DNA of 64,000 nt, from assembly GCF_019343455.1 (NCBI RefSeq), contig NZ_CP049362.1, positions 868,001 through 932,000 on the forward strand, given 5' to 3'. Source of the DNA: Alcaligenes ammonioxydans (GTDB lineage: Bacteria > Pseudomonadota > Gammaproteobacteria > Burkholderiales > Burkholderiaceae_B). The first letter of the stretch is position 1; each line of letters begins with the position of its first letter. Both the position numbers and the translations under genes were made by a program. The notes beneath the pieces were generated by a model. That model did not search any database. It saw only the letters and a program-made list of their open reading frames with translations, and was not told the DNA's origin. This document shows, in pieces, positions 1 through 64,000 of the stretch.

Positions 1-1918
1 TGAGCTCCTTGCCAAAATAGAAATCCCGCTTGCAGTCCCGGGTACCGTAATACAGGTACATGGGACGATGGCGTGTGTTGTCTCGAATAAAGCCAGCCAG
101 TGGGGCGACGCCGGTCCCTGCGCCGATCAGCACCACCGGGCGTCGGGAGCCGGTAAGCGTGAAGCCGGGGTTGGGTCGGATGAAGGCTTGAGTCGTGTCC
201 CCGATGTGCAGGCTATGCAAATAGGGAGAGCAGACTCCGCCGCTGGTGTGTCGCACACAGATTTCCACGAATCCATCCTGTTTGCCTGAGGCCAGAGAGT
301 AGTAGCGTGGGACTGACTGCTCACCGGGAGGAAGAATGCCCAGCAGGTCTCCGGCCGCGAAGCGTGCCAAGGGCTGGTCGGGCAGCGCAAAGCGCAGGAT
401 GACGGCAGGCTGGCCCGCTGCACCGGGAAAGTCCTGGCGTGACAGCAGGGTCAGGCTTGCCATGCGCGGCAGTCGGGGTTGATAGGCCAGCGGCACAGGT
501 TGACCCAGTACGTCGGACAGTGCGCGCCCCCAGCGGGCAAATTCCTGGGGGGACTGCTGATGGATACGCTCCAGCGCCATCAAGGGTTGCCACCCCCGTT
601 CCCGTAAGCTGTGTTCGAGCGCGTTGGCAAATCCGCAGAAATCAGGAAACTGGCGATCCCCAAACCCTAGAACGGCGACTTGAGCGTCGGTGGGTGGCTG
701 GCTGGCGATCCGCTTGAGTGCTTTTTGTGCGTGGGCAGGAGGCTGGCCTTCACCGTACGTGGCGGCGAGGATATACACATGGCGTGCCGCGGGCGGCACC
801 CGCCAGTTCTCCAGCGATGTGGTATGAACCTGACGGCCCATGGCTTTGAGGGCATCGTGCAACGCTTGCGCAAAGCCCCAGGTACTGCCGCCTTCACTCG
901 CGACAAAAATCAGGCTGTCGGCCTGGGTCAGAGGGCTATTGCCTTTAAGTCTGGGGCGGCTGCGGCGCGCTTGCCACCACATCAGAAGGCCTGTGTACCA
1001 GAACAGGGGGATGCTCGCTGCCGACAGGCACAGAAAAACAGCCCACAGCCAGGCTCCCTCTCCGGTATGCAAAAGCAGGGCCCAGTCGTAGAGGCGCTGT
1101 GCCTGGGTGGATGCTTCCCACGCCAAGGTCTGGCCCCTGTACTGGTCCGCCCAGCCCTGCCCTTGAGCGGTGACCACACGCCAGGTGTCCTGTGGATCAT
1201 CGGGCGTGGGCAGATTGAGCCGTTCCAGATCCTGCGCGCGCAAGCTCCGAAGCAGTTCGATCTGGTCCGGGGGAAGGGGTGGCTGTCCGGTGGCTTGTGA
1301 GCTCACCTCGGGCTCCGTGTCCGGACTCAGGGTAATGAGCTCGAACGTGCTGGCGCTCATGTAAAGAGCGGTGGCTGAGGACAGGGCCAGGATCAGCACA
1401 ATGACCCTGCCGCTCAGGACATGCAGGCGTTGGGGCAGGGTTCCGCGAACGGGGCCGGCAAGACCCCGCCATCCTCCCATGCGACGCAGCAGCAGTAGGA
1501 GTCCGGACACGGACAAGACCAACATGGCCAGCGCCACCATGGCGGCGGTAATGCGCCCCGGATCGTCCATCAAGAAAGTACGATGCAGGTTCTTGACCCA
1601 GCGTGGCAGCAGGGAAGCCTGGTAGTCCCCCAGAATCTTGCCATCTGCCGGGTCCACACGTACGGCCTGGGCTTGTCCGTCCTCAAACGCATAGACAACG
1701 AAGATCCCCGAGGGCAGATGACGGATTTCTTCTGCGCCAGGGACGGTGCCCTTGATGCGCTCAACCAGTGTGGCAAGCGGCAGGTCGGACTCGGTTGGAG
1801 CCGCCTGTACGGCGTTACGCAAGGGGTCAAGTGCCAACATCGTGCCCGTGATACCCAGAACCAGCGCGAGGGTGCCCGCTACCAGCCCCAGCCATCGATG
1901 GACGAATCGCCAGATCAT
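1..1918 (-). CDS. PepSY membrane / flavodoxin / FNR reductase, C-terminus cut by window edge
   Basis: Open frame of 639 codons running off the window start; the distal NADPH-domain end is missing. The ATG at 1918 follows AAGGAA and lies 9 bases after the upstream stop. An N-terminal PepSY-type membrane part holds about four hydrophobic helices (residues ~5-27, ~130-155, ~175-195, ~275-300) with His residues near their ends (HRWLG, LHRTF, LLHTG). A flavodoxin domain starts near residue 335 (LIFVASEGGST, FMN phosphate loop). An FNR-like domain follows with RYYSLAS (FAD), GGVCSPYL and GAGTGVAP (NADPH). The family moves electrons from NADPH through FAD and FMN into or across the inner membrane and is often annotated as sulfite reductase flavoprotein or iron-uptake reductase. 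Last known gene of an operon with PepSY and DUF2271 proteins. Exact electron acceptor unknown. Confidence 0.88.
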   Translation of the reverse strand, partial: MIWRFVHRWLGLVAGTLALVLGITGTMLALDPLRNAVQAAPTESDLPLATLVERIKGTVPGAEEIRHLPSGIFVVYAFEDGQAQAVRVDPADGKILGDYQASLLPRWVKNLHRTFLMDDPGRITAAMVALAMLVLSVSGLLLLLRRMGGWRGLAGPVRGTLPQRLHVLSGRVIVLILALSSATALYMSASTFELITLSPDTEPEVSSQATGQPPLPPDQIELLRSLRAQDLERLNLPTPDDPQDTWRVVTAQGQGWADQYRGQTLAWEASTQAQRLYDWALLLHTGEGAWLWAVFLCLSAASIPLFWYTGLLMWWQARRSRPRLKGNSPLTQADSLIFVASEGGSTWGFAQALHDALKAMGRQVHTTSLENWRVPPAARHVYILAATYGEGQPPAHAQKALKRIASQPPTDAQVAVLGFGDRQFPDFCGFANALEHSLRERGWQPLMALERIHQQSPQEFARWGRALSDVLGQPVPLAYQPRLPRMASLTLLSRQDFPGAAGQPAVILRFALPDQPLARFAAGDLLGILPPGEQSVPRYYSLASGKQDGFVEICVRHTSGGVCSPYLHSLHIGDTTQAFIRPNPGFTLTGSRRPVVLIGAGTGVAPLAGFIRDNTRHRPMYLYYGTRDCKRDFYFGKEL

Positions 1919-1927
1919 GTGGATTCC

Positions 1928-2407
1928 TTACTGCAACTGATAGGTCAGGGATTGAATATATTGTTTACCTGCCTGGGGCGAACCGGCATTGGCGGCAGTC
2001 AGGGGAACACGGATTTCCGAAGGGCTGTCCCGCATGTCTTCGGCGGCAGCATCGACACGCAGCTCGTACCCGGCATCAATCAGGGCATCCTCCAGTTCTG
2101 CGGTCACCTCCAGCGTGCGCCCGGCACCGACGCTGGCGCCTGTTACGCCTTGCAGACGTTGCCCATCGCCGGCTGACAGGCGATTCCAGTCCGACAGATG
2201 TTTGTAGTATTTGGCTTTGCCGCCGGCGACCCACAGCGTGCGCACGTAGGCGCCTTGGGCATCGGTCAGGTAGACCGCCAGGTAGGCCCCGTCACCGCCA
2301 TAGTTTTTCAGAGTGGTGGAAAGTGCCACAGTACGGCCCTGCGCTAAAGTGGGCAGGGCCACGCTACAGGCTGCAGCCAGGGTGGTGAGAAGAAAGCGTT
2401 TGGACAT
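1928..2407 (-). CDS. DUF2271 periplasmic protein, possible flavinylated electron carrier
   Basis: About 159 residues. The ATG at 2407 is preceded by a clear GGAGG; a longer upstream extension lacks a better site. An N-terminal signal peptide (MSKRFLLTTLAAACSVALPTLA) predicts export. The body matches DUF2271 (YGGDGAYLAVYLTDAQGAYVRTLWV, then KYYKHLSDW). A central QGVTGAS resembles the Dxx(S/T)GA(T/S) motif in which ApbE enzymes attach FMN to Ser/Thr; the leading Asp is replaced by Gln, so flavinylation is inference. It sits between a secreted PepSY protein and the PepSY-FNR reductase with short gaps, which suggests it receives electrons from that reductase. No apbE gene lies in the window. Confidence 0.85.
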   Translation of the reverse strand: MSKRFLLTTLAAACSVALPTLAQGRTVALSTTLKNYGGDGAYLAVYLTDAQGAYVRTLWVAGGKAKYYKHLSDWNRLSAGDGQRLQGVTGASVGAGRTLEVTAELEDALIDAGYELRVDAAAEDMRDSPSEIRVPLTAANAGSPQAGKQYIQSLTYQLQ

Positions 2408-2481
2408 ATTGGTCCTCCAGGGTGAGCAAAGTGAAACGACTTCAGGATGGGAGTAAGAGCGGCGGCACTCAGGCACACGCG

Positions 2482-2802
2482 TTAGTGGCTTCTTTCGCGG
2501 TCACGTTCGCGCTCCGGTTTGTCATGGCCATCGCGCACTTTCATTTTCACGACGCGCAGCGTTTGCGGATCAAGCTTGGCTTTAAATGAGCGACCCTGGG
2601 CATCCCGCCCGCGGATTTCATAGCAGCCGTCGTCTATTTTCAGGCGTTGCACCTCCCAGCCCAGACTGGCGGCATGTTCCAGCGCAGCATCCCGGCTCTG
2701 CCATTGCTGTACGGGGACATCACAGTCGTCGTCAGCATGGGCTGGAGCGACCATCAGGGACAGACAGAGGTACACAATAAGCAGGCAGGGGCGGTGTTTC
2801 AT
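2482..2802 (-). CDS. Small secreted PepSY-domain protein
   Basis: 106 residues with a signal peptide ending near APAHA-D, so periplasmic. The rest is one PepSY unit: an aromatic-rich helix (AALEHAASLGWEVQRLKI), a strand pattern DGCYEIRGRDAQG, and a final strand LDPQTLRVVKMKV. The tail is highly charged (DGHDKPERERDRERSH). Start ATG at 2802 has AAGGAA upstream. First gene of the three-gene PepSY/DUF2271/FNR unit. PepSY domains in such settings are thought to assist redox or protein-protein contacts; no enzymatic residues are seen. Two Cys residues near the mature N-terminus and mid-domain could form a disulfide. Confidence 0.85.
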   Translation of the reverse strand: MKHRPCLLIVYLCLSLMVAPAHADDDCDVPVQQWQSRDAALEHAASLGWEVQRLKIDDGCYEIRGRDAQGRSFKAKLDPQTLRVVKMKVRDGHDKPERERDRERSH

Positions 2803-3206
2803 GATCTTTTCCTTGTCGTTTGGAGCAAAGGCAGGAACGCTTGGCGGACGGGGCAGGGCAGGCGGGTCAGCGTGCTGAGCCAGGCTGCCACTTGTGGCAG
2901 AGGCGGCCGTTCAGGCAGGCGGCTCGGACGGGGCGGGCCCCGCCGCTGGATTTGTGGCTCCGGTCTGAGATGAGGCGCACGGGCAGGGAAGGCGATAAAG
3001 CGCCAGACCGGGCAGGCTGAACATAGCCTGGTTGGGACGGCGCCAAAAAGTAGAAGGAGACTGGATTTGCCTCATCGACTATCTCTTGGAAAGGTGTGTC
3101 GCTTAAGGTGTGCTCACGTAAAAGCGCTGTAAACAGGAATAAGGATAGTGTAGCGGGTAAGGGGGGCGGTGAAACGGCGTTAAGCCGGCAGCCATTGCCA
3201 AAGATC
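2803..3206. other. Intergenic region upstream of the PepSY operon
   Basis: About 400 bases between the PepSY start and the amiC terminator. It must contain the promoter of the minus-strand PepSY operon. A 113-codon open frame on the minus strand (2867-3208) shows no domain or ribosome site and is probably chance. I saw no clear Fur-type or other palindrome. Confidence 0.4.
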
Positions 3207-3242
3207 AAAAAAAGCGCAGCAGAAAACTGGTGCGCTTTTTTG
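3207..3242 (-). terminator. Intrinsic terminator after amiC
   Basis: Inverted repeat AAAAAAGCGC (3208-3217) and GCGCTTTTTT (3232-3241) with a 14-base loop. It lies just downstream of the amiC stop and has a T-run on either strand. Confidence 0.8.
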
Positions 3243-3259
3243 GGCAGGGGCTGTCGGGT

Positions 3260-4630
3260 TTAGCTCCGGCTGGCCAGTGCGGGGAATTCGGCAAAATACC
3301 CCCGGATGCCGGTCAGAATGGCCTGGGCAATTTTGTCCTGATGGGAAGCGCTTCGTAACAGGCGTTCTTCTTCAGGATTACTGATAAACGCAGTCTCGAT
3401 CAGGATGGATGGGATGTCCGGTGCCTTGAGCACCGCAAAACCCGCCCGCTCAACATTGCGTTTATGCAGACGATTGATCTTGCCGATCTCACTTAGCAAT
3501 CGTGAACCCACTTTGACGGAGTCGTTAATCTGGGCTGCCGTGGACAAGTCCAGCAGAATCTGGGCGACCTGACGGTTGTGGGAGCCCAGATTCAGTCCAC
3601 CGATCAAGTCGGCATCGTTTTCTTTCTTGGCCAGCCAGCGGGCGGCCGAACTGGTCGCGCCGTTCTGGGACAGGGCGTAAATGGACGAGCCACGGGCACT
3701 GGGTTTGATCCAGGCGTCAGCATGAATACTGATGAACAGGTCTGCCTTGACCCGCCGCGCTTTCTGTACTCGCACCTGCAGCGGCACGAAGAAATCCGAG
3801 TCGCGGGTCAGGTACGTGCGCATATTTGGCTGGGCATCGATCAAGCGTTTCAGCCGTCGAGCGATGTTCAGCACGACATCTTTTTCCCGTGTTCCACCGG
3901 GGCCGATCGCACCTGGGTCCTCGCCGCCATGGCCAGGGTCCAGCGCAATCAGCAAGGGGCGATTGGGCGTGCCGGGCGTGGCCGCGGGAGCGGGAGAGCG
4001 GGGAGGCGTGCTGACCGGTGGCGGCGTCGGGCGGGCCACCGGAGGCAGTGTTTGCCCCTGTACCGTTGGCACGGGTGCGTCGGGCGAGTTTTGTGCCAGG
4101 CTTTCCAGGACGGAGGCCAGCGGATCGTTGTCGTCCTGGATTTGCAGGGCCAGCAGGGGGTCTTGCGCGACGCGCGGATATAAGTCCAGAACCAGACGGT
4201 ACTTGTATTCGCCAACGGGCTTGAGCGTGAAAATCTGCGGAGCGACGGCTTGTTTCAGATCCAGCACCAGACGCACCACGTCGGGGCGGTTCTGGCCCAC
4301 GCGCACTGAGCGGATGTAGGGATCATTGGGGCGGACCTTGGACACCAGCTCTTCAATGGTGCGGTTCATGGTCAAGCCCTGGATATCGACCACCATGCGG
4401 TGGGGATTTTCCAGTGTGAAGTGCTCGGCCTTGAGCTCGCTATCCATTTCCAGGGTAACGCGAGTGTATTCGTCGGCCGGCCAGGTGCGGACCGCCACAA
4501 TGGTGCTGGCATTGGCCAGTCGCGGGATGACAGGAAGCAGGAACAGGGTCGTGGCCGTGGCGACGAATCGGCGACGGGCCTTGCCGGCTGGGGCTACTTC
4601 TGCAGGCTGGGGGCGAGTGTCGTAATCCAT
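3260..4630 (-). CDS. amiC: N-acetylmuramoyl-L-alanine amidase AmiC
   Basis: 456 residues. Cleaves the amide bond between MurNAc and the stem peptide to split septal peptidoglycan in the periplasm. A twin-Arg-like leader (ARRRFVATATTLF) suggests Tat export, as for AmiA/AmiC. Residues ~40-145 form an AMIN domain for septal targeting; a Pro-rich linker (~190-220) precedes the Amidase_3 domain. Zinc and catalytic residues are visible: His in DPGHGG, Glu in REKDVVL, His in SIHAD, and Glu in LIETAFISN. ATG at 4630 has AAAGGAA upstream. Overlaps the 3' end of tsaE by 37 bases, the classic tsaE-amiC pairing of proteobacteria, so the two are co-transcribed. Confidence 0.96.
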   Translation of the reverse strand: MDYDTRPQPAEVAPAGKARRRFVATATTLFLLPVIPRLANASTIVAVRTWPADEYTRVTLEMDSELKAEHFTLENPHRMVVDIQGLTMNRTIEELVSKVRPNDPYIRSVRVGQNRPDVVRLVLDLKQAVAPQIFTLKPVGEYKYRLVLDLYPRVAQDPLLALQIQDDNDPLASVLESLAQNSPDAPVPTVQGQTLPPVARPTPPPVSTPPRSPAPAATPGTPNRPLLIALDPGHGGEDPGAIGPGGTREKDVVLNIARRLKRLIDAQPNMRTYLTRDSDFFVPLQVRVQKARRVKADLFISIHADAWIKPSARGSSIYALSQNGATSSAARWLAKKENDADLIGGLNLGSHNRQVAQILLDLSTAAQINDSVKVGSRLLSEIGKINRLHKRNVERAGFAVLKAPDIPSILIETAFISNPEEERLLRSASHQDKIAQAILTGIRGYFAEFPALASRS

Positions 4631-5094
4631 AGCGTTCCTTTGGCGCTGTGTGCATCCAGGGTGGCCAAACGACCGTCACCACAATAATCCAGGTGTAAAT
4701 CCAGATCGGGCTCGGGCAATAAATCCCCTGCTTTTTCGGGCCATTCGATCAGCACAACAGCATTGTCTTGCAAAATATCGCGAAAACCTGCATCGACCCA
4801 TTCTCGTGGATCGCTAAATCTATAAAAATCAAGATGATAGAAGTATAAGCTAGAAACTTTATAACTTTCAAGCAAAGCATAGCTGGGACTTTTGATACGG
4901 CCGGTAACGCCGCAGGCACGCAACAAGGCGCGCACAAAGTGGGTTTTACCGGCGCCCAGGTCGCCATGTAGATGGATTCGGCCGCCTGGCGGCACACCGG
5001 CTACCTGACCGCTGAGCAGCGGCGCAAGGCCCTGGGCCAGGGCGGTCGTGGCGTCCTCGTCAGGCAGGGATACAGTCAAGGAGTGCGGATTCAT
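4594..5094 (-). CDS. tsaE: tRNA threonylcarbamoyladenosine biosynthesis ATPase TsaE
   Basis: About 166 residues. P-loop ATPase that works with TsaB/TsaD to form t6A37 in ANN-decoding tRNAs, in the cytosol. Walker A is GDLGAGKT around residue 50; the family signature SPSYALLESY and HLDFYRF follows, and LIEWPEKAGDLLPEPDL is the usual TsaE C-terminal block. I prefer the ATG at 5094; a GTG at 5100 in the same frame would add two residues. Starts 9 bases after the AEC carrier stop and runs 37 bases into amiC, so one operon is likely. Confidence 0.95.
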   Translation of the reverse strand: MNPHSLTVSLPDEDATTALAQGLAPLLSGQVAGVPPGGRIHLHGDLGAGKTHFVRALLRACGVTGRIKSPSYALLESYKVSSLYFYHLDFYRFSDPREWVDAGFRDILQDNAVVLIEWPEKAGDLLPEPDLDLHLDYCGDGRLATLDAHSAKGTLWITTLAPSLQK

Positions 5095-5103
5095 AGGCAC
5101 AGA

Positions 5104-6000
5104 TCAGGGAGCAAGGGATAACCACAGTGGAATGGTCAAGCCCGCTAGTATAGTGCCGATCGACATGCTCAGCGCGACCAGGCGGCTGTCGGCGCCCATG
5201 CGGGCAGCCAGCACATGAGCCGAGGAAGCGGTGGGCAGGGCGGCAAACACCAGTAGCATTTGACGCTCCAGGGCGCTCATGTCCAGGGCCCAGGCAATCA
5301 GCAGTGCGGCGGCCGGCAAGGCAAGCAGTTTGACGGTGCTGATCCAGCCGATCAGGGCACTGGCCTGACGTGAACCCTGCAGCGACAAGGTCGCACCCAC
5401 GCACAGCAAACCGATACCCAGGGCGCACGCTCCCAGCCGGCCCAATGCGAGCTGCACAGGCGCGGGCACGGACAGGCCGGCCAGGTTCCAGGCCAGGGCT
5501 GCCAGGGTGGACAAAATAAGCGGGTTTTTAAGCAGCTCAATGGCGATGCGTCCTTGTTGACCGCGAGCCAGCACCGTGACTGCCACCATATTGGCCATCG
5601 GAACAGAAAAACCGACCAGCAAGGCCATGACAGCCACCCCTGGCGGGCCGGCAATTGCGCTGGCCAGGGACATGCCCAAATAGGTATTAAAACGAAAAGC
5701 GCACTGGGTCAGCGCGGCGTGTTGCAGGGGATCCGGTTTGAGAACCGGCAGTGCCAGCCAGGCCAGTGCCGTGCCTACGGCAATCAGGGTCGCGGCTGCC
5801 AGCAACAGGGGCCAGGTATCGCTCAGGTTCAGGGGGATGCGGGTAATGGAATCAAACAGCAAGGCAGGAAACAGGACGTAATAGACCAGTTTTTCCGCAC
5901 CGAGAAAGAATTCCCGACTGAAATGAAAGCGATGCAGCAGCAGCGCCCCCAAGGCGATCAATAAAAAGTCGGGCAGGATCAGCGGGAATATTGTGACCAT
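5104..6000 (-). CDS. AEC family transporter (auxin-efflux-carrier type permease)
   Basis: 298 residues, almost entirely hydrophobic with about ten membrane spans in two five-helix halves. Family features include the N-terminal PLILPDFLLIALGALL and FPALLFDSITR, and mid-protein FRFNTYLGMSLA, as in AEC permeases such as MdcF that move small organic acids. Substrate cannot be read from sequence. Start ATG at 6000 lacks an obvious ribosome site. Lies directly upstream of tsaE in the same direction; the divergent neighbour is a Bug-type receptor for organic acids, but a shared function is not shown. Confidence 0.85.
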   Translation of the reverse strand: MVTIFPLILPDFLLIALGALLLHRFHFSREFFLGAEKLVYYVLFPALLFDSITRIPLNLSDTWPLLLAAATLIAVGTALAWLALPVLKPDPLQHAALTQCAFRFNTYLGMSLASAIAGPPGVAVMALLVGFSVPMANMVAVTVLARGQQGRIAIELLKNPLILSTLAALAWNLAGLSVPAPVQLALGRLGACALGIGLLCVGATLSLQGSRQASALIGWISTVKLLALPAAALLIAWALDMSALERQMLLVFAALPTASSAHVLAARMGADSRLVALSMSIGTILAGLTIPLWLSLAP

Positions 6001-6151
6001 GATGACGGTAAATGCCAGCAGATATAGGTATATCCCCGGTGGGTATCTGCAACGATAATTAAGTATTGAGGGGACCGAGCTGCGCTATGATTAGTTAGGT
6101 CCCCTTACCCAGGGGAAGGATCGACAAAAAGATGAAAGAGGAGATGTTCCC

Positions 6152-7147
6152 ATGATAGAGAAGTTTCCCAAGAAATTTGCGCTGCTATCCCTTTGTGCAA
6201 GTTTGTCCATGATCGGCACGGCAACAGTGGCGCACGCTCAGGCCGATTACCCCAGTCAGCCGATTCGCGTCATTGTGCCGTTTGCTCCCGGCGGTTCCAC
6301 CGACATTGTGACGCGCATTGTGACCAAAGGCATGAGCGAAGTATTGGGCCAGTCCATGGTGGTTGAAAACAAGGGCGGCGCCGGTGGTGCTATCGGTGCG
6401 GCCGAGGCAGCGCGTGCCAAACCGGACGGCTATACCTTGTCCATTGCCACTATCTCGACCCTGGCGGTGAACCCTGCCTGCCGCCCCAATGATTTGCCCT
6501 ACGATCCCTTGAAAGATTTTGTGCCGGTCAGCAATTTTGCAAACCTGCCCAACGTGATCGAAGTCAATCCCAAGTTTCCGGCACAGAACTTCAAAGAGTT
6601 CGTGCAGCAGTTGAAAGACAATCCTGGCAAGTACTCCTACGGCAGCTCGGGCACCTGCTCGGTACTGCATTTGTTTGGTGAGGCCTTCAAGCTGGCAACC
6701 GGCACCGATATTGTGCACGTCCCCTATCGTGGCGCAGGTCCGGCGGTAACCGATGCGGTGGGTGGCCAGATCAATGCGATGTTCGATAATCTGCCCTCGT
6801 CCATGGCCCAGATTCAGGCAGGCAATCTGCGTGCTTTGGCCATTGCCTGGCCCGAGCGTCTGCCCGCCTTGAAAGATGTGCCAACCCTGGCCGAAGAAGG
6901 CTATCCGCAGCTGAACAGCCCTGCCTGGTATGGTCTGCTGGCCCCCAAGGGCACCCCGCCGGAGATCGTCGCCAAGCTGCATCAAGCGGCTGTTGAGGCG
7001 TTGAAGAAGCCTGAAATCATTGCGGCCTTGGAAAAGCAGGGTGCAACGCCATCGGGTAATTCGCCTGAAGAGTTCGCCAAGGAAATTCAGGAGCAATACG
7101 ACTGGGCACATGATGTTGTCAAGAAAGGCAATATCAAGCTGGAATAA
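6152..7147 (+). CDS. Bug-family tripartite tricarboxylate transporter receptor
   Basis: 331 residues. Periplasmic binding protein with a signal peptide ending at VAHA-Q. Family marks are YPSQPIRVIVPFAPGGSTDIVTR, the IGAAEAARAKPDGYTL strand, and HVPYRGAGPA. These receptors bind small carboxylates or aromatic acids and are hugely expanded in Alcaligenaceae; many are orphans, and no TctA/TctB genes lie nearby. Two Cys (NPACRP and GTCSVLH) fit the conserved disulfide of the family. ATG follows AGAGGAG. Ligand unknown. Confidence 0.92.
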   Translation: MIEKFPKKFALLSLCASLSMIGTATVAHAQADYPSQPIRVIVPFAPGGSTDIVTRIVTKGMSEVLGQSMVVENKGGAGGAIGAAEAARAKPDGYTLSIATISTLAVNPACRPNDLPYDPLKDFVPVSNFANLPNVIEVNPKFPAQNFKEFVQQLKDNPGKYSYGSSGTCSVLHLFGEAFKLATGTDIVHVPYRGAGPAVTDAVGGQINAMFDNLPSSMAQIQAGNLRALAIAWPERLPALKDVPTLAEEGYPQLNSPAWYGLLAPKGTPPEIVAKLHQAAVEALKKPEIIAALEKQGATPSGNSPEEFAKEIQEQYDWAHDVVKKGNIKLE

Positions 7148-7172
7148 GCGCTTTTTGTCGTTCCATCAATAC

Positions 7173-7202
7173 AAAAAACCGGCTTTTTCAGGCCGGTTTT
7201 TT
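7173..7202. terminator. Bidirectional terminator between the Bug receptor and maeB
   Basis: Arms AAAAAACCGGC (7173-7183) and GCCGGTTTTTT (7192-7202) around an 8-base loop, between convergent genes. Confidence 0.9.
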
Positions 7203-7219
7203 GTTTCTGCCTAGAGGCT

Positions 7220-9508
7220 TTAGCCGCGATTGGCCTGCAGCACAGTCAGTGCGGTCATATTGATGATGCGACGTACCGTTGAGCTGTAAGTCAGGATATG
7301 CACTGGGGCATTGGCGCCCATCAGGAAGGGCCCGATGGCCACGTTGCTGCCGGCAGCCGTTTTGAGCAGGTTGTAGCTGATATTGCCGGCGTCCACGTTC
7401 GGGCAGACCAGCAAGTTGGCCGAGCCTTTCAGTGGGGAGTTGGGCAGGGTGCGGCTACGCAGGGCCTCGTCCAGCGCGCAGTCGGCATGCATCTCGCCAT
7501 CAACCTGCAGGTCAGGGGCCTGTTCCTGAATCAACTTCAGGGCTTCGCGCATTTTGGGGCCCGACGCGGCCGAGTCCGAACCGAAGTTCGAGCGCGACAG
7601 CAGGGCCACTTTGGGCTCCAGGCTCAAGGTGCTGAGCATGCGGGCTGCTTCAATTGTGTATTCCGCTATTTCCTGCGCATTGGGGTCGTCATTGACATGG
7701 GTGTCGGTCAAGGCCACCGTGCGCTCGCCCAGCAACAGGATGTTCATCGCGGCATAAACGCTGGAACCGGGCTTGCGTCCGATCATCTCGTCGATGTAGC
7801 GCAAGTGGTTGTGATAAGAGCCGATCGTGCCGCAGATCATGCCATCGGCATCACCCAGGTGCACCATGGTGGCGCCGATCAGCGTCAGGCGGCGGCGCAT
7901 TTCCACCCGTGCCATCTCTTTGCTGATGCCGCGACGGCACATTTTTTCCCAGTAGGTCGTCCAGTACTGGTGGAAACGGTCGTCAGACTCTGGATTGGTC
8001 ACTTCAACGTCCACACCCAGGCGCAGGCGCAGGCCGAATTTTTTGATGCGGGACAGCAGGACAGCGGGGCGGCCCACCAGAATCGGATGAGCCAGTTTTT
8101 CGTCCACGATCACCTGCACCGCACGCAGCACACGCTCTTCCTCGCCCTCGGTAAAGACGATGCGGGCTTTGCCGCCTTCACGTACCAACTGCTTGGCAAT
8201 GGCGAACACGGGCTTCATGAAGGCGCCCGAGTGATAGACAAATTGCTGCAGCTTGGCAATGTAGCCTTCCAGGTCTGCGATGGGGCGTGTCGCAACCCCT
8301 TCTTCCATGGCAGCCTGGGCCACGGCAGGGGCGATACGCACGATCAGACGGGGGTCAAAGGGCTTGGGAATCAGGTAGTCGGGGCCAAAGCTCAGGCCAT
8401 AACCGCCATAGGCGGCCGCCACGGCTTCGTCCTGCTCTTCTTCCGCCAGCGCGGCAATAGCCCGCGCTGCAGCTTTTTCCATGCCGCGGGTAATGGTGGT
8501 GGCCCCCACATCCAGCGCACCGCGGAAGATGTAAGGAAAGCACAGTACGTTATTGACTTGGTTGGGGAAGTCGGAGCGACCCGTTGCCATGATAATGTCG
8601 TCACGAGCGGCCTTGGCCACTTCCGGCAGGATTTCAGGTGTGGGATTGGCCAGCGCCATCACAAAAGGACGGTCTGCCATTTTCTGCACCATTTCGGCTT
8701 TGAGTACGCCACCGGCGGACAGGCCCAGGAACACATCGGCATCTACAATCACATCAGCCAGCTTGCGGGCTTCGGTTTCCTTGGCAAAACGGGCCAGTTC
8801 GGGCACTTGATGACCGGGGCGGCCTTTGTAGACCACGCCATCAATGTCAGTCACCCAGACGTTCTCTTCCGGCAGCCCCATATCCACCATCAGATCCAGG
8901 CAGGCCAGCGCGGCCGCACCGGCACCCGATGTGACGACTTTGATCTTCTTGATGTCTTTGCCGACGACTTTCAGGCCATTCAGAAAGGCGGCTGTCACAC
9001 AAATGGCGGTGCCGTGCTGATCGTCGTGAAAGACGGGGATGTTCATGCGCTCGCGCAGTTTGCGCTCGACCTCAAAGCATTCGGGTGCCTTGATGTCTTC
9101 CAGGTTGATGCCGCCGAAGGTCGGCTCCAGACCCGCGATGATGTCAACCAGTTTGTCCGGATCGGTTTCATTGATCTCAATATCAAACACGTCCAGGCCT
9201 GCAAACTTCTTGAACAGCACGGCCTTGCCTTCCATCACGGGCTTGGAGGCCAGGGCGCCAATATTTCCCAGACCCAGCACGGCGGTACCGTTGGAGATGA
9301 CGCCGACCAGATTGCCACGGCCGGTATAACGGAAGGCATTTTGCGGGTCAGCCACAATTTCTTCGCAGGCGGCAGCCACACCAGGGGAATAGGCCAGGCC
9401 CAGATCACGTTGGCTGACCAGGGGTTTGGTCGCGGCAATAGTCACTTTGCCGGGAATGGGAAACTCGTGGTAGTCCAGGGCGGCTTGTCGATCTACAGGT
9501 GAACTCAT
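7220..9508 (-). CDS. maeB: NADP-dependent malic enzyme MaeB (malic + phosphotransacetylase-like domains)
   Basis: 762 residues from the ATG at 9508, which has AGAGGA upstream; a TTG eight codons earlier is less likely. Oxidatively decarboxylates malate to pyruvate, making NADPH and CO2. Residues ~1-160 are the malic N-terminal domain ([35 protein letters not shown]), ~165-405 the NAD(P)-binding domain ([23 protein letters not shown]), and ~430-760 a phosphate acetyl/butyryltransferase-like domain ([33 protein letters not shown]) that in MaeB is regulatory rather than a second enzyme. Divergent from a LysR regulator. Confidence 0.96.
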
Positions 9509-9620
9509 CGTGTCCTCTTGCTCAGGCGCCAAACAGATGTTTGGTGAAATCCAGGGAAGGTCTGGCCACTCGTACGCCAGTACCGGTTTTCAACAAGTGT
9601 AGATAATTAATCTGGCGCGG

Positions 9621-9648
9621 CTATTAGGGCTTATTATTACCCTATTAG
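9621..9648. promoter_or_regulatory. Candidate LysR operator in the maeB/lysR gap
   Basis: Inverted TAGGG (9625-9629) and CCCTA (9640-9644), nested in a direct repeat CTATTAG (9621-9627 and 9642-9648) spaced 21 bases, two helical turns. It sits immediately before the LysR start, where autoregulatory sites usually lie. Confidence 0.45.
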
Positions 9649-9651
9649 TAA

Positions 9652-10653
9652 ATGCTTATAGTGGAAGGTAAAGGCTTGGAAACAAACGATATCGCGCATC
9701 GCTTGGTGCAACGGCTCAAGTTGCGCCATCTGGCCTTGCTGATCGAGATTGAACGTCTGGGTTCACTGACCAAAGTGGCGGATTTGATGGCCATGAGTCA
9801 GCCTGCAGTGACCCAGGCACTGGCCGAGGTCGAGCAGGTGTTTGGTACGTCGCTGTTTCTGCGTTCCTCCCGGGGTATGGAGGCCACTGCACAGGGGCAG
9901 ATTGTGATTTCACGCGCCCGGGCGCTGGTCCAGGACATGGAATTGTTGAGCCTGGATTTGCAGGCCCACAGCCGGGGGCGTCAGGCTCATTTGCGTTTGG
10001 GCGTGATTCCGCTGGTGTCCGGCAAGCTGGTGTCCACTGCTTTGCGGGCGACGCGTCCGCAGGGGCAGGTGGTGTCGGTCAGCATTACTGAGGGGCTGAC
10101 AGAAACTTTGCTGGAGCAACTGCGCGATCATGCCTTGGATGCGGTGGTTGCACGCAGTTCCCCCGATCTGAATATGAAAGGGCTGCGCCATGAGGCCCTA
10201 TATAGTCAGCAGCCGCGGCTGATTGCCAGCCGGGAGCTGGCGGGACGTCTGGGTCGCCGCAAACTGGACTGGGCGCAACTGCAGGACCTGGACTGGATTC
10301 TGGGACCACGTCATACCCCGATGCGACAGCAGGTAGCGAACCTGTTTTTGCGGGCTGGCCTGCCCGAGCCGGTGCCCAGCGTAGAAACATCCTCGCCCAA
10401 GTTGATCGGTGAGCTGATCGTAAACCATGCGCGTGCCGTGTCGGTGGTGCCTACTGAAATTGCCGAGGAACTGGTGCGGGTGTCGGGGGTGGCGATTGTG
10501 CCCTATTCCTTCGAGTGGGGCTTGGCACCCATTGCCCTGTTCACACGGATGGCGGGGCCCCAGCGTGCGGTGGACAAACTGTTTGCTCAGGAACTCAAGC
10601 GTGTGTGTACCGACAAGACGGTACCGCTGGAGCGAGGGGCCTTCTTTTACTGA
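9652..10653 (+). CDS. LysR family transcriptional regulator
   Basis: 333 residues. N-terminal winged helix-turn-helix at ~22-80 (LRHLALLIEIERLGSLTKVADLM, SQPAVTQALAEVEQ, GTSLFLR) then a type-2 periplasmic-binding-like effector domain (LRLGVIPLVSG, HALDAVVAR). The reported start is the ATG at 9652; a TTG at 9676 has a better ribosome site (GGAAGG) and may be used instead. Resembles GbpR/CbbR-like LysRs of aromatic or sugar-acid pathways. It is divergent from maeB, a possible target, but this is inferred from position only. Confidence 0.92.
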   Translation: MLIVEGKGLETNDIAHRLVQRLKLRHLALLIEIERLGSLTKVADLMAMSQPAVTQALAEVEQVFGTSLFLRSSRGMEATAQGQIVISRARALVQDMELLSLDLQAHSRGRQAHLRLGVIPLVSGKLVSTALRATRPQGQVVSVSITEGLTETLLEQLRDHALDAVVARSSPDLNMKGLRHEALYSQQPRLIASRELAGRLGRRKLDWAQLQDLDWILGPRHTPMRQQVANLFLRAGLPEPVPSVETSSPKLIGELIVNHARAVSVVPTEIAEELVRVSGVAIVPYSFEWGLAPIALFTRMAGPQRAVDKLFAQELKRVCTDKTVPLERGAFFY

Positions 10654-10693
10654 AGCCGTGGATGTTGGGGAGCGGAGGGCGGCCCTGGAAAGG

Positions 10694-10746
10694 ACGCCGC
10701 CCCCGCAGCCCCTGGTCAAACTGGCGTACCAAGGGGCGGGGGCGTT
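10694..10746. terminator. GC-rich hairpin between convergent lysR and aldehyde dehydrogenase
   Basis: Imperfect long inverted repeat: CGCCCCCGC...CCCCTGGT pairs with ACCAAGGGGCGGGGGCG across about 12 bases. No strong T-run follows, so a terminator role is suggested by position and stability only. Confidence 0.5.
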
Positions 10747-10790
10747 GAAAGGCCGATCAGCTGTGGCGCCGCTTGCCGGCTCCAACCCAC

Positions 10791-12275
10791 TTATTGGTTG
10801 ACGTACCAGATCACCTTGGTTTGCTGGTACTGGTCCAAGGCTTCCATCCCCTTGTCCTTGCCGCCAAAGCCAGACTGCTTGAAGCCTCCAAAGGGCGCCG
10901 TGATATCGCCTTCGGAAAACCCATTAATGGAGACCGTTCCAGCCTTGATCTTGCGAGAGACGCGCTGGGCTCGACGTACGTCATGGGTATAGATGGAGGC
11001 GGCCAGGCCATATTGGGTGTCATTGGCCAGTGCAATGGCTTCTTCCTCTGTGTCAAAAGTGCTCACGGCAAGGACCGGGCCGAACACTTCTTCCTGAAAC
11101 AGGCGGTCTTGCGGCGTGATTCCGTCGAAAATAGTGGGTTCGATGTACCAACCGCTGCCCAGTTCGCTGTGAATCCGCCCACCATGAACCAATTTGGCAT
11201 TTTTGCCCGGGTTCTTCAGAAAGCTGGCGACTTTTTCAAAGTGTGCCTGCTCGACCATCGGACCAATCGCGACCTCTGGGTCTGTAGGCAGACCCACTTT
11301 CCAGGATTCCAGGCCCTGCTTGAGTTTTTGCAGCAGCGCGTCTTTCAGGCTGCTGTGAACAATCAAGCGTGAGCCGCAGCTGCAGTTCTCGCTCATGTTC
11401 CAGAAGGCTGCCGCCAAAATGGAAGGCACGGCCTCGTCCAGCACAGCATCGTCAAAAACGACTTGCGGGCTTTTGCCGCCGCACTCGAGCACGACTTCTT
11501 TCAGATTGCTTTCCGCCGAGTATTTCAGGAACAGTCGGCCCACGTCGGTCGAGCCCGTAAAAGAGACGATGTCCACGTCTTCGTGGCGGCCGAGCGGTTC
11601 ACCGACCTGTTCGCCCGTGCCCGTGACCAGAATCAGCGCCCCTTCAGGAATGCCAGCCTGGTGCGCCAGTTGCGTCATCCGATAGGCGCTCAGGCTGGTC
11701 AGCTCGGAGGGCTTCACAATTACAGAGTTACCGCATATCAGGGCAGGTGCCACTTTCCAGGCGTACATCTGGGCGGGAAAGTTCCAGGGCAGCACGGCTG
11801 CCACGACACCAATCGGCTCTTTGGTAATCAGGCCCAGTGCCTCGGAGCCGGTTGGAGAAATGCGACCAAAGCATTTGTCGGCGGTTTCTGCATACCAGCG
11901 GAAGGTGTCGATGGTGGCTGGCATATCGGTATTCAGGCATTCTGTGATGGGTTTGCCGGCGTCCACACAGTCGAGCGCTGCCAGCTCCTGGGCATGTTGC
12001 TCCAGCAAGGCAACCCACTTGAGCATGATTCTTTTGCGCTCAGCCGGAGATTGTGCCGACCACTCGCCAGACTCGAAGCTGGCCCGGGCCGCGTTGACCG
12101 CCGCCTGCACGTCAGCCGCCTCTCCCGAGGCGATTTTGCCAATGACCGCTAGATCAATGGGGCTGATGTTATCGAGCTGGGCCTGGCCGGCCGCCTGATG
12201 GGCGGGGATCAGGTGCGAGGCATGCAGCTTGCCGGCGCGGGCCAGTGCAAAGACGGATTCTATCTGCGTGGACAT
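10791..12275 (-). CDS. NAD(P)-dependent aldehyde dehydrogenase
   Basis: 494 residues. Oxidises an aldehyde to its acid. Family motifs: VLPWNFPAQMYAWKVAPAL, KPSELTSLSA, FTGSTDVGRLF (cofactor loop), VLECGGKSPQVV with the general-base Glu, catalytic Cys in SENCSCGSR, and EEVFGPVLAV. The loop before the nucleophile reads NMSENC rather than the common NxGQxC, and a second Cys follows two residues later. Similar to the gamma-glutamyl-gamma-aminobutyraldehyde/betaine aldehyde dehydrogenase group. The ATG abuts the stop of the DapA-family gene, with AGGAGG upstream, so it should act on the product of that lyase. Last gene of the TRAP operon; substrate unknown. Confidence 0.92.
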   Translation of the reverse strand: MSTQIESVFALARAGKLHASHLIPAHQAAGQAQLDNISPIDLAVIGKIASGEAADVQAAVNAARASFESGEWSAQSPAERKRIMLKWVALLEQHAQELAALDCVDAGKPITECLNTDMPATIDTFRWYAETADKCFGRISPTGSEALGLITKEPIGVVAAVLPWNFPAQMYAWKVAPALICGNSVIVKPSELTSLSAYRMTQLAHQAGIPEGALILVTGTGEQVGEPLGRHEDVDIVSFTGSTDVGRLFLKYSAESNLKEVVLECGGKSPQVVFDDAVLDEAVPSILAAAFWNMSENCSCGSRLIVHSSLKDALLQKLKQGLESWKVGLPTDPEVAIGPMVEQAHFEKVASFLKNPGKNAKLVHGGRIHSELGSGWYIEPTIFDGITPQDRLFQEEVFGPVLAVSTFDTEEEAIALANDTQYGLAASIYTHDVRRAQRVSRKIKAGTVSINGFSEGDITAPFGGFKQSGFGGKDKGMEALDQYQQTKVIWYVNQ

Positions 12276-13163
12276 TCAGGCCTCCTGTGCCAGTTGGAAG
12301 GTGTTGAGTTGTGCCAGAAACTGATCGCGCTCCTCGGCCTCGACGGGCAGCAGCGGCAAGCGAACCTGGCCCACATCAATGCCATGGCGGATGCAGCCCA
12401 GCTTGGCTTTCTGGTTGTAGTTACCGGATTCCATGGCCGCGATCGCGGGCAGCATGGCGCTCATCATCTGGCGCACGCTGGCCCAGTCTTCACGTTCGGC
12501 CGCTTTCAACATTTGTACCTGTTCCGCAGGAAAGACGTTGGCTCCGCCGCTGATCCAGCTGCGAACGCCCCAGAACAAGAAGTCGGCTGCCTGATCGTCG
12601 CAGCCGCACACCACCTGAAAGTCAGGAAGATTGGCGTTCACCATGGCCACGACCCGGCTGAAGTTGCCGCTGCTCTCTTTGATACCCACAATGTTCTTGA
12701 CCTGGGCCAGCTCGTAGACGGACTCCAGCTCAATCTGGATGCCAATGCGGGCTGGAAAGTTGTACATCACGATCGGCAGGTCGGTTGCAGCGGCCACTTC
12801 CTTGAAGTAGGCGATGACCTCATTTTGTCCGGGCAGGCTGTAGGGCGTGGGAGAGAGCATCAGCGCCTCGTAGCCCAGCTCTTCTGCCTCGCGGATGCGG
12901 CTGATGGCTTCGGCCGGTGACAGGGAGTTCACGCCGGCAATCAGGGTGGTGCGGCCCCGGCCGGTCTGCGCCACGATTTCCAGCACGCGGCGGCGCTCTT
13001 GTGCGCTCAAGGCGTAGTATTCTCCCGTCGTTCCGCAGGCCACGATGCCTCCCACGCCTGCTTCAATGAAACAGTTCACCAGACGTACCAGCGCGTCTTC
13101 ATTTAACTGGTTGTTGGCGTCAAAGGGGGTAACGATAGGAACGAGAATTCCGTTCAGCTTCAT
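12276..13163 (-). CDS. DapA/NAL-family class I aldolase or dehydratase
   Basis: 295 residues, usual length of the dihydrodipicolinate synthase / N-acetylneuraminate lyase family, a TIM barrel with a Schiff-base lysine. Seen: GTTGEYYALS (carboxylate loop), VMYNFPAR with catalytic Tyr and a carboxylate-binding Arg, and the lysine in VGIKESSG. The catabolic setting (TRAP importer, aldehyde dehydrogenase) argues against lysine biosynthesis. Likely alternatives are a keto-deoxy-sugar-acid dehydratase/aldolase or a hydroxyproline-type deaminase, where the product is alpha-ketoglutarate semialdehyde or another aldehyde passed to the next enzyme. ATG has GGAGA upstream. Confidence 0.88.
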   Translation of the reverse strand: MKLNGILVPIVTPFDANNQLNEDALVRLVNCFIEAGVGGIVACGTTGEYYALSAQERRRVLEIVAQTGRGRTTLIAGVNSLSPAEAISRIREAEELGYEALMLSPTPYSLPGQNEVIAYFKEVAAATDLPIVMYNFPARIGIQIELESVYELAQVKNIVGIKESSGNFSRVVAMVNANLPDFQVVCGCDDQAADFLFWGVRSWISGGANVFPAEQVQMLKAAEREDWASVRQMMSAMLPAIAAMESGNYNQKAKLGCIRHGIDVGQVRLPLLPVEAEERDQFLAQLNTFQLAQEA

Positions 13164-13198
13164 GATGTCTCCAGATTATTAGGTGTTGGTCTATAGCG

Positions 13199-13849
13199 TT
13201 ATTCAATGACTTTGCGGGTGAAGGCACTGAGGTAGGCCATCAGTGTCTCCGAGCCCTGCAAGGCCTTGTCGGGATCGCCGTCCTGAATGCCTTGAGCCAG
13301 GGTCAGATGGGCCTGCGCTCCGGCTTCCAGATCGCCTTCATATTGGTAGGCATACCAGAATCGTCGGCATTGAACGATCATGGGGGTGACGGCTTGTACA
13401 GCGAAGGTGTTGCGGCAGGCCTGATGGATCACCTCATCCAGATGCTGGTCTGCCAGCATGTAGGCGTCGATGTCTTTGGCGTCGGCGGCGTCTACCATGG
13501 TCTGTGCGTGAGCCAGCAAGGTGCTGCGCTGGGCCGGGGTGGCCCAGCGGGCTGCGCCTTGCACAATCAGACGTTCCAGGACCCGACGCGTTTCGATCAG
13601 GGTTAAATGCTCTGCTACGCGGATTTCGCTGACGCGCAGCCCGCGGCGTGGTTGCTGCTCGATCAGCCCCAAGGCCACCATGCGCATCAGGGCTTCGCGC
13701 AAGGGGGTGCGCCCCAGGCCCGTCATTTCCACCAGATCACTTTCCACAATGGCCTGGCCAGGCTCCAGTTTGAGTGTGGCAATTAACTGCTCAATCGCTT
13801 GGTAGGCGACTTCAGCGGCACGAGAAGAGGGGGCGGGGGCGCTACTCAC
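13199..13849 (-). CDS. GntR family regulator, FadR/FCD subfamily
   Basis: 216 residues from a GTG at 13849 preceded by GGAG; the frame stays open upstream but would overlap dctM and has no ribosome site. N-terminal winged helix (VAYQAIEQLIATLKLEPGQAIVESDLVEMTGLGRTPLREAL) is typical GntR; the C-terminal FCD helical domain carries metal-ligand-like residues (DQHLDEVIHQ, HLTLAQGI). FCD regulators usually repress operons for sugar-acid or carboxylate use and are released by the substrate. It sits between the TRAP genes and the two catabolic enzymes, so it probably controls this operon, perhaps through the palindrome upstream of dctP. Confidence 0.93.
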   Translation of the reverse strand: MSSAPAPSSRAAEVAYQAIEQLIATLKLEPGQAIVESDLVEMTGLGRTPLREALMRMVALGLIEQQPRRGLRVSEIRVAEHLTLIETRRVLERLIVQGAARWATPAQRSTLLAHAQTMVDAADAKDIDAYMLADQHLDEVIHQACRNTFAVQAVTPMIVQCRRFWYAYQYEGDLEAGAQAHLTLAQGIQDGDPDKALQGSETLMAYLSAFTRKVIE

Positions 13850-13874
13850 AGGGACTCCAATATAAAAAATGGCA

Positions 13875-15194
13875 TTAGAAGCCGGATACTTGCTGGGGCA
13901 GCCAAGTGGCAATTGCCGGGAACAGGGCGACGATCAGCAGGGTCAGCAGTTGGGCAAGAATGAAGGGCAGAACACCCCGGCAAACCTGCCCGTAGCTCAT
14001 GTCTTTCGGGGCAATCGACAAGAGATAGAAGATCGACGAGGCCAAGGGAGGCGTCAGGTAACTGGTCTGAATCACAACGATGACCATCACGCCAAACCAT
14101 AAGGGGTCCAGGCCACTTGCCACAATAAAGGGCAGGAACAAGGGCACGCAAATGAGCACGTTGGCGGTCCAGTCCAGCACAAAACCCAGCAGGAACACAA
14201 TAGCCAGAAACAGGATGATCGTACCGGTACTGCCCAGTCCCAGATCGCTGGTCAGCATTTGCACCAGTCTGGCGCCGCCATTGGCAGCAAACGCCCCGGT
14301 AAACATGGTGCCCCCGGCCACAATCAACATGATCATGGCGGTAATGCGCACGGTAATGCGCAAGGCGCCGCTAAAGACCGTCCAGTTGAACTGACGATAG
14401 AACATGCACAGAACAGCCGCAGCCGCAGCGCCCAGGGCGGCTGCCTCGGTGGGGGAGGCGATGCCTTTCATCAAGGAGCCCAATACGGCGATGATCAGCA
14501 GCATCATGGGAACCAGACCACGCATGGTGATACTGATTTTTTCTCCGATAGGCCGGCGCATGTCCTCGTCATCGGCTCGTGGGCCCAGCTCCGGCTTGAG
14601 CGTGGTGGCAATGAGGATATAGGCCACAAACATGCCAGTCATCAGCAGACCGGGAAAAAGCATGGCCGCAAACAATTCCCCTACCGGTACCTGGGCCAGG
14701 GAGGCATAGACCACCGCCACCACCGAGGGTGGAATCATGGTGCCTAACGATCCGCCAGCGCAGATCGTGCCTGCAATCAGGGAGTTGTTGTAGCGAAAGC
14801 GCTTCATGGTTGGAATGGCCATCAGCCCGACCATGATTTCCACCGCCCCGACCACGCCTGCGGCAGCGGCAAAGGTGGCCGCCATGGCGATGGTGGCAAT
14901 GGCCAGCCCGCCAGGCAGTCCGCCCAGCCAAAGCTGCATGGTGCGAAACAGGCGTGCAGCAATGCCTGAACGCTCCAGCAAGGCGCCCATCAGCACAAAC
15001 ATGGGAATGGCCGACAGGATATGGTTGGTGGCCGCTCCGTACAAGGCGCCATACATCTGGTCAAAAATCATGGGGCCAAAGGCGTACCACCCTGCCAGAA
15101 AGGCGGGCAGAATCAAGGCAAATGCTACCGGCATGCCCTGAAAAATCAGCAGAAACAAGGCTGGGAACATCAGTGCGGCGACCCATAAATTCAT
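13875..15194 (-). CDS. dctM: TRAP transporter large permease (DctM)
   Basis: 439 residues with about a dozen hydrophobic spans. DctM forms the ion-coupled channel of a tripartite ATP-independent periplasmic transporter. Family marks: MPVAFALILPAFLAGW, IPMFVLMGALLERSGIA, a Gly-rich GGSLGTMIPPSVV, SPTEAAALGAAAA and the C-terminal LTPPLASSIFYL. ATG at 15194 has GGAGGTGA upstream and overlaps the dctQ stop by four bases, so the two are translationally coupled. Confidence 0.96.
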   Translation of the reverse strand: MNLWVAALMFPALFLLIFQGMPVAFALILPAFLAGWYAFGPMIFDQMYGALYGAATNHILSAIPMFVLMGALLERSGIAARLFRTMQLWLGGLPGGLAIATIAMAATFAAAAGVVGAVEIMVGLMAIPTMKRFRYNNSLIAGTICAGGSLGTMIPPSVVAVVYASLAQVPVGELFAAMLFPGLLMTGMFVAYILIATTLKPELGPRADDEDMRRPIGEKISITMRGLVPMMLLIIAVLGSLMKGIASPTEAAALGAAAAAVLCMFYRQFNWTVFSGALRITVRITAMIMLIVAGGTMFTGAFAANGGARLVQMLTSDLGLGSTGTIILFLAIVFLLGFVLDWTANVLICVPLFLPFIVASGLDPLWFGVMVIVVIQTSYLTPPLASSIFYLLSIAPKDMSYGQVCRGVLPFILAQLLTLLIVALFPAIATWLPQQVSGF

Positions 15195-15712
15195 GGCGTC
15201 ACCTCCGTGTGCTCAGGGCCCGCTTGCTTGGCGGCACAGCGCACGCCATGCGCCAGCAGTTGCAGGGTAAAGGCGATCAGGCCCAGGGCGATGCAGGCGT
15301 AAAACGGCCACATGAGCGGAGCCCAGGGGCTGACCATCTCGACCTCATTCAGCTTCCAGGCCATCCAGGCTTTGTGAATGCTGACTTTGCTCAACACGGC
15401 AAACAAAGGAAACAGCACCAGCAGATACAGGACCAGGTCTGAAATGCGAGCAAAGGACTTGGGCAAGTGCTTGCGAACCACATCAATGCTGATGTGTTCG
15501 TTCTGGCGCATGACCCAGGCCGTGCCCAACAGGAAAATGGCACCGTTCATCATGTAGGCCACATCGAACGCCCAGACCGTGGGGGCATGCAGAACGTAGC
15601 GTGCAAAGACTTCCCACACCATGGCCGTAACCAGAATGGCTGCGGCCAGTTCTGCCAGCCTGGCGCTGGCAAGGGCGATCAAGTCGATCAGTTTTGAAAT
15701 AGGCTGCAGCAT
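15191..15712 (-). CDS. dctQ: TRAP transporter small permease (DctQ)
   Basis: 173 residues, four membrane helices, the small subunit that braces DctM. Family signature WAFDVAYMMNGAIFLLGTAWVMRQNEHISIDVV is typical of DctQ (arginine and His-Ile-x-Val-Asp-like block). ATG at 15712 has AAGGAG upstream. Lies between dctP and dctM. Confidence 0.93.
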   Translation of the reverse strand: MLQPISKLIDLIALASARLAELAAAILVTAMVWEVFARYVLHAPTVWAFDVAYMMNGAIFLLGTAWVMRQNEHISIDVVRKHLPKSFARISDLVLYLLVLFPLFAVLSKVSIHKAWMAWKLNEVEMVSPWAPLMWPFYACIALGLIAFTLQLLAHGVRCAAKQAGPEHTEVTP

Positions 15713-15738
15713 GGCAGCTCTCCTTCAGAAAGTAGGAC

Positions 15739-16797
15739 TTAGTCGCGGATCAGGTAGTTGCTTTCGCTGCGCCAGCGGTTCAGAAACCCATCGTAGTCGG
15801 CGAGCAGGTTTTTCATGTAGTCGTTGCCCGACTGTGCCTGGGCGTCGGCTTTCTTGTGAACCCAGTCATTACCGGCATCGGCCAACTGTTTGATGAAGGC
15901 AGGGTCCAGCGTAATGACCTCGTTGCGCCCCTGACGATACTTTTCCATGGCCTTGATGTCGGCGTTATAGAAGTAGTCCAGCGATTGGTGGGTGGTCAGC
16001 TCTGCGGCAGCCTCGATAAGCTGTTGCAGATCGGCGGGAACTTTGTCCCAGGTGTCTTGCTTGAGCACGACTTCCCACATGAAGGTGGGCTGGTGTACAC
16101 CGGGCACGACGATATACTTGGCCGCCTGATGAAAACCTTCGGGCGTGTTCGAGGAGGGGGTGGCCCATTCCACCGCGTCTACCCCTTTGCGCTGCAACAG
16201 CGTGTAGGTGTCGCCAGGGGGCACAACCGTGGGAACGGCGCCGAAATAGTCTTTCATCACATCCGCCCAGGCGCCAGACGTGCGGTACTTCAGACCCTTC
16301 AGGTCCTCTGCGGTACGGATGGGGGTGTTGGAGTGGGCCATGACTTCCGTGGACCCCAAACCCACAATCATGGTTTTCAGCCCACTTTTGGCGCGCAGCT
16401 CCTGCAACTTTTCCTTGCCGCCGCCTTCATACAGCCAGACGCGGTACGCATCGGGCCCCATACCACCGGGATAGCCCGCAAAAATGGCATTGGCCGGGTC
16501 CTGATTGACCAGGTAGCTGGAGGTGGAGTGACCCGCTTCCACCACACCCGTCTCTACCGCTTCAAATACCTTGAGGGCGGGCACGATGACTCCGGCCCCA
16601 AAGGGTTGGATCTCAACGCGGTCACCCGTCATCAACTTCACATTCTTTGCAAAGCGCTCCAGAAAGTTCTGGTAGAACGGAGAACCCTCAGGTACGGAAG
16701 TGGGCACGCGCCAGCTGATTTCGGCCGCCTGTGCCAGGCTCATGCCGCCCAGTAAAAATAAGCCGGCAAGCGTGGATGCACCAAGTTTGGTTTTCAT
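15739..16797 (-). CDS. dctP: TRAP transporter substrate-binding protein (DctP family)
   Basis: 352 residues with a Sec signal peptide ending AQAA-E. Binds the substrate in the periplasm and hands it to DctQM. Seen: FAKNVKLMTGDRVEIQPFGAG, EAGHSTSSYLVNQDPANAIF, and the conserved carboxylate-binding Arg region LKGLKYRTSGAW. The closest named group is the mannitol/chloroaromatic or lactate-type TRAP receptors with 'GYPGGMGP'; the ligand cannot be fixed but is expected to be an organic acid. First gene of the operon; ATG follows GGAGAC. Confidence 0.94.
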   Translation of the reverse strand: MKTKLGASTLAGLFLLGGMSLAQAAEISWRVPTSVPEGSPFYQNFLERFAKNVKLMTGDRVEIQPFGAGVIVPALKVFEAVETGVVEAGHSTSSYLVNQDPANAIFAGYPGGMGPDAYRVWLYEGGGKEKLQELRAKSGLKTMIVGLGSTEVMAHSNTPIRTAEDLKGLKYRTSGAWADVMKDYFGAVPTVVPPGDTYTLLQRKGVDAVEWATPSSNTPEGFHQAAKYIVVPGVHQPTFMWEVVLKQDTWDKVPADLQQLIEAAAELTTHQSLDYFYNADIKAMEKYRQGRNEVITLDPAFIKQLADAGNDWVHKKADAQAQSGNDYMKNLLADYDGFLNRWRSESNYLIRD

Positions 16798-17347
16798 GTT
16801 TGTCTCCAGTGGTTTTTTTATCGTCCCGCTCTGTCAGGGGCCTGAGGCCATGGCGAGAGCATGGAAAGCATCTTAATATTTTATAAATATATTAACAACA
16901 TATTTAGATTGGGGTTTGTCCTAAACCGTTGTGCAGGGCTAGCCGGTGGCTCAGGCAGACGGAGAGGCTTGGAGAGGGAGACCTGCGCCACTTGTTAAAT
17001 AGCAGGTCGATGTGTACCGAGGAGCCTAGGGCGCGACGCACGCGGTGCGCCGGGGGAGGGATACGGATGAGGGGGCTTTTCGATGGCCCGCGAACGGACT
17101 GGATCGTGGGTTTGCGTGTTTCGGGTCTTTCGTCGCTGCGGTCTAGCTGATACACTTTGCGGCTGCTTTTCTGCATGAAGCGCCGTGGGTGGTTGATAAT
17201 CCGTCAGACGCGGTAAGGCCTAACCAGAAAGTGTGTTTGCGGTCATTTTGCAGTCGATGGGGCAGAACGGGGGCTTAACCCTCCCCTCTCGTTTGTGCTT
17301 ATGTGTACGTGTCGACTCTGCATTGCTGGCTGGCAGAAACGCCCGCC
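16798..17347. other. Intergenic region between TRAP operon and tRNA-Arg
   Basis: 550 bases. It holds the TRAP operon promoter area with an AT-rich palindrome (16873-16895). The rest is GC-rich, without a frame I can support; the tRNA promoter must lie in its last part. Confidence 0.5.
16873..16895. promoter_or_regulatory. AT-rich palindrome upstream of the TRAP operon
   Basis: 23-base imperfect palindrome with arms TTAATAT and ATATTAA, about 76 bases upstream of the dctP start. A short AT-rich dyad of this kind fits a GntR/FCD operator overlapping the promoter; the regulator is encoded in the operon. Confidence 0.5.
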
Positions 17348-17422
17348 GGGCCCATAGTTAAATGGATATAACTTTCCCCTCCTAAGGGAAGATTGCAGGT
17401 TCGATTCCTGCTGGGCCCGCCA
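17348..17422 (+). tRNA. tRNA-Arg (anticodon CCT)
   Basis: 75 nt cloverleaf: acceptor GGGCCCA (17348-17354) pairs with TGGGCCC (17412-17418), discriminator G and encoded CCA (17420-17422). Anticodon stem TTCCC/GGGAA encloses CTCCTAA, giving anticodon CCT, which reads AGG. T-arm GCAGGTTCGATTCCTGC is perfect. Stands alone, with lower-GC accessory DNA downstream. Confidence 0.97.
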
Positions 17423-17558
17423 TTGCTGGGTAGGAAGCCGATCTGGCTGTATCGTCCGCCACGCTTCTTTTTGACACCCCAGACGTTCCCTCCTGATGTG
17501 ATCCCTGACATTCTGCGCAGAATCGAGGGCTTGGCGTGTGTCCACCTCTTTTCAGGGA

Positions 17559-17590
17559 GCCAGCCTTGTCACGTGAAAAACAAGGCTGGC
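17559..17590. repeat. Perfect 11-base inverted repeat downstream of tRNA-Arg
   Basis: Arms GCCAGCCTTGT (17559-17569) and ACAAGGCTGGC (17580-17590) around 10 bases. No T-run follows on the plus strand, so it is not a classic terminator. It may be a processing signal or an operator-like element. Confidence 0.6.
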
Positions 17591-17659
17591 GGCAGACCCG
17601 CGCCCGGCGGGTCCGGCCAACAAGGCGGAAGATCGCAGTGGTGGCGAAAGCGCATCGCA

Positions 17660-17989
17660 CTAATGGAGAGGTCGCTTGCCTAGTTCCTTGAGCGAGTGAC
17701 GGTGCGCGTTGGCTGCACTCCATGTGCTGACCGAGTTTCGTGTGGAAGACAGGTAGTCATTTAAATCCCCGCTCCAAAGTTTGAATCCCAGGCAACTTTC
17801 CCATTTGTCTTGCTGATAAAGCCAGTAAGTTTGGCAGACGGTGCAGCAAAACAGACTTTGTATTCCTTGAGCCCCGCAGTTTTCTGCCTGGGTGACGCGT
17901 TTCATATAGGTATGTTTTGGGGTGTGCGCCTTGGAAAGAGGCAGGTTTTGGCACAAAATGCACATGCCTTTATGGTCGATTTTGCCCAC
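17660..17989 (-). CDS. Small Cys-rich hypothetical protein with CxxC motifs
   Basis: 109 residues, no family recognised. The GTG at 17989 has a strong AAGGAG seven bases upstream, the main reason to believe it is real. The N-terminal half has CILC (residues ~10-13) and CCTVC (~48-52), spaced like a four-cysteine zinc ribbon, with several His and Lys between. The C-terminal half is polar and has no motif. Lies alone, opposite in direction to the tRNA-Arg, in DNA of lower GC than its surroundings, which hints at acquired DNA. Could bind zinc and nucleic acid, but this is only a guess from the cysteine pattern. Confidence 0.6.
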   Translation of the reverse strand: MGKIDHKGMCILCQNLPLSKAHTPKHTYMKRVTQAENCGAQGIQSLFCCTVCQTYWLYQQDKWESCLGFKLWSGDLNDYLSSTRNSVSTWSAANAHRHSLKELGKRPLH

Positions 17990-18474
17990 TTCTTGCTCCT
18001 TTTTAAATAAAGGCGATGAATAGGGTGTTTGAAAAAAGACTGCAAGCTACTTTCTACAAAAACTATCAAACTGAAAGCAAGCTAGTCAGACCGCATCTTA
18101 CAAATCTTGATGTGTCTTGGGTAGTGTCACCTGTAAAAAAATATTTCGTTCGCAAACAGCCGTAAATCGAGGGGGCCAGCAAGCCTTGGAAACGTGTGCT
18201 TATGCTCAGACATTGCCCGCTTGCCGCAGGCCTGAGCCGCGCTGCAACAAGTCTGCGCAGCCGCAAGGCATGTGAGCTTTCGCGCCTTGTGCTCAGTTGC
18301 TGGCTTTGGGGGCCGTCAGGGCGAAAGGGGCAGCGTACGTGTGGTTTACCGAGCCATCGGGCGGAAAACGTGTCATGGTTTGAAACCTGTTTTAATTTTG
18401 CCCAGTTTCGTTTTTATTTGAAATATATGCGGCTAAGCCCGGACTACACTGCCTTTATTTAGGAGGGATTAGCC
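17990..18474. other. Low-GC gap upstream of the iron-permease-like gene
   Basis: 485 bases with AT-rich stretches at both ends. It must hold the promoters of the Cys-rich gene (minus) and of the gene at 18475 (plus). Short open frames here have no ribosome site or recognisable motif. Confidence 0.4.
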
Positions 18475-18954
18475 ATGAAAAACGACAAGGATTTTCTGGG
18501 CAAGGACGAGATGTTTTCCTCGGATTGTCGGGATCAGTCGCCACCGTTTGTGAAACCTTGCAAACCTGATTCCATAGACGGTTTTTTCGACCGTTTCGCC
18601 AAGGCAGTGACACGCTTTGCCGGCTCTCCTATCATGTTTTCCGTTGCGGTGCTGGCTGTGCTGGTATGGGCCTTGTCCGGCCCTTATTTTAATTATTCGG
18701 AAACCTGGCAGCTAATTATCAATACCGGCACCACCATTATTACGTTTTTAATGGTGTTCTTGATTCAGCAAAATCAAAACAAGGACAGCAAGGCCATACA
18801 CATCAAGCTCGATGAACTTATTATTTCCTTGACGGATGCCAATGAGCGTCTGATTGATGTGGAAGAGCTGGATGAGAAACAGCTCAAGAAGCTGGAGGCC
18901 TACTATTCTGCGATTGCCTTGAAGGCACGCCGCCGTCTGGATGGGGACGCATAA
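18475..18954 (+). CDS. Low-affinity iron permease family protein (PF04120-like)
   Basis: 159 residues. Two hydrophobic segments (about 49-65 and 80-98) are separated by WQLIINTGTTIITFLMVFL, the family hallmark, followed by IQQNQNKDSKAIHIKLDELI. The C-terminal half is helical and charged. The family is named after yeast Fet4, but the bacterial members are short and an iron transport role is unproven. ATG has a perfect AGGAGG. Single gene ending in a terminator shared with the ferritin-like gene on the other strand. Confidence 0.85.
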   Translation: MKNDKDFLGKDEMFSSDCRDQSPPFVKPCKPDSIDGFFDRFAKAVTRFAGSPIMFSVAVLAVLVWALSGPYFNYSETWQLIINTGTTIITFLMVFLIQQNQNKDSKAIHIKLDELIISLTDANERLIDVEELDEKQLKKLEAYYSAIALKARRRLDGDA

Positions 18955-18956
18955 AG

Positions 18957-18980
18957 AAAAAGGGCCGTAAGGCCCTTTTT
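18957..18980. terminator. Bidirectional terminator
   Basis: Perfect arms AAAAAGGGCC and GGCCCTTTTT with a GTAA tetraloop, between convergent genes. Confidence 0.92.
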
Positions 18981-18981
18981 A

Positions 18982-19593
18982 TTAAAGCATTTTGCTGCGT
19001 TGCTGCTCGGCCCGTGAGGCTCCGATTGGTGTTTCGACCTGTTTTTGCTCTTCCGGTGGGGGCAGCACGGCGGGAAAGCCCAAGGACTGAATCCAAAGTT
19101 CGCGTGACCAGCCTTGCGTATGGTAGAGGTGGTGACCTTCATCGGGCGCGACTGCATCATGGGCCTGTTTAAGCAAGGAGGCCAGTGTCTTGTCCTTGCT
19201 TTGTTCGCCAACCAGTCCAATCAACTGCCAGTTCAGGTGATCTTTGGTTTCGGCCAGAATGACACATTCAGAGGCCACCAGCTCAGCAGCGTTGGGGTCG
19301 CCCGCTTGCTTGGCCAGTTCCATGGCCTTGACCAGCGCCGTGGCGATATGCTTTAAGACTTGTCGGCCAGGAGTTTGCTTAGCAGGGTCCAGGTTCAGCT
19401 GCTCGAAAATACGCATTAACACTTGTTGATGTGTCATGGTTTCGTCCAAATAGCCTTCCCATTCTTTTTTCAGGTCCGGGTTCTGTGCGCAGGAGATGGC
19501 CGACTTATAGACTAGTTCCCCGCCTAATTCGGTTTCCAGGGCTTGATACAGAAGTTCATGCAGCTGTTCGGTGTTGGCTTTATGGCTTGTCAT
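18982..19593 (-). CDS. Ferritin-like domain protein
   Basis: 203 residues from the ATG at 19593, preceded by GGAG; a longer frame has no better start. Four-helix pattern with metal-ligand-type residues: ETELGGELVYKSAI, DETMTHQQVLMRIFE, ASECVILAETKDHLNW and APDEGHHLYHTQGW. The spacing of Glu and His pairs fits a ferritin/rubrerythrin-like di-metal site, but I cannot assign a named subfamily. The final 30 residues are Pro/Gln-rich and likely disordered. Its convergent neighbour is an iron-permease-like protein, so an iron or oxidative-stress link is possible but unproven. Confidence 0.75.
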   Translation of the reverse strand: MTSHKANTEQLHELLYQALETELGGELVYKSAISCAQNPDLKKEWEGYLDETMTHQQVLMRIFEQLNLDPAKQTPGRQVLKHIATALVKAMELAKQAGDPNAAELVASECVILAETKDHLNWQLIGLVGEQSKDKTLASLLKQAHDAVAPDEGHHLYHTQGWSRELWIQSLGFPAVLPPPEEQKQVETPIGASRAEQQRSKML

Positions 19594-19918
19594 CGTTCGC
19601 TCCAGTCCAAAAGTTAAGGTAGGAAGCTTCACCTTAAAGGCTCTGGCGCTAACAGATTATGCGATTTGATGGGGAGTGATACGGGCTGTGAATGACGTAA
19701 GCCCCAGGTAACAAACGGCGTGTGTTCAGGTTGAAAAGGCTTATTGCCGATGACTGGCTAAAGCCCTTGCCGGCTTGTGGTAGGATTGTGCGCTTTATCG
19801 CAGTGACGGTGCCGGCTCAAAGGGCTGCCGCAGCGGGCTGCGACTCATTGTTGAACGCATCGTCTCGTCCGGCTGGGTGTTCTCCAGTGCCAGGCTGATG
19901 CACTGCAGCAGGGTAGTC
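19594..19918. other. Intergenic region upstream of the PACE transporter
   Basis: 325 bases with divergent promoters for the ferritin-like gene and the exporter. I see no gene, and no motif I can name. Confidence 0.4.
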
Positions 19919-20344
19919 ATGACACTCCAAGGTTGGAAACGCCGCGTTTTTTACGTGGGTTTGTTTGAGTTTTTTGCTATTGTTTTTTCATCCTTCTTGC
20001 TGGCGTATTTTGCCGGGGGCAAGGCATCCGAGTCCGCCCCTATCGCTGTGGCGATCTCAGTCATTGCGATAGTCTGGAATTATGTGTTCAACACGGCGTT
20101 TGAACACTGGGAGGCCCGACAAACCGTCAAGGGCCGCAGCCTGTTACGCCGCAGTGTGCATGCCATTAGTTTTGAGGCCGGCCTGGTGGTGTTTATCGTG
20201 CCTTTGTACATGTGGTGGTATCAGGTTGGCCTGTTGGAGGCTCTGCGTATGGAAGTGGCCATTCTAGTGTTCTTCCTGATTTACTCCTTCATCTTCAGTT
20301 GGACGTTTGACCGTGTGTTTGGCTTGCCGGCCAGCGCCGCCTGA
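19919..20344 (+). CDS. PACE family multidrug/biocide efflux transporter
   Basis: 141 residues from the ATG at 19919, the usual length. PACE proteins (AceI type) are four-helix inner-membrane proton antiporters that export chlorhexidine, short diamines and similar biocides. Two tandem BTP repeats are visible: RRVFYVGLFEFFAIVF with the conserved helix-1 Glu, VWNYVFNTAFEHWEAR, then SVHAISFEAGLVVFIVP and FIFSWTFDRVFG. An in-frame upstream extension of 14 codons has no support. A terminator follows the stop. Substrate not known. Confidence 0.9.
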   Translation: MTLQGWKRRVFYVGLFEFFAIVFSSFLLAYFAGGKASESAPIAVAISVIAIVWNYVFNTAFEHWEARQTVKGRSLLRRSVHAISFEAGLVVFIVPLYMWWYQVGLLEALRMEVAILVFFLIYSFIFSWTFDRVFGLPASAA

Positions 20345-20359
20345 GCCTGGGGGTCGATG

Positions 20360-20384
20360 AAAAAGCCGCGTAAAGCGGCTTTTT
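20360..20384 (+). terminator. Intrinsic terminator after the PACE gene
   Basis: Arms AAAAAGCCGC and GCGGCTTTTT with a GTAAA loop, 16 bases past the stop. Confidence 0.9.
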
Positions 20385-20418
20385 TCTTATCCGGCCAGGG
20401 CTGGGCTTCCCGGTCTGT

Positions 20419-20808
20419 TCAGCCCAGTTCAGCTTGCCGGCGTGCCTGGCAGATGCGGGCGTGATGGATATCGGCCCATTTCACCAGTTCTCTCATGGGC
20501 GTCAGAAAGGACTGCCCCAGGTCAGTGAGTGTGTACTCCACGCGCGGCGGGACTTCCGCATAGAGCGTTCGCTGAACAAACCCGTCTGTTTCCAGGCGTT
20601 TGAGAGTCCGTGAGAGCATTTGGCGCGATATATCACCAATTTCCCGGCCTAGCTCATTAAAGCGCAGGGTGCCTGGCGCCAGGGCTTCCAGAATCAGCAG
20701 GCTCCACTGGTCGCTAATGCGATCCAGCACATCTCGAATGGGGCAGGGCTGCGCAAATTCTTCTTGCAAAGGACGGGGAGCGGGTGGAGCAGTGCTCGAT
20801 GAGGGCAT
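20419..20808 (-). CDS. HxlR family transcriptional regulator
   Basis: 129 residues from the ATG at 20808. Winged helix of HxlR type: CPIRDVLDRISDQWSLLILEAL, LRFNELGREIGDISRQMLSRTLKRLE, and EVPPRVEYTLTDLGQSF. The Cys at the start of the domain is the redox-sensing position in YodB/QorR-like members, so quinone or oxidant sensing is plausible. Divergent from an NAD(P)-binding oxidoreductase, the common HxlR arrangement, with an 8-base-arm palindrome in the gap. Confidence 0.93.
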   Translation of the reverse strand: MPSSSTAPPAPRPLQEEFAQPCPIRDVLDRISDQWSLLILEALAPGTLRFNELGREIGDISRQMLSRTLKRLETDGFVQRTLYAEVPPRVEYTLTDLGQSFLTPMRELVKWADIHHARICQARRQAELG

Positions 20809-20847
20809 GGCTGAGGATCTTCCTGGGTTCAATAGTCACCTTCGTGT

Positions 20848-20933
20848 GACCTGGTCTGGCCGATGTGACTTCTTGTGGTCGCTCAAAAAACTGTCTAGCA
20901 TCACACTTAATGGTCTATTTTATAGACCAGGTC
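20848..20933. promoter_or_regulatory. HxlR operator region in the divergent promoter
   Basis: Perfect palindrome TGGTCTAT-TTT-ATAGACCA at 20911-20929. Its right edge AGACCAGGTC (20924-20933) recurs inverted as GACCTGGTCT at 20848-20857, so two related sites flank the divergent promoters. Confidence 0.65.
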
Positions 20934-20959
20934 TTTATTTGAGCACACAAGGAGCGTTT

Positions 20960-21571
20960 ATGTCTCGTATTGCATTGATAGGGGCTTCTGGCGAAGTCGG
21001 CTCACGCCTGTTAAAAGAGCTGTCGGATCGTGGTCATACGGTGACAGCGATTGCCCGCCATCCCGAAAAAATAGTCAGCCTGCCCAATGTCTGGGCTGTT
21101 CAGGGTGATGTGAATGATCTGGATGGATTGATCGCACTGTTGAAAGGACACGATATTGCGGTCAGCGCAGTTCGTTTTGTGTCCTCAGATCCTTCCAAGC
21201 TGATTACGGCGGTTCGGGCGGCCGGTGTGCCGCGTTATCTGGTGGTGGGTGGCGCAGCCAGTCTGGACGTGGCCCCCGGTCAGCGATTGATTGATCAACC
21301 TGCCTTCCCGGATGCTTATCGAGCCGAGGCGCTGGGTGGCATCGCCTTTCTGGATCAACTGCGTCAAGAAAAAGAGTTGGACTGGACGTTCTTGTCGCCC
21401 TCCGCCGAGTTTGGCCCCGGCCAGCGCACGGGCACGTTCCGTATTGGTACAGACAGTCTTTTGGTGTCCGACCAAGGCAGCAGGATTTCTTACGAGGATT
21501 ACGCCGTCGCGTTGGTCGACGAAATTGAGCGACCGGCTCATTCGCGACAGCGCTTTACCGTCGGTTATTGA
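20960..21571 (+). CDS. NAD(P)-binding oxidoreductase, atypical SDR (NmrA/YwnB-like)
   Basis: 203 residues from the ATG at 20960, which has AAGGAG upstream. Rossmann fold start IALIGASGEVGSRLLKEL with the GxxGxxG fingerprint, RHPEKI after strand 2, and a mid-protein VPRYLVVGGAASLDV. No classical SDR YxxxK pair is evident, as usual for this atypical group. Likely a quinone/aldehyde-type reductase or redox-linked protein; its HxlR neighbour suggests induction by reactive electrophiles. Followed by the remnant of a SnoaL-like gene. Confidence 0.9.
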   Translation: MSRIALIGASGEVGSRLLKELSDRGHTVTAIARHPEKIVSLPNVWAVQGDVNDLDGLIALLKGHDIAVSAVRFVSSDPSKLITAVRAAGVPRYLVVGGAASLDVAPGQRLIDQPAFPDAYRAEALGGIAFLDQLRQEKELDWTFLSPSAEFGPGQRTGTFRIGTDSLLVSDQGSRISYEDYAVALVDEIERPAHSRQRFTVGY

Positions 21572-21604
21572 GCCAGGAGCGGGATAGTGGGAGGATGTGA
21601 TCTG

Positions 21605-21897
21605 ATGGGTATCTCCAATTTTGTGGGCGGGCTTTTTCTGGTTGGGCACAAATGCAGCGTTGGCTGTCAATTCGCAAACTCGTGATGGGGGCAGGAAGAA
21701 CGCCATCGTAAGTGAGTGATCGATTTTTACGATAGCGTCTTTAAACCGTACCGTATCGGGTTCAGGAAGCCGTGTTTGTCGCGCCGAGAACTATATCCAG
21801 CCCCATCCGCAAGCGCCAGACGGCAAGATCATGGAGCATTGGGTGGTGATTCAGGCTGTGCCGCAGGCCACCATTACTATCAACACCCTGTTTCAAG
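21605..21897 (+). pseudogene. Decayed SnoaL-like (NTF2-fold) secreted protein gene
   Basis: Not an intact frame. An ATG at 21605, preceded by GGAGG, opens a signal-peptide-like MGISNFVGGLFLVG; after a frameshift near 21648 the sequence continues TNAALAVNSQTRDGGRKNAIV. A tandem AGTGAGTG (21711-21718) breaks the frame before IDFYDSVF. A further shift near 21755-21775 precedes ENYIQPHPQAPDG, which is fused directly to DGKI-type EHWVVIQAVP. In intact SnoaL-like proteins YIQHNP...DG and DGKIVEHWDV are some 60 residues apart, so an internal deletion between the two DG motifs is inferred. Lies 33 bases behind the SDR gene and probably was its operon partner. Confidence 0.65.
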
Positions 21898-21958
21898 CCC
21901 AGTTGCGTGGGCTTGATGCTCTGCGCCGGTGTAAAGAGGGCGTATGGGTACCAGAAAT

Positions 21959-21988
21959 AAAAGACCCGCCATCACTGACGGGTCTTTT
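21959..21988. terminator. Bidirectional terminator
   Basis: Arms AAAAGACCCG and CGGGTCTTTT with a 10-base loop, between the SnoaL remnant and the MFS gene. Confidence 0.88.
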
Positions 21989-22067
21989 TGTTGTAGGGGT
22001 AGTTAAAAGGACTGTTTTACGGACCAGCGTTTTTGCTGTTGTTTGGCAGGGTTTCACGTCCGGCCGC

Positions 22068-23294
22068 CTAAGCCGTCTGCATCCTGATCTTGGCTTCGCG
22101 GATCGGCAGATTGACGATGGCGGCCAAGGTGGCCAACGCAATATCGGCCCACCACATCCAGCTATAGTCCCCGAATCGGGTTAAGGCAATACCGCCTAGC
22201 CAGGCCCCTAGAAAACCGCCAATCTGGTGTGAGAACAAGGCCAGACCAAACAAGGTAGCCAGATAGCGTGTGCCAAATAGCTTGGCGACAATATTGGCCG
22301 TCGGCGGCACGGTAGCCAGCCAGGTCAAGCCCAGGCCCACCGCAAAAATATAGAACACCAGATCGGTTTTGGGCATCATCAAGTACCACAGAATCAGTAC
22401 GGCCCGCGACGCATACATCAATGCCAATACGTATTTGCTGCGCCAGCGGGCAATGCAGGAACCGGCGGCAATGCTGCCAAAAATGTTTGCCAGACCAATC
22501 AGTGCCAGCGACCAGCTGGCTACCGAAGGGGGCAGGCCGCACAGATCAATTTCGCCCGGCAGATGCGTGACCAGAAAGGCAATATGAAAGCCACAGGTGA
22601 AAAACCCCAGGCTCAGCAGCAGGTAGCTGCGGTCTTTCATAGCATTTTTGAGGGTCTGGGCCAGGCCTGGCCCGCTGGCAGGCGGTGCCGGCGTGAAGGC
22701 CACTGCTTTCTGGGCCTTGTTGCCCACGCTGAGTTTGCGAATCAGTGGCAAGGTCAGCAATGCCGTTAGCGCCAGGACCCAAAACGTGGACATCCAGCCG
22801 ACCCAGCCGATCAGTTTTTGAACCACAGGTGCAAAGACAAACTGGCCGAAAGAGCCGCCTGCATTGATCAGACCCGACGCCTGTCCACGCGCATGATCGG
22901 GAATGCGCTGGGCGGCGGCACCAATCAGCGTCGAGAAGCTGGCGGCGCCCGAGCCGATATTGGCCAGCAGCCCCAGCGTCAGTGTCAGGCCCAGGCCGGT
23001 GCCAATAAAAGGGCTTACCGCGCAACCCAGAGCCAGAATCAGCAGGCCCGCGATCAGTACCCGATCGGGGCCCCAACGGTCAGAGCACGCACCGGCAATC
23101 GGCTGGATTGCGCCCCAGGCCAGTTGCCCCACGGCCATGGCAAAGCTGATGGACAGGATGCCCATGCCGGTTGCTTTATCGATGGGGCCAACGAACAGGC
23201 CAAAGGATTGACGGATCCCCATAGTGACCATCAGGATGCCAGCAGCAGCCAGGGTCACCGTCATGACGGCAGGCTGGCGCAAAGATTGAAACAT
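22068..23294 (-). CDS. MFS transporter
   Basis: 408 residues and twelve predicted membrane helices in two halves. The early segment MGIRQSFGLFVGPIDKATGMG and the loop DRWGPDRVLIAG fit the major facilitator fold of the oxalate/formate antiporter-like or CynX-like group. The central cytosolic loop follows residue ~190. Substrate unknown. The neighbours (HxlR/SDR unit, ybaK) do not give a functional clue. Confidence 0.9.
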   Translation of the reverse strand: MFQSLRQPAVMTVTLAAAGILMVTMGIRQSFGLFVGPIDKATGMGILSISFAMAVGQLAWGAIQPIAGACSDRWGPDRVLIAGLLILALGCAVSPFIGTGLGLTLTLGLLANIGSGAASFSTLIGAAAQRIPDHARGQASGLINAGGSFGQFVFAPVVQKLIGWVGWMSTFWVLALTALLTLPLIRKLSVGNKAQKAVAFTPAPPASGPGLAQTLKNAMKDRSYLLLSLGFFTCGFHIAFLVTHLPGEIDLCGLPPSVASWSLALIGLANIFGSIAAGSCIARWRSKYVLALMYASRAVLILWYLMMPKTDLVFYIFAVGLGLTWLATVPPTANIVAKLFGTRYLATLFGLALFSHQIGGFLGAWLGGIALTRFGDYSWMWWADIALATLAAIVNLPIREAKIRMQTA

Positions 23295-23415
23295 GGGGTC
23301 CCCTCTGATTATGCAGGCCTGAATTATCTGGCGAAAAGCCAGGCCGGTGCAATCACCTGGCCGGATGTGACGCGACTGGGCGGACAGTGTGGCTACATCT
23401 TGCCGCCCGATGCGC

Positions 23416-23910
23416 TCAGCCTTTTTCCAGACCGGCCTGTACCGGGCGCGCTCCCAGCACGTCGATCAGTACCTGGGGATGAATACCCAGCAAATAACCG
23501 CGTCGTCCGCCATTAATGTAAATGGTGTCGAACGCCAGCAATTCTTCTTCTAACCAAACGGGCATGGCTTTACGGGTAGCAAAGGGTGAGGTGCCGCCGA
23601 CCAGATAGCCGGAATGCCGCTGGGCGACTTCGGGTTTGCAGGGGGCAATTTTTTTTGCCCCGGTTTGCCGAGCCAGGTTTTTGGTGGAGACTTCGCGGTC
23701 GCCGTGCATGACGATAATCAAGGGTTTGGCGTTTTCATCTTCCATGATCAGGGTCTTGGCGACCCGGTGCAGGTCCAGGCCCAACTGGGCTGCCGCTTCC
23801 ATGGCTCCGCCGTGGTCGACATAGTTGTAGCTGTGCTCGCTAAAGGAAATGCCTTTTTTACGCAGCCACTGTGTGGCCGGTGTTTCGCTGACGTGTTTTT
23901 CTTTTGCCAT
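23416..23910 (-). CDS. ybaK: Cys-tRNA(Pro)/Cys-tRNA(Cys) deacylase YbaK/EbsC
   Basis: 164 residues. Hydrolyses mischarged aminoacyl-tRNA, mainly Cys-tRNA(Pro), in trans. Family features: VAKTLIMEDENAKPLIIVMHGDREVS with the conserved Lys, KKIAPCKPEVAQRHSGYLVGGTSPFAT (substrate loop), and YINGGRRGYLLGI. Lies 15 bases after xerD in the same direction, so they may be co-transcribed. Confidence 0.95.
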   Translation of the reverse strand: MAKEKHVSETPATQWLRKKGISFSEHSYNYVDHGGAMEAAAQLGLDLHRVAKTLIMEDENAKPLIIVMHGDREVSTKNLARQTGAKKIAPCKPEVAQRHSGYLVGGTSPFATRKAMPVWLEEELLAFDTIYINGGRRGYLLGIHPQVLIDVLGARPVQAGLEKG

Positions 23911-23925
23911 ATCGTGCTTGGGCGC

Positions 23926-24822
23926 TCAGGCGCGTGGGTGATGGGCCGCGTGCAGTGCTTTCAAGCGTTCACGCGCCACATGAGTATAAATCTGGGTGGT
24001 GGAAATGTCGGCATGTCCCAGAAGCATCTGCACCACGCGCAAGTCCGCCCCATGATTGAGCAGATGAGTGGCAAAGGCATGGCGAAGAACATGCGGGGAC
24101 AAGGGGGCCAGGATACCGGCCTGGAGTGCATATTTTTTGACGATCAGCCAAAAAGACTGTCGGCTCATGCAGGTGCCGCGACCGGTAATAAACACAAAGT
24201 CGCTGCGCCGCTGTCCCAGTAAAGCGGGTCGGGCTTCGCGTAGATACCGGTCGACCCAGTGCATGGCTTCCTGCCCCAGGGGAACCAGCCTGTCTTTGCC
24301 TCCCTTGCCTTGGTCAATACGCAGTACGCCATCACTCAGGCTCAGGTTCTGCAAGGGTAATTCAGTCAGTTCGGTGACACGCAAACCGCAGGCATACAAG
24401 GTCTCCAGCATGCAGCGGTCGCGCAAGCCCAGGGGATGGTGGATATCTGGTGCGGCCAGCAGACGCTCGACCTGTTCTTCAGACAAGGTATGCGGGACGC
24501 GCGGCGCCTGACGGGCACTGCTCAGTTCCAGGCAGGGGTCGTCCTGGCGCATGCCTTCCTGTACCGTCCAGTTGTAAAAGCGACGCAAGGTGGCCAGCCG
24601 CCGGTTGGCGGTGCTGGCCTTGCTCTGATCGGCTTGACTGGCCATCCATTCGCGCAAATCGCTGGCTTGCAGCTGTTCCAGGGCTTTGCCGTCGCGTTCG
24701 CGCTGCGCCCATTCCTGCAGGCGTTCCAGATCCTGCCGATACGCCTGCTGCGTGTTGGCGGCTAGGCCGTCTTGCAACCAGAGCATGGTGATGAAATCGG
24801 ATATCAGACTGGCTGGCGTCAT
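23926..24822 (-). CDS. xerD: Site-specific tyrosine recombinase XerD
   Basis: 298 residues from the ATG at 24822; a longer frame exists but XerD length and alignment fit this start. With XerC it resolves chromosome dimers at dif under FtsK control. SAM-like N-terminal domain (LAANTQQAYRQDLERL) and catalytic domain with Arg in CGLRVTEL, Lys in GKGGKDRLVPL, His-x-x-Arg in PHVLRHAFATHLL, His in LLGHADISTTQ and the nucleophile Tyr in IYTHV. No mobile-element context, so the housekeeping role is preferred over phage integrase. Confidence 0.95.
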   Translation of the reverse strand: MTPASLISDFITMLWLQDGLAANTQQAYRQDLERLQEWAQRERDGKALEQLQASDLREWMASQADQSKASTANRRLATLRRFYNWTVQEGMRQDDPCLELSSARQAPRVPHTLSEEQVERLLAAPDIHHPLGLRDRCMLETLYACGLRVTELTELPLQNLSLSDGVLRIDQGKGGKDRLVPLGQEAMHWVDRYLREARPALLGQRRSDFVFITGRGTCMSRQSFWLIVKKYALQAGILAPLSPHVLRHAFATHLLNHGADLRVVQMLLGHADISTTQIYTHVARERLKALHAAHHPRA

Positions 24823-24940
24823 GAAAGAAAAGTGCTCAAGCGTGGCTGTCAGCGTGCCGTGGGCAACGCGGATCACAGGGGAAAGCCGCCATGCTATCAC
24901 TCTCGGATGATGAACTTCATTCGGCAAGGGGCGCTGACTT

Positions 24941-24964
24941 GCGCTATATACCTATATATATTTC
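24941..24964 (+). promoter_or_regulatory. Candidate ModE box upstream of modA
   Basis: CGCTATATA followed by TATATATA lies about 45-65 bases before modA. It resembles the ModE operator CGYTATAT-N8-AYATAACG in its left half; the right half is degenerate. The modE gene is three genes downstream. Confidence 0.55.
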
Positions 24965-25007
24965 CTGATTATACTCATGCCCTACACCCGTTCCGGAGGA
25001 GAAAATC

Positions 25008-25757
25008 ATGTTCAAACGTGTCGTATCGGTAGCCGCCTTATCCCTGTTTCTGCAAGGCACAGCCCAAGCCGATGAGTTGGTGGTGGCCGCTGCTGCCAGC
25101 CTGACCAATGCCTTCAAGGAACTGGCAGGCCAGTTTGAGGCTGAAAACCCGGGCACCAAAGTGCTGACCAGCTTTGCCGCCTCGGACGTGTTGCTGCAGC
25201 AGATCATCAACGGTGCCCCCGTGGATGTGTTCGCCTCGGCAGATCAGAAGGCCATGAACAAGGCCGAGCAGGCCAAGGTGCTTGACCCTGCTACACGCAA
25301 GAATTTTGTACAAAATCAGGTTGTGCTGATTGTGCCTGCTGACAATCCTGCCAAAGTGACCAATGCCGGCGATCTGGGCAAGCCCGAAGTCAAGCGCGTG
25401 GCTTTGGGCAACCCTGCTGTCGTCCCCGTTGGCCGCTACACCCAGGCGGCTTTGGAAAAAGCCGGGCAGTGGGAAGCCGTGAAGCAACGCGAGATTCTGG
25501 GGCAGAATGTGCGCCAGGTGCTCGATTATGTGGCTCGGGGGGAGGTGGAAGCCGGGTTTGTTTTCGCAACGGATGCTGCCATCATGAGCGACAAGGTTCA
25601 GGTGCTGGAAGTACTCAAGACGACCGAGCCGGTCACTTACCCCATCGCGCTGGTCCAGCGTGATGGTCGTCACGACAAGGCGCAGGCCTTCCAGGATTTC
25701 GTCATGTCCGAGTCTGGCCAGGCAGTGCTGGCAAAATACGGTTTTGCCCAACCTTGA
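25008..25757 (+). CDS. modA: Molybdate-binding periplasmic protein ModA
   Basis: 249 residues with a signal peptide ending AQA-D. Binds molybdate or tungstate for import. Family motifs: VVAAAASLTNAFKELAGQFE, TSFAASDVLLQQI, VFASADQKAMNKAE, and VPVGRYTQAALEKAGQW with the conserved oxyanion Ser/Tyr region. ATG has GGAGGAG upstream. First gene of modABC. Confidence 0.97.
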   Translation: MFKRVVSVAALSLFLQGTAQADELVVAAAASLTNAFKELAGQFEAENPGTKVLTSFAASDVLLQQIINGAPVDVFASADQKAMNKAEQAKVLDPATRKNFVQNQVVLIVPADNPAKVTNAGDLGKPEVKRVALGNPAVVPVGRYTQAALEKAGQWEAVKQREILGQNVRQVLDYVARGEVEAGFVFATDAAIMSDKVQVLEVLKTTEPVTYPIALVQRDGRHDKAQAFQDFVMSESGQAVLAKYGFAQP

Positions 25758-25775
25758 CAGGATATTGATTGCAGG

Positions 25776-26456
25776 ATGACTTCACTTTGGATTCCCTTGA
25801 GCCTATCGCTCAAGGTCGCCGGTTGGGCGACCCTGCTGGCCTGTGTGCTGGGTATAGGGCTGGCCTATGCCCTGTCGCGCTGGCAGTCGCGCTGGTGCGA
25901 TCTGCTCGACTCCGTCCTGACCTTGCCCATGGTTTTACCCCCTACGGTGATCGGCTATTACTTGCTGGTTCTGCTGGGCCGGCGCAGCAGTGTGGGTCAG
26001 TGGCTCTCCAGCATGGGGATTGAACTGGTTTTTACCTGGCAGGGGGCGGTAATAGCTGCGACGGTGGTCGCTTTCCCGATGATACTGAAAGCGGCCCGCG
26101 CCGCGTTTGAGGATGTGGACCCGCGTTTGGAAAATGCTGCCAGTGTGCTGGGCCTCAAACCCTTGGCGATCTTCTTTCGTGTCAGCCTGCCTCTGGCGGC
26201 GCGTGGCATTATGGCCGGCGTCTTGCTGGCCTTTGCCCGTGCCCTGGGCGAGTTTGGGGCGACCTTGATGATTGCCGGCAGCATACCGGGTCGTACCCAG
26301 ACCATGTCGATTGCCATTTACGAGGCCGTCCAGGCGGGCGAGGATCAGCAGGCCCTGGTGCTGGTGGCGATTATTTCAGTGACGTGCGTACTGGTCTTGT
26401 GGAGTACCAGTGCGCTGTCACCACGTCATGTGCGTCGTAAAAGAGGGATGCAATGA
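25776..26456 (+). CDS. modB: Molybdate ABC transporter permease ModB
   Basis: 226 residues, about five membrane helices. Family motifs: LPMVLPPTVIGYYLLVLLGRR, the EAA-type cytosolic loop ENAASVLGLKPLAIFFRVSLPLAARGI, and ARALGEFGATLMIAGSIPGRT. Forms the homodimeric channel that couples with ModC. Overlaps modC by four bases. Confidence 0.96.
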   Translation: MTSLWIPLSLSLKVAGWATLLACVLGIGLAYALSRWQSRWCDLLDSVLTLPMVLPPTVIGYYLLVLLGRRSSVGQWLSSMGIELVFTWQGAVIAATVVAFPMILKAARAAFEDVDPRLENAASVLGLKPLAIFFRVSLPLAARGIMAGVLLAFARALGEFGATLMIAGSIPGRTQTMSIAIYEAVQAGEDQQALVLVAIISVTCVLVLWSTSALSPRHVRRKRGMQ

Positions 26457-27154
26457 GCCTGACGGTACAGATTCAACGCAGCGTGTTCAGCGAGGCGCGC
26501 CGCTTCGAGCTGAATATACAGATTCAGACCGAAGCCCGTCATATCGCCCTTTATGGGCCTTCGGGTTCGGGCAAGTCTTTGACGGTGCAAAGTGTGGCCG
26601 GTTTGTTGCGCCCTGAGCGTGGCCGCATCCAGATTGACGGGCAGCTTTATTTCGATTCCGAGGCAGGCATCAATCTGAAGCCGCGCGAGCGCCGGGTCGC
26701 TTATCTGTTTCAGGATTATGGTCTGTTTCCGCACCTGACTGCTGCACAAAATATCTGCTTTGGCCTGAACAAGGGTTTGTTCAATCGCTCTGTACGGACC
26801 CTGCCCGCCGCCGCCCAGCGATGGGTCGAAGCGTTTGAGCTGGAGTCGGTGCTTGGCAGCTACCCGGCCCAGTTATCAGGCGGGCAAAAGCAACGCTGTG
26901 CCTTGGCACGGGCCCTGGCGCTTGAACCGCGGTTACTGTTGCTGGATGAGCCTTTGGCTGCGCTGGATCAGGACTTGCGCAGCCGTTTGCGCGCCGAGCT
27001 GGCCCAGTTGCAAAAGCAGATTGATATTCCTACCATCCTGATTACCCATGACCCCGAGGATGCCCGGGTGCTGGTCGAGGAGGTCTATCGCATTCGGGAT
27101 GGGCGCGTCCTGGAGTGCTGTGCCAGCGCGGACTTGAGCGCGCTTACAGCGTAG
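26453..27154 (+). CDS. modC: Molybdate ABC transporter ATPase ModC, short form without TOBE domain
   Basis: 233 residues; E. coli ModC is about 350 because it has a C-terminal TOBE (Mop) domain that is absent here. The nucleotide-binding domain is complete: Walker A GPSGSGKS, Q-loop YLFQDYGLFPHL, signature LSGGQKQRCALARAL, Walker B LLLLDEP, D-loop, and switch His in ITHDPEDA. Its stop codon lies inside the 3' end of modE on the other strand (11-base convergent overlap). Short ModC forms are known in other bacteria, so this is probably functional. Confidence 0.94.
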   Translation: MSLTVQIQRSVFSEARRFELNIQIQTEARHIALYGPSGSGKSLTVQSVAGLLRPERGRIQIDGQLYFDSEAGINLKPRERRVAYLFQDYGLFPHLTAAQNICFGLNKGLFNRSVRTLPAAAQRWVEAFELESVLGSYPAQLSGGQKQRCALARALALEPRLLLLDEPLAALDQDLRSRLRAELAQLQKQIDIPTILITHDPEDARVLVEEVYRIRDGRVLECCASADLSALTA

Positions 27155-27956
27155 CAATCATCACACTGGACGCTTTGAACAGGGCATAGGCTGCCTGGCC
27201 TGCTTTCAGTTGTAGATGCTCGGTGCTGTCCAGCGTGATGCTGGCAGTGACTGTCAGGCCCTGTGGCAGCTCCAGGCGGACTTCGGCATTGACCGCACCG
27301 TTAATGACATCCGTAATCGTGCCAGGCAACTGATTGCGTGCGGAGAGCGTGCTGCGTGTGTCACTGGTCCCAATCATGATCGAAGACGATTTCAGAAAGG
27401 CCAGCACTTTCTGTCCTTCGCGCAAGCCCAGGTTCTCAGTGCTTTCATGGGTGATGGAGGCCACAACCGTTTGGCCCTGGCCAATGTCCACATGAATTTC
27501 ATCGTTGACGGCACCGGCCTTGATCGTGGTGACGATGCCGGGAAGCTGGTTGCGAGCCGAGGTTTGCATAATCATGGTTTGGAGTAACTCCATCTGAGTG
27601 GCTACGGTAGGCATCAAACGGCCAATACGGTTCATGAAGCGCTGGTGCAGCCGGTCATAGGTCTGATAGAGCTCCAGCAGTTCTTCGGCTTTTGGGGTCA
27701 GGGTGGCACCGCCGCCGCGATGGCCTCCGGTGCTGCGCAGCACCAGGGGTTCGCCCGCCATATTGTTCATGATGTCGATGGCGTCCCAGGCCGCCTTGTA
27801 GCTGATGCCAATATGGCGAGCCGCGGCAGAGATCGAGCCTTGCTCAGCAATGGCAGCCAGCAAAGCCATGCGGCGTGCGCTGCCCCAGGTATGGTCGCCA
27901 GTACGCAGCGACAAGCTGCCGGTTAATTCAGTGTTGGGGGTGTTTGAGCTAGACAT
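27144..27956 (-). CDS. modE: Molybdate-responsive transcriptional regulator ModE
   Basis: 270 residues from the ATG at 27956. The frame stays open far upstream, but that extension is antisense to the next gene and has no meaning. Winged helix-turn-helix at ~20-90 (WGSARRMALLAAIAEQGSISAAARHIGISYKAAWDAIDIMNN), then two tandem TOBE domains (~130-195 and ~200-268; both start SARNQLPG and contain STE-L-L-GQ). Binds molybdate and represses modABC. Here ModE faces modABC convergently rather than heading the operon. Confidence 0.96.
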   Translation of the reverse strand: MSSSNTPNTELTGSLSLRTGDHTWGSARRMALLAAIAEQGSISAAARHIGISYKAAWDAIDIMNNMAGEPLVLRSTGGHRGGGATLTPKAEELLELYQTYDRLHQRFMNRIGRLMPTVATQMELLQTMIMQTSARNQLPGIVTTIKAGAVNDEIHVDIGQGQTVVASITHESTENLGLREGQKVLAFLKSSSIMIGTSDTRSTLSARNQLPGTITDVINGAVNAEVRLELPQGLTVTASITLDSTEHLQLKAGQAAYALFKASSVMIATL

Positions 27957-28064
27957 GGTGCTAAGTGTAAGTGCGGGAACCAACAAGTGATAGAGCGTCG
28001 GTACAATGGCCCGGTCAGCGCTGCTTGCTGTTCTGTTTTCTTGCAACCTTAACTGGTTTTTTCT

Positions 28065-30713
28065 ATGTACGACACCCCTGCCGTTTCCCTGGCTCATTTG
28101 CAGACGCTTAACAGTGCACAGACGATTGTTTTGACGGTGAACAAGCGTTATGCGCGTCGCCTGCTCGGGCACCTGTCGGCTCGTCTGGCCGGTGCCGGGG
28201 GAACAGTGGCGGTACCGGAAATTGTGCCCCTGGGCGCCTGGCTGGCACAGGCCAGTGATCAGCTGTGTTTTTCCGAACAGTGGCAGCCTGCGGCGCACCA
28301 GATGGATCGCTTCGCTGCCTTGCAGCGATGGGAGCACAGCATCGAGCAGTGCGAGGAAGAGGGCTATTTTCTGGATGTGGGCCAGGCAGCGCGGCTGGCG
28401 TGCGAGGCCGACACCTTGCTGGATGAATGGAATATCGAGCTCAAGCCCGGCGAAGCCAGTGTGGACTTCGAACGCTTCATGCAGTGGCGCGCTCACTATC
28501 GGCAAAGCCTGGCGCAGGCGGATCTGGATGACGCCAATCTGGCTGCGCAACGCGTCTTGGCCGCCGTGCAGGCCGGCGCCTTGCATATTCGTCATCGCCA
28601 TATGGTGCTGCACGGTTTTCACGAGTACTCGCCGCGTCTGCAAAGTCTGTTGAGCGGTTTGCAGCAATTGGGGGTCGAGATTTTGCGCCTGGAGCATGAA
28701 GAGCCTGTGGCCACGGAGGTCCATCGGGTGCAGGCGCAGGATGCGGATACCGAATGGCGTCTGGCGGTCCAGTGGGCGCGGCGCCAATTGGACGAGGACC
28801 CCAGTCGCACCGTGGCGATTGTGGCAGCGCAGCTGGAAACACAATTGCCACTGGTGCACAGGCTCTTGCGGCAGGCCATGCACACGGATCAGGGGGCCTT
28901 GCCCTATAACGTGGCCGCGGCCCGCTCCCTGGCCGATTGGCCGGTGGTGGCCGCGGCCCTGGCCTGGCTGCAAGCCTTGTTTACCCTGGCGACCCGGGGA
29001 CAGGCGGAACCGGCGCTGCTCGGACAGGCGTTGCGTCTGGGCGCCTGTCAGGCGGAACAGTCCGAAGCGGGTGGCCGCGCCCGTATTGACAAGGCGTGGC
29101 GTGACAATCGCGTCACCCAGGTCAGTCGCACAGAGTTCGCTGACATGCTCAGCTTTCATACGCCCGAGCTGGCCCTGGCCTGGAACCGGGCCATGGATCG
29201 CTTTGCAGCGGTGTCCAGCGGCGCTCAAGGAGTGGATACCTGGGCCTCAATCATGCGTCAGTGTTTGGAAGCCCTGGGCTTTCCAGGAACCTCGATGCTG
29301 GATAGTGCTCAGTTCCAGACCTTGGAGGCTCTGGAGGCCTTGCTGCTGCAACTGGCGCAACAGGCACCTGTCCTGGGGTGTGTCAGTCCTCTGAAGGCGC
29401 AAAGCACGCTGGCCCGTATGGCCCGGGAAAATTTGTTTCAGCCGCAGCGCGACCCGCGCTCCCGACTGGACGTACTGGGTTTTCTGGAAGCAGAGGGCGG
29501 GCGTTGGGACGCTGTGTGGGTGCTGGGCCTGACCGACGATATTTTGCCTGCCGCCGTCAAACCGAATCCCTTGATTCCGGCTCAGGTTCTGCGTCGTGTA
29601 CAAGCCCCCCGCAGTACGCCCGAGCGTGAGCTGGAGTGGGCTCGCTGGATATTGAGTGCATTGCTGCGCTGCGGAAAACAGGTGTTGTTAAGTGCCCCTT
29701 TGCATCAAGGTGAGCAGGCGCTGCGGCCCAGCCCCTTGATTATGCAGTGGCCCGTGCTGGACATGCCCTGGGCGGTGCAGGCAGGGTCCGCAGCCGCTCA
29801 AGAAGCGCTGCTCGACGAACAGGGGCCAGGCCTGCAACAGGAAGAACGCATACGGGGCGGGATCAGTGTGTTGGATACGCAGGCCCGCAATCCCTTATGG
29901 GCGTTTGTGAAGTTCCGTCTGCATGGACAGGCACTGCCGGATTACGCCCGTGTGGGCGATATGAATACACGCGGCATGTTTCTGCACCGTGCCGTTGAAT
30001 TGTTTTGGCTGCGCGTGAAAGATCAGGACTGTTTGCATGAACTGATGGGCGGGGGGTCACTGCAGGACGTGGTGCAATCGTGCATCGATCAGGCCGCCCA
30101 GGAAGAACTGGCAGATTACGGTCCGGTACTGCGCAGTCTGGAGATGGAGCGCGGCCGTGCAGTCTTGTGCGAGTACGCGCATCAGGAAGCTCAGCGCCCC
30201 CCATTTGCGTTGGGCGCGACGGAGCACGAGTTGCGGTGGAGTCGGGGTCTGCTGAGCCTGAACCTGCGTCTGGACCGTCTGGATGATCTGGTCGGGGGTG
30301 AGCAGTTGCTGCTGGATTACAAAACCGGCATAGGCGAGCTGAGGCCGGACAAGGACTGGCTGCGGCCCAGACCAGTGAATCTGCAATTGCCGTTTTATGC
30401 CGCGGCTCTGCAAGACGAGGGGCGCACGGTCAGTGGGCTGGCTTTTGTGCGTCTGCACGCTCGTCAGGTAGGCTTGAGCGGCTTGGCTGCGCCCGGCATG
30501 GATATTGACGGCCTGACCGAACTGGAAAGCGCGCAGCAATGGACGGCGCAGATTGCACAGTGGAAGCAGGCGGTCGAAGGACTGGCTGATGAGTTCCTGC
30601 AAGGGCAGGCTGCCAATCGAATCTGGAACCGCAACGATTTGCTGTATTGCGATGTTCTGCCTTTTTTACGCTTGTTTCAGGAAGACCTCCAGGATAATGG
30701 AGGCGAGGTGTGA
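28065..30713 (+). CDS. addB: AddB-like PD-(D/E)XK nuclease of recombination repair
   Basis: 882 residues, the length of the proteobacterial 'probable DNA repair protein' family related to AddB/RecC. The N-terminal region resembles an inactivated UvrD-like helicase (early LTVNKRYARRLLGHL), with no intact Walker A. The C-terminal ~170 residues carry a RecB-type nuclease: GMFLHRAVELFW, EHELRWSRG, LNLRLDRLDDL and LLLDYKTGIGEL, giving His, Asp and Glu/Lys metal ligands. No iron-sulfur Cys cluster is apparent, unlike Bacillus AddB. Works with the next gene in processing double-strand ends. The two open reading frames overlap by one base. Confidence 0.92.
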   Translation: MYDTPAVSLAHLQTLNSAQTIVLTVNKRYARRLLGHLSARLAGAGGTVAVPEIVPLGAWLAQASDQLCFSEQWQPAAHQMDRFAALQRWEHSIEQCEEEGYFLDVGQAARLACEADTLLDEWNIELKPGEASVDFERFMQWRAHYRQSLAQADLDDANLAAQRVLAAVQAGALHIRHRHMVLHGFHEYSPRLQSLLSGLQQLGVEILRLEHEEPVATEVHRVQAQDADTEWRLAVQWARRQLDEDPSRTVAIVAAQLETQLPLVHRLLRQAMHTDQGALPYNVAAARSLADWPVVAAALAWLQALFTLATRGQAEPALLGQALRLGACQAEQSEAGGRARIDKAWRDNRVTQVSRTEFADMLSFHTPELALAWNRAMDRFAAVSSGAQGVDTWASIMRQCLEALGFPGTSMLDSAQFQTLEALEALLLQLAQQAPVLGCVSPLKAQSTLARMARENLFQPQRDPRSRLDVLGFLEAEGGRWDAVWVLGLTDDILPAAVKPNPLIPAQVLRRVQAPRSTPERELEWARWILSALLRCGKQVLLSAPLHQGEQALRPSPLIMQWPVLDMPWAVQAGSAAAQEALLDEQGPGLQQEERIRGGISVLDTQARNPLWAFVKFRLHGQALPDYARVGDMNTRGMFLHRAVELFWLRVKDQDCLHELMGGGSLQDVVQSCIDQAAQEELADYGPVLRSLEMERGRAVLCEYAHQEAQRPPFALGATEHELRWSRGLLSLNLRLDRLDDLVGGEQLLLDYKTGIGELRPDKDWLRPRPVNLQLPFYAAALQDEGRTVSGLAFVRLHARQVGLSGLAAPGMDIDGLTELESAQQWTAQIAQWKQAVEGLADEFLQGQAANRIWNRNDLLYCDVLPFLRLFQEDLQDNGGEV

Positions 30714-33700
30714 TGCTGACAGTCCCTAGCGATAGTGCCGCCCGAGCCCGGGCCCTGGACCCCGACTCCTCTTTTCTGGTGCAGGCCCCGGCCGGTTCGG
30801 GCAAGACGGAGTTGCTGACCGACCGGATTCTGGCTTTGCTGGCGCGTGTGCAGCGGCCAGAAGAAATCGTGGCGATTACCTTTACCCGCAAAGCCGCTGC
30901 TGAAATGCATGCGCGCGTGCTGGAGAAGCTGGCCGCAGCCCATCAGGAACGACCGTCCGAGCCCTACCGGGTACGCAGTTGGGAACTGGCGCGTGCCGCC
31001 ATGCAGCGCAATCAGGAGCAGCAATGGGATTTGCTCGCGTATCCGGCGCGTTTAAGCATTCGCACCATCGACTCACTGTGTGCTCATCTGGTGCGCGCCA
31101 TGCCCTGGATTACGGGGCTGGGCGGCGTGCCGGCCATCACGGACAAGGCCCAAGAGCATTACGAAGCAGCCGCCTGGGCCACGCTTGAAATGGCTGAGAG
31201 CGTGCCCAGCGTGGCCCGTTTCCTGGAACATATGGATGTGAATCTGCTGCAGGCGCAAGCCTTGTTGGCGAGCATGTTGGCCAGCCGGGATCAGTGGCTG
31301 CCGGCCGTAGGGCAGGGTGGCGATGTGGCCTTTTTGCAGGACAGCTTGCGCGAAGTGGTGGAGCAGCAGTTGCAGCAGTTAAGCGACGCTTTGCCGCCGG
31401 GCTGGGCGCAGACACTGGCACCTGTGGCCTGCTTTGCAGCCTCGAATCTGGAGGCGGGCGATGTGTTGGCCCTGGCCGATTGGCAAGGCGATCCGCTGGC
31501 CCCGGTCATGGAGGACGTGCCGCGCTGGCGGGGATTGGCTGCCTTGTTGCTGACCGAGACGGGGAGCTTGCGCAAAAGCCTGACAGTGCGCAACGGCTTC
31601 CCACCCAAAACCGCACAAAAAGAAATCCTGACGGAATGGTTGGGCAATTGTCTGGGCACCGAACCCTGGATAGCCCGTTTGGCCAGTGCGCGGCTTTTGC
31701 CCGAACAGTATTCTGCTCAACAGCAAGAGGTTCTTGCCAATCTGATACAGGTCCTGTGGTTGGCTGCGGCGCAGTTGAAACTGCGTTTTGCGGAAAAAGC
31801 TGAGGTCGATTTCACCGAAATTGCGCAACGTGCCTTGCAAGCCCTGGGCGACGCCGACGAGCCGGGCGAGCTGCTGTTGCGGATGGACCGATCCATACGT
31901 CATTTGCTGGTGGACGAGTTTCAGGACACCAGCCAGTCCCAGGTACAGTTGCTGGAGCGTCTGACCAGTGGCTGGGAGCCGGGCGACGGACGCAGCCTGT
32001 TTCTGGTGGGCGATCCCATGCAGTCCATTTACCGTTTCCGCAAAGCGGAAGTCGGTTTGTTCCTGCAAGTCTGGCAAGCTCGACGACTGGGCGAGGTTGA
32101 GCTGGAACCACTGAATCTGAGCAACAACTTCCGTTCGCATCCGCGCTTGGTGGAATGGGTGAACCAGGTGGGGGCGCAACTGTTTCCGGCTCGCCCCGAC
32201 CCGGATTTGGGGATGGTCACTTACGAACACTCGACGGCTTTCAAACCTGATATACCCGAGTGGGCTGTGCATTTTCACCCCTGCTGGCACTTTCGCGTTG
32301 CGCGGGGTGAGGATGCCATGCCGTCTCAGCAGGCGGCTCAAGAGCGTGCGGTACAAGAGGCCGTTCAGTGTGCCGCGCAGGCCCTGGAACGCTACCAGGA
32401 TAGCGAGCATCCGGTGGCCATTTTGGTGCGGGCACGCTCACATTTGCACGGCCTGGTGCGCAAGCTGGGGGAGCAGGGCATTCCCTGTCGTGCCGTGGAG
32501 CTGGAGCCTTTGCAACAGCGCCCCGTGGTGGCGGACCTGGTGCAATTGGTGCGTGCCTTGGCACATCCGGCCGATCGCCTGGCCTGGCTATCCGTCTTGC
32601 GCTCGCCGCTGATCGGCTTGCGTCTGGAGAGTTTGCATCGCCTGTGTGCGCTGTATCCCACGCAGACCTTGGCAGAGCTGAGTTCTGGCCTCAGTGCCAG
32701 CCCCGTCATGCACGGTGAGCTCCAGCAGGCCCAGGCGCAAACGGGTCGACAGGAGCTCCCATCTGACGGCGGTAACGCTGTTACTGCCCGCCCGGAGCGT
32801 TTTTCTCATCCTTCACGTTTTCAGGACTGGGACGCGGACGAGCGTGCGCGTCTTTTATTTGCCTGCCAGATCTTGCTGGACAGGGGCAATCGCAGTGGCT
32901 TGATGCCCTTTGCGGCTTGGGTGCAGGAATGCTGGACGCGTCTGGGCGGGCCGCAAGTCTATCCAAGTCTGGCCGATCAGGCCGACGCTGAGCAAGTGTT
33001 GCGTTTGCTGGAAGAGCTGTGCCCTTATGGCCCGCCCGATCAGCAGCAGTTTCAGGCCCGTGTCGAGTCGTTGTACGCCACCCCACAAGGCACGGGTAAG
33101 GCAGTGGAGGTGATGACGATTCACAAATCCAAGGGTCTGGAGTTTGAAACAGTGATCTTGTTTGGGCTGCACAAGCAGTCGGCCAACGATTCCGAACCCT
33201 TGATTCGCCTCGAACACAGTGCCGACCGTCTGATCTTGGGGCCTATCAGCCACAAGGGCAGCGAGCAGCGCGATCCCGTGTCTCAATTTCTGGCCGCGCG
33301 AGAGCGTATACGGGCCGAGCAGGAAAGTCATCGCCTCCTGTATGTGGCGCTGACACGCGCCCGTCAAGAGCTGCATTTATTTGGTGAGCTGAGCATTACC
33401 CAGGACAAGGGGCTGCGTGAACCGGATGGCCGCTCTTTGCTCAGTCGCCTCTGGCCTGTGCTGCAGCAGCCGCAGGCTCCTGTGTGGCAAGCCGAGCAGG
33501 GCAGCCAGCACGAGGAGCCCGGGCAAGGCCCTGCTGCACTCTTGCAGCGTGTGGTGAGCCTGCCCGCCGCGCCGCCCGAGCAGTTGCAGACTGCCAGTTC
33601 GTCATATCAAAGCTGGCAGTGGTCTCTGGATACGACTCATGAAAAAGCCATTGGTACGGTTGCCCACGACTGGCTGGAAAAGCTGGGCCGTGAAGGTCTG

Positions 33701-34138
33701 GACCCGTGGCCGGTAGAACGTTTGCAGCAAAGCCGCACAGTGATGCGTCGGCAGTTGTTGCGGGCCGGGGTGCCTTCGACCTATCTGGATGAGGCTGCCC
33801 AATCTCTGTTTGAAGCGATTATCGCAACGGTACAAACCGAGCGTGGCCGCTGGTTGCTGGGTGTCAGCCGGGCTTACCGGGAATGGTCCTTGCTGGACGT
33901 CAGTGGCCGGGTGTCGATTATCGACTTGGCCATCTCGCAGGAGGATCACTGGCTGGTGGTGGATTACAAGACCGGGCGACCTGCCGAGCATGAAAGCCTG
34001 GACGATTTCAAGGCCCGGATGCTGGATCGCTATGCACCACAATTGCAGCGTTATTGCGAACAGGTGCAGGCCCTGGACGGGCGTCCCGCGCAGGCTGCGC
34101 TTTATTTCCCGCGGGCTGATCTGTGGCTGCCATATTAA
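30713..34138 (+). CDS. addA: AddA-like UvrD-family helicase/nuclease
   Basis: 1141 residues. SF1A helicase: Walker A APAGSGKTELLTDR, motif Ia ITFTRKAAAEMHAR, Walker B LLVDEFQDTSQ, motif III GDPMQSIYRFRKAE, motif V MTIHKSKGLEF and motif VI LLYVALTRARQEL. The C-terminus holds a RecB-type nuclease: GTVAHDWLE, REWSLL, IIDLAI and DYKTGRP. ATG at 30713 overlaps the addB stop by one base, with GGAGG upstream; a GTG at 30710 is possible. Followed directly by the SRP RNA gene. Confidence 0.94.
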   Translation: MLTVPSDSAARARALDPDSSFLVQAPAGSGKTELLTDRILALLARVQRPEEIVAITFTRKAAAEMHARVLEKLAAAHQERPSEPYRVRSWELARAAMQRNQEQQWDLLAYPARLSIRTIDSLCAHLVRAMPWITGLGGVPAITDKAQEHYEAAAWATLEMAESVPSVARFLEHMDVNLLQAQALLASMLASRDQWLPAVGQGGDVAFLQDSLREVVEQQLQQLSDALPPGWAQTLAPVACFAASNLEAGDVLALADWQGDPLAPVMEDVPRWRGLAALLLTETGSLRKSLTVRNGFPPKTAQKEILTEWLGNCLGTEPWIARLASARLLPEQYSAQQQEVLANLIQVLWLAAAQLKLRFAEKAEVDFTEIAQRALQALGDADEPGELLLRMDRSIRHLLVDEFQDTSQSQVQLLERLTSGWEPGDGRSLFLVGDPMQSIYRFRKAEVGLFLQVWQARRLGEVELEPLNLSNNFRSHPRLVEWVNQVGAQLFPARPDPDLGMVTYEHSTAFKPDIPEWAVHFHPCWHFRVARGEDAMPSQQAAQERAVQEAVQCAAQALERYQDSEHPVAILVRARSHLHGLVRKLGEQGIPCRAVELEPLQQRPVVADLVQLVRALAHPADRLAWLSVLRSPLIGLRLESLHRLCALYPTQTLAELSSGLSASPVMHGELQQAQAQTGRQELPSDGGNAVTARPERFSHPSRFQDWDADERARLLFACQILLDRGNRSGLMPFAAWVQECWTRLGGPQVYPSLADQADAEQVLRLLEELCPYGPPDQQQFQARVESLYATPQGTGKAVEVMTIHKSKGLEFETVILFGLHKQSANDSEPLIRLEHSADRLILGPISHKGSEQRDPVSQFLAARERIRAEQESHRLLYVALTRARQELHLFGELSITQDKGLREPDGRSLLSRLWPVLQQPQAPVWQAEQGSQHEEPGQGPAALLQRVVSLPAAPPEQLQTASSSYQSWQWSLDTTHEKAIGTVAHDWLEKLGREGLDPWPVERLQQSRTVMRRQLLRAGVPSTYLDEAAQSLFEAIIATVQTERGRWLLGVSRAYREWSLLDVSGRVSIIDLAISQEDHWLVVDYKTGRPAEHESLDDFKARMLDRYAPQLQRYCEQVQALDGRPAQAALYFPRADLWLPY

Positions 34139-34153
34139 TGCTACACTACTTGT

Positions 34154-34250
34154 CGGCGGGCCCCTCCGCATGGTTCGGCGGTGAATCTGGTCAGGTCGGG
34201 AACGAAGCAGCCACAGCCGTGCAGAATCAGTGCCGGAGTCAGGCTCGCCA
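34154..34250 (+). ncRNA. ffs: Bacterial signal recognition particle RNA (4.5S)
   Basis: About 97 nt. The outer helix pairs GGCGGGCC (34155-34162) with GGCTCGCC (34242-34249) at every position, one G-U. The conserved SRP54 (Ffh) binding core GGTCAGGTCGGGAACGAAGCAGCC is present with a compensatory GGG/CCx-type change from E. coli, as in other Burkholderiales. Ffh binds this RNA to target nascent membrane proteins. It lies between addA and dnaX. Confidence 0.94.
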
Positions 34251-34367
34251 CTTCATTTGCTTGTCGGGTTACACGCGCCCGGTCTATCTGCTTCCCTTCA
34301 GCACCGAATCCGGTACACTTTTCCTTTCGCTTATTTGTATTGATGGTTCACGCCGTCCGGAATTCGC

Positions 34368-36737
34368 ATGACCTATCTCGTTCTGGCCCGCAAGTGGCGC
34401 CCTCGTTCCTTTGACACCCTGGTGGGTCAGGACCACGTGGTGCGCGCCTTGACCCATGCCCTGGATACCCAGCGCCTGCACCACGCCTGGCTGTTTACGG
34501 GCACACGCGGTGTGGGCAAGACCACCTTGTCGCGCATTCTGGCCAAGTCGCTCAATTGCGAAACCGGCATTACCTCCAAGCCTTGCGGCGTGTGCCGCGC
34601 TTGTACCGAGATTGATGCTGGCCGCTTTATTGATTACGTGGAGCTGGATGCGGCGTCCAACCGGGGCGTGGAAGAGATGACCCAGTTGCTGGAGCAGGCG
34701 GTCTACGCCCCCAGCTCGGGTCGTTACAAGGTCTACATGATTGACGAAGTTCACATGCTGACCGGGCACGCCTTTAACGCCATGCTCAAGACGCTGGAAG
34801 AACCACCTGCGCACGTCAAGTTCATTCTGGCCACGACGGACCCACAAAAAATTCCGGTCACGGTCTTGTCGCGCTGTTTGCAATTTAATCTGAAGCAGAT
34901 GACCGTGCCTGCGATTGTGGGGCATTTGCAGGACATTCTGACTCAAGAGGGCATGCAGTTCGAGCTGCCTGCCTTGCGTTTGCTGGCTCAGGCTGCCGAT
35001 GGGTCCATGCGCGATGCCTTGTCGCTCAGTGATCAGGCCATTGCCTACAGTGCGGGCGACCTTAGCGCTCAGGCTGTACAAGCCATGTTGGGCACGATTG
35101 ATCAACGCCATCTGGCGCAATTGTTGCAAGCGCTGATTGCTTACGATGCGCAGGCCATCCTGGCTGTGGCCGATGATCTGGCATTGCGTGGTTTGTCGTA
35201 TGCCGGGGCTCTGGCTGATCTGGCTACCTTGTTGTCCCGTATCGCCATCGAGCAGCGCATCCCCGGTACCATTTCTGATGATGACCCCTTGGCAGAAGCC
35301 GTGCGGCAATTGGCGCCCATGCTCTCGCCCGATCATGTGCAGCTGTTTTATTCGGTCGCCGTGCACAGCCGTCAGGAATTGTCCCTCGCTCCGGATGAGT
35401 ACGCCGGTTTTGTGATGGCGTGTCTGCGCATGCTGGCCCTGTTGCCCGAGCCTGTGTCGGCGCATGTGCCTCCCCCGGCAGGGCCGTCCGGTGAGGGGGC
35501 TGTTGCGAGCCAGGCTACTTCTGTTTCTGAAACGGGGCCGTCCGCTTCAGGGATGGAGACAGCTTCGGCTGTCTCTGGCGCGGTGGCCGTTTCTGCTGCG
35601 TCGGTACAGCAAGCCACGCAAGGCCTTCAGACAGAAACGCAAACGGCACGAACGACCCATACGTCCGCCGATTCCCAGGCGCGGTCTCATCAACCACAGG
35701 TGTCGGCTTCTGCCGGAACTCCTGCTGCTGATCCCGTCAGTGCTCACGCGGCTCAGTCTGCTCCCGTCGCAGAATCGGTTTCTGCAGACGACGATTTCGT
35801 ACCGGCTTGGGAGGAGATGCCCGGGTCTGCAGCAGCAATGGCCTCTCAGGATTCGGGACTGTCCGCCGCGCAGGATGCTGGTGCTGACGAACAAGGGGTG
35901 ACCAATCAGCCGTCATCCGTTGCGAGCGTCGCGGTAGGTGGTAGTGCAGAGGAGTCCGCCTCCGCCGTGTCAGCTTCCACCGCCCCTGAACCGGGTATAT
36001 CAGTTCAAACAGAGTCCGACGCCGGGCCCTCCAAGGTCCCCGGCAAGAGCGGCGCTCAAGCTTTGATGTCATCGCAGGCGGCCGCCCATGTGCAAGCTGT
36101 GGCACAGCCCCCCGCGCCGGCGTCCTCCCTGCAGGACGGTCTGCAAGAGCCCGCCTGGTTGTCCGAGGGCATGGACGAAGAATTCGAGAATTATCAGCCG
36201 TTGGATATGGACGCGGCTCTTGCCGAAGAAGAGGGCGATGTGCCTTCGGTGTCCATGTCTGATCGCTTCATGCCGGATACCGAGCTGGGCCTGCCGGTGC
36301 CGCACAGTGGCTCGGACAGCCCGCGCGCGGTCCGTTTGGGCGGCATGAAACCGGAAACCTGGCCCGACGTGGCAACCAGCTTGCCCTTGAGTGGCTGGGC
36401 TGCCGAGCTTGCCCGTCAAAGCGAATGGCTGGGGGTGAAAGGGCAGGAAATCCACTTGCGTGCCAAAATCAAGGCCACTGAAGGCAGCCAGGGCAAGGCG
36501 CGTTTGCGCACAGTATTGTCGGAATACTTTTCCCAGTCCATTCAGTTGGTGATCGAATACGGGGATACGGGCGATGCGACCGCGCATGCCGTTGAGCAGG
36601 CCAAGCTGGCCGAGCGCCAGCGACAGGCCGAAGAGCAGGTTGCCCGGGACCCCTTTGTCTTGAGCCTGATCCAGGACTTTGATGCCAGTGTCAAAGCCGG
36701 ATCGATCAAGGCCACTCCTTTGGTTCGGGCCGCCTGA
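34368..36737 (+). CDS. dnaX: DNA polymerase III subunit tau/gamma (DnaX)
   Basis: 789 residues. Clamp-loader ATPase and replisome organiser. Walker [13 protein letters not shown], zinc-type Cys in [16 protein letters not shown], DExx box MIDEVHML, sensor-1 ATTDPQKIP and SRCLQF. Domain III ends near residue 365; residues ~365-620 are low-complexity (Ala, Ser, Gln, Thr rich), then a conserved C-terminal tau region ([16 protein letters not shown]) follows. I saw no A-rich slippery heptamer in the right place, so a shortened gamma would have to arise otherwise. Start ATG 34368. Confidence 0.96.
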
Positions 36738-36778
36738 AAGGCCCCTTGTCAATTTCTATCAATCAGGAAAACCAAACC

Positions 36779-37105
36779 ATGATGAAAGGTCAGATTGCCG
36801 GCTTGATGCGCCAGGCGCAGCAAATGCAGGAAAACATGAAAAAGGCCCAGGAAGCCTTGGCCGATATCGAGGTCGAGGGCGTTTCCGGGGGTGGTCTGGT
36901 CAAGGTCACCATGAACTGCCGCCATGATGTGCGCCGTGTCTCCATTGATCCCAGCCTGCTGGAAGACGATAAAGAGATGCTGGAGGATTTGATTGCTGCT
37001 GCCTTTAACGATGCACAGCGCAAAGCCGAGGCCACCTCGCAGGAAAAAATGGCGGGCGTGACCGCTGGCCTGCCACTGCCTCCCGGTATGAAGTTTCCGT
37101 TCTGA
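36779..37105 (+). CDS. ebfC: Nucleoid-associated protein YbaB/EbfC
   Basis: 108 residues. Small dimeric DNA-binding protein that always sits between dnaX and recR. Family motifs: [25 protein letters not shown], then [30 protein letters not shown], and [12 protein letters not shown] at the end. The ATG at 36779 follows AGGA; the next ATG three bases on is also possible. Confidence 0.95.
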
Positions 37106-37716
37106 TGAACGAACCGCAGATCGCAGAGCCCGAACCTCTTCGGGCTCTGATCCAGGCTCTGCGTCGGCTACCCGGTGTGGGCGAGCGTAGCGCTCGCCGC
37201 ATGGCCTACCATTTGTTGCAACACGATCTGGTAGGTGCCGACCAATTGAGCCGTGCGCTTGAACATGCCACGACAGCACTGCAGCACTGCCAGCGCTGCA
37301 ATGGTTTCACCGTCCAGCCCATTTGTGAGACCTGTGCCAATCCCCGCCGTGATCCGGCGTTGTTGTGTGTGGTGGAGACCCCTGCCGATCAAAACATGAT
37401 CGAGGCTACGCATGGCTATCGAGGCCTTTACTATGTCCTGATGGGGCGCTTGACGCCGCTGGAAGGCATAGGCCCGGACGCCTTGCAATTTGACCGCTTG
37501 CTAGAGCGAGCCGGTGATGGCCAGGTGCAGGAAGTGATACTAGCGACCAATTTCACCGCAGAGGGCGAAACCACTGCCCACCATCTGGCGGAGATGCTGA
37601 CCAGCCAAGGTTTGAAAGTGACTCGTCTGGCCCGCGGTGTGCCAGCCGGAAGCGAGCTGGAATATGTGGACCCCAGCACCATTGCCTGGGCCTTGATGGA
37701 GCGTCGTGCCACTTGA
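37105..37716 (+). CDS. recR: Recombination mediator RecR
   Basis: 203 residues. With RecO/RecF loads RecA on gapped DNA. Helix-hairpin-helix at ~13-35 ([20 protein letters not shown]), four-Cys zinc finger C-x2-C-x11-C-x2-C (CQRCNGF ... CETCANP), and Toprim core [13 protein letters not shown] and [20 protein letters not shown]. The start overlaps the ebfC stop by one base. Confidence 0.97.
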
Positions 37717-37739
37717 ACAGGTTTGACCGCGTAGCGGAC

Positions 37740-37765
37740 AAGGGGGGTATCCCCCTTTTGTTTTT
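37740..37765 (+). terminator. Intrinsic terminator after recR
   Basis: Short stem AAGGGGG / CCCCCTTT with a GTAT loop, then TTGTTTTT, ending the dnaX-ebfC-recR unit. Confidence 0.75.
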
Positions 37766-37819
37766 AGTATAAGTATCAAGCCTAAATAGTTAATGACCAA
37801 CAACAAGAAGGGGATTGCC

Positions 37820-38860
37820 ATGAAACTGACACGTCGTCATGCACTCAAACTGGTTGGAGCATCGGGGCTGGCCCTGTCGTTGCCGACGCTGGCCCGTGCA
37901 CAGGAAGTGGAAAAAAAGAACATCACGATTGCCGTCGGTGGCAAGGCGCTGATTTATTACCTGCCTTTGTCCATTGCCGAGATCAATGGCTACTTCGAGG
38001 ACGAAGGCCTTAAAGTCAAAGTGGCAGACTTTGCGGGTGGCTCCAAGGCTCTGCAGGCCGTAGTGGGTGGCAGTGCAGATGTGGTGTCCGGTGCGTTTGA
38101 ACACACCATCAATCTGCAGTCCAAAGGCCAGTTCTACCGTGCCTTTGTGCAGCAGGGGCGCGCTCCCGCCATTGTTCTGGCTGTATCCAACAAAACGATG
38201 CCAGACTATAAGTCGCCGGCTGATTTGAAGGGCAAGAAAATCGGTGTCACCGCGCCGGGCTCCTCGACCAATATGATGGTCAATTTTTATCTGGAGCAAA
38301 ACGGACTCAAGCCCTCGGATGTGTCCTTTATCGGTGTGGGCGCTGGCGCCGGTGCCGTTACCGCCATGCGTACGGGTCAGATCGATGCCATGGCCAATCT
38401 GGACCCCGTCATCGGCACCTTGCTCAAGGAAAACGAAGTGCGTGTCATCGCTGACACCCGTACCGTTGCCGATACCAAGGCCATTTTTGGCGGCAATATG
38501 CCCTCGGCCTGCTTGTACGCGTCGGAAGACTTCATCACTCAGAACCCGAAAACGGCCCAGGCTCTGGCCAATGCCATCGTGCGCGCCGACAAGTGGATCC
38601 AGGCCAATGATGCCGAAACCATTGCCAAGACGGTGCCCGCCTCCTATCTGTTGGGTGATGTGGAGCTGTACAAGCAGTGTCTGGATGCCAATAAGGAATC
38701 CCTCTCGCCCGATGGCCTGGTCGATGAAGACGGTCCTTCCACCGCCTTGAAGGCCCTGGCTGCGTTCGTGCCGAATCTGGACCCCGCCAAGATCGATATC
38801 AGCAAGATCTACACCAACGAATTTGCTGACAATGCCAACAAGAAGTACCCCAATGTCTGA
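37820..38860 (+). CDS. ABC transporter substrate-binding protein (NMT1/SsuA/TauA-like)
   Basis: 346 residues from the ATG at 37820, preceded by AAGGGG. Twin-arginine-like leader (MKLTRRHALKLVGASG) then cleavage near ARA-Q. Binding fold of the SsuA/ThiY class: YYLPLSIAEINGYFEDEGLKV, SKALQAVVGGSADVV, KIGVTAPGSSTNMM. These receptors serve sulfonates, nitrate, thiamine precursors or taurine; nothing here fixes the ligand. First gene of a three-gene importer; its stop overlaps the ATPase start by eight bases. Confidence 0.9.
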   Translation: MKLTRRHALKLVGASGLALSLPTLARAQEVEKKNITIAVGGKALIYYLPLSIAEINGYFEDEGLKVKVADFAGGSKALQAVVGGSADVVSGAFEHTINLQSKGQFYRAFVQQGRAPAIVLAVSNKTMPDYKSPADLKGKKIGVTAPGSSTNMMVNFYLEQNGLKPSDVSFIGVGAGAGAVTAMRTGQIDAMANLDPVIGTLLKENEVRVIADTRTVADTKAIFGGNMPSACLYASEDFITQNPKTAQALANAIVRADKWIQANDAETIAKTVPASYLLGDVELYKQCLDANKESLSPDGLVDEDGPSTALKALAAFVPNLDPAKIDISKIYTNEFADNANKKYPNV

Positions 38861-39659
38861 AGCAGCACTTTCTTTAGAGAACATCAGCTGTGTGTTTGCA
38901 TCCCGTGATGGCAAAGGTACATACACGGCTGTTCGTGACGCCAGCCTGAGCATTGCTCCAGGCGAGTTTGTCTCGGTGGTAGGCCCAACGGGCTGCGGCA
39001 AGTCCACGCTCCTAAACGTAGGGGCGGGCTTGCTGAGCCCTTCGTCGGGCGAAGTGCGCGTGTTCGGTAAACCTTTGCAAGGGGTGAATGAGCGTGCGGG
39101 CTATATGTTTCAGGGCGAAGCGCTGATGCCCTGGCGCAGTGCCGAGTCCAATGTAATGGCCGGACTGGAATTTGCCGGTGTTCCGCAAGATGAGGCCCGC
39201 GACCGTGCTCAGGTCTGGCTCAAGCGAGTGGGGCTGGGTGGCTTTGGTGATCGCTACCCGCATCAGATGTCCGGTGGTATGCGCAAACGCGTCATGCTGG
39301 CCCAGACCCTGATTCGGGACCCCGATATCATTTTGATGGACGAGCCGTTTTCGGCGCTCGACATCCAAACCCGCCAACTGATGGAAAACGAAGTGCTGGA
39401 GATCTGGATGGCGCAGCGTAAAGCGGTGCTGTTCATCACTCACGATCTGGACGAAGCCATTGCCATGAGTGATCGTGTGGTGGTGTTGTCGGCCGGGCCG
39501 GGCACGCATCCCATTGGCGAATTCCATGTCGATCTCCCACGTCCGCGTGACGTGGCCGAAGTGCGCAATGACCCCCGCTTTGTCGAATTGCATGCGGCGA
39601 TCTGGGCCGTCTTGCGCGATGAGGTTCTCAAGGGTTATGCCCAGCAAAAGCGTGCCTGA
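38853..39659 (+). CDS. ABC transporter ATP-binding protein (SsuB/TauB-like)
   Basis: 268 residues from the ATG at 38853. Complete nucleotide-binding domain: Walker A GPTGCGKST, Q-loop YMFQGEALMPW, signature MSGGMRKRVMLAQTL, Walker B IILMDEPFSALD, and His in FITHDLDEAIAMSDRV. The start lies inside the upstream stop region and the stop is one base before the permease start, so it is one transcription unit. Confidence 0.95.
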   Translation: MSEAALSLENISCVFASRDGKGTYTAVRDASLSIAPGEFVSVVGPTGCGKSTLLNVGAGLLSPSSGEVRVFGKPLQGVNERAGYMFQGEALMPWRSAESNVMAGLEFAGVPQDEARDRAQVWLKRVGLGGFGDRYPHQMSGGMRKRVMLAQTLIRDPDIILMDEPFSALDIQTRQLMENEVLEIWMAQRKAVLFITHDLDEAIAMSDRVVVLSAGPGTHPIGEFHVDLPRPRDVAEVRNDPRFVELHAAIWAVLRDEVLKGYAQQKRA

Positions 39660-39660
39660 T

Positions 39661-40455
39661 ATGTCTAAGTCCTTTACTCGATCCAAGCTGGCCCTGCGCG
39701 CTTGGCAAATCTCACTGCTCATCGTTATTTTGTTGGCCTGGCATTTTCTGACGCTGGACCCCAAAGTTGCGTTTTTCTTTGGTCAGCCACTGGAAGTGGT
39801 CAAGGTGATCTGGGCCTGGTTTGTCACCAACGGTGATATTTACCTGCACCTGGGCGTGACCTTGAGCGAAACCCTGCTGGCTTTTGCCATTGGCACGATT
39901 GCCGGCCTGGCATGCGGCTTGTGGCTGGGTCTGTCACCCCGTGCAGCAGCCTTGCTGGACCCCTACCTGACGGCTGCCAACTCCATGCCGCGCGTCATTC
40001 TGGCGCCGATTTTCGGCATGTGGTTCGGTCTGGGGATCTGGTCCAAAGTGGCTCTGGCGGTGACGCTGGTGTTCTTCATCGTGTTCTTCAACGTGTACCA
40101 GGGTGTGCGTGAAGTCAGCTCCACGCTGCTGGACAATGCCCGCATGCTGGGTGCCAGCCGTCGTCAGTTGCTGCGCCACGTCTATATTCCTTCGGCTACC
40201 AGCTGGGTGTTTTCCAGCTTGCACACCTCGGTCGGTCTGGCTTTTGTGGGGGCTGTGGTGGGTGAGTACCTGGGTTCAGCCAGTGGGGTCGGCTATCTGA
40301 TCCTGCAGGCAGAGGGCACACTGGATGTGAATACGGTGTTTGCCGGTATTGTGGTGCTGACCGTTTTCGCGCTGATTCTGGATGGGCTGGTCAGCGTGTT
40401 TGAGGATCGCCTGCTGGCCTGGCGGCCTCAGGGTGGTGGCACAGAAAAGCTCTGA
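39661..40455 (+). CDS. ABC transporter permease (SsuC/TauC-like)
   Basis: 264 residues, six membrane helices. Conserved cytosolic EAA-like loop DNARMLGASRRQLLRHVYIPSAT and NSMPRVILAPIFGMWFGLG typical of the BPD class. The ATG lies one base after the ATPase stop. A strong terminator follows. Confidence 0.95.
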   Translation: MSKSFTRSKLALRAWQISLLIVILLAWHFLTLDPKVAFFFGQPLEVVKVIWAWFVTNGDIYLHLGVTLSETLLAFAIGTIAGLACGLWLGLSPRAAALLDPYLTAANSMPRVILAPIFGMWFGLGIWSKVALAVTLVFFIVFFNVYQGVREVSSTLLDNARMLGASRRQLLRHVYIPSATSWVFSSLHTSVGLAFVGAVVGEYLGSASGVGYLILQAEGTLDVNTVFAGIVVLTVFALILDGLVSVFEDRLLAWRPQGGGTEKL

Positions 40456-40495
40456 GCGTTATGTTGCCAGTCCCTTGATGGATGTGGCGCTCCGC

Positions 40496-40528
40496 AAAAA
40501 ACGGCTCCTGAATCAGGAGCCGTTTTTT
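40496..40528. terminator. Very strong bidirectional terminator
   Basis: Perfect 15-base arms AAAAAACGGCTCCTG and CAGGAGCCGTTTTTT with an AAT loop, between the permease and transaldolase genes (convergent). Confidence 0.95.
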
Positions 40529-40599
40529 TATCAAGGATTCAGGCCGGCAAGTTGGCCAGGTCGATCAGACCGCCTGTGTCCGGATGTCAGACTGAGCAG

Positions 40600-41562
40600 T
40601 CAGGTCCGCTGGCGCGCCTGCTGAATCAGGCTGTCGAGTTTGATGCCATCGGCAGTGAACTGGCGGATCCCTTCCGCCAGCTTTTCAGTGGCCATGGCAT
40701 CCTGGTTCAATTCCGTGCGGAAGGCAATTTCGTTGCTGGCACGCCATTCGGGGGCCACCGCCTTGGCACGCGCCACATCCAGTACGGCAGGAACCTCGCC
40801 TTGAGCCGCAGCGAGCTGACCCAGCAGCTCGGGGCTGATGGTCAGCAGGTCGCAGCCGGCCAATGCCTTGATCTGGCCGACGTTGCGAAAGCTGGCTCCC
40901 ATGATTTCCGTGGGGATATCGTAGGTTTTATAGTATTCGTAGATGCCGCGCACTGAGCGTACGCCAGGGTCGTTTTCGCCTTGGTTGGCGCTTTCGTCCC
41001 AGTCCGGGCCGGCGGCTTTCTTGAACCAGTCGTAGATACGGCCCACAAAAGGCGAGATCAGGGTGACTTTGGCCTGGGCGCAGGCAATGGCTTGCGGCAG
41101 GCAGAACAAAAGAGTCAGGTTGCAGTGGATGCCTTCGGCCTGAAGCGCGCGGGCGGCCTGAATGCCTTCCCAGGTACTGGCCAGCTTGATCAGCACCCGT
41201 TCGCGCGGCACACCGGCTTTTTCGTACAGCTGGATGATGTGACGGGCGCGCTCGACACTGGCCAGGGCATCGAAAGACAGACGGGCATCGACTTCGGTGG
41301 AAACACGACCGGGCACAATGTCCAGAATCTGACGGCCAAAGGCAACCAGCAGCAGATCGCTGGTTTCAGCCAGACTGGCGTGGGGGTGGTCGGCGATGAC
41401 GCGCTCGAGCAAAGGGCGGTAGGTCGCCTGCTGGACCGCCTTCAGAATCAGGGAAGGGTTGGTGGTCGCATCGGTGGGGCGATAGGCACGCATCGCCTCA
41501 AAATCGCCGGTATCGGCCACTACGGTTGTGCACTGGCGCAGAGAGTCAAGCTGAGTAGTCAT
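40600..41562 (-). CDS. tal: Transaldolase (TalB type)
   Basis: 320 residues. Transfers a dihydroxyacetone unit in the pentose phosphate pathway through a Schiff-base lysine, seen in [19 protein letters not shown]. Other marks: [52 protein letters not shown] at 41562. Divergent from carA with a 169-base gap. Confidence 0.96.
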
Positions 41563-41731
41563 GTCTGTTACTAGTCCATCGCAAAGCCATCAAACCAATC
41601 AACTACTGTAGTCGATTTTCCATGTTTTCGTGCCTGGTTTCAGCGTTATTACCGATAAACTACCGGAAAAACTTGGTTTGAGCGTATAATTAGAAGGTTT
41701 AATATTAATTTCAGAATCCGGGGTTTTTAAC

Positions 41732-42895
41732 GTGCTGCCGTCTTTATTTCCTGAGGAGTCCCGCACTATCACTAGTGCCGTCCTAGCCCTGGCGGATGGA
41801 ACCCTATTCAAAGGGGTGTCAATCGGTGCCGAGGGGCACTGTGTTGCTGAGATCGTTTTCAATACAGCCATGACGGGCTATCAGGAAATCCTGACAGACC
41901 CAAGCTACAGCGGTCAAATTGTTACGCTTACCTATCCGCACATCGGTAATACCGGTGTCAATCCCGAGGACTCCGAATCCACCAAAGCCCATGCTGCTGG
42001 GCTTGTTATTCGCGATTGTCCCGCCCGCCTGTCCAACTTCCGCTCCACCCAGTCCTTGCCCGACTACCTGAAAGCTCAGGGCGTTGTGGCCATCTCCGGT
42101 ATCGATACCCGCAAGCTGACCCGCATCCTGCGCGAGAAAGGCTCCATGGGTGCCTGCATCCTGGTCGGTGACGATACCGAGCGCGCTTTGGAACTGGCTC
42201 GTTCTTTCCCTGGCCTGAAAGGTCAGGATCTGGCCAAGGTTGTGTCCACGGACAAGCCCTACAACTGGACTGAAGGTTCCTGGGAACTGGGCCAGGGTTT
42301 CTCCAAGCCTGAAGGCAGCCGCTTTCACGTCGTGGCGTACGACTTCGGCGTCAAGGCCAACATCCTGCGCCTGATGGCCGACCGTGGCTGCAAAGTGACG
42401 GTAGTGCCTGCCCAGACTCCCCTGGCCGACGTATTGGCGTACGAACCCGATGGCGTGTTCCTGTCCAACGGCCCGGGCGACCCAGAGCCTTGTGATTACG
42501 CAATCGAAGCGTGCAAGGGCTTGCTGGAGCGCAAGTTGCCTGTGTTTGGTATTTGCCTGGGTCATCAGATCCTGGGTCTGGCCGTCGGTGCCCAGACCTT
42601 GAAGATGAAAAACGGCCACCACGGTGCCAACCATCCTGTGCAGGAGCTGGCCAGCGGCCGCGTGTTCATCACCAGCCAGAACCACGGTTTTGCGGTGGAT
42701 GCCACTACGCTGCCTGCCAATGCCAAGGTCACGCACATCTCTTTGTTCGACCAGAGCCTGCAAGGTTTCGAGTTGACGGATCGCCCCGCGTTTTGCTTCC
42801 AGGGTCACCCTGAAGCCACTCCCGGCCCGCGCGATATTGCCTCGCTGTTCGACAAATTCATCAGCCTGATGGCTGCTCACCAGGCCAATAAATAA
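41732..42895 (+). CDS. carA: Carbamoyl-phosphate synthase small subunit
   Basis: 387 residues. Glutaminase subunit supplying ammonia to CarB for arginine and pyrimidine synthesis. The start is a GTG at 41732; no upstream ATG is in frame. Class I glutaminase triad: Cys in [10 protein letters not shown], and His-Glu in [10 protein letters not shown]-terminal marks: [31 protein letters not shown]. An AT-rich TATAAT-like element (41685-41690) lies about 45 bases upstream. Eight bases separate its stop from carB. Confidence 0.96.
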
Positions 42896-42903
42896 ATCGC
42901 ACT

Positions 42904-45900
42904 ATGCCAAAGCGTTCAGACTTAAAAAGCATTCTTATCATTGGCGCCGGCCCGATCATCATTGGTCAGGCCTGCGAATTCGACTACTCGGGCGCCCAGG
43001 CGTGTAAGGCCCTGAAGGCCGAGGGTTACCGGACCGTGCTGGTCAACAGCAACCCGGCCACCATCATGACGGACCCGGATACGGCCGACGTCACCTACAT
43101 CGAGCCCATCACCTGGCAAGCGGTAGAGAAGATCATTGAAAAAGAGCGTCCCGATGCGCTCTTGCCCACCATGGGCGGTCAGACTGCGCTGAACTGCGCC
43201 CTGGACCTGGCCAAACATGGTGTGTTGGAAAAATTCGGTGTCGAGCTGATCGGCGCCAATGCCGCTGCAATCGAAAAAGCCGAAGACCGCCTGAAATTCA
43301 AGGACGCCATGACCTCCATCGGTCTGGAGTCCGCCAAGTCCGGTGTGGCTCACAGCATGGACGAGGCCTGGGCGGTGCAAAAGCGCATTGCCGAGGAAAT
43401 CGGTACCGCCGGCTTCCCCGTGGTCATTCGCCCCAGCTTCACGTTGGGCGGCACCGGCGGGGGCATTGCCTATAACCCTGAAGAATTTGAAACGATCTGC
43501 CGTCGTGGTCTGGAAGCATCGCCTACCAAGGAACTGCTGATTGAAGAATCCCTGCTGGGCTGGAAAGAGTTTGAAATGGAAGTGGTGCGTGACCGCGCCG
43601 ACAACTGCATCATTGTGTGCTCCATTGAAAACCTGGACCCCATGGGTGTTCACACCGGCGACTCCATCACGGTGGCGCCTGCCCAAACCCTGACCGACCG
43701 CGAATACCAGATCATGCGGAATGCATCGATCGCTGTGTTGCGTGAAATCGGTGTGGATACCGGTGGCTCGAACGTGCAGTTTGCGGTGAACCCCGATAAC
43801 GGCCGCATGATCGTGATCGAGATGAATCCGCGCGTGTCCCGCTCTTCGGCGCTGGCTTCCAAGGCAACCGGTTTCCCGATTGCCAAGATAGCTGCGCGTC
43901 TGGCGGTGGGTTACACCCTGGACGAGTTGCTGAACGAAATCACCGGCGGTGCTACCCCTGCGTCGTTCGAGCCAACCATCGACTACGTGGTTACCAAAGT
44001 GCCACGTTTCGCCTTCGAGAAATTCCCTCAGGCCGACTCGCGTCTGACCACTCAAATGAAGTCCGTGGGTGAAGTGATGGCCATTGGCCGCACGTTCCAG
44101 GAGTCCTTCCAGAAAGCCCTGCGTGGCCTGGAAGTGGGTGTGGATGGCCTGAACCAGAAAACCACCGACCGCGAAAAACTGCAGGTCGAATTGGGCGAGC
44201 CTGGTCCAGAGCGTATCTGGTATGTGGGCGATGCTTTCGCTCAAGGTCTGAGCCTGGACGAGGTTCACAACCTCACCAAGATCGACCCCTGGTTCCTGGC
44301 CCAGATCAAAGAGATCGTGGACATCGAACTGGCGCTGGAACAAAAGACGCTGGCCGATCTGGACCGCGAGACGCTGTTCGGTCTGAAGCGCCGTGGTTTC
44401 TCCGACCGTCGTCTGGCCTTCCTGCTCGATACGGTGGAATCGGAAGTGCGCAAGTTGCGTCACCAGTTGAATGTGCGTCCTGTCTATAAGCGTGTGGACA
44501 CCTGCGCGGCTGAATTTGCCACCGACACGGCCTATATGTACTCCACCTACGAGGAAGAGTGCGAGTCCAATCCGTCGGACAAGAAGAAGATCATTGTTCT
44601 GGGTGGCGGACCCAACCGTATTGGTCAGGGTATTGAGTTTGATTACTGCTGCGTGCATGCCGCCCTGGCTTTGCGCGAAGATGGTTACGAAACCATCATG
44701 GTCAACTGCAACCCCGAAACCGTTTCCACCGACTACGACACGTCCGACCGTCTGTACTTCGAGCCTCTGACGCTGGAGGACGTGCTGGAAATCGTTCACA
44801 TCGAAAAACCGGTCGGCACCATTGTTCAGTACGGTGGTCAGACTCCCCTGAAGCTGGCGCGTGCGCTGGAGGCCAACGGCGTGCCCATTATCGGCACCAG
44901 CCCTGAATCCATTGACGTGGCCGAAGACCGTGAGCGCTTCCAAAAGCTCTTGAACAAGCTGGGCCTGCGTCAACCGCCAAACCGTACCGCCCGCACTGAA
45001 GGCGAAGCGATCGCTCTGGCGGCCGAGATCGGTTATCCGTTGGTGGTGCGCCCAAGCTACGTTCTGGGTGGCCGTGCCATGGAAATCGTGCACGAGCAGC
45101 AAGACCTGGAGCGCTACATGCGCGAAGCGGTCAAGGTCAGCAATGACTCGCCCGTGCTGCTGGATCACTTCCTGAACAATGCCACTGAAGTGGACGTGGA
45201 CTGTCTGGCTGACGGCGAGCGCGTCTTTGTGGGCGGGGTGATGCAACACATTGAGCAGGCAGGTGTCCACTCCGGCGACTCTGCTTGCAGCTTGCCCCCA
45301 TATTCGCTCAGCGATGAAACCGTTGCAGAAATCAAGCGCCAGACTGCCTTGATGGCCAAGGCTCTGAATGTGAAGGGCTTGATGAACGTGCAGTTCGCCA
45401 TTCAGGACGGCGACGTCTACGTGCTGGAAGTGAACCCGCGTGCCTCGCGTACCGTGCCGTTCGTGTCCAAGGCTACCGGCTTGCAACTGGCCAAGATCGC
45501 AGCTCGTGCCATGGCCGGTCAGACGCTGGCCGAGCAGGGTATTACCGAAGAAATCACGCCTCCTTACTACAGTGTGAAAGAAGCGGTATTCCCCTTCGTG
45601 AAGTTCCCTGGCGTGGACACTATTCTGGGACCTGAAATGAAGTCCACCGGCGAAGTCATGGGGGTTGGTACCTCCTTTGCCGAGGCCTTTGTGAAGTCGC
45701 AGATGGCAGCCAGCGTGAATCTGCCTGACGGCGGTCTGGCGTTCATCAGTGTGCGCGCTCAGGACAAACCGCAAGCGGTTGAAGTGGCTCGCGGCTTGAT
45801 CTCACTGGGCTTCAAGGTGGTGGCGACCCGTGGTACGGCCAGCGCCATCGAACAGGCTGGTCTGGCGGTTCAGGTGGTGAACAAGGTCACCGAGGGTCGT

Positions 45901-46146
45901 CCGCACATTGTGGATATGATCAAGAACGGGGAAGTTTCCCTGGTCATCAATACGGTTGAAGAGCGACGCAACGCCATTGTTGATTCGCGTACAATCCGTA
46001 CACATGCCTTGGCTGCCAACTTGGCTTACTACACCACCATCGCGGGGGCTGTAGCGGCTGTGCAAGGCCTGCAGTATCTGCGTCATGGCGATGGCTTGAA
46101 GGTTTACGCGGTTCAAGAGCTGCACGCTCTGCTCGCGAAGCACTAA
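42904..46146 (+). CDS. carB: Carbamoyl-phosphate synthase large subunit
   Basis: 1080 residues, the usual length. Two homologous ATP-grasp halves phosphorylate bicarbonate and then carbamate. First half [29 protein letters not shown]; second half [30 protein letters not shown], and the C-terminal MGS-like allosteric domain ([15 protein letters not shown]) that binds UMP/ornithine. A strong terminator follows. Confidence 0.98.
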
Positions 46147-46162
46147 GTCGCTCCATGCTGGA

Positions 46163-46192
46163 AAGGCGCACCCTGGCGGTGCGCCTTTTTTG
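46163..46192 (+). terminator. Intrinsic terminator after carB
   Basis: Arms AAGGCGCACC and GGTGCGCCTT with a CTGGC-type loop and a T-run. Confidence 0.92.
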
Positions 46193-46286
46193 TTCTTGCC
46201 TCAGACAAGACCCGACCGTCGTCGTGTGACTGCACGCAGACTGCTTTAAGCCGGGCGTGGAAGTTTTCTTCTTTGGAGATCGTGTC

Positions 46287-47183
46287 GTGAAATGGTTCAT
46301 TCTTGCCTTATTCATTGTGTGTACGATTGTCGTGCACTTCAGGGGTCGAGTCAGGCACCGCTTTTCCCGGCAGTTGCTGGACCATTCCACTTTCACGGCG
46401 CCGTTGAATGTGTTTATGTATGGCTTTTCGGCGGTACCGAATCAGCCCTATCTGGACTTGAAACATTTCCCGGAACTTAACAAACTGCTGGAACACTGCG
46501 ATGAGATTCGCGCCGAGGCCCAGCACTTGTTTGGCGAAGGCCACATCAAGGCTTCGGACAAGTACAACGATGCAGGCTTTAACTCTTTTTTCAAAACCGG
46601 CTGGACGCGCTTTTACCTGAAGTGGTATGACGCCGATCATCCCTCGGCGCGCGAGCTGTGCCCGGTAACCACCAGCTTGCTCAAGGATATTCCCTCGATC
46701 AAGGCGGCCATGTTTACTTCTTTGCCGCCGGGCGCGCGCTTGCCGCGACACCGGGACCCCTACGCCGGTTCCTTGCGTTTTCACATGGGCTTGATGACAC
46801 CCAATAGTCCTGACTGCTACATCGATGTGGATGGCCAGACCTATTATTGGCGTGATGGTGAAGCCGTCGTTTTTGATGAAACCTTTATTCATTACGCAGA
46901 GAACAAGACGGATCAGAACCGCATTATCCTGTTTGCCGATATTGAACGCCCCATGCGTTATCGTTGGGCACAGGCGGTCAATCACGCGGTAGGCGGGTTT
47001 TTGCTGCGTGCGGCGGCTGCCCCGAATCAGGAAGGCGACCGCACCGGCGGGATCAACCGCATCTTTGGCACGGTCTATGCGGTTCGTCGCTTTGGCAAGG
47101 CCATCAAGAAGAAAAACGAAACTCTGTACTACGTGCTCAAGTGGTTGCTGGTACTGGGCATTGCTGCCTTGATCTTCCTGTAA
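46287..47183 (+). CDS. lpxO: Lipid A 2-hydroxylase LpxO-like aspartyl/asparaginyl hydroxylase
   Basis: 298 residues from the GTG at 46287, which has GGAG upstream. An N-terminal membrane helix (WFILALFIVCTIVVH) and a C-terminal one (KWLLVLGIAALIFL) anchor it to the inner membrane. Fe(II)/2-oxoglutarate-dependent dioxygenase: metal ligands His-x-Asp in LPRHRDPYAGSLRFHMGL and His in FDETFIHYAEN, and the 2OG Arg in QNRIILFAD. LpxO adds a 2-OH to an acyl chain of lipid A. A close alternative is another AspH-like hydroxylase. Confidence 0.9.
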   Translation: MKWFILALFIVCTIVVHFRGRVRHRFSRQLLDHSTFTAPLNVFMYGFSAVPNQPYLDLKHFPELNKLLEHCDEIRAEAQHLFGEGHIKASDKYNDAGFNSFFKTGWTRFYLKWYDADHPSARELCPVTTSLLKDIPSIKAAMFTSLPPGARLPRHRDPYAGSLRFHMGLMTPNSPDCYIDVDGQTYYWRDGEAVVFDETFIHYAENKTDQNRIILFADIERPMRYRWAQAVNHAVGGFLLRAAAAPNQEGDRTGGINRIFGTVYAVRRFGKAIKKKNETLYYVLKWLLVLGIAALIFL

Positions 47184-47200
47184 AGCGCGGGTACAGCCTT

Positions 47201-47971
47201 ATGCAGACGGTCTTTATCACGGGTGCCAGCAGCGGTTTGGGTAAAGCGCTGGCGCAGGAGTACGCGGCTCAAGGCGCTTGCCTGGGGTTGCTTGGGCGGC
47301 GGCAGGAAGCACTCCAGGCGCTGGCTGACAGCCTGCCGGGCGAGCATCGTATTTATGTTGCCGATGTCCGCGACAGGGAGGCTTTGCATCAGGCTGCCCA
47401 GGACTTTTTGCAGTTCACGGGCCAGAGAATTGACGTGGTTATTGCCAGTGCGGGGATCAGTGCGGGGACTTTGACGGAAGAAACGGAAGACTTTGCTGTA
47501 TTCAAGGCCATTGTGGAGACAAATCTGCTGGCGATGGTGGCAACCTTTGAACCGTTTATCAGCACCATGAAAACGGCAGGCAAGGGCTCATTGGTCGGTA
47601 TTGCCAGCGTGGCGGGTATTCGTGGGTTGCCCGGTGCGGGTGCGTACAGCAGCTCCAAGGCTGCGGTTATCGCTTATTGCGAAAGCTTGCGTCTGGAGTT
47701 GTCGCCTTACGGCGTGTCCGTCGTGACAATTACGCCGGGTTATATCCGCACGGCCATGACGGCCCATAATCCTTACGCCATGCCTTTCTTGATGCCGGCC
47801 CAAGACTTTGCCCGCAAAGCCCGCAAGACCATTGAGCAGGGTGTTTCCTACCGGGTTATTCCTTGGCAAATGGGGATTGTGTCGCGGCTGATGCGTCTTT
47901 TGCCTGACTGGCTCTACGACCGTCTTGCGCGCGGGGCTCCTCGCAAGCCACGGCTGAACAACAAGGCCTGA
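47201..47971 (+). CDS. SDR family oxidoreductase
   Basis: 256 residues from the ATG at 47201; a longer frame overlaps the previous gene. Classical short-chain dehydrogenase: cofactor motif TGASSGLGKAL, NxAG-like ASAGISAG, Ser in GIASVAGIRG, and the catalytic Tyr-Lys pair in YSSSKAAVIAYCES. Substrate unknown. Seventeen bases after the LpxO-like gene, so likely co-transcribed; a fatty-acyl or lipid substrate is conceivable but not shown. Confidence 0.9.
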   Translation: MQTVFITGASSGLGKALAQEYAAQGACLGLLGRRQEALQALADSLPGEHRIYVADVRDREALHQAAQDFLQFTGQRIDVVIASAGISAGTLTEETEDFAVFKAIVETNLLAMVATFEPFISTMKTAGKGSLVGIASVAGIRGLPGAGAYSSSKAAVIAYCESLRLELSPYGVSVVTITPGYIRTAMTAHNPYAMPFLMPAQDFARKARKTIEQGVSYRVIPWQMGIVSRLMRLLPDWLYDRLARGAPRKPRLNNKA

Positions 47972-48019
47972 TCACCTTCCTCTGGCTGCTGCCTGGCGCT
48001 ACCGAGGCCTGGTGGTGGC

Positions 48020-48658
48020 TCAGGCTTGCTCGTCCAGCGCCGTATTCAGATGAGGCAGTTGCCCCCATTGCGTGCAGGTCCAGTTCAGGTCCTCATCAAT
48101 ATTGAAGAAGTTCAAACTGGTATTCAGAATGGCATGAGTGCGTTTGGCATTGAGTGCCTGTTGGTTCAGTTTTCGCCAGACCATATCAATGACGCCACCA
48201 TGGGCGAAGACCAGCAGGTTCTTGCCGGCATGTGTCTGGGACAGCGTCTCAAAGCAGTCCAAAACCCGGGTTTGAAACTGGCGCAGTGATTCGCCGCCTT
48301 CTACCGCATAATCAATATCAACCGTGTCGTCGGGCTGGTCGGGACCATGTCGGCCTGCCGCATCCCAGGCCTGACCTTCCAGTTTGCCAAAGCCACGCTC
48401 GCGCAATCCGGGCAGCCGCTCAATGGTGATGTCCCAGTGCTGACAGGCTATCTCGGCGGTTTCCCAGGCGCGTTGCAGATCACTGCTGATGACGGCGTCC
48501 ACGGACTGTTGAAATGCCGGAGAGCTCAGGTAACTGTGCAGGGCCCGGGCCTGCTCCCGCCCGGTCTCGTTCAGGGCGATATCCTGCCAGCCCTGTAAGC
48601 GACGTACAGCGTTCCAGGCGGTTTCACCGTGGCGGATCAGACAAATAGACGTACTCAT
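48020..48658 (-). CDS. Histidine phosphatase (phosphoglycerate mutase-like)
   Basis: 212 residues from the ATG at 48658; an in-frame ATG at 48670 is equally possible and neither has a good ribosome site. The catalytic RHGET motif is at the N-terminus (CLIRHGETAWNA), the acid/base Glu and second His follow (RERGFGKLEGQAW; LVFAHGGVIDMVW). Acts on a phosphomonoester such as a sugar phosphate or nucleotide. Convergent with the SDR. Confidence 0.9.
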   Translation of the reverse strand: MSTSICLIRHGETAWNAVRRLQGWQDIALNETGREQARALHSYLSSPAFQQSVDAVISSDLQRAWETAEIACQHWDITIERLPGLRERGFGKLEGQAWDAAGRHGPDQPDDTVDIDYAVEGGESLRQFQTRVLDCFETLSQTHAGKNLLVFAHGGVIDMVWRKLNQQALNAKRTHAILNTSLNFFNIDEDLNWTCTQWGQLPHLNTALDEQA

Positions 48659-48978
48659 GCTTGCGGCCATTATTCAGGTAGGGAATCTGACTGCCAAAGG
48701 CAGGCTGATTCGCTATTGTAACGGGCCGGTCAAGCACAAGCAGATAGAGAGGGTATATACCGCATATAGCCTGAGGACGGAGGCAGAAACCGTGGTGAAA
48801 CCTGCTTCTGCTTGGTCCAACGTGGTGTTTATCGCGTGCAGCCTTATTTTCAGGTGCCTTGTTGGGTCTTTCACGTTTAAAATCATGCCTCAATGAATCC
48901 GCCGGTGCTTCTGGAAGCGCTGGTGCGAGCGTAGGCCGAATTCAGCGGTATTTCTTTATTCCTTTTCTGGAACCCTCT
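48659..48978. other. Intergenic region between the histidine phosphatase and uraA
   Basis: 320 bases containing two divergent promoters. A perfect palindrome GGTATATACC lies at 48752-48761. Open frames here lack ribosome sites. Confidence 0.4.
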
Positions 48979-50304
48979 ATGTCTCAGTCTTACTTTCCGC
49001 GTTGGCGCCGTGTGTCCGGCAGCGAACCGGGTGCGGTTGTGCAACCTGACGAGTGTCTGGCAACGCCGCAAAACATTGCGATGGGCGCCCAGCACGTGGT
49101 GGCCATGTTCGGTTCCACCATTCTGGCCCCCTTGTTGATGGGCTTTGATCCCAACTTGGCTATTTTGATGTCGGGTATTGGCACCCTGATCTTTTTCGTG
49201 TTTGTAGGTGGCCGCGTCCCCAGTTACCTTGGGTCCAGTTTTGCGTTTATTGGTGGGGTGATTGCGGTGACCGGTTATGCCGGTAGCGGTCCCAATCCCA
49301 ATATTGGTGTGGCTCTCGGGGCCATTATCATCTGCGGTCTGGTCTATACGCTGATCGGTGCGCTGGTCTGGGTATTTAATGCGCGCACTCACGGTGGCGC
49401 GGCACGTCTGATCAACCAGTGGATGCCGCCAGTGGTTACCGGCTCCATTGTGGCCGTGATCGGCCTGAATCTGGCACCCATTGCTGCCAAGGGCGCCATG
49501 GGTGCCGGTACTTTTGATTCCCTGATGGCTTTGATGACGGTGCTGTGTGTAGGCGGGATTGCCGTCTATACGCGGGGTGTGGCTCAGCGCCTGTTGATTC
49601 TGGTGGGTCTGCTTCTGGCCTGCGTGCTGTATTGGCTGTTCACCAACGTGATGGGCTACGGCACCCCGATCAATTTCGCGCCGGTTGCCCAGGCGGCCTG
49701 GTTGGGCCTGCCCACCTTCTCCACGCCCGTATTTCAGGCGCACGCCATGACCGTGATTGTGCCGGTGGCCATTATTCTGGTGGCCGAGAACCTGGGTCAC
49801 ATCAAAGCCGTGAGTGCCATGACGGGCCAGGATCTGGACGGTTATCTGGGGCGAGCTTTTGTGGGAGATGGGGTGGCCACTATGCTGTCCGGCTCGGTAG
49901 GGGGAACCGGAGTCACCACGTACGCTGAAAATATTGGTGTCATGGCGGCCACGCGCATTTACTCGACGCTGGTATTTGCCTTTGCCGCGGTGATTGCGAT
50001 TTTTCTGGGCTTCTCGCCCAAATTCGGTGCTGTCATTCAATCCATTCCCGGTCCGGTGCTGGGGGGCATGTCCATCGTCGTGTTTGGTCTGATTGCGATT
50101 GCCGGTGCCCGTATCTGGGTGGTGAACCAGGTGGACTTCAGCGATAACCGCAACCTGCTGGTCGCCGCGGTCACGCTCATCCTGGGGGCCGGTAACTTCT
50201 CCTTGCAGTTTGGTGTGATCCGGCTCGATGGGATCGGCTGTGCCACCTTTGGCGCCATTTTGCTCCACGCCTTGTTGCGAGGTTCTGGCCGAAACAAGGG
50301 CTAG
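48979..50304 (+). CDS. uraA: Nucleobase:cation symporter-2 (UraA/RutG-like uracil permease)
   Basis: 441 residues from the ATG at 48979; a longer frame is not supported. Fourteen-helix NCS2 fold: QHVVAMFGSTILAPLL near the start, RVPSYLGSSFAFIGG, VAENLGHIKAVSAMTGQDL with the proton-coupling Glu, and VGGTGVTTYAENIG. Likely imports uracil or a related pyrimidine; the xanthine/urate group differs in these motifs. Confidence 0.93.
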   Translation: MSQSYFPRWRRVSGSEPGAVVQPDECLATPQNIAMGAQHVVAMFGSTILAPLLMGFDPNLAILMSGIGTLIFFVFVGGRVPSYLGSSFAFIGGVIAVTGYAGSGPNPNIGVALGAIIICGLVYTLIGALVWVFNARTHGGAARLINQWMPPVVTGSIVAVIGLNLAPIAAKGAMGAGTFDSLMALMTVLCVGGIAVYTRGVAQRLLILVGLLLACVLYWLFTNVMGYGTPINFAPVAQAAWLGLPTFSTPVFQAHAMTVIVPVAIILVAENLGHIKAVSAMTGQDLDGYLGRAFVGDGVATMLSGSVGGTGVTTYAENIGVMAATRIYSTLVFAFAAVIAIFLGFSPKFGAVIQSIPGPVLGGMSIVVFGLIAIAGARIWVVNQVDFSDNRNLLVAAVTLILGAGNFSLQFGVIRLDGIGCATFGAILLHALLRGSGRNKG

Positions 50305-50465
50305 TCGCCCGTAGAGCCAATCCCTTTTGCTGTGGCCCTCAGCGGCCCGGCAAACTCCCTGACCGGTGAGATGGCCAGCCTTCCCGCTTCTCAGACCTCT
50401 GTTTTTTTACACAGGGGTTAGAGGGGCTTGCTATTTTCAGGCAGTTTGCCGACAATAGATCTCAC

Positions 50466-50492
50466 ACCCCGGTTCTTCGCGGGGTTTTTTTC
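50466..50492 (+). terminator. Intrinsic terminator downstream of uraA
   Basis: ACCCCG / CGGGGT stem with a long T-run. Confidence 0.85.
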
Positions 50493-50656
50493 TGCCGCGG
50501 AAGTTCTCCGTGATGGAAAAGCCTTATTGGGGCAGTCGGCAGCTTAAGGCCTGGGCAGTGTGTTTGATGTACGCTGCACGGTCGGCAGGTCTTTCAGGTC
50601 AGCCGATCCGGCCTGTTTGATTGTTTGCCCCATCATCGTTATCCCCCTATCTTCCA

Positions 50657-50682
50657 GGCGCTCCTGCTACGGAGCGTCTTTT
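50657..50682 (+). terminator. Leader attenuator of greA
   Basis: Stem GGCGCTCC (50657-50664) pairs fully with GGAGCGTC (50671-50678, one G-U), loop TGCTAC, then TTTT, 20 bases before the greA start. It is an intrinsic terminator inside the leader, as in the E. coli greA leader that yields GraL RNAs. Confidence 0.75.
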
Positions 50683-50702
50683 ACTTGTTGAGCAGGAATA
50701 CT

Positions 50703-51179
50703 ATGTCTGCGATCCCATTGACTGCGCAGGGCGCACAACGTTTGCAAGTCGAATTACACCGCCTCAAGACGGTGGAACGTCCGGATGTGATTAACGCCAT
50801 CGCTGAGGCGCGAGCACAAGGCGATTTGTCCGAGAACGCCGAGTATGATGCCGCGCGTGAGCGCCAGGGCTTTATCGAGGGGCGGATCGCCGAACTGGAA
50901 GGCACCTTGTCCAACGCCCAGATTATCGAGCCTGCCGCCCTGGAAGCCGATGGTCGCATCGTGTTTGGCGCCACGGTTGAAATCGAGGACCTGGAGTCAG
51001 GCAATACAGTGACTTACCAGATTGTGGGTGATGTTGAAGCGGATATCCGCGCCAACAAAATCTCCATCTCCAGCCCTGTTGCGCGCGCCCTGATCGGCAA
51101 GAGCGAGGGCGATGTGGTTGAGGTCAAGGCGCCAGCCGGCATTCGTGAATACGAAATCCTGTCGATCAAATACATTTGA
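50703..51179 (+). CDS. greA: Transcription elongation factor GreA
   Basis: 158 residues from the ATG at 50703, with AGGA upstream. Rescues backtracked RNA polymerase by stimulating transcript cleavage. Coiled-coil N-terminal arm with the acidic tip (ARAQGDLSENAEYDAARER) and C-terminal FKBP-like domain (IVFGATVEIEDLESG, SISSPVARALIGKSEGD). Confidence 0.97.
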   Translation: MSAIPLTAQGAQRLQVELHRLKTVERPDVINAIAEARAQGDLSENAEYDAARERQGFIEGRIAELEGTLSNAQIIEPAALEADGRIVFGATVEIEDLESGNTVTYQIVGDVEADIRANKISISSPVARALIGKSEGDVVEVKAPAGIREYEILSIKYI

Positions 51180-51231
51180 TCGGGCGTTGAGCGGCGGGTT
51201 TATCCCGCTGCTGCTGACTGCACGCAAAAGA

Positions 51232-51260
51232 AAGGCCCCTGTACATTCTGCCGGGGCCTT
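51232..51260. terminator. Bidirectional terminator after greA
   Basis: AAGGCCCC and GGGGCCTT arms, between convergent greA and yhbY. Confidence 0.75.
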
Positions 51261-51275
51261 ATAATTTACGGGCGC

Positions 51276-51872
51276 TTAGCGTTTGCCCGAACCGCCCAGT
51301 CCACGACGGGCGCCAGCTCGCAAGGACATGGCACTGCCCGGACGACTGGTGCTACGACGTGGCGCAGCAGCCGGTTTGACTGCGGTGAACTTCTGAACGC
51401 TGCGCGGGGCGGCCGAGGCTTTTTTCTCCTGGGTGCTGCTGCGTTCAGCCTTCATTTCCGCACGGCGAGCCCGTTCGGTGCTGCGTGTGCGTTGGACGCC
51501 GGATGCGGCCAGTTTCTTGGGCGTGTAAGGCTCCGAGGGCTTACGCACCGCGCGAGTAGGTTTTTCGATGGGCGCTCCCAAAACAGGGGGGCGTTCAATA
51601 TTGGGTCTGTAGATCGTCAGGATTTTGCCCAGATGGTGAATAGGGGCAGCATCGAGCGCATCGCAGATTTGTTCTAACATGGTCAGACGAGCCTGACGGT
51701 CATCACCGGCCACGCGAATCTTGATGAGTTGGTGGGCTTGCAGGTGGACGGTGATTTCTTTGAGCACAGCGTCAGTCAGGCCATTGTCTCCAATCAGGAC
51801 AACTGGGCGCAAAGCGTGAGCAGCAGCACGAAGGTCGCTGCGCTCATGAGGTGTAAGGTTGAGTTTTGGCAT
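51276..51872 (-). CDS. yhbY: CRS1/YhbY-domain RNA-binding protein with basic extension
   Basis: 198 residues, twice the ~97 of E. coli YhbY. Residues 1-95 form the YhbY/CRM domain (LRAAAHALRPVVLIGDNGLTDAVLKEI, HQLIKIRVAGDDRQAR), associated with the 50S ribosomal subunit. The remaining ~100 residues are basic and low complexity (Arg, Lys, Ala, Ser), likely disordered and RNA-binding. ATG at 51872 starts 17 bases from the divergent rlmE start. Confidence 0.93.
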   Translation of the reverse strand: MPKLNLTPHERSDLRAAAHALRPVVLIGDNGLTDAVLKEITVHLQAHQLIKIRVAGDDRQARLTMLEQICDALDAAPIHHLGKILTIYRPNIERPPVLGAPIEKPTRAVRKPSEPYTPKKLAASGVQRTRSTERARRAEMKAERSSTQEKKASAAPRSVQKFTAVKPAAAPRRSTSRPGSAMSLRAGARRGLGGSGKR

Positions 51873-51889
51873 AAAGAGATTGTACGGGA

Positions 51890-52528
51890 ATGGCCAAGAA
51901 AAAATTCTCTAAAGAGTGGGTTCAGCAGCATATAAATGACCCCTACGTCAAATTGGCGCAACAAAAGGGGTATCGTGCGCGTGCGGCCTTCAAGCTCAGT
52001 GAAATATTGGATCTGGAGAAGATTCAGGTTCAGGGCAAGGTCGTGGTGGACCTGGGGTCGACGCCGGGCAGTTGGTCGCAACTGATACGTGAACGCATGG
52101 TCGGCCCCGGCGGTGTGCTCAATGGTCGCATTATCGCACTGGATATATTGGAAATGGAACCCATTGCGGGGGTGGAATTCATGCAAGGCGATTTTCGCGA
52201 GGACTCGGTGCTGGCGCAGTTGCAGGATTCTTTAAAAGGCGCTGCAGTAGATCTTGTGATTTCGGATATGGCCCCCAACTTGTCTGGTGTGGCATCGGCC
52301 GATTCCGCCCGCATCCAGCATTTATGCGAGCTGGCGCAGGAATTTGCCTTGCAGCATCTGACCGATGAGGGTGTCTTGATTGTCAAAGCCTTCCATGGCA
52401 GCGGGTTTTCCCAGATCGTGGAATCTTTCAAACAGAATTTTGTCAGAGTCGTCGAGCGTAAACCCAAGGCTTCGCGCGATAAATCCGCCGAGACCTTTCT
52501 CGTTGCCCGTGGTGTAAAGCGCAGGTAA
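51890..52528 (+). CDS. rlmE: 23S rRNA (uridine-2552 2'-O) methyltransferase RlmE (FtsJ)
   Basis: 212 residues. Methylates U2552 in the A-loop of 23S rRNA. K-D-K-E site visible: Lys in [10 protein letters not shown], Asp in [10 protein letters not shown], Lys in [10 protein letters not shown], Glu in [13 protein letters not shown] loop [13 protein letters not shown]. Adjacent to ftsH, the usual order. The start ATG is 17 bases from the yhbY start, so its promoter overlaps that gene or it is nearly leaderless. Confidence 0.97.
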
Positions 52529-52635
52529 TTTATGACTTGCCGGTCCTTGAATCGGGTAGAATGAACTATGTATGGCGCTTGTTCAGCTATGTGTAAGCAT
52601 ATCGGACAAGTTATCGCAATCGCAGGAGATTGGCT

Positions 52636-54549
52636 TTGAACAATTCGTTTTCCAAAGTCGCGATCTGGATGGTTATTGCGCTGGTGCTGTTTACTGTTTT
52701 CAAGCAGTTTGACGGCCGGCCGCCAGCCACTGATGGCGTCACTTACACGCAATTCATGAATGATGCCCGTTCCGGACGCATCAGCAAGGTGGATATTCAG
52801 GGTGATACCCTGCATGTCACGCCGGATTCCGGTCGCAGCTACACGCTGACGTCCCCCGGTGACCTGTGGATGGTCCCTGAACTGGTGAAATCCGGTGTGC
52901 AGGTATCGGGCAAGGCCCGTGAAGAGCCTTCCTTCCTGACCAGCCTGTTCATCTCCTGGTTCCCCATGCTCCTGTTGATTGGTGTGTGGGTGTTCTTCAT
53001 GCGCCAGATGCAAGGTGGTGGCAAGGGCGGGGCGTTCAGCTTTGGTAAATCGCGTGCCCGTTTGCTGGACGAGAACTCCAATCCTGTGACCTTTGCTGAC
53101 GTAGCCGGTTGCGACGAAGCCAAGGAAGACGTACAGGAGCTGGTGGACTTTCTGCGCGATCCAAGCCGCTTTCAGCGTCTGGGTGGTCGCATTCCTCGCG
53201 GAATCCTGATGGTCGGCTCGCCCGGTACCGGTAAGACCCTGTTGGCCCGTGCCATTGCGGGTGAGGCCAAAGTGCCGTTTTTCAGCATTTCCGGTTCGGA
53301 CTTCGTGGAAATGTTTGTCGGTGTGGGTGCTTCTCGCGTTCGCGACATGTTCGAAACCGCCAAGAAGCAATCGCCTTGCATTATCTTTATCGACGAAATT
53401 GATGCTGTCGGCCGTCAGCGTGGTGCTGGCCTAGGCGGTGGCAACGACGAACGCGAACAGACACTGAACCAGTTGCTGGTTGAGATGGACGGTTTTGAAA
53501 CGGGCCAGGGTGTGCTGGTGATTGCCGCTACCAACCGTCCTGACGTGCTGGACCCCGCTTTGCTGCGTCCAGGCCGTTTCGACCGCCAGGTCGTTGTCGG
53601 TCTGCCTGACATCCGTGGTCGCGAGCAGATTCTGAAAGTTCACATGCGTAAAGTGCCTTTGGCACCCAACGTGGACGCTGTGGTGCTGGCTCGCGGTACG
53701 CCCGGTTTCTCCGGCGCCGATCTGGCCAACCTGGTCAACGAAGCCGCCCTGTTTGCAGCGCGCCGTAACGGTCGCACCGTGGATATGCAGGACTTCGAGC
53801 GCGCCAAGGACAAGATCATCATGGGTGCAGAACGTCGCACCATGATCATGCCCGAGGAAGAGCGTCGCAATACGGCCTACCACGAAGCGGGTCACGCGCT
53901 GGTGGCTTGCATGCTCCCCAAGACAGATCCGGTTCACAAGGTCACGATCATCCCTCGTGGTCGTGCCCTGGGCGTCACCATGCAATTGCCGGAAGGTGAT
54001 CGTTACAGCATGGACAAAGAGCGCCTGTTGAACATGATTGCCGTGCTGTTTGGGGGACGTATTGCTGAAGAAGTGTTCATGAATCAAATGACCACTGGCG
54101 CGTCGAACGACTTTGAGCGGGCTACGCAGATTGCTCGCGACATTGTGACGCGCTACGGTATGACCGACTCCCTGGGCCCGGTTGTCTACGCCGAAAACGA
54201 AGGTGAAGTGTTTCTGGGTCGTAGCGTGACCAAGACCACGCACGTATCCGAAGCCACCATGCAGAAAGTGGATTCCGAAATCCGCAAGATCATCGATGAG
54301 CAGTACGCTGTTGCGCGCAAGCTGATCGAGGACAATAGCGACAAGATGCATGCCATGGCCAAGGCTTTGCTGGAATGGGAAACCATTGATGCCGATCAGA
54401 TCGACGACATCATGAAAGGTTTGCCGCCACGGGCGCCACACGTGCCCAACAGCAATGACAACACGCCTTCCGATGGCGCCACGCCTCCCGCAGCGGGTCC
54501 CAGCCCAGCGGATGACAAAGGTGCCGCGGCGTCAACGCCTGTTGCTTAA
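52636..54549 (+). CDS. ftsH: ATP-dependent zinc metalloprotease FtsH
   Basis: 637 residues. I choose the TTG at 52636, giving [15 protein letters not shown] as in Bordetella; AGGAG sits seven bases upstream, and a TTG two codons earlier is less likely. Inner-membrane AAA+ protease that degrades LpxC and sigma-32. Two membrane helices (~5-22 and ~100-118), Walker A GSPGTGKT, Walker [15 protein letters not shown] region, and zinc site HEAGHA. Heads the ftsH-folP-glmM cluster. Confidence 0.97.
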
Positions 54550-54576
54550 CTTACTTACCTAGGCCACGCCTATTTC

Positions 54577-55419
54577 ATGAATTACCCTGAGTGGTCTTGT
54601 GGGCGCTTCCAGTTTGGGCTGGAGCGCCCTTTGGTTATGGGGATTGTGAATGTCACCCCAGACTCCTTTTATGATGGCAATACTCACAATGACTTGCCTC
54701 GGGCGCTGGACCACGCCCGTCAATTAATCGCCGAAGGCGCAGACATTCTGGATATCGGTGGCGAGTCCACTCGCCCTGGTGCCGAGCCCGTTTCCCTGGA
54801 ACAAGAACTTGAGCGTGTGATTCCTCTGATCGAGGGCCTGCACGAGAGTGGTGTGGCTTTGTCGGTGGACACCTTCAAGCCAGAGGTCATGCGTGCCAGC
54901 CTGGCTGCCGGTGCCGATATGATCAATGACATCTACGCCTTGCGCATGCCCGGCGCCATCGAGGCTGTCCGGGACTCGGGTTGCGGCTTATGCGTCATGC
55001 ATATGCAGGGTGAACCGAGAACCATGCAAGAGCAGATTCACTATGATGATGTTGTCGTTGATGTACGTCATTTTTTGCAACAACGATGTGACGCCTTAGT
55101 AAGCGCAGGCATTGAATCCAAGCGTATCATGCTGGATCCCGGCTTCGGCTTTGGTAAAACAGCAGCCCACAACTATCAGTTGTTACGTGGTTTGCAGCAG
55201 GCGGCAGTACCTGGTTACCCCTGGTTGATCGGTTTGTCGCGTAAATCCATGATTGGCCATGTCACGGGAAAACCCGCCAGTGAGCGTTTGATTGGCAGTC
55301 TATCGGCAGCCCTTGCCTGCGTGGCGCGGGGCGCAAAAATTGTCCGTGTCCATGATGTAGCCGCCACGCGCGAAGCGTTGGATGTGTGGAATGCGGTTGA
55401 ATGTGGAGTCTCTGAATGA
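54577..55419 (+). CDS. folP: Dihydropteroate synthase FolP
   Basis: 280 residues. Condenses p-aminobenzoate with hydroxymethyl-dihydropterin pyrophosphate; the sulfonamide target. TIM barrel motifs [48 protein letters not shown] and [13 protein letters not shown]. Overlaps glmM by four bases. Confidence 0.97.
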
Positions 55420-56759
55420 GCGATCGTAAATATTTCGGCACCGATGGTGTCCGCGGTGAAGTAGGTGGTCCAACCATTAACCCGGAGTTCGCCTTGCGTT
55501 TGGGTTACGCAGCTGGACAGGTGCTGGCCGCCCAGTACGAGGGTAGCGGTCGCCCCACTGTTGTAATTGGCAAGGACACGCGGATTTCCGGCTATATGCT
55601 GGAATCGGCGCTGGAAGCGGGCTTGTCGGCTGCTGGCATCGACGTCTTGCTGGCAGGGCCTGTGCCTACGCCTGCGGTGGCGTATCTGACACGTACGCTG
55701 CGTCTGGCAGCCGGTATCGTAATCTCCGCCTCGCACAATCCGTACTACGACAATGGCATCAAATTTTTCTCCGCTCAAGGCACCAAGTTGCCGGACGAGG
55801 TCGAGTTGAAGATTGAGCAGGCCATTGACCAGCCCATGCATTGGGTCAAGTCCGAGTCCTTGGGGCGTGCCCGCCGTCTGGCCGACTCGGCCGGCCGCTA
55901 TATCGAATTTTGCAAGAGCGCTTTTCCCAATGACCTGAACCTGGATGGGCTGCGGATTGTGGTGGATGCGGCGCACGGTGCGGCTTACAACATTGCTCCG
56001 CATGTGTTTCGCGAGCTGGGTGCAGAGGTAATTGCCGTGGGCGTGCAGCCCGATGGCTTTAACATCAACCAGGAAGTGGGCGCTACCTATCCCGAGAAGC
56101 TGGCCGAAGAGGTGCGCAAGCATGGCGCTGATCTGGGTATCGCACTGGATGGCGACGCCGACCGTCTGCAGATGGTCGACTCGCAAGGGCGCATCTACAA
56201 TGGTGACGAACTGTTGTATCTAATTGTTGCGGATCATCTGCAGACTCAGCCCGTTAAAGGGGTCGTGGGTACGCTGATGACCAACCTGGGTTTCGAGAAG
56301 AAGATGCAGGAACTGGGTGTGGAATTTGCCCGTGCCAAAGTGGGCGACCGCTATGTGCTGGAACTGATGCAGCAGAAAGGGTGGGTTTTCGGTGGCGAAA
56401 GCTCGGGTCATTTGTTGTGTCTGGAATGGCACACAACGGGCGATGGCATCATTGCCGCCCTGCAGGTCCTGACCGCTCTGTGTCACAGCGGCAAGAGCCT
56501 GCCTGAATTGACCCAAGGCCTGAAGATGTATCCGCAGATCATGGTTAACGTTCCTTTACAGCCCGGTCAGGACTGGAAGAACCATGCTGGTTTGCAACAA
56601 GCTACCCGAGAAGTCGAAGAAATGCTGGGCGATCGCGGTCGTGTGCTGATACGCGCCTCGGGCACCGAACCCAAGCTGCGTCTGATGGTGGAAGCAGAAC
56701 AAACCGAGCTGGCTCAAGCAGGCATTGATACCTTGCTTGCAGTAGATTTAATGAAATAG
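55416..56759 (+). CDS. glmM: Phosphoglucosamine mutase GlmM
   Basis: 447 residues. Converts glucosamine-6-P to glucosamine-1-P for peptidoglycan and LPS. Active Ser in [17 protein letters not shown], metal loop [12 protein letters not shown], sugar loop [10 protein letters not shown], and phosphate loop [14 protein letters not shown]. Confidence 0.97.
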
Positions 56760-56792
56760 TAATGTGGCTATCAAATACCTGAAACATTGTTT

Positions 56793-56805
56793 GTGCATGA
56801 TGCAC
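56793..56805. promoter_or_regulatory. Perfect 13-base palindrome before the olsB-like gene
   Basis: GTGCAT-G-ATGCAC lies 23 bases upstream of the olsB start, in the 68-base gap after glmM. Candidate operator; the binding regulator is unknown. Confidence 0.4.
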
Positions 56806-56827
56806 GAAAGTGTTTGGAGTCATCACG

Positions 56828-57610
56828 ATGCTAAATCTTGAGCGCGAACGTACTGAAGTGGATTGGGGAAATACTTGGGCGGGTCATACTGTAGGAGGCT
56901 TGGCCTTGCGTCTGGCGCGCACCCAGGCCGAGCTCGAATGCCTTCAGCGCTTGCGTTTTCAGGTTTTCACTCAGGAAATGAACGCAGTCTTTCCAGACCA
57001 GCACAATGGTCTGGATATAGATCGCTTTGATCCCTGGTGCGAGCATTTCATGGTTACCGAGCCCGAAGAAAATCGGGTTGTCGGTACTTATCGCTTGCTC
57101 ACCCCTGAAAATGCCTATAAAGCGGGCGGCTATTACTCAGAGTCCGAATTTGATATCAGTGCCCTGGATGGGCTGCGTCCCAGCCTGGTTGAGGTGGGGC
57201 GCTCCTGCATCCACCCCGACTATCGCAACGGGTCGGCCATCATGATGTTGTGGGGTGGTATTGCGGCATTGACACGGGTGGGGGGCTATCGCTATTTGCT
57301 GGGCTGCGCCAGCGTCAGCCTGCGCGATGATGGTGTTACGGCAGCCGAAGTTTGGCGTGTGGCCCAAAAGTCCATGCAGGACAATCCGCAGCTCCCTCGT
57401 GTGCAACCCTTGAACCGCTACCCGGTCGAGCGTTTGAACAGCGATTTGCCGGCGCGCATCCCCCCGCTGATCAAAGGATATTTGAAGCTGGGTGCCACCA
57501 TTTGTGGTGAACCGGCCTGGGACCCCGATTTCAATACGGCGGACTTTCCCGTCCTGCTGGATCTGGAGGCCATGGACGAGCGCTACAAACGTCATTTTGG
57601 TCTGGTCTAG
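56828..57610 (+). CDS. olsB: OlsB-like N-acyltransferase (lyso-ornithine lipid)
   Basis: 260 residues from the ATG at 56828, preceded by TTGGAG. GNAT-fold acyltransferase that transfers a 3-hydroxyacyl chain from ACP to ornithine, first step of phosphorus-free ornithine lipid synthesis. Marks: LRFQVFTQEMNAVFPDQ, DPWCEHFMVTE, VVGTYRLLTPE, VEVGRSCIHPDYRNGSAIMMLWGGI. No olsA acyltransferase lies next to it. A role as another hemolysin-like acyltransferase remains possible. Confidence 0.88.
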   Translation: MLNLERERTEVDWGNTWAGHTVGGLALRLARTQAELECLQRLRFQVFTQEMNAVFPDQHNGLDIDRFDPWCEHFMVTEPEENRVVGTYRLLTPENAYKAGGYYSESEFDISALDGLRPSLVEVGRSCIHPDYRNGSAIMMLWGGIAALTRVGGYRYLLGCASVSLRDDGVTAAEVWRVAQKSMQDNPQLPRVQPLNRYPVERLNSDLPARIPPLIKGYLKLGATICGEPAWDPDFNTADFPVLLDLEAMDERYKRHFGLV

Positions 57611-57664
57611 GCCGGGTCGGCTCCAAGCTGTTTGAGACGGGCCGGGGTTGCTTGCCTGGATTTG

Positions 57665-57713
57665 AAAAAACCCCCGAAAGTTGGATGACGATCCGACTTT
57701 CGGGGGTTTTTTT
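57665..57713. terminator. Very strong terminator after olsB
   Basis: 17-base perfect arms AAAAAACCCCCGAAAGT and ACTTTCGGGGGTTTTTT with further pairing in the loop, flanked by the convergent ppx. Confidence 0.93.
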
Positions 57714-57827
57714 GAGTGGGCGGGCCGACGGGAGCCCACAGACTTTTGACTTTGTTCCGGGCAGCAATCCCGATCCACCGTGGTGACTGTCTGGCCGTGT
57801 CTGGGCAGGGGCCGGGCGGCAAGGTGC

Positions 57828-59318
57828 TTAGACTAACTCCAGGCTCAGGTCATTGATGTCACTTTGCCAGGCTTGGACTTCAGCCTGCAAGGAGGCCTGC
57901 GTCAAAGGGTGATTGGCCATCCAGTCGTGATCGACATGAATCAGGACAGTTTTGCCACGGGCTTCCAGTCTGAGCGGCAACGTCTCTCTGTCCTCCCGGC
58001 GACGCATGAGCATGACCGCCAGGCGCAGGCTCAGTAAAGTCAGCCACCAGGCATTGGTGCTTTCAAAACGCTTCAGCTTGCCCAGCTTGCCTTGGTGACC
58101 CAAGCTCAGGAAACTGAGCAAGGCCTGGTCATCGTTGGAAAAGCCGGGCATATCGGCATGTTCCAGTACGTAAGCGGTGTGCTTGTGATAATCGGCATGC
58201 GCGATGCTCAGACCCACTTCATGCAGATCGGCGGCCCAGCCCAACTGGCGTTGCAGCTCCTGAACTTCGGGCGTATCGGGCAGTTTCAACTGGTCGAAAA
58301 ACTGCAGGGCGGCATCGTGAACCCGGTGAGACTGGCGCGTATCTACCTGATAACGCTTCATCATCTGCTGAACAGTCTGGTCGCGTTGATCGTGCTCTGA
58401 TTCGCGCCCGAGCATGTCGTAGAGAACCCCTACTCGCAAGGCTCCTTCGCCGGGCAGCATCTGGCGGATCTTAAGCTCCTGAAAGGCGGCCATCATGATG
58501 GCCAGACCTGCTGCCAGTACCGGCGCGCGGTGCGGCTTGATGCCGCTCAGGTTGCGCATGTCCACCTTGCCATCCTGGATCAGGCGTTTGCGCAGCAATT
58601 CCATGCCTTCCAGGGTGATGCCCTTTTTGGACATGCCATTTTCCTGCAGGATGGCGATCAGTCCCTTGGCGGTGCCCGAGGAGCCGTAAGCTTCCTGCCA
58701 GCCAGTTTTGCGGTACTGACGCGTGATCCCTTCCAGTTCCCGGCGTGCCGCCAGAATGGCATGGTTCATGCGTTCTTCGGTAATGAGGCCGTCCGCAAAG
58801 AATTTGTCGGTGTAGCTGACACAGCCCATATAAAGCGACGACAGCAGCAAGGGCTTGAGACCTTTGCCAATAATGACTTCTGTCGAACCGCCACCAATAT
58901 CAATCATCAGGCGGCGATTGGGGGAAGGGGGCAGCTCGTTGCTGATCCCCGAGAAAATCAGTCGGGCCTCTTCGTGGCCGGAGATGACCTCGATGGGAAA
59001 GCCAAAGGCTGCTTCGGCAGCGGGCAGTACTTCGCTCAAATTGCGTGCAACCCGAAAGGTGTTGGTGGCAACGGCACGAACACGATTGGGGTGAAAGCCG
59101 GCCAGGCGTTCGTTAAAGCGTTTCAGGATGACTACCGCACGTTCAATGGCATCGGGGCTGATGTACTTGTCGGGGCCCATGCCGGCGGCGAGTCGGACAG
59201 ATTCGTTAAGGCGGTCAATGGTGTAGATCTGGGCATGACCGTTGTGCTGAACCACACGTCCAATGGATAAACGAAAGCTGTTGGAGCCCAGGTCCACAGC
59301 GGCAAGAAGTTGTTCCAT
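57828..59318 (-). CDS. ppx: Exopolyphosphatase Ppx/GppA
   Basis: 496 residues. Releases phosphate from polyphosphate ends; the family also hydrolyses pppGpp. ASKHA ATPase-like motifs AAVDLGSNSFRLSIGR, ATNTFRVARN, GHEEARLIFSGI and MIDIGGGSTEVIIG, then a C-terminal helical HD-like domain (WAADLHEVGLSIAHADYHKHT). ATG at 59318. Divergent from ppk1. Confidence 0.96.
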   Translation of the reverse strand: MEQLLAAVDLGSNSFRLSIGRVVQHNGHAQIYTIDRLNESVRLAAGMGPDKYISPDAIERAVVILKRFNERLAGFHPNRVRAVATNTFRVARNLSEVLPAAEAAFGFPIEVISGHEEARLIFSGISNELPPSPNRRLMIDIGGGSTEVIIGKGLKPLLLSSLYMGCVSYTDKFFADGLITEERMNHAILAARRELEGITRQYRKTGWQEAYGSSGTAKGLIAILQENGMSKKGITLEGMELLRKRLIQDGKVDMRNLSGIKPHRAPVLAAGLAIMMAAFQELKIRQMLPGEGALRVGVLYDMLGRESEHDQRDQTVQQMMKRYQVDTRQSHRVHDAALQFFDQLKLPDTPEVQELQRQLGWAADLHEVGLSIAHADYHKHTAYVLEHADMPGFSNDDQALLSFLSLGHQGKLGKLKRFESTNAWWLTLLSLRLAVMLMRRREDRETLPLRLEARGKTVLIHVDHDWMANHPLTQASLQAEVQAWQSDINDLSLELV

Positions 59319-59481
59319 GAGGCATCGCTCGGGATGATTACTGTGCGATTATAAGGACATTAATCATGGCTTTTGTTACATAAACAGGAAAATTAAGAAA
59401 AGTTAGCTTAAACCTGTGGGGAAGGCGATAGCCGGTCGTCTCTTTTGCTAGGCAGGCGTGAGTGGCACCCGGATGGCATCT

Positions 59482-59510
59482 GGGTCATAGAGCTGTAACA
59501 TTCATGTAGT
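59482..59510 (+). promoter_or_regulatory. Candidate Pho box upstream of ppk1
   Basis: Three 7-base units 11 bases apart, GGGTCAT (59482), CTGTAAC (59493) and ATGTAGT (59504), fit the CTGTCAT-spaced PhoB repeat pattern weakly to moderately. Confidence 0.45.
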
Positions 59511-59556
59511 AAAAGTCTGACACTCCCCTCTTTTTTGGCTTTTTAACGACCTCACC

Positions 59557-61629
59557 ATGCTGCCTTCCCCAGATTCAACCTTGCTAAACCGTGAGTTGTC
59601 CTTGCTCAAGTTCAATGAGCGAGTGCTGGCCATGGCCGAAAACCCAACTACGCCTTTGCTGGAGCGCTTGCGCTATATCTGTATTGTCAGTTCGAACATT
59701 GACGAGTTTTTCGAAATTCGCATCTCCAGCCTGAAAGAGCAGATTTTGCAGAATCCTCATCAAGTGGGGGATGACGGGTTTTTGCCTCAACAGGCGTTTG
59801 ACAAGGTGCAGGCGGCCGCCCATCAACTGGTTGAGAAGCAAAACGATTTGTTGATGGACGATGTATTGCCAGCACTTATGGAGGAGGGCATTGGCTTACT
59901 ACTGACCGCGCTATGGACACCGGCCCAGCGCGAGTGGGCTTATCAGACTTTTTTGCGTGATGTCATGCCTTTGCTCACGCCGATTGGCCTGGACCCGGCC
60001 CATCCCTTTCCCCGTGTCTATAACAAAAGCCTGAACTACATTGTGGAGCTCAGTGGCGAGGATGCTTTTGCCCGCAGCGGCACCATTGCCATTGTGCAGG
60101 CCCCCCGTGCCCTGCCGCGGGTAATCCGGGTCCCCGACGATATAGCGGGGATTCCTCAGGGCTATATGCTCTTGACCTCCCTGATCAGTGTATTTGTGGG
60201 GGAGCTGTTTCCCGGTATGGATGTAAAGGGCTGTTATCAGTGGCGGGTTACGCGCAACAGTGATCTGTTTGTGGACGAAGAAGAGGTCACCAATTTGCGC
60301 GCCGCCCTGCAAGGCGAGCTGTCGCAACGCAACTTTGGTGCAGCGGTACGCCTGGAAATTGACCGCTCCATGCCCGAGCGCCTGGAGCGCTTTTTGCAAA
60401 GCGAGTTTTCGCTGGATGTCCCTGATACCTACCGAGTCAGCGGCCCGGTCAACCTGACCCGTTTGATGCAGCTGTGCAATGTGCCGGATCGCCCTGATCT
60501 TCTGTTTCCGGATTACCGCGCTCCGATTCCTGCGCCTTTTGATTCAACGTTTGAGTCTCCGGCCCAGTTTTTCGAGGCGATTTCCCGCAAGGATCAGTTG
60601 CTGCACCATCCCTACCAGTCATTTCAGCCTGTCTTGAGCTTTTTGCGGGCTGCCGCAGCGGACCCGGCTGTGGTGGGTATCAAGCAGACCATTTATCGTA
60701 CCGGTGAAGACTCGGAACTGATGAACATTCTCCTGTCGGCTGCGCGTGCAGGCAAGGAGGTGACGGTGGTGGTCGAGCTCATGGCCCGCTTTGATGAGCA
60801 GACCAATATCAATTGGGCGGCCAAGCTGGAAGAGGTGGGCGCGCATGTCAGTTACGGGGTGGTGGGGCACAAAACCCATGCCAAAATGGCGCTGGTCCTG
60901 CGTCGTGAAGCAGGAGCCATCCGTCGCTATGGCCATTTGGGGACGGGAAACTATCATCCACGTACCGCTCGCCTGTATACGGACTTCGGTTTGCTGACCG
61001 CCAATCAGGAAGTTTGCGAGGACATGGACAAGGTGTTTTCCATGCTGACCGGTCTGGGCGCCTGGCGTCCCTTAAAGCGCTTGCTGCAGTCGCCCTTTAC
61101 CCTGCACGACAGCATGATGGACCGGATTCAGGCCGAAACCGAGCGCGCGTTGGCAGGCAAGAAAGCCCGTATCATGGCCAAGATGAATTCCTTGCTGGAG
61201 CCCAAGATCATTCAGGCGCTCTATGACGCCAGCCAGGCAGGGGTCAAGGTGGATCTGATTGTGCGTGGCGCTTGCGCGCTGCGTGCCGGCGTAAAGGGCT
61301 TGTCGGAGAACATCCAGGTGCGTTCGATTATCGGACGCTTTTTGGAGCACTCACGGGTTTTCTATTTCTACAATGGTGGGCAGGAAGAAGTCTTTATTTC
61401 TTCGGCCGACTGGATGGACCGAAACTTCTTTCGCCGGGTCGAACTGGGTGTGCCCGTACTGGATCGCAGCCTGAAAAAGCGGGTGATTGCCGAAGCCTTT
61501 ACCTACGCCTTGCGCGACAATCAATTGTCCTGGAAGGCCAGCCCGGACGGGACGTATAACCGTATTCGCAGCCGTGGGGCGCCATTTAACCTGCACCAGA
61601 ACCTGATGCAACGACTGGGTGCTGGATGA
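59557..61629 (+). CDS. ppk1: Polyphosphate kinase Ppk1
   Basis: 690 residues. Makes polyphosphate from ATP through a phosphohistidine. N-terminal LLNRELSLLKFNERVLAMA; catalytic His in GHKTHAKMALVLRRE; second site GTGNYHPRTARLYTDFGLLT; SSADWMDRNFFRRVELGVPV. The PLD-like fold of the C-terminal half is clear. Confidence 0.97.
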   Translation: MLPSPDSTLLNRELSLLKFNERVLAMAENPTTPLLERLRYICIVSSNIDEFFEIRISSLKEQILQNPHQVGDDGFLPQQAFDKVQAAAHQLVEKQNDLLMDDVLPALMEEGIGLLLTALWTPAQREWAYQTFLRDVMPLLTPIGLDPAHPFPRVYNKSLNYIVELSGEDAFARSGTIAIVQAPRALPRVIRVPDDIAGIPQGYMLLTSLISVFVGELFPGMDVKGCYQWRVTRNSDLFVDEEEVTNLRAALQGELSQRNFGAAVRLEIDRSMPERLERFLQSEFSLDVPDTYRVSGPVNLTRLMQLCNVPDRPDLLFPDYRAPIPAPFDSTFESPAQFFEAISRKDQLLHHPYQSFQPVLSFLRAAAADPAVVGIKQTIYRTGEDSELMNILLSAARAGKEVTVVVELMARFDEQTNINWAAKLEEVGAHVSYGVVGHKTHAKMALVLRREAGAIRRYGHLGTGNYHPRTARLYTDFGLLTANQEVCEDMDKVFSMLTGLGAWRPLKRLLQSPFTLHDSMMDRIQAETERALAGKKARIMAKMNSLLEPKIIQALYDASQAGVKVDLIVRGACALRAGVKGLSENIQVRSIIGRFLEHSRVFYFYNGGQEEVFISSADWMDRNFFRRVELGVPVLDRSLKKRVIAEAFTYALRDNQLSWKASPDGTYNRIRSRGAPFNLHQNLMQRLGAG

Positions 61630-61637
61630 AATACAGA

Positions 61638-61655
61638 CTGTCATGAACATGTCAT
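61638..61655 (+). promoter_or_regulatory. Pho box upstream of pstS
   Basis: CTGTCAT (61638-61644), GAAC spacer, ATGTCAT (61649-61655): two near-consensus PhoB half-sites at 11-base spacing, about 70 bases before the pstS start. Confidence 0.8.
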
Positions 61656-61725
61656 ATAGCCTGTTTATGATGACGTTACATACAGGGTGGGCCTGTCTTC
61701 TGACTATCATCAAGAGGATTTCTCG

Positions 61726-62769
61726 ATGTTAAAACGTGTATTCAACAAGGTAAGTATTGCTCTGGCGTTCAGCGCTTTTGCGGCCACTGCCACAGCTGCA
61801 GACGTCACCGGTGCGGGTGCGTCGTTCCCTTACCCAATCTATGCCAAATGGGCGGCTGAATACGCCAAGCAAACCAATAACCGCGTCAACTACCAGTCGA
61901 TTGGTTCGGGTGGTGGTCAGCAGCAGATTATTGCCAAGACGGTGGATTTCGGTGCTTCGGATGACCCGATGAAGGTCGAGACGCTGGAAAAAGAAAACCT
62001 GTTGCAGTTCCCCGCCGTCATCGGTGGTGTGGTGCCTGTGATCAACGTGGAAGGCATCGAGCCTGGCAAGCTGAAACTGTCGGGCAAAGTGCTGGCTGAC
62101 ATCTATCTGGCCAAGATCACCAAGTGGGACGATGCAGCCATCAAAGAGCTGAATCCTGATCTGACTCTGCCTAACAAAGACATCGTGGTGGTTCACCGCT
62201 CCGACGGTTCGGGCACCACCTTTGGCTGGACCAACTACCTGTCCAAAGTGTCCCCCGACTGGAAATCCCAGGTTGGTGAAGGCAAGGCTGTGAAGTGGCC
62301 TACCGGTCAAGGTGGCAAGGGTAACGAAGGCGTGGCCGCTTACGTGCGTCAGCTGCAGAACTCGATCGGCTACGTGGAATACGCCTACGCCAAGCAGAAC
62401 AAACTGTCCTGGACCCAGTTGCAGAACAAGGACGGCCAGTTCGTCCAGCCTGGTCAGGAAAGCTTTGCGGCCGCCGCTGCCAATGCAGACTGGGCCGGTA
62501 CGCCTGGCATGGGTGTGATCCTGACTGAAGAGCCTGGCGCCAAGTCCTGGCCCATCACGTCGGCGACCTTCATCCTGATGCACAAGGTGCAGGACAAGCC
62601 TGAAAATGGTAAAGAAGTGTTGAACTTCTTTAACTGGGCCTTCGAGAACGGCGCCAAGTCTGCTGAAGAACTGGATTACGTGGCTCTGCCCAAAGACGTC
62701 ACCGACAAGATCAAGGCGGCTTGGGCTGCTGAAATCAAGACCAAAGACGGCGCTGCGGTCTGGAAGTAA
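61726..62769 (+). CDS. pstS: Phosphate-binding periplasmic protein PstS
   Basis: 347 residues from the ATG at 61726, with AGAGGA upstream. Signal peptide ends ATATA-A. Binds inorganic phosphate: GAGASFPYPIYAKWA, IGSGGGQQQI, and DGSGTTFGWTNYLSK with the phosphate-ligating Ser/Thr. First of the pst genes, under a Pho box. Confidence 0.97.
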   Translation: MLKRVFNKVSIALAFSAFAATATAADVTGAGASFPYPIYAKWAAEYAKQTNNRVNYQSIGSGGGQQQIIAKTVDFGASDDPMKVETLEKENLLQFPAVIGGVVPVINVEGIEPGKLKLSGKVLADIYLAKITKWDDAAIKELNPDLTLPNKDIVVVHRSDGSGTTFGWTNYLSKVSPDWKSQVGEGKAVKWPTGQGGKGNEGVAAYVRQLQNSIGYVEYAYAKQNKLSWTQLQNKDGQFVQPGQESFAAAAANADWAGTPGMGVILTEEPGAKSWPITSATFILMHKVQDKPENGKEVLNFFNWAFENGAKSAEELDYVALPKDVTDKIKAAWAAEIKTKDGAAVWK

Positions 62770-62810
62770 GATTCGTGTTCAAATATAGGTCAGTTGTAAA
62801 TTGATCTTGC

Positions 62811-62845
62811 GAGACGGCCCACCTCTAGGTGGCGCCGTCTTTATT
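62811..62845 (+). terminator. Partial terminator between pstS and pstC
   Basis: Stem AGACGGC / GCCGTCT with an inner CCACCT/AGGTGG stem, then TTTATT. It can reduce read-through, giving more PstS than permease. Confidence 0.75.
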
Positions 62846-62988
62846 ATGTAAAAATTACGGTTTTGTCTTGAACGCACAGCGCGTGACCTTATCGGTTTGC
62901 CGGACCTGTCCAGCCCTGGCTGTTACAGAATCCATAAATCGGTTGCAGTGCGTTTGTCCCATTCCGGCCTGACCCTTCATCTGTCTAC

Positions 62989-63927
62989 ATGAAATCAAAT
63001 CAGAACGCCTTTATGGACGGCATTTTCAAGAACATGACGCGCTCGTTTGCGTTTCTCGTGTTCATTTTGCTGGCTGCCATCTCTATTTCCCTGATCTATG
63101 GAAGCCGGGAATCCATTGCCGAATACGGTTTCTCTTTTCTCTGGACGAATAATTGGGATCCGGTCAATAACGAATATGGCGCATTGGTACCTATTGCCGG
63201 TACCTTGCTGACCTCTTTTATCGCCCTGTGTATTGCCGTGCCAGTCTCGTTCGGGATTGCCATGTTCCTGACGGAACTGTCGCCGGCGTGGTTGCGTCGT
63301 CCCTTGGGGACGGCCATTGAAATGCTGGCTGCCATCCCGTCCATTATTTATGGCATGTGGGGCCTGTTTGTCTTTGTGCCCCTGTTTCAGCGCTATGTTC
63401 AGCCTGGCCTGATCTCCTTTTTTGAGGGGGTGCCCGTGCTGGGCCAGATCTTTGCGGGTCCTCCCTTCGGCATCGGTGTGTTCACCGCGGGGCTGATTCT
63501 GTCCATCATGGTGATCCCCTTCATTACCGCGGTGATGCGTGACGTGTTCGAGCTGGTTCCTCCCATGCTCAAAGAGTCCGCCTATGGCTTGGGCAGCACT
63601 ACCTGGGAAGTGATGTGGCGGGTGGTTCTGCCATTCACCAAGAACGGGGTGATTGGCGGGATCATGTTGGGTCTGGGGCGCGCACTGGGTGAAACCATGG
63701 CCGTCACCTTTGTGATTGGGAACTCCTTTAACTTGCCCAGCTCGCTGTTTTCGCCCTCGAACTCGATTGCATCGGCACTGGCCAACGAGTTTAACGAAGC
63801 CGGTGGCATGCAGAAATCCGCCTTGCTGGAGCTGGGTCTGATCCTGTTCCTGATCACCACGGTTGTGTTGGCGATCTCCAAGCTGCTCTTGTTGCGTCTG
63901 GCCAAGAACGAAGGCACCTCGCGCTAA
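62989..63927 (+). CDS. pstC: Phosphate ABC transporter permease PstC
   Basis: 312 residues, six membrane helices. [39 protein letters not shown], the EAA loop [26 protein letters not shown] and [16 protein letters not shown] are typical. ATG 62989. Confidence 0.97.
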
Positions 63928-63939
63928 GGATCACCTACC

Positions 63940-64000
63940 ATGTTTGATAAAAAATCTGCAATTAGTCTGAGCAACCCGATCTACAAACGCAGGCAGGTAT
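63940..64000 (+). CDS. pstA: Phosphate ABC transporter permease PstA, N-terminal fragment
   Basis: ATG at 63940, 12 bases after pstC; 20 codons (MFDKKSAISLSNPIYKRRQV) before the window ends. Identified by order and the basic N-terminus; the body lies outside. Confidence 0.75.
   Translation, partial: MFDKKSAISLSNPIYKRRQV

Follow-up and report, generated by a model that had tools for sequence, protein, structure and literature searches.

A candidate flavin-based electron-export operon in Alcaligenes ammonioxydans, with a predicted serine-linked FMN carrier of the DUF2271 family

Can an exported protein whose flavinylation motif lacks the usual aspartate act as a covalent FMN carrier and, if so, where would the flavin be attached and to what would its electrons be passed? 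These questions are raised by an operon at the start of the window, that is, the whole stretch of 64,000 nucleotides of Alcaligenes ammonioxydans DNA analysed here (contig NZ_CP049362.1, positions 868,001 to 932,000).

A four-gene operon and its conservation

The original prediction read a secreted PepSY protein, a signal-bearing DUF2271 protein containing QGVTGAS and a membrane reductase as one operon, and proposed to look for apbE just past the window start. Pfam domains and strand bear out the operon, and apbE was found in it: all genes lie on the minus strand, in the order PepSY_2, DUF2271, PepSY_TM/flavodoxin/FNR reductase, apbE. The first gene (2482..2802) encodes a secreted PepSY_2 protein of 106 amino acids (PF13670, E 7.1e-25), with a signal-like N-terminus and two cysteines in its mature part. 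The second (1928..2407) encodes a DUF2271 protein of 159 amino acids (PF10029, E 2.7e-34), the predicted FMN carrier. Its sequence begins with a hydrophobic, export-signal-like segment of about residues 1-24 (2336..2407), which the ATG at 2407 precedes; an in-frame GTG further upstream, at 2476, is an alternative start. QGVTGAS occupies residues 86-92 (2132..2152) in a conserved alignment column, with Ser92 as the predicted FMN acceptor. The third gene, for a reductase of 727 amino acids, covers positions 1..1918 and extends out of the window (complete gene L003:9735-11918); its four Pfam domains are PepSY_TM (PF03929, E 2.9e-37), Flavodoxin_1 (2e-13), FAD_binding_6 (9e-7) and NAD_binding_1 (3e-13). 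Outside the window, apbE (325 amino acids; PF02424, E 8.8e-75) lies at L003:8777-9754, or G000:C1:866777-867754, its ATG overlapping the last 20 bases of the reductase gene. Among solved structures, its relatives include the ApbEs 5mgy (E 2.4e-51) and 3pnd (E 4e-47).

According to Méheust et al. (2021), a PepSY-like flavinylation system has PF03929 or PF16357 within five genes of ApbE, FMN-bind, DUF3570 or DUF2271, and one or more of the target genes encode an export signal. In this locus PF03929 adjoins both PF10029 and PF02424, and the DUF2271 protein has the export-signal-like segment. The operon is thus a PepSY-like flavinylation system as described in that paper (PMC8238504), and it probably forms a self-contained module for exporting electrons across the membrane.

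The DUF2271 protein belongs to a distinct subfamily, which we call 'type B', a new detail. We collected 90 type-B loci and retained 87 distinct ones after dropping same-contig duplicates (L086, L087 and L096); the near-identical L048 and L049 were kept, as were L105 and L107, which come from one MAG. Close relatives are over-represented in this set, because 80 loci are the best 80 of at least 554 relatives; in the locus survey, 60 of the 68 places above the cut-off were taken. The four genes lie on one strand within 6.5 kb at 82 of the 87 loci. Three of the five exceptions are cut by contig ends, and the others are L068, without reductase and ApbE, and L118, without reductase and PepSY_2. Most of the other type-B operons include a PepSY_2 homologue. 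Over a wider taxonomic range the linkage loosens: in a phylum-wide sample of nine type-B loci, five have all four genes, while no ApbE match was found at L239 and L240 and no PepSY_2 match at L236 and L238.

Reductase, electron route and acceptor

The reductase combines two recognisable halves. Its diflavin half matches NADPH-cytochrome P450 reductase and nitric oxide synthase (NOS) reductase with profile E-values of about 1e-42 to 1e-45. Used as a query, the N-terminal PepSY half matches FoxB (7abw; profile E 6.7e-7); FoxB is absent among the best 60 of 82 matches to the single reductase sequence and among the best 60 of 207 matches to the full-length profile. Four histidines, all invariant in 10 of 10 sequences and encoded on the minus strand, are predicted heme ligands at the two membrane faces, as in FoxB. 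On the cytosolic side these are His7 (1898..1900), aligned with FoxB LLHR, and His166 (1421..1423), which has no aligned FoxB counterpart and whose role is suggested by its position in the third helix. On the periplasmic side they are His112 (1583..1585) and His284 (1067..1069), aligned with FoxB EFHHNL and YPIHGG, so that three of the four are FoxB-aligned. The structural model reaches a pTM of only 0.53 and the best 50 Foldseek matches listed for it are diflavin proteins; the heme assignment therefore rests on the sequence profile.

Taken together, these domains suggest a route. NADPH (or NADH) would reduce FAD in the cytosolic FNR domain, and FAD would reduce the FMN of the flavodoxin domain. 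Electrons would then cross the membrane through two b hemes, the inner one held by His7 and His166 and the outer one by His112 and His284, and reach the exported DUF2271 protein, whose Ser92 would bear a covalent FMN. There is a good probability that electrons flow in this outward direction. The secreted PepSY_2 protein would probably be a periplasmic partner or a sensor.

What would the carrier reduce? The acceptor would most likely be a chelated metal in the periplasm, such as Fe(III) or Cu(II), a proposal that we make tentatively. It is a guess, since no Fur box with up to three mismatches to the 19-bp E. coli consensus was found in a 13.5-kb region spanning the operon (a scan that diverged boxes would escape) and no metal transporter is evident by eye among the neighbouring genes. 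Quite possibly the reducing power serves some purpose other than metal reduction, for example periplasmic protein repair or an envelope-stress response that works through PepSY proteins and a two-component system. The missing Fur box fits this alternative, as does the finding of a response regulator divergently upstream in 30 of the 90 type-B loci, with a histidine kinase as well in 27 and a second PepSY protein in 26, counts that are rough because the genes were called by a greedy ORF picker and identified by phmmer with six queries drawn from these loci. However, published work points towards metals: the characterised PepSY_TM proteins that PMC13038864 names reduce ferrisiderophores, and the same paper links CrpH to copper-dependent oxidases; Fur represses PepSY-like clusters in Shewanella and Caulobacter (PMC8238504), and the Caulobacter cluster matters for growth with EDTA (PMC11870441).

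The DUF2271 motif, ApbE and the place of FMN attachment

Is QGVTGAS a flavinylation site at all? It agrees with D-x-x-[S/T]-G-A-[S/T] everywhere except at the aspartate, and the departure from the strict substrate motif pointed out in the original prediction stands. As a ground for worry it is largely answered by the homologue alignment, in which the motif is conserved at the expected column. This first position is variable in type B (Asp 31, Asn 22, Gln 17 and Ala 12 among the 87 distinct loci; Asp is absent in 56), so that Gln is ordinary for the subfamily; QGVTGAS itself recurs at L071 and L111. The acceptor Ser is present, and GAS invariant, at all 87 loci. Since the motif falls in a single column across 63 aligned type-B members (alignment A3) and is present at every distinct locus, it is not a chance match. 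The string [ST]GA[ST] was not found in the operon's own PepSY_2, reductase and ApbE frames; it occurs somewhere in 14 of 88 reductase open frames.

Type-B proteins share 46-96% identity within the set aligned and 19-26% with four classic DUF2271 proteins. The classic proteins with a recognisable motif have Asp in 41 of 45 cases and Thr as acceptor in 45 of 45; the pattern was not matched in 17 of the 62 surveyed, which were excluded from the 45, so that not every DUF2271 protein need be flavinylated. A Fisher value of 1.5e-9, computed with this survey, is only indicative because related sequences are not independent. In an AlphaFold2 model of the window's protein (mean pLDDT 82.7), the motif lies in a loop of a mostly beta-stranded fold. 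A sequence search to E 1 found no solved relative, and the fold search gave no match at E up to 0.001, its best being C2 domains (E 0.014).

Published tests disagree on the importance of the motif Asp, which is called 'essential' in PMC10722498, whereas a review (PMC12052999) describes the effects of a D-to-A change in a Klebsiella substrate as minor. Ser is reportedly used less well by ApbE than Thr (PMC10722498, PMC12052999). A DUF2271 protein was flavinylated at this motif by its cognate ApbE on co-expression (Méheust et al. 2021, PMC8238504). With this relative, the operon's apbE and the conservation in type B, the idea of a covalent FMN carrier, as originally predicted, gains support, and the window's DUF2271 protein very probably carries FMN.

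The operon's ApbE has the marks of a flavin transferase: PF02424, the catalytic His and Asp and an iaKGyavD stretch. In type-B ApbEs, numbered from the GPTMGT motif, His230 and Lys147 are kept in 82 of 82 and Asp258 in 81 of 82; we take His230 and Asp258 to match His257 and Asp285 of V. cholerae ApbE (PMC12052999). Position 171 is Asp in 82/82 type-B ApbEs versus Gly in 39/39 linked to classic DUF2271. Perhaps the type-B enzyme and substrate drifted as a pair from the canonical motif, with the Gly-to-Asp change as part of this. As a compensation for the altered first motif residue, however, Asp171 was rejected: it is present whatever that residue is, and is therefore a clade mark rather than proof of compensation.

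Enzyme and substrate differ at their N-termini. Export was scored by hydrophobicity, which only roughly stands in for a signal-peptide predictor. By this score all 87 type-B DUF2271 proteins have a hydrophobic N-terminal segment (score at least 1.9), as against none of the 82 type-B ApbEs scored, even with frames extended to the upstream stop codon (highest score 1.64; 0.99 among the 71 with no more than 60 residues ahead of the start motif). An ApbE match was found at 83 of the 87 loci (none at L068, L083, L117 and L122), and that of L090, without the start motif, was left unscored. Seven of seven further type-B ApbEs have no such segment. The same holds for 33 of 39 ApbEs linked to classic DUF2271 proteins, a set that excludes two unfused ApbEs and three ApbE-DUF2271 fusions with no start-motif match. 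The lack of a signal in most of these suggests that cytosolic attachment is a rule for the class.

Since an export signal is apparent in the DUF2271 protein but not in ApbE, FMN would be attached in the cytosol, where FAD is plentiful, by the operon's ApbE acting on newly made DUF2271. On this sequence evidence we lean towards attachment before export. As a general rule for PepSY/DUF2271 systems, that a signal-less ApbE flavinylates DUF2271 as a cytosolic precursor and that the FMN-bearing chain then passes through Sec, the proposal is less secure, if quite conceivable. The portions of the ApbE literature available to us make no mention of Sec export of a chain already bearing FMN. At least one complete genome encodes no other ApbE: G004, a single contig with a completeness rating of 100%, has this kind of ApbE as the only one among the matches listed.

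ApbE might instead reach the periplasm without a classical signal, by leakage or carried by a partner, and flavinylate the already exported DUF2271, as happens in known systems. Typical ApbEs are indeed periplasmic, and Salmonella ApbE made in the cytosol did not complement in vivo (PMC12052999). By eye, 8 of 12 control ApbEs away from DUF2271 carry an export or lipoprotein signal; the other four do not, and a signal-less ApbE is hence not unique to the DUF2271-linked class. These controls are the NosX-like ApbE of the same genome (L002) and 11 from relatives, the DUF2271-free ones among 30 listed loci of 53 matches; the genome's sole other ApbE, after nos-type genes, has a twin-arginine-like start by eye. 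Periplasmic action of the operon's enzyme is nevertheless unlikely, given the uniform lack of a signal-like segment in type-B ApbEs and the overlap of its gene start with the reductase gene; were the two made as one chain through this overlap, ApbE would be cytosolic either way. Nor is Tat carriage likely: only four of the 87 type-B DUF2271 frames have RRx[hydrophobic] ahead of the motif, partly upstream of the likely start, and the start of the window's own DUF2271 protein, MSKRFLL, is only faintly Tat-like. That type-B DUF2271 is not flavinylated, its motif loop serving otherwise and ApbE modifying another cytosolic protein, would suit the frequent loss of Asp, the Ser acceptor, the cytosolic look of ApbE and the [ST]GA[ST] strings of some reductases, but is very improbable in view of the invariant GAS, the gene linkage, the proven flavinylation of a relative, the mild Klebsiella D-to-A result and a reductase that itself lacks the string.

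If true, cytosolic flavinylation would solve the problem of FAD supply in the periplasm. Provided that this topology is right, periplasmic flavoproteins of a common class mature in the cytosol. That would shift the presumed site of action of ApbE, make it necessary to explain how Sec copes with a chain that bears flavin, and show the motif Asp to be dispensable in a natural family.

Comparison with known systems

The core idea is not new, since Méheust et al. (2021) described such systems and showed that the ApbE belonging to another DUF2271 protein flavinylates it. As in theirs, apbE, an exported DUF2271 protein with [S/T]GA[S/T] and a PepSY membrane protein form one cluster, and 1077 of the PepSY-like genes in that paper (PMC8238504) also carry an NAD-binding domain. 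Unlike theirs, type-B DUF2271 uses Ser and has a variable first motif position, and PepSY_2 stands where the published clusters often list DUF4198. No export signal is apparent in the ApbE found here; for the ApbEs of published PepSY clusters, the text available to us states a signal only for A. ursilacus, where it is present.

With FoxB, the ferrisiderophore reductase of Pseudomonas aeruginosa, the reductase shares the heme histidines and the PepSY_TM core. FoxB, a chain of 382 residues, lacks a flavodoxin/FNR half; in the present protein this half, the electron donor, is part of the same chain. That half in turn resembles NADPH-cytochrome P450 reductase, NOS reductase and the sulfite reductase flavoprotein in its flavodoxin and FAD/NAD(P)H domains; unlike them, it is fused to a PepSY_TM membrane domain. 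Finally, the cytosolic ApbE of Klebsiella pneumoniae likewise has no signal peptide, but it modifies a soluble fumarate reductase of the cytoplasm (PMC12052999), whereas the predicted substrate here is exported.

The operon and its neighbourhood

A secreted PepSY protein, a DUF2271 protein and a PepSY-membrane/flavodoxin/FNR reductase had been noted in one operon, and this is borne out by three successive minus-strand genes, for a secreted PepSY_2 protein at 2802-2482, DUF2271 at 2407-1928 and a PepSY_TM/flavodoxin/FNR reductase (727 aa) from 1918 to past the window start, the reductase having only its start within the window. The original prediction also called for a search for apbE just outside, and we found it in the neighbouring DNA (locus L003) as the next gene after the reductase; it encodes 325 aa, and its ATG falls within the reductase gene, 20 bases before that gene ends. 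The operon is flanked on one side by amiC and tsaE and on the other by a VTT-domain gene, then mutL and miaA (all but the VTT-domain gene read by eye). The genome holds this single DUF2271 and one further ApbE, which has a twin-arginine-like start and adjoins nos-type genes (by eye).

Two groups of DUF2271 proteins

DUF2271 relatives split into two groups: classic proteins, with a motif region such as DGVSGATKPVG, and type B, to which the protein of the window belongs (GVTGASVGAGRTL). Our type-B sample comprises 90 loci: our own, nine from relatives and, from a genome scan, the best 80 of at least 554. Dropping three duplicates left 87, of which 82 carry all four genes on one strand within 6.5 kb; three of the five others are truncated by contig ends, L068 lacks the reductase and ApbE, and L118 lacks the reductase and PepSY_2. 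Conservation of the motif among homologues, on which the flavinylation proposal partly hinged, held at the acceptor, which is Ser in 87/87 loci of this best-match sample; the first position is D in 31, N in 22, Q in 17, A in 12, T in 2, and S, E and V in one each. Nine more type-B loci from a phylum-wide sample all have the acceptor Ser, with D at the first position in six and the full gene set in five; ApbE matches are absent at L239 and L240 (the latter also without a reductase match), and PepSY_2 matches at L236 and L238.

Among 62 classic proteins, 17 did not match the motif pattern; the other 45 all have Thr as acceptor, and 41 have D at the first position. [ST]GPT replaces [ST]GAT in 12 of the 45 (L185, L187, L188, L190, L193, L194, L207, L218, L221, L225, L229 and one more), with an ApbE match at each of the 11 named loci, and is another natural deviation from the published ApbE motif. 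At L230, L232 and L233, ApbE and DUF2271 are fused as single chains with an N-terminal hydrophobic, export-like segment (by eye); no [ST]GA[ST] site was found by pattern in these fusions.

The ApbEs differ as well. Of the 82 type-B ApbEs (again including the best 80 of at least 554 loci), 81 or more retain each of His230, Asp258 and Lys147, with residues counted from the GPTMGT motif. Position 171, the sole complete separator of the two groups, is Asp in 82/82 of these, whereas it is Gly in 39/39 ApbEs linked to classic DUF2271.

A predicted exported substrate and a signal-less ApbE

As a simple export test, we averaged Kyte-Doolittle hydropathy across 10-residue stretches of the N-terminal region and kept the highest average, each ApbE being read back to the upstream stop codon, up to 60 residues ahead of its start motif. 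In the same best-match sample, DUF2271 scores at least 1.9 in 87/87 loci, whereas none of the 82 ApbEs that could be scored, out of 83 matched, exceeds 1.64. The 71 ApbEs with no more than 60 residues ahead of the motif score at most 0.99, higher values being due to long upstream extensions. An MPKTSSE-like N-terminus is present in 71 of the 82 and, in our genome, is read out of the overlap with the reductase's final codons. The DUF2271 signals resemble Sec signals, since an RRx[hydrophobic] string occurs in only 4 of the 87.

At classic loci, 33 of 39 unfused ApbEs score below 1.9; the other six lie above it, two of them (L028 and L199) with an obvious lipobox. Twelve control ApbEs away from DUF2271, from our genome and relatives among the matches listed, comprise eight with an export or lipoprotein signal and four without (by eye). 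Lack of a signal is thus not unique to DUF2271-linked ApbEs, yet it is the rule there. In the same-genus genome G004 (one contig, rated 100% complete), the operon ApbE is the sole ApbE match. Judging from these N-termini, FMN would be attached to DUF2271 before export. Cytosolic ApbEs are noted for cytosolic targets in a review (PMC12052999); our literature search, covering sources in part, found no discussion of the mismatch between exported DUF2271 and signal-less ApbE.

Predicted electron transfer, control and relation to described clusters

Four His are invariant in 10/10 reductase homologues; they lie at, or close to, the termini of four hydrophobic helices. A profile of the N-terminal half finds FoxB (7abw; E 6.7e-7), with H7, H112 and H284 aligned and H166 agreeing by position only. 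The C-terminal half resembles P450 reductase, NOS reductase and sulfite reductase flavoprotein in sequence, and the predicted AlphaFold2 model agrees. Because of these relatives, we infer that NADPH rather than NADH would be the donor. Our best guess for the function, because of the relatives VciB, FoxB, CrpH and a Caulobacter cluster, would be metal-chelate reduction. In one relative (L044), genes adjoining the operon upstream look like those of a VIT1-type transporter of iron/manganese and of an NRAMP transporter (by eye).

A scan of 13.5 kb spanning the operon found no Fur box within 3 mismatches of the E. coli consensus. A divergent upstream response regulator is present in 30 of the 90 type-B loci (for example, L093 and L120; best 80 of at least 554 included), with a histidine kinase in 27 of the 30 and a further PepSY protein in 26, which suggests two-component control of those operons; our own locus is without this regulator. 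An opposite-strand multi-pass membrane protein, MgtC/SapB-like by eye, lies upstream in 8 of the same 90 (for example, L062 and L076). Within the genus, 6 of 10 genomes, ours among the 10, have no DUF2271 match, and the G004 version (L037), with a two-component system upstream, has a DUF2271 only about 60% identical; the operon is therefore patchy and has probably moved horizontally.

According to Méheust et al. (2021, PMC8238504), DUF2271 is proven to be an ApbE substrate by co-expression and a Thr-to-Ala change, many genomes have PepSY-like clusters holding ApbE and DUF2271, some with an NAD-binding domain, and iron reduction is the suggested role of such clusters. Our operon thus belongs to a kind already described there; the original observation is confirmed and, for the most part, already known in kind. 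What is new is the type-B motif, together with the pairing of a signal-less ApbE with an exported substrate.
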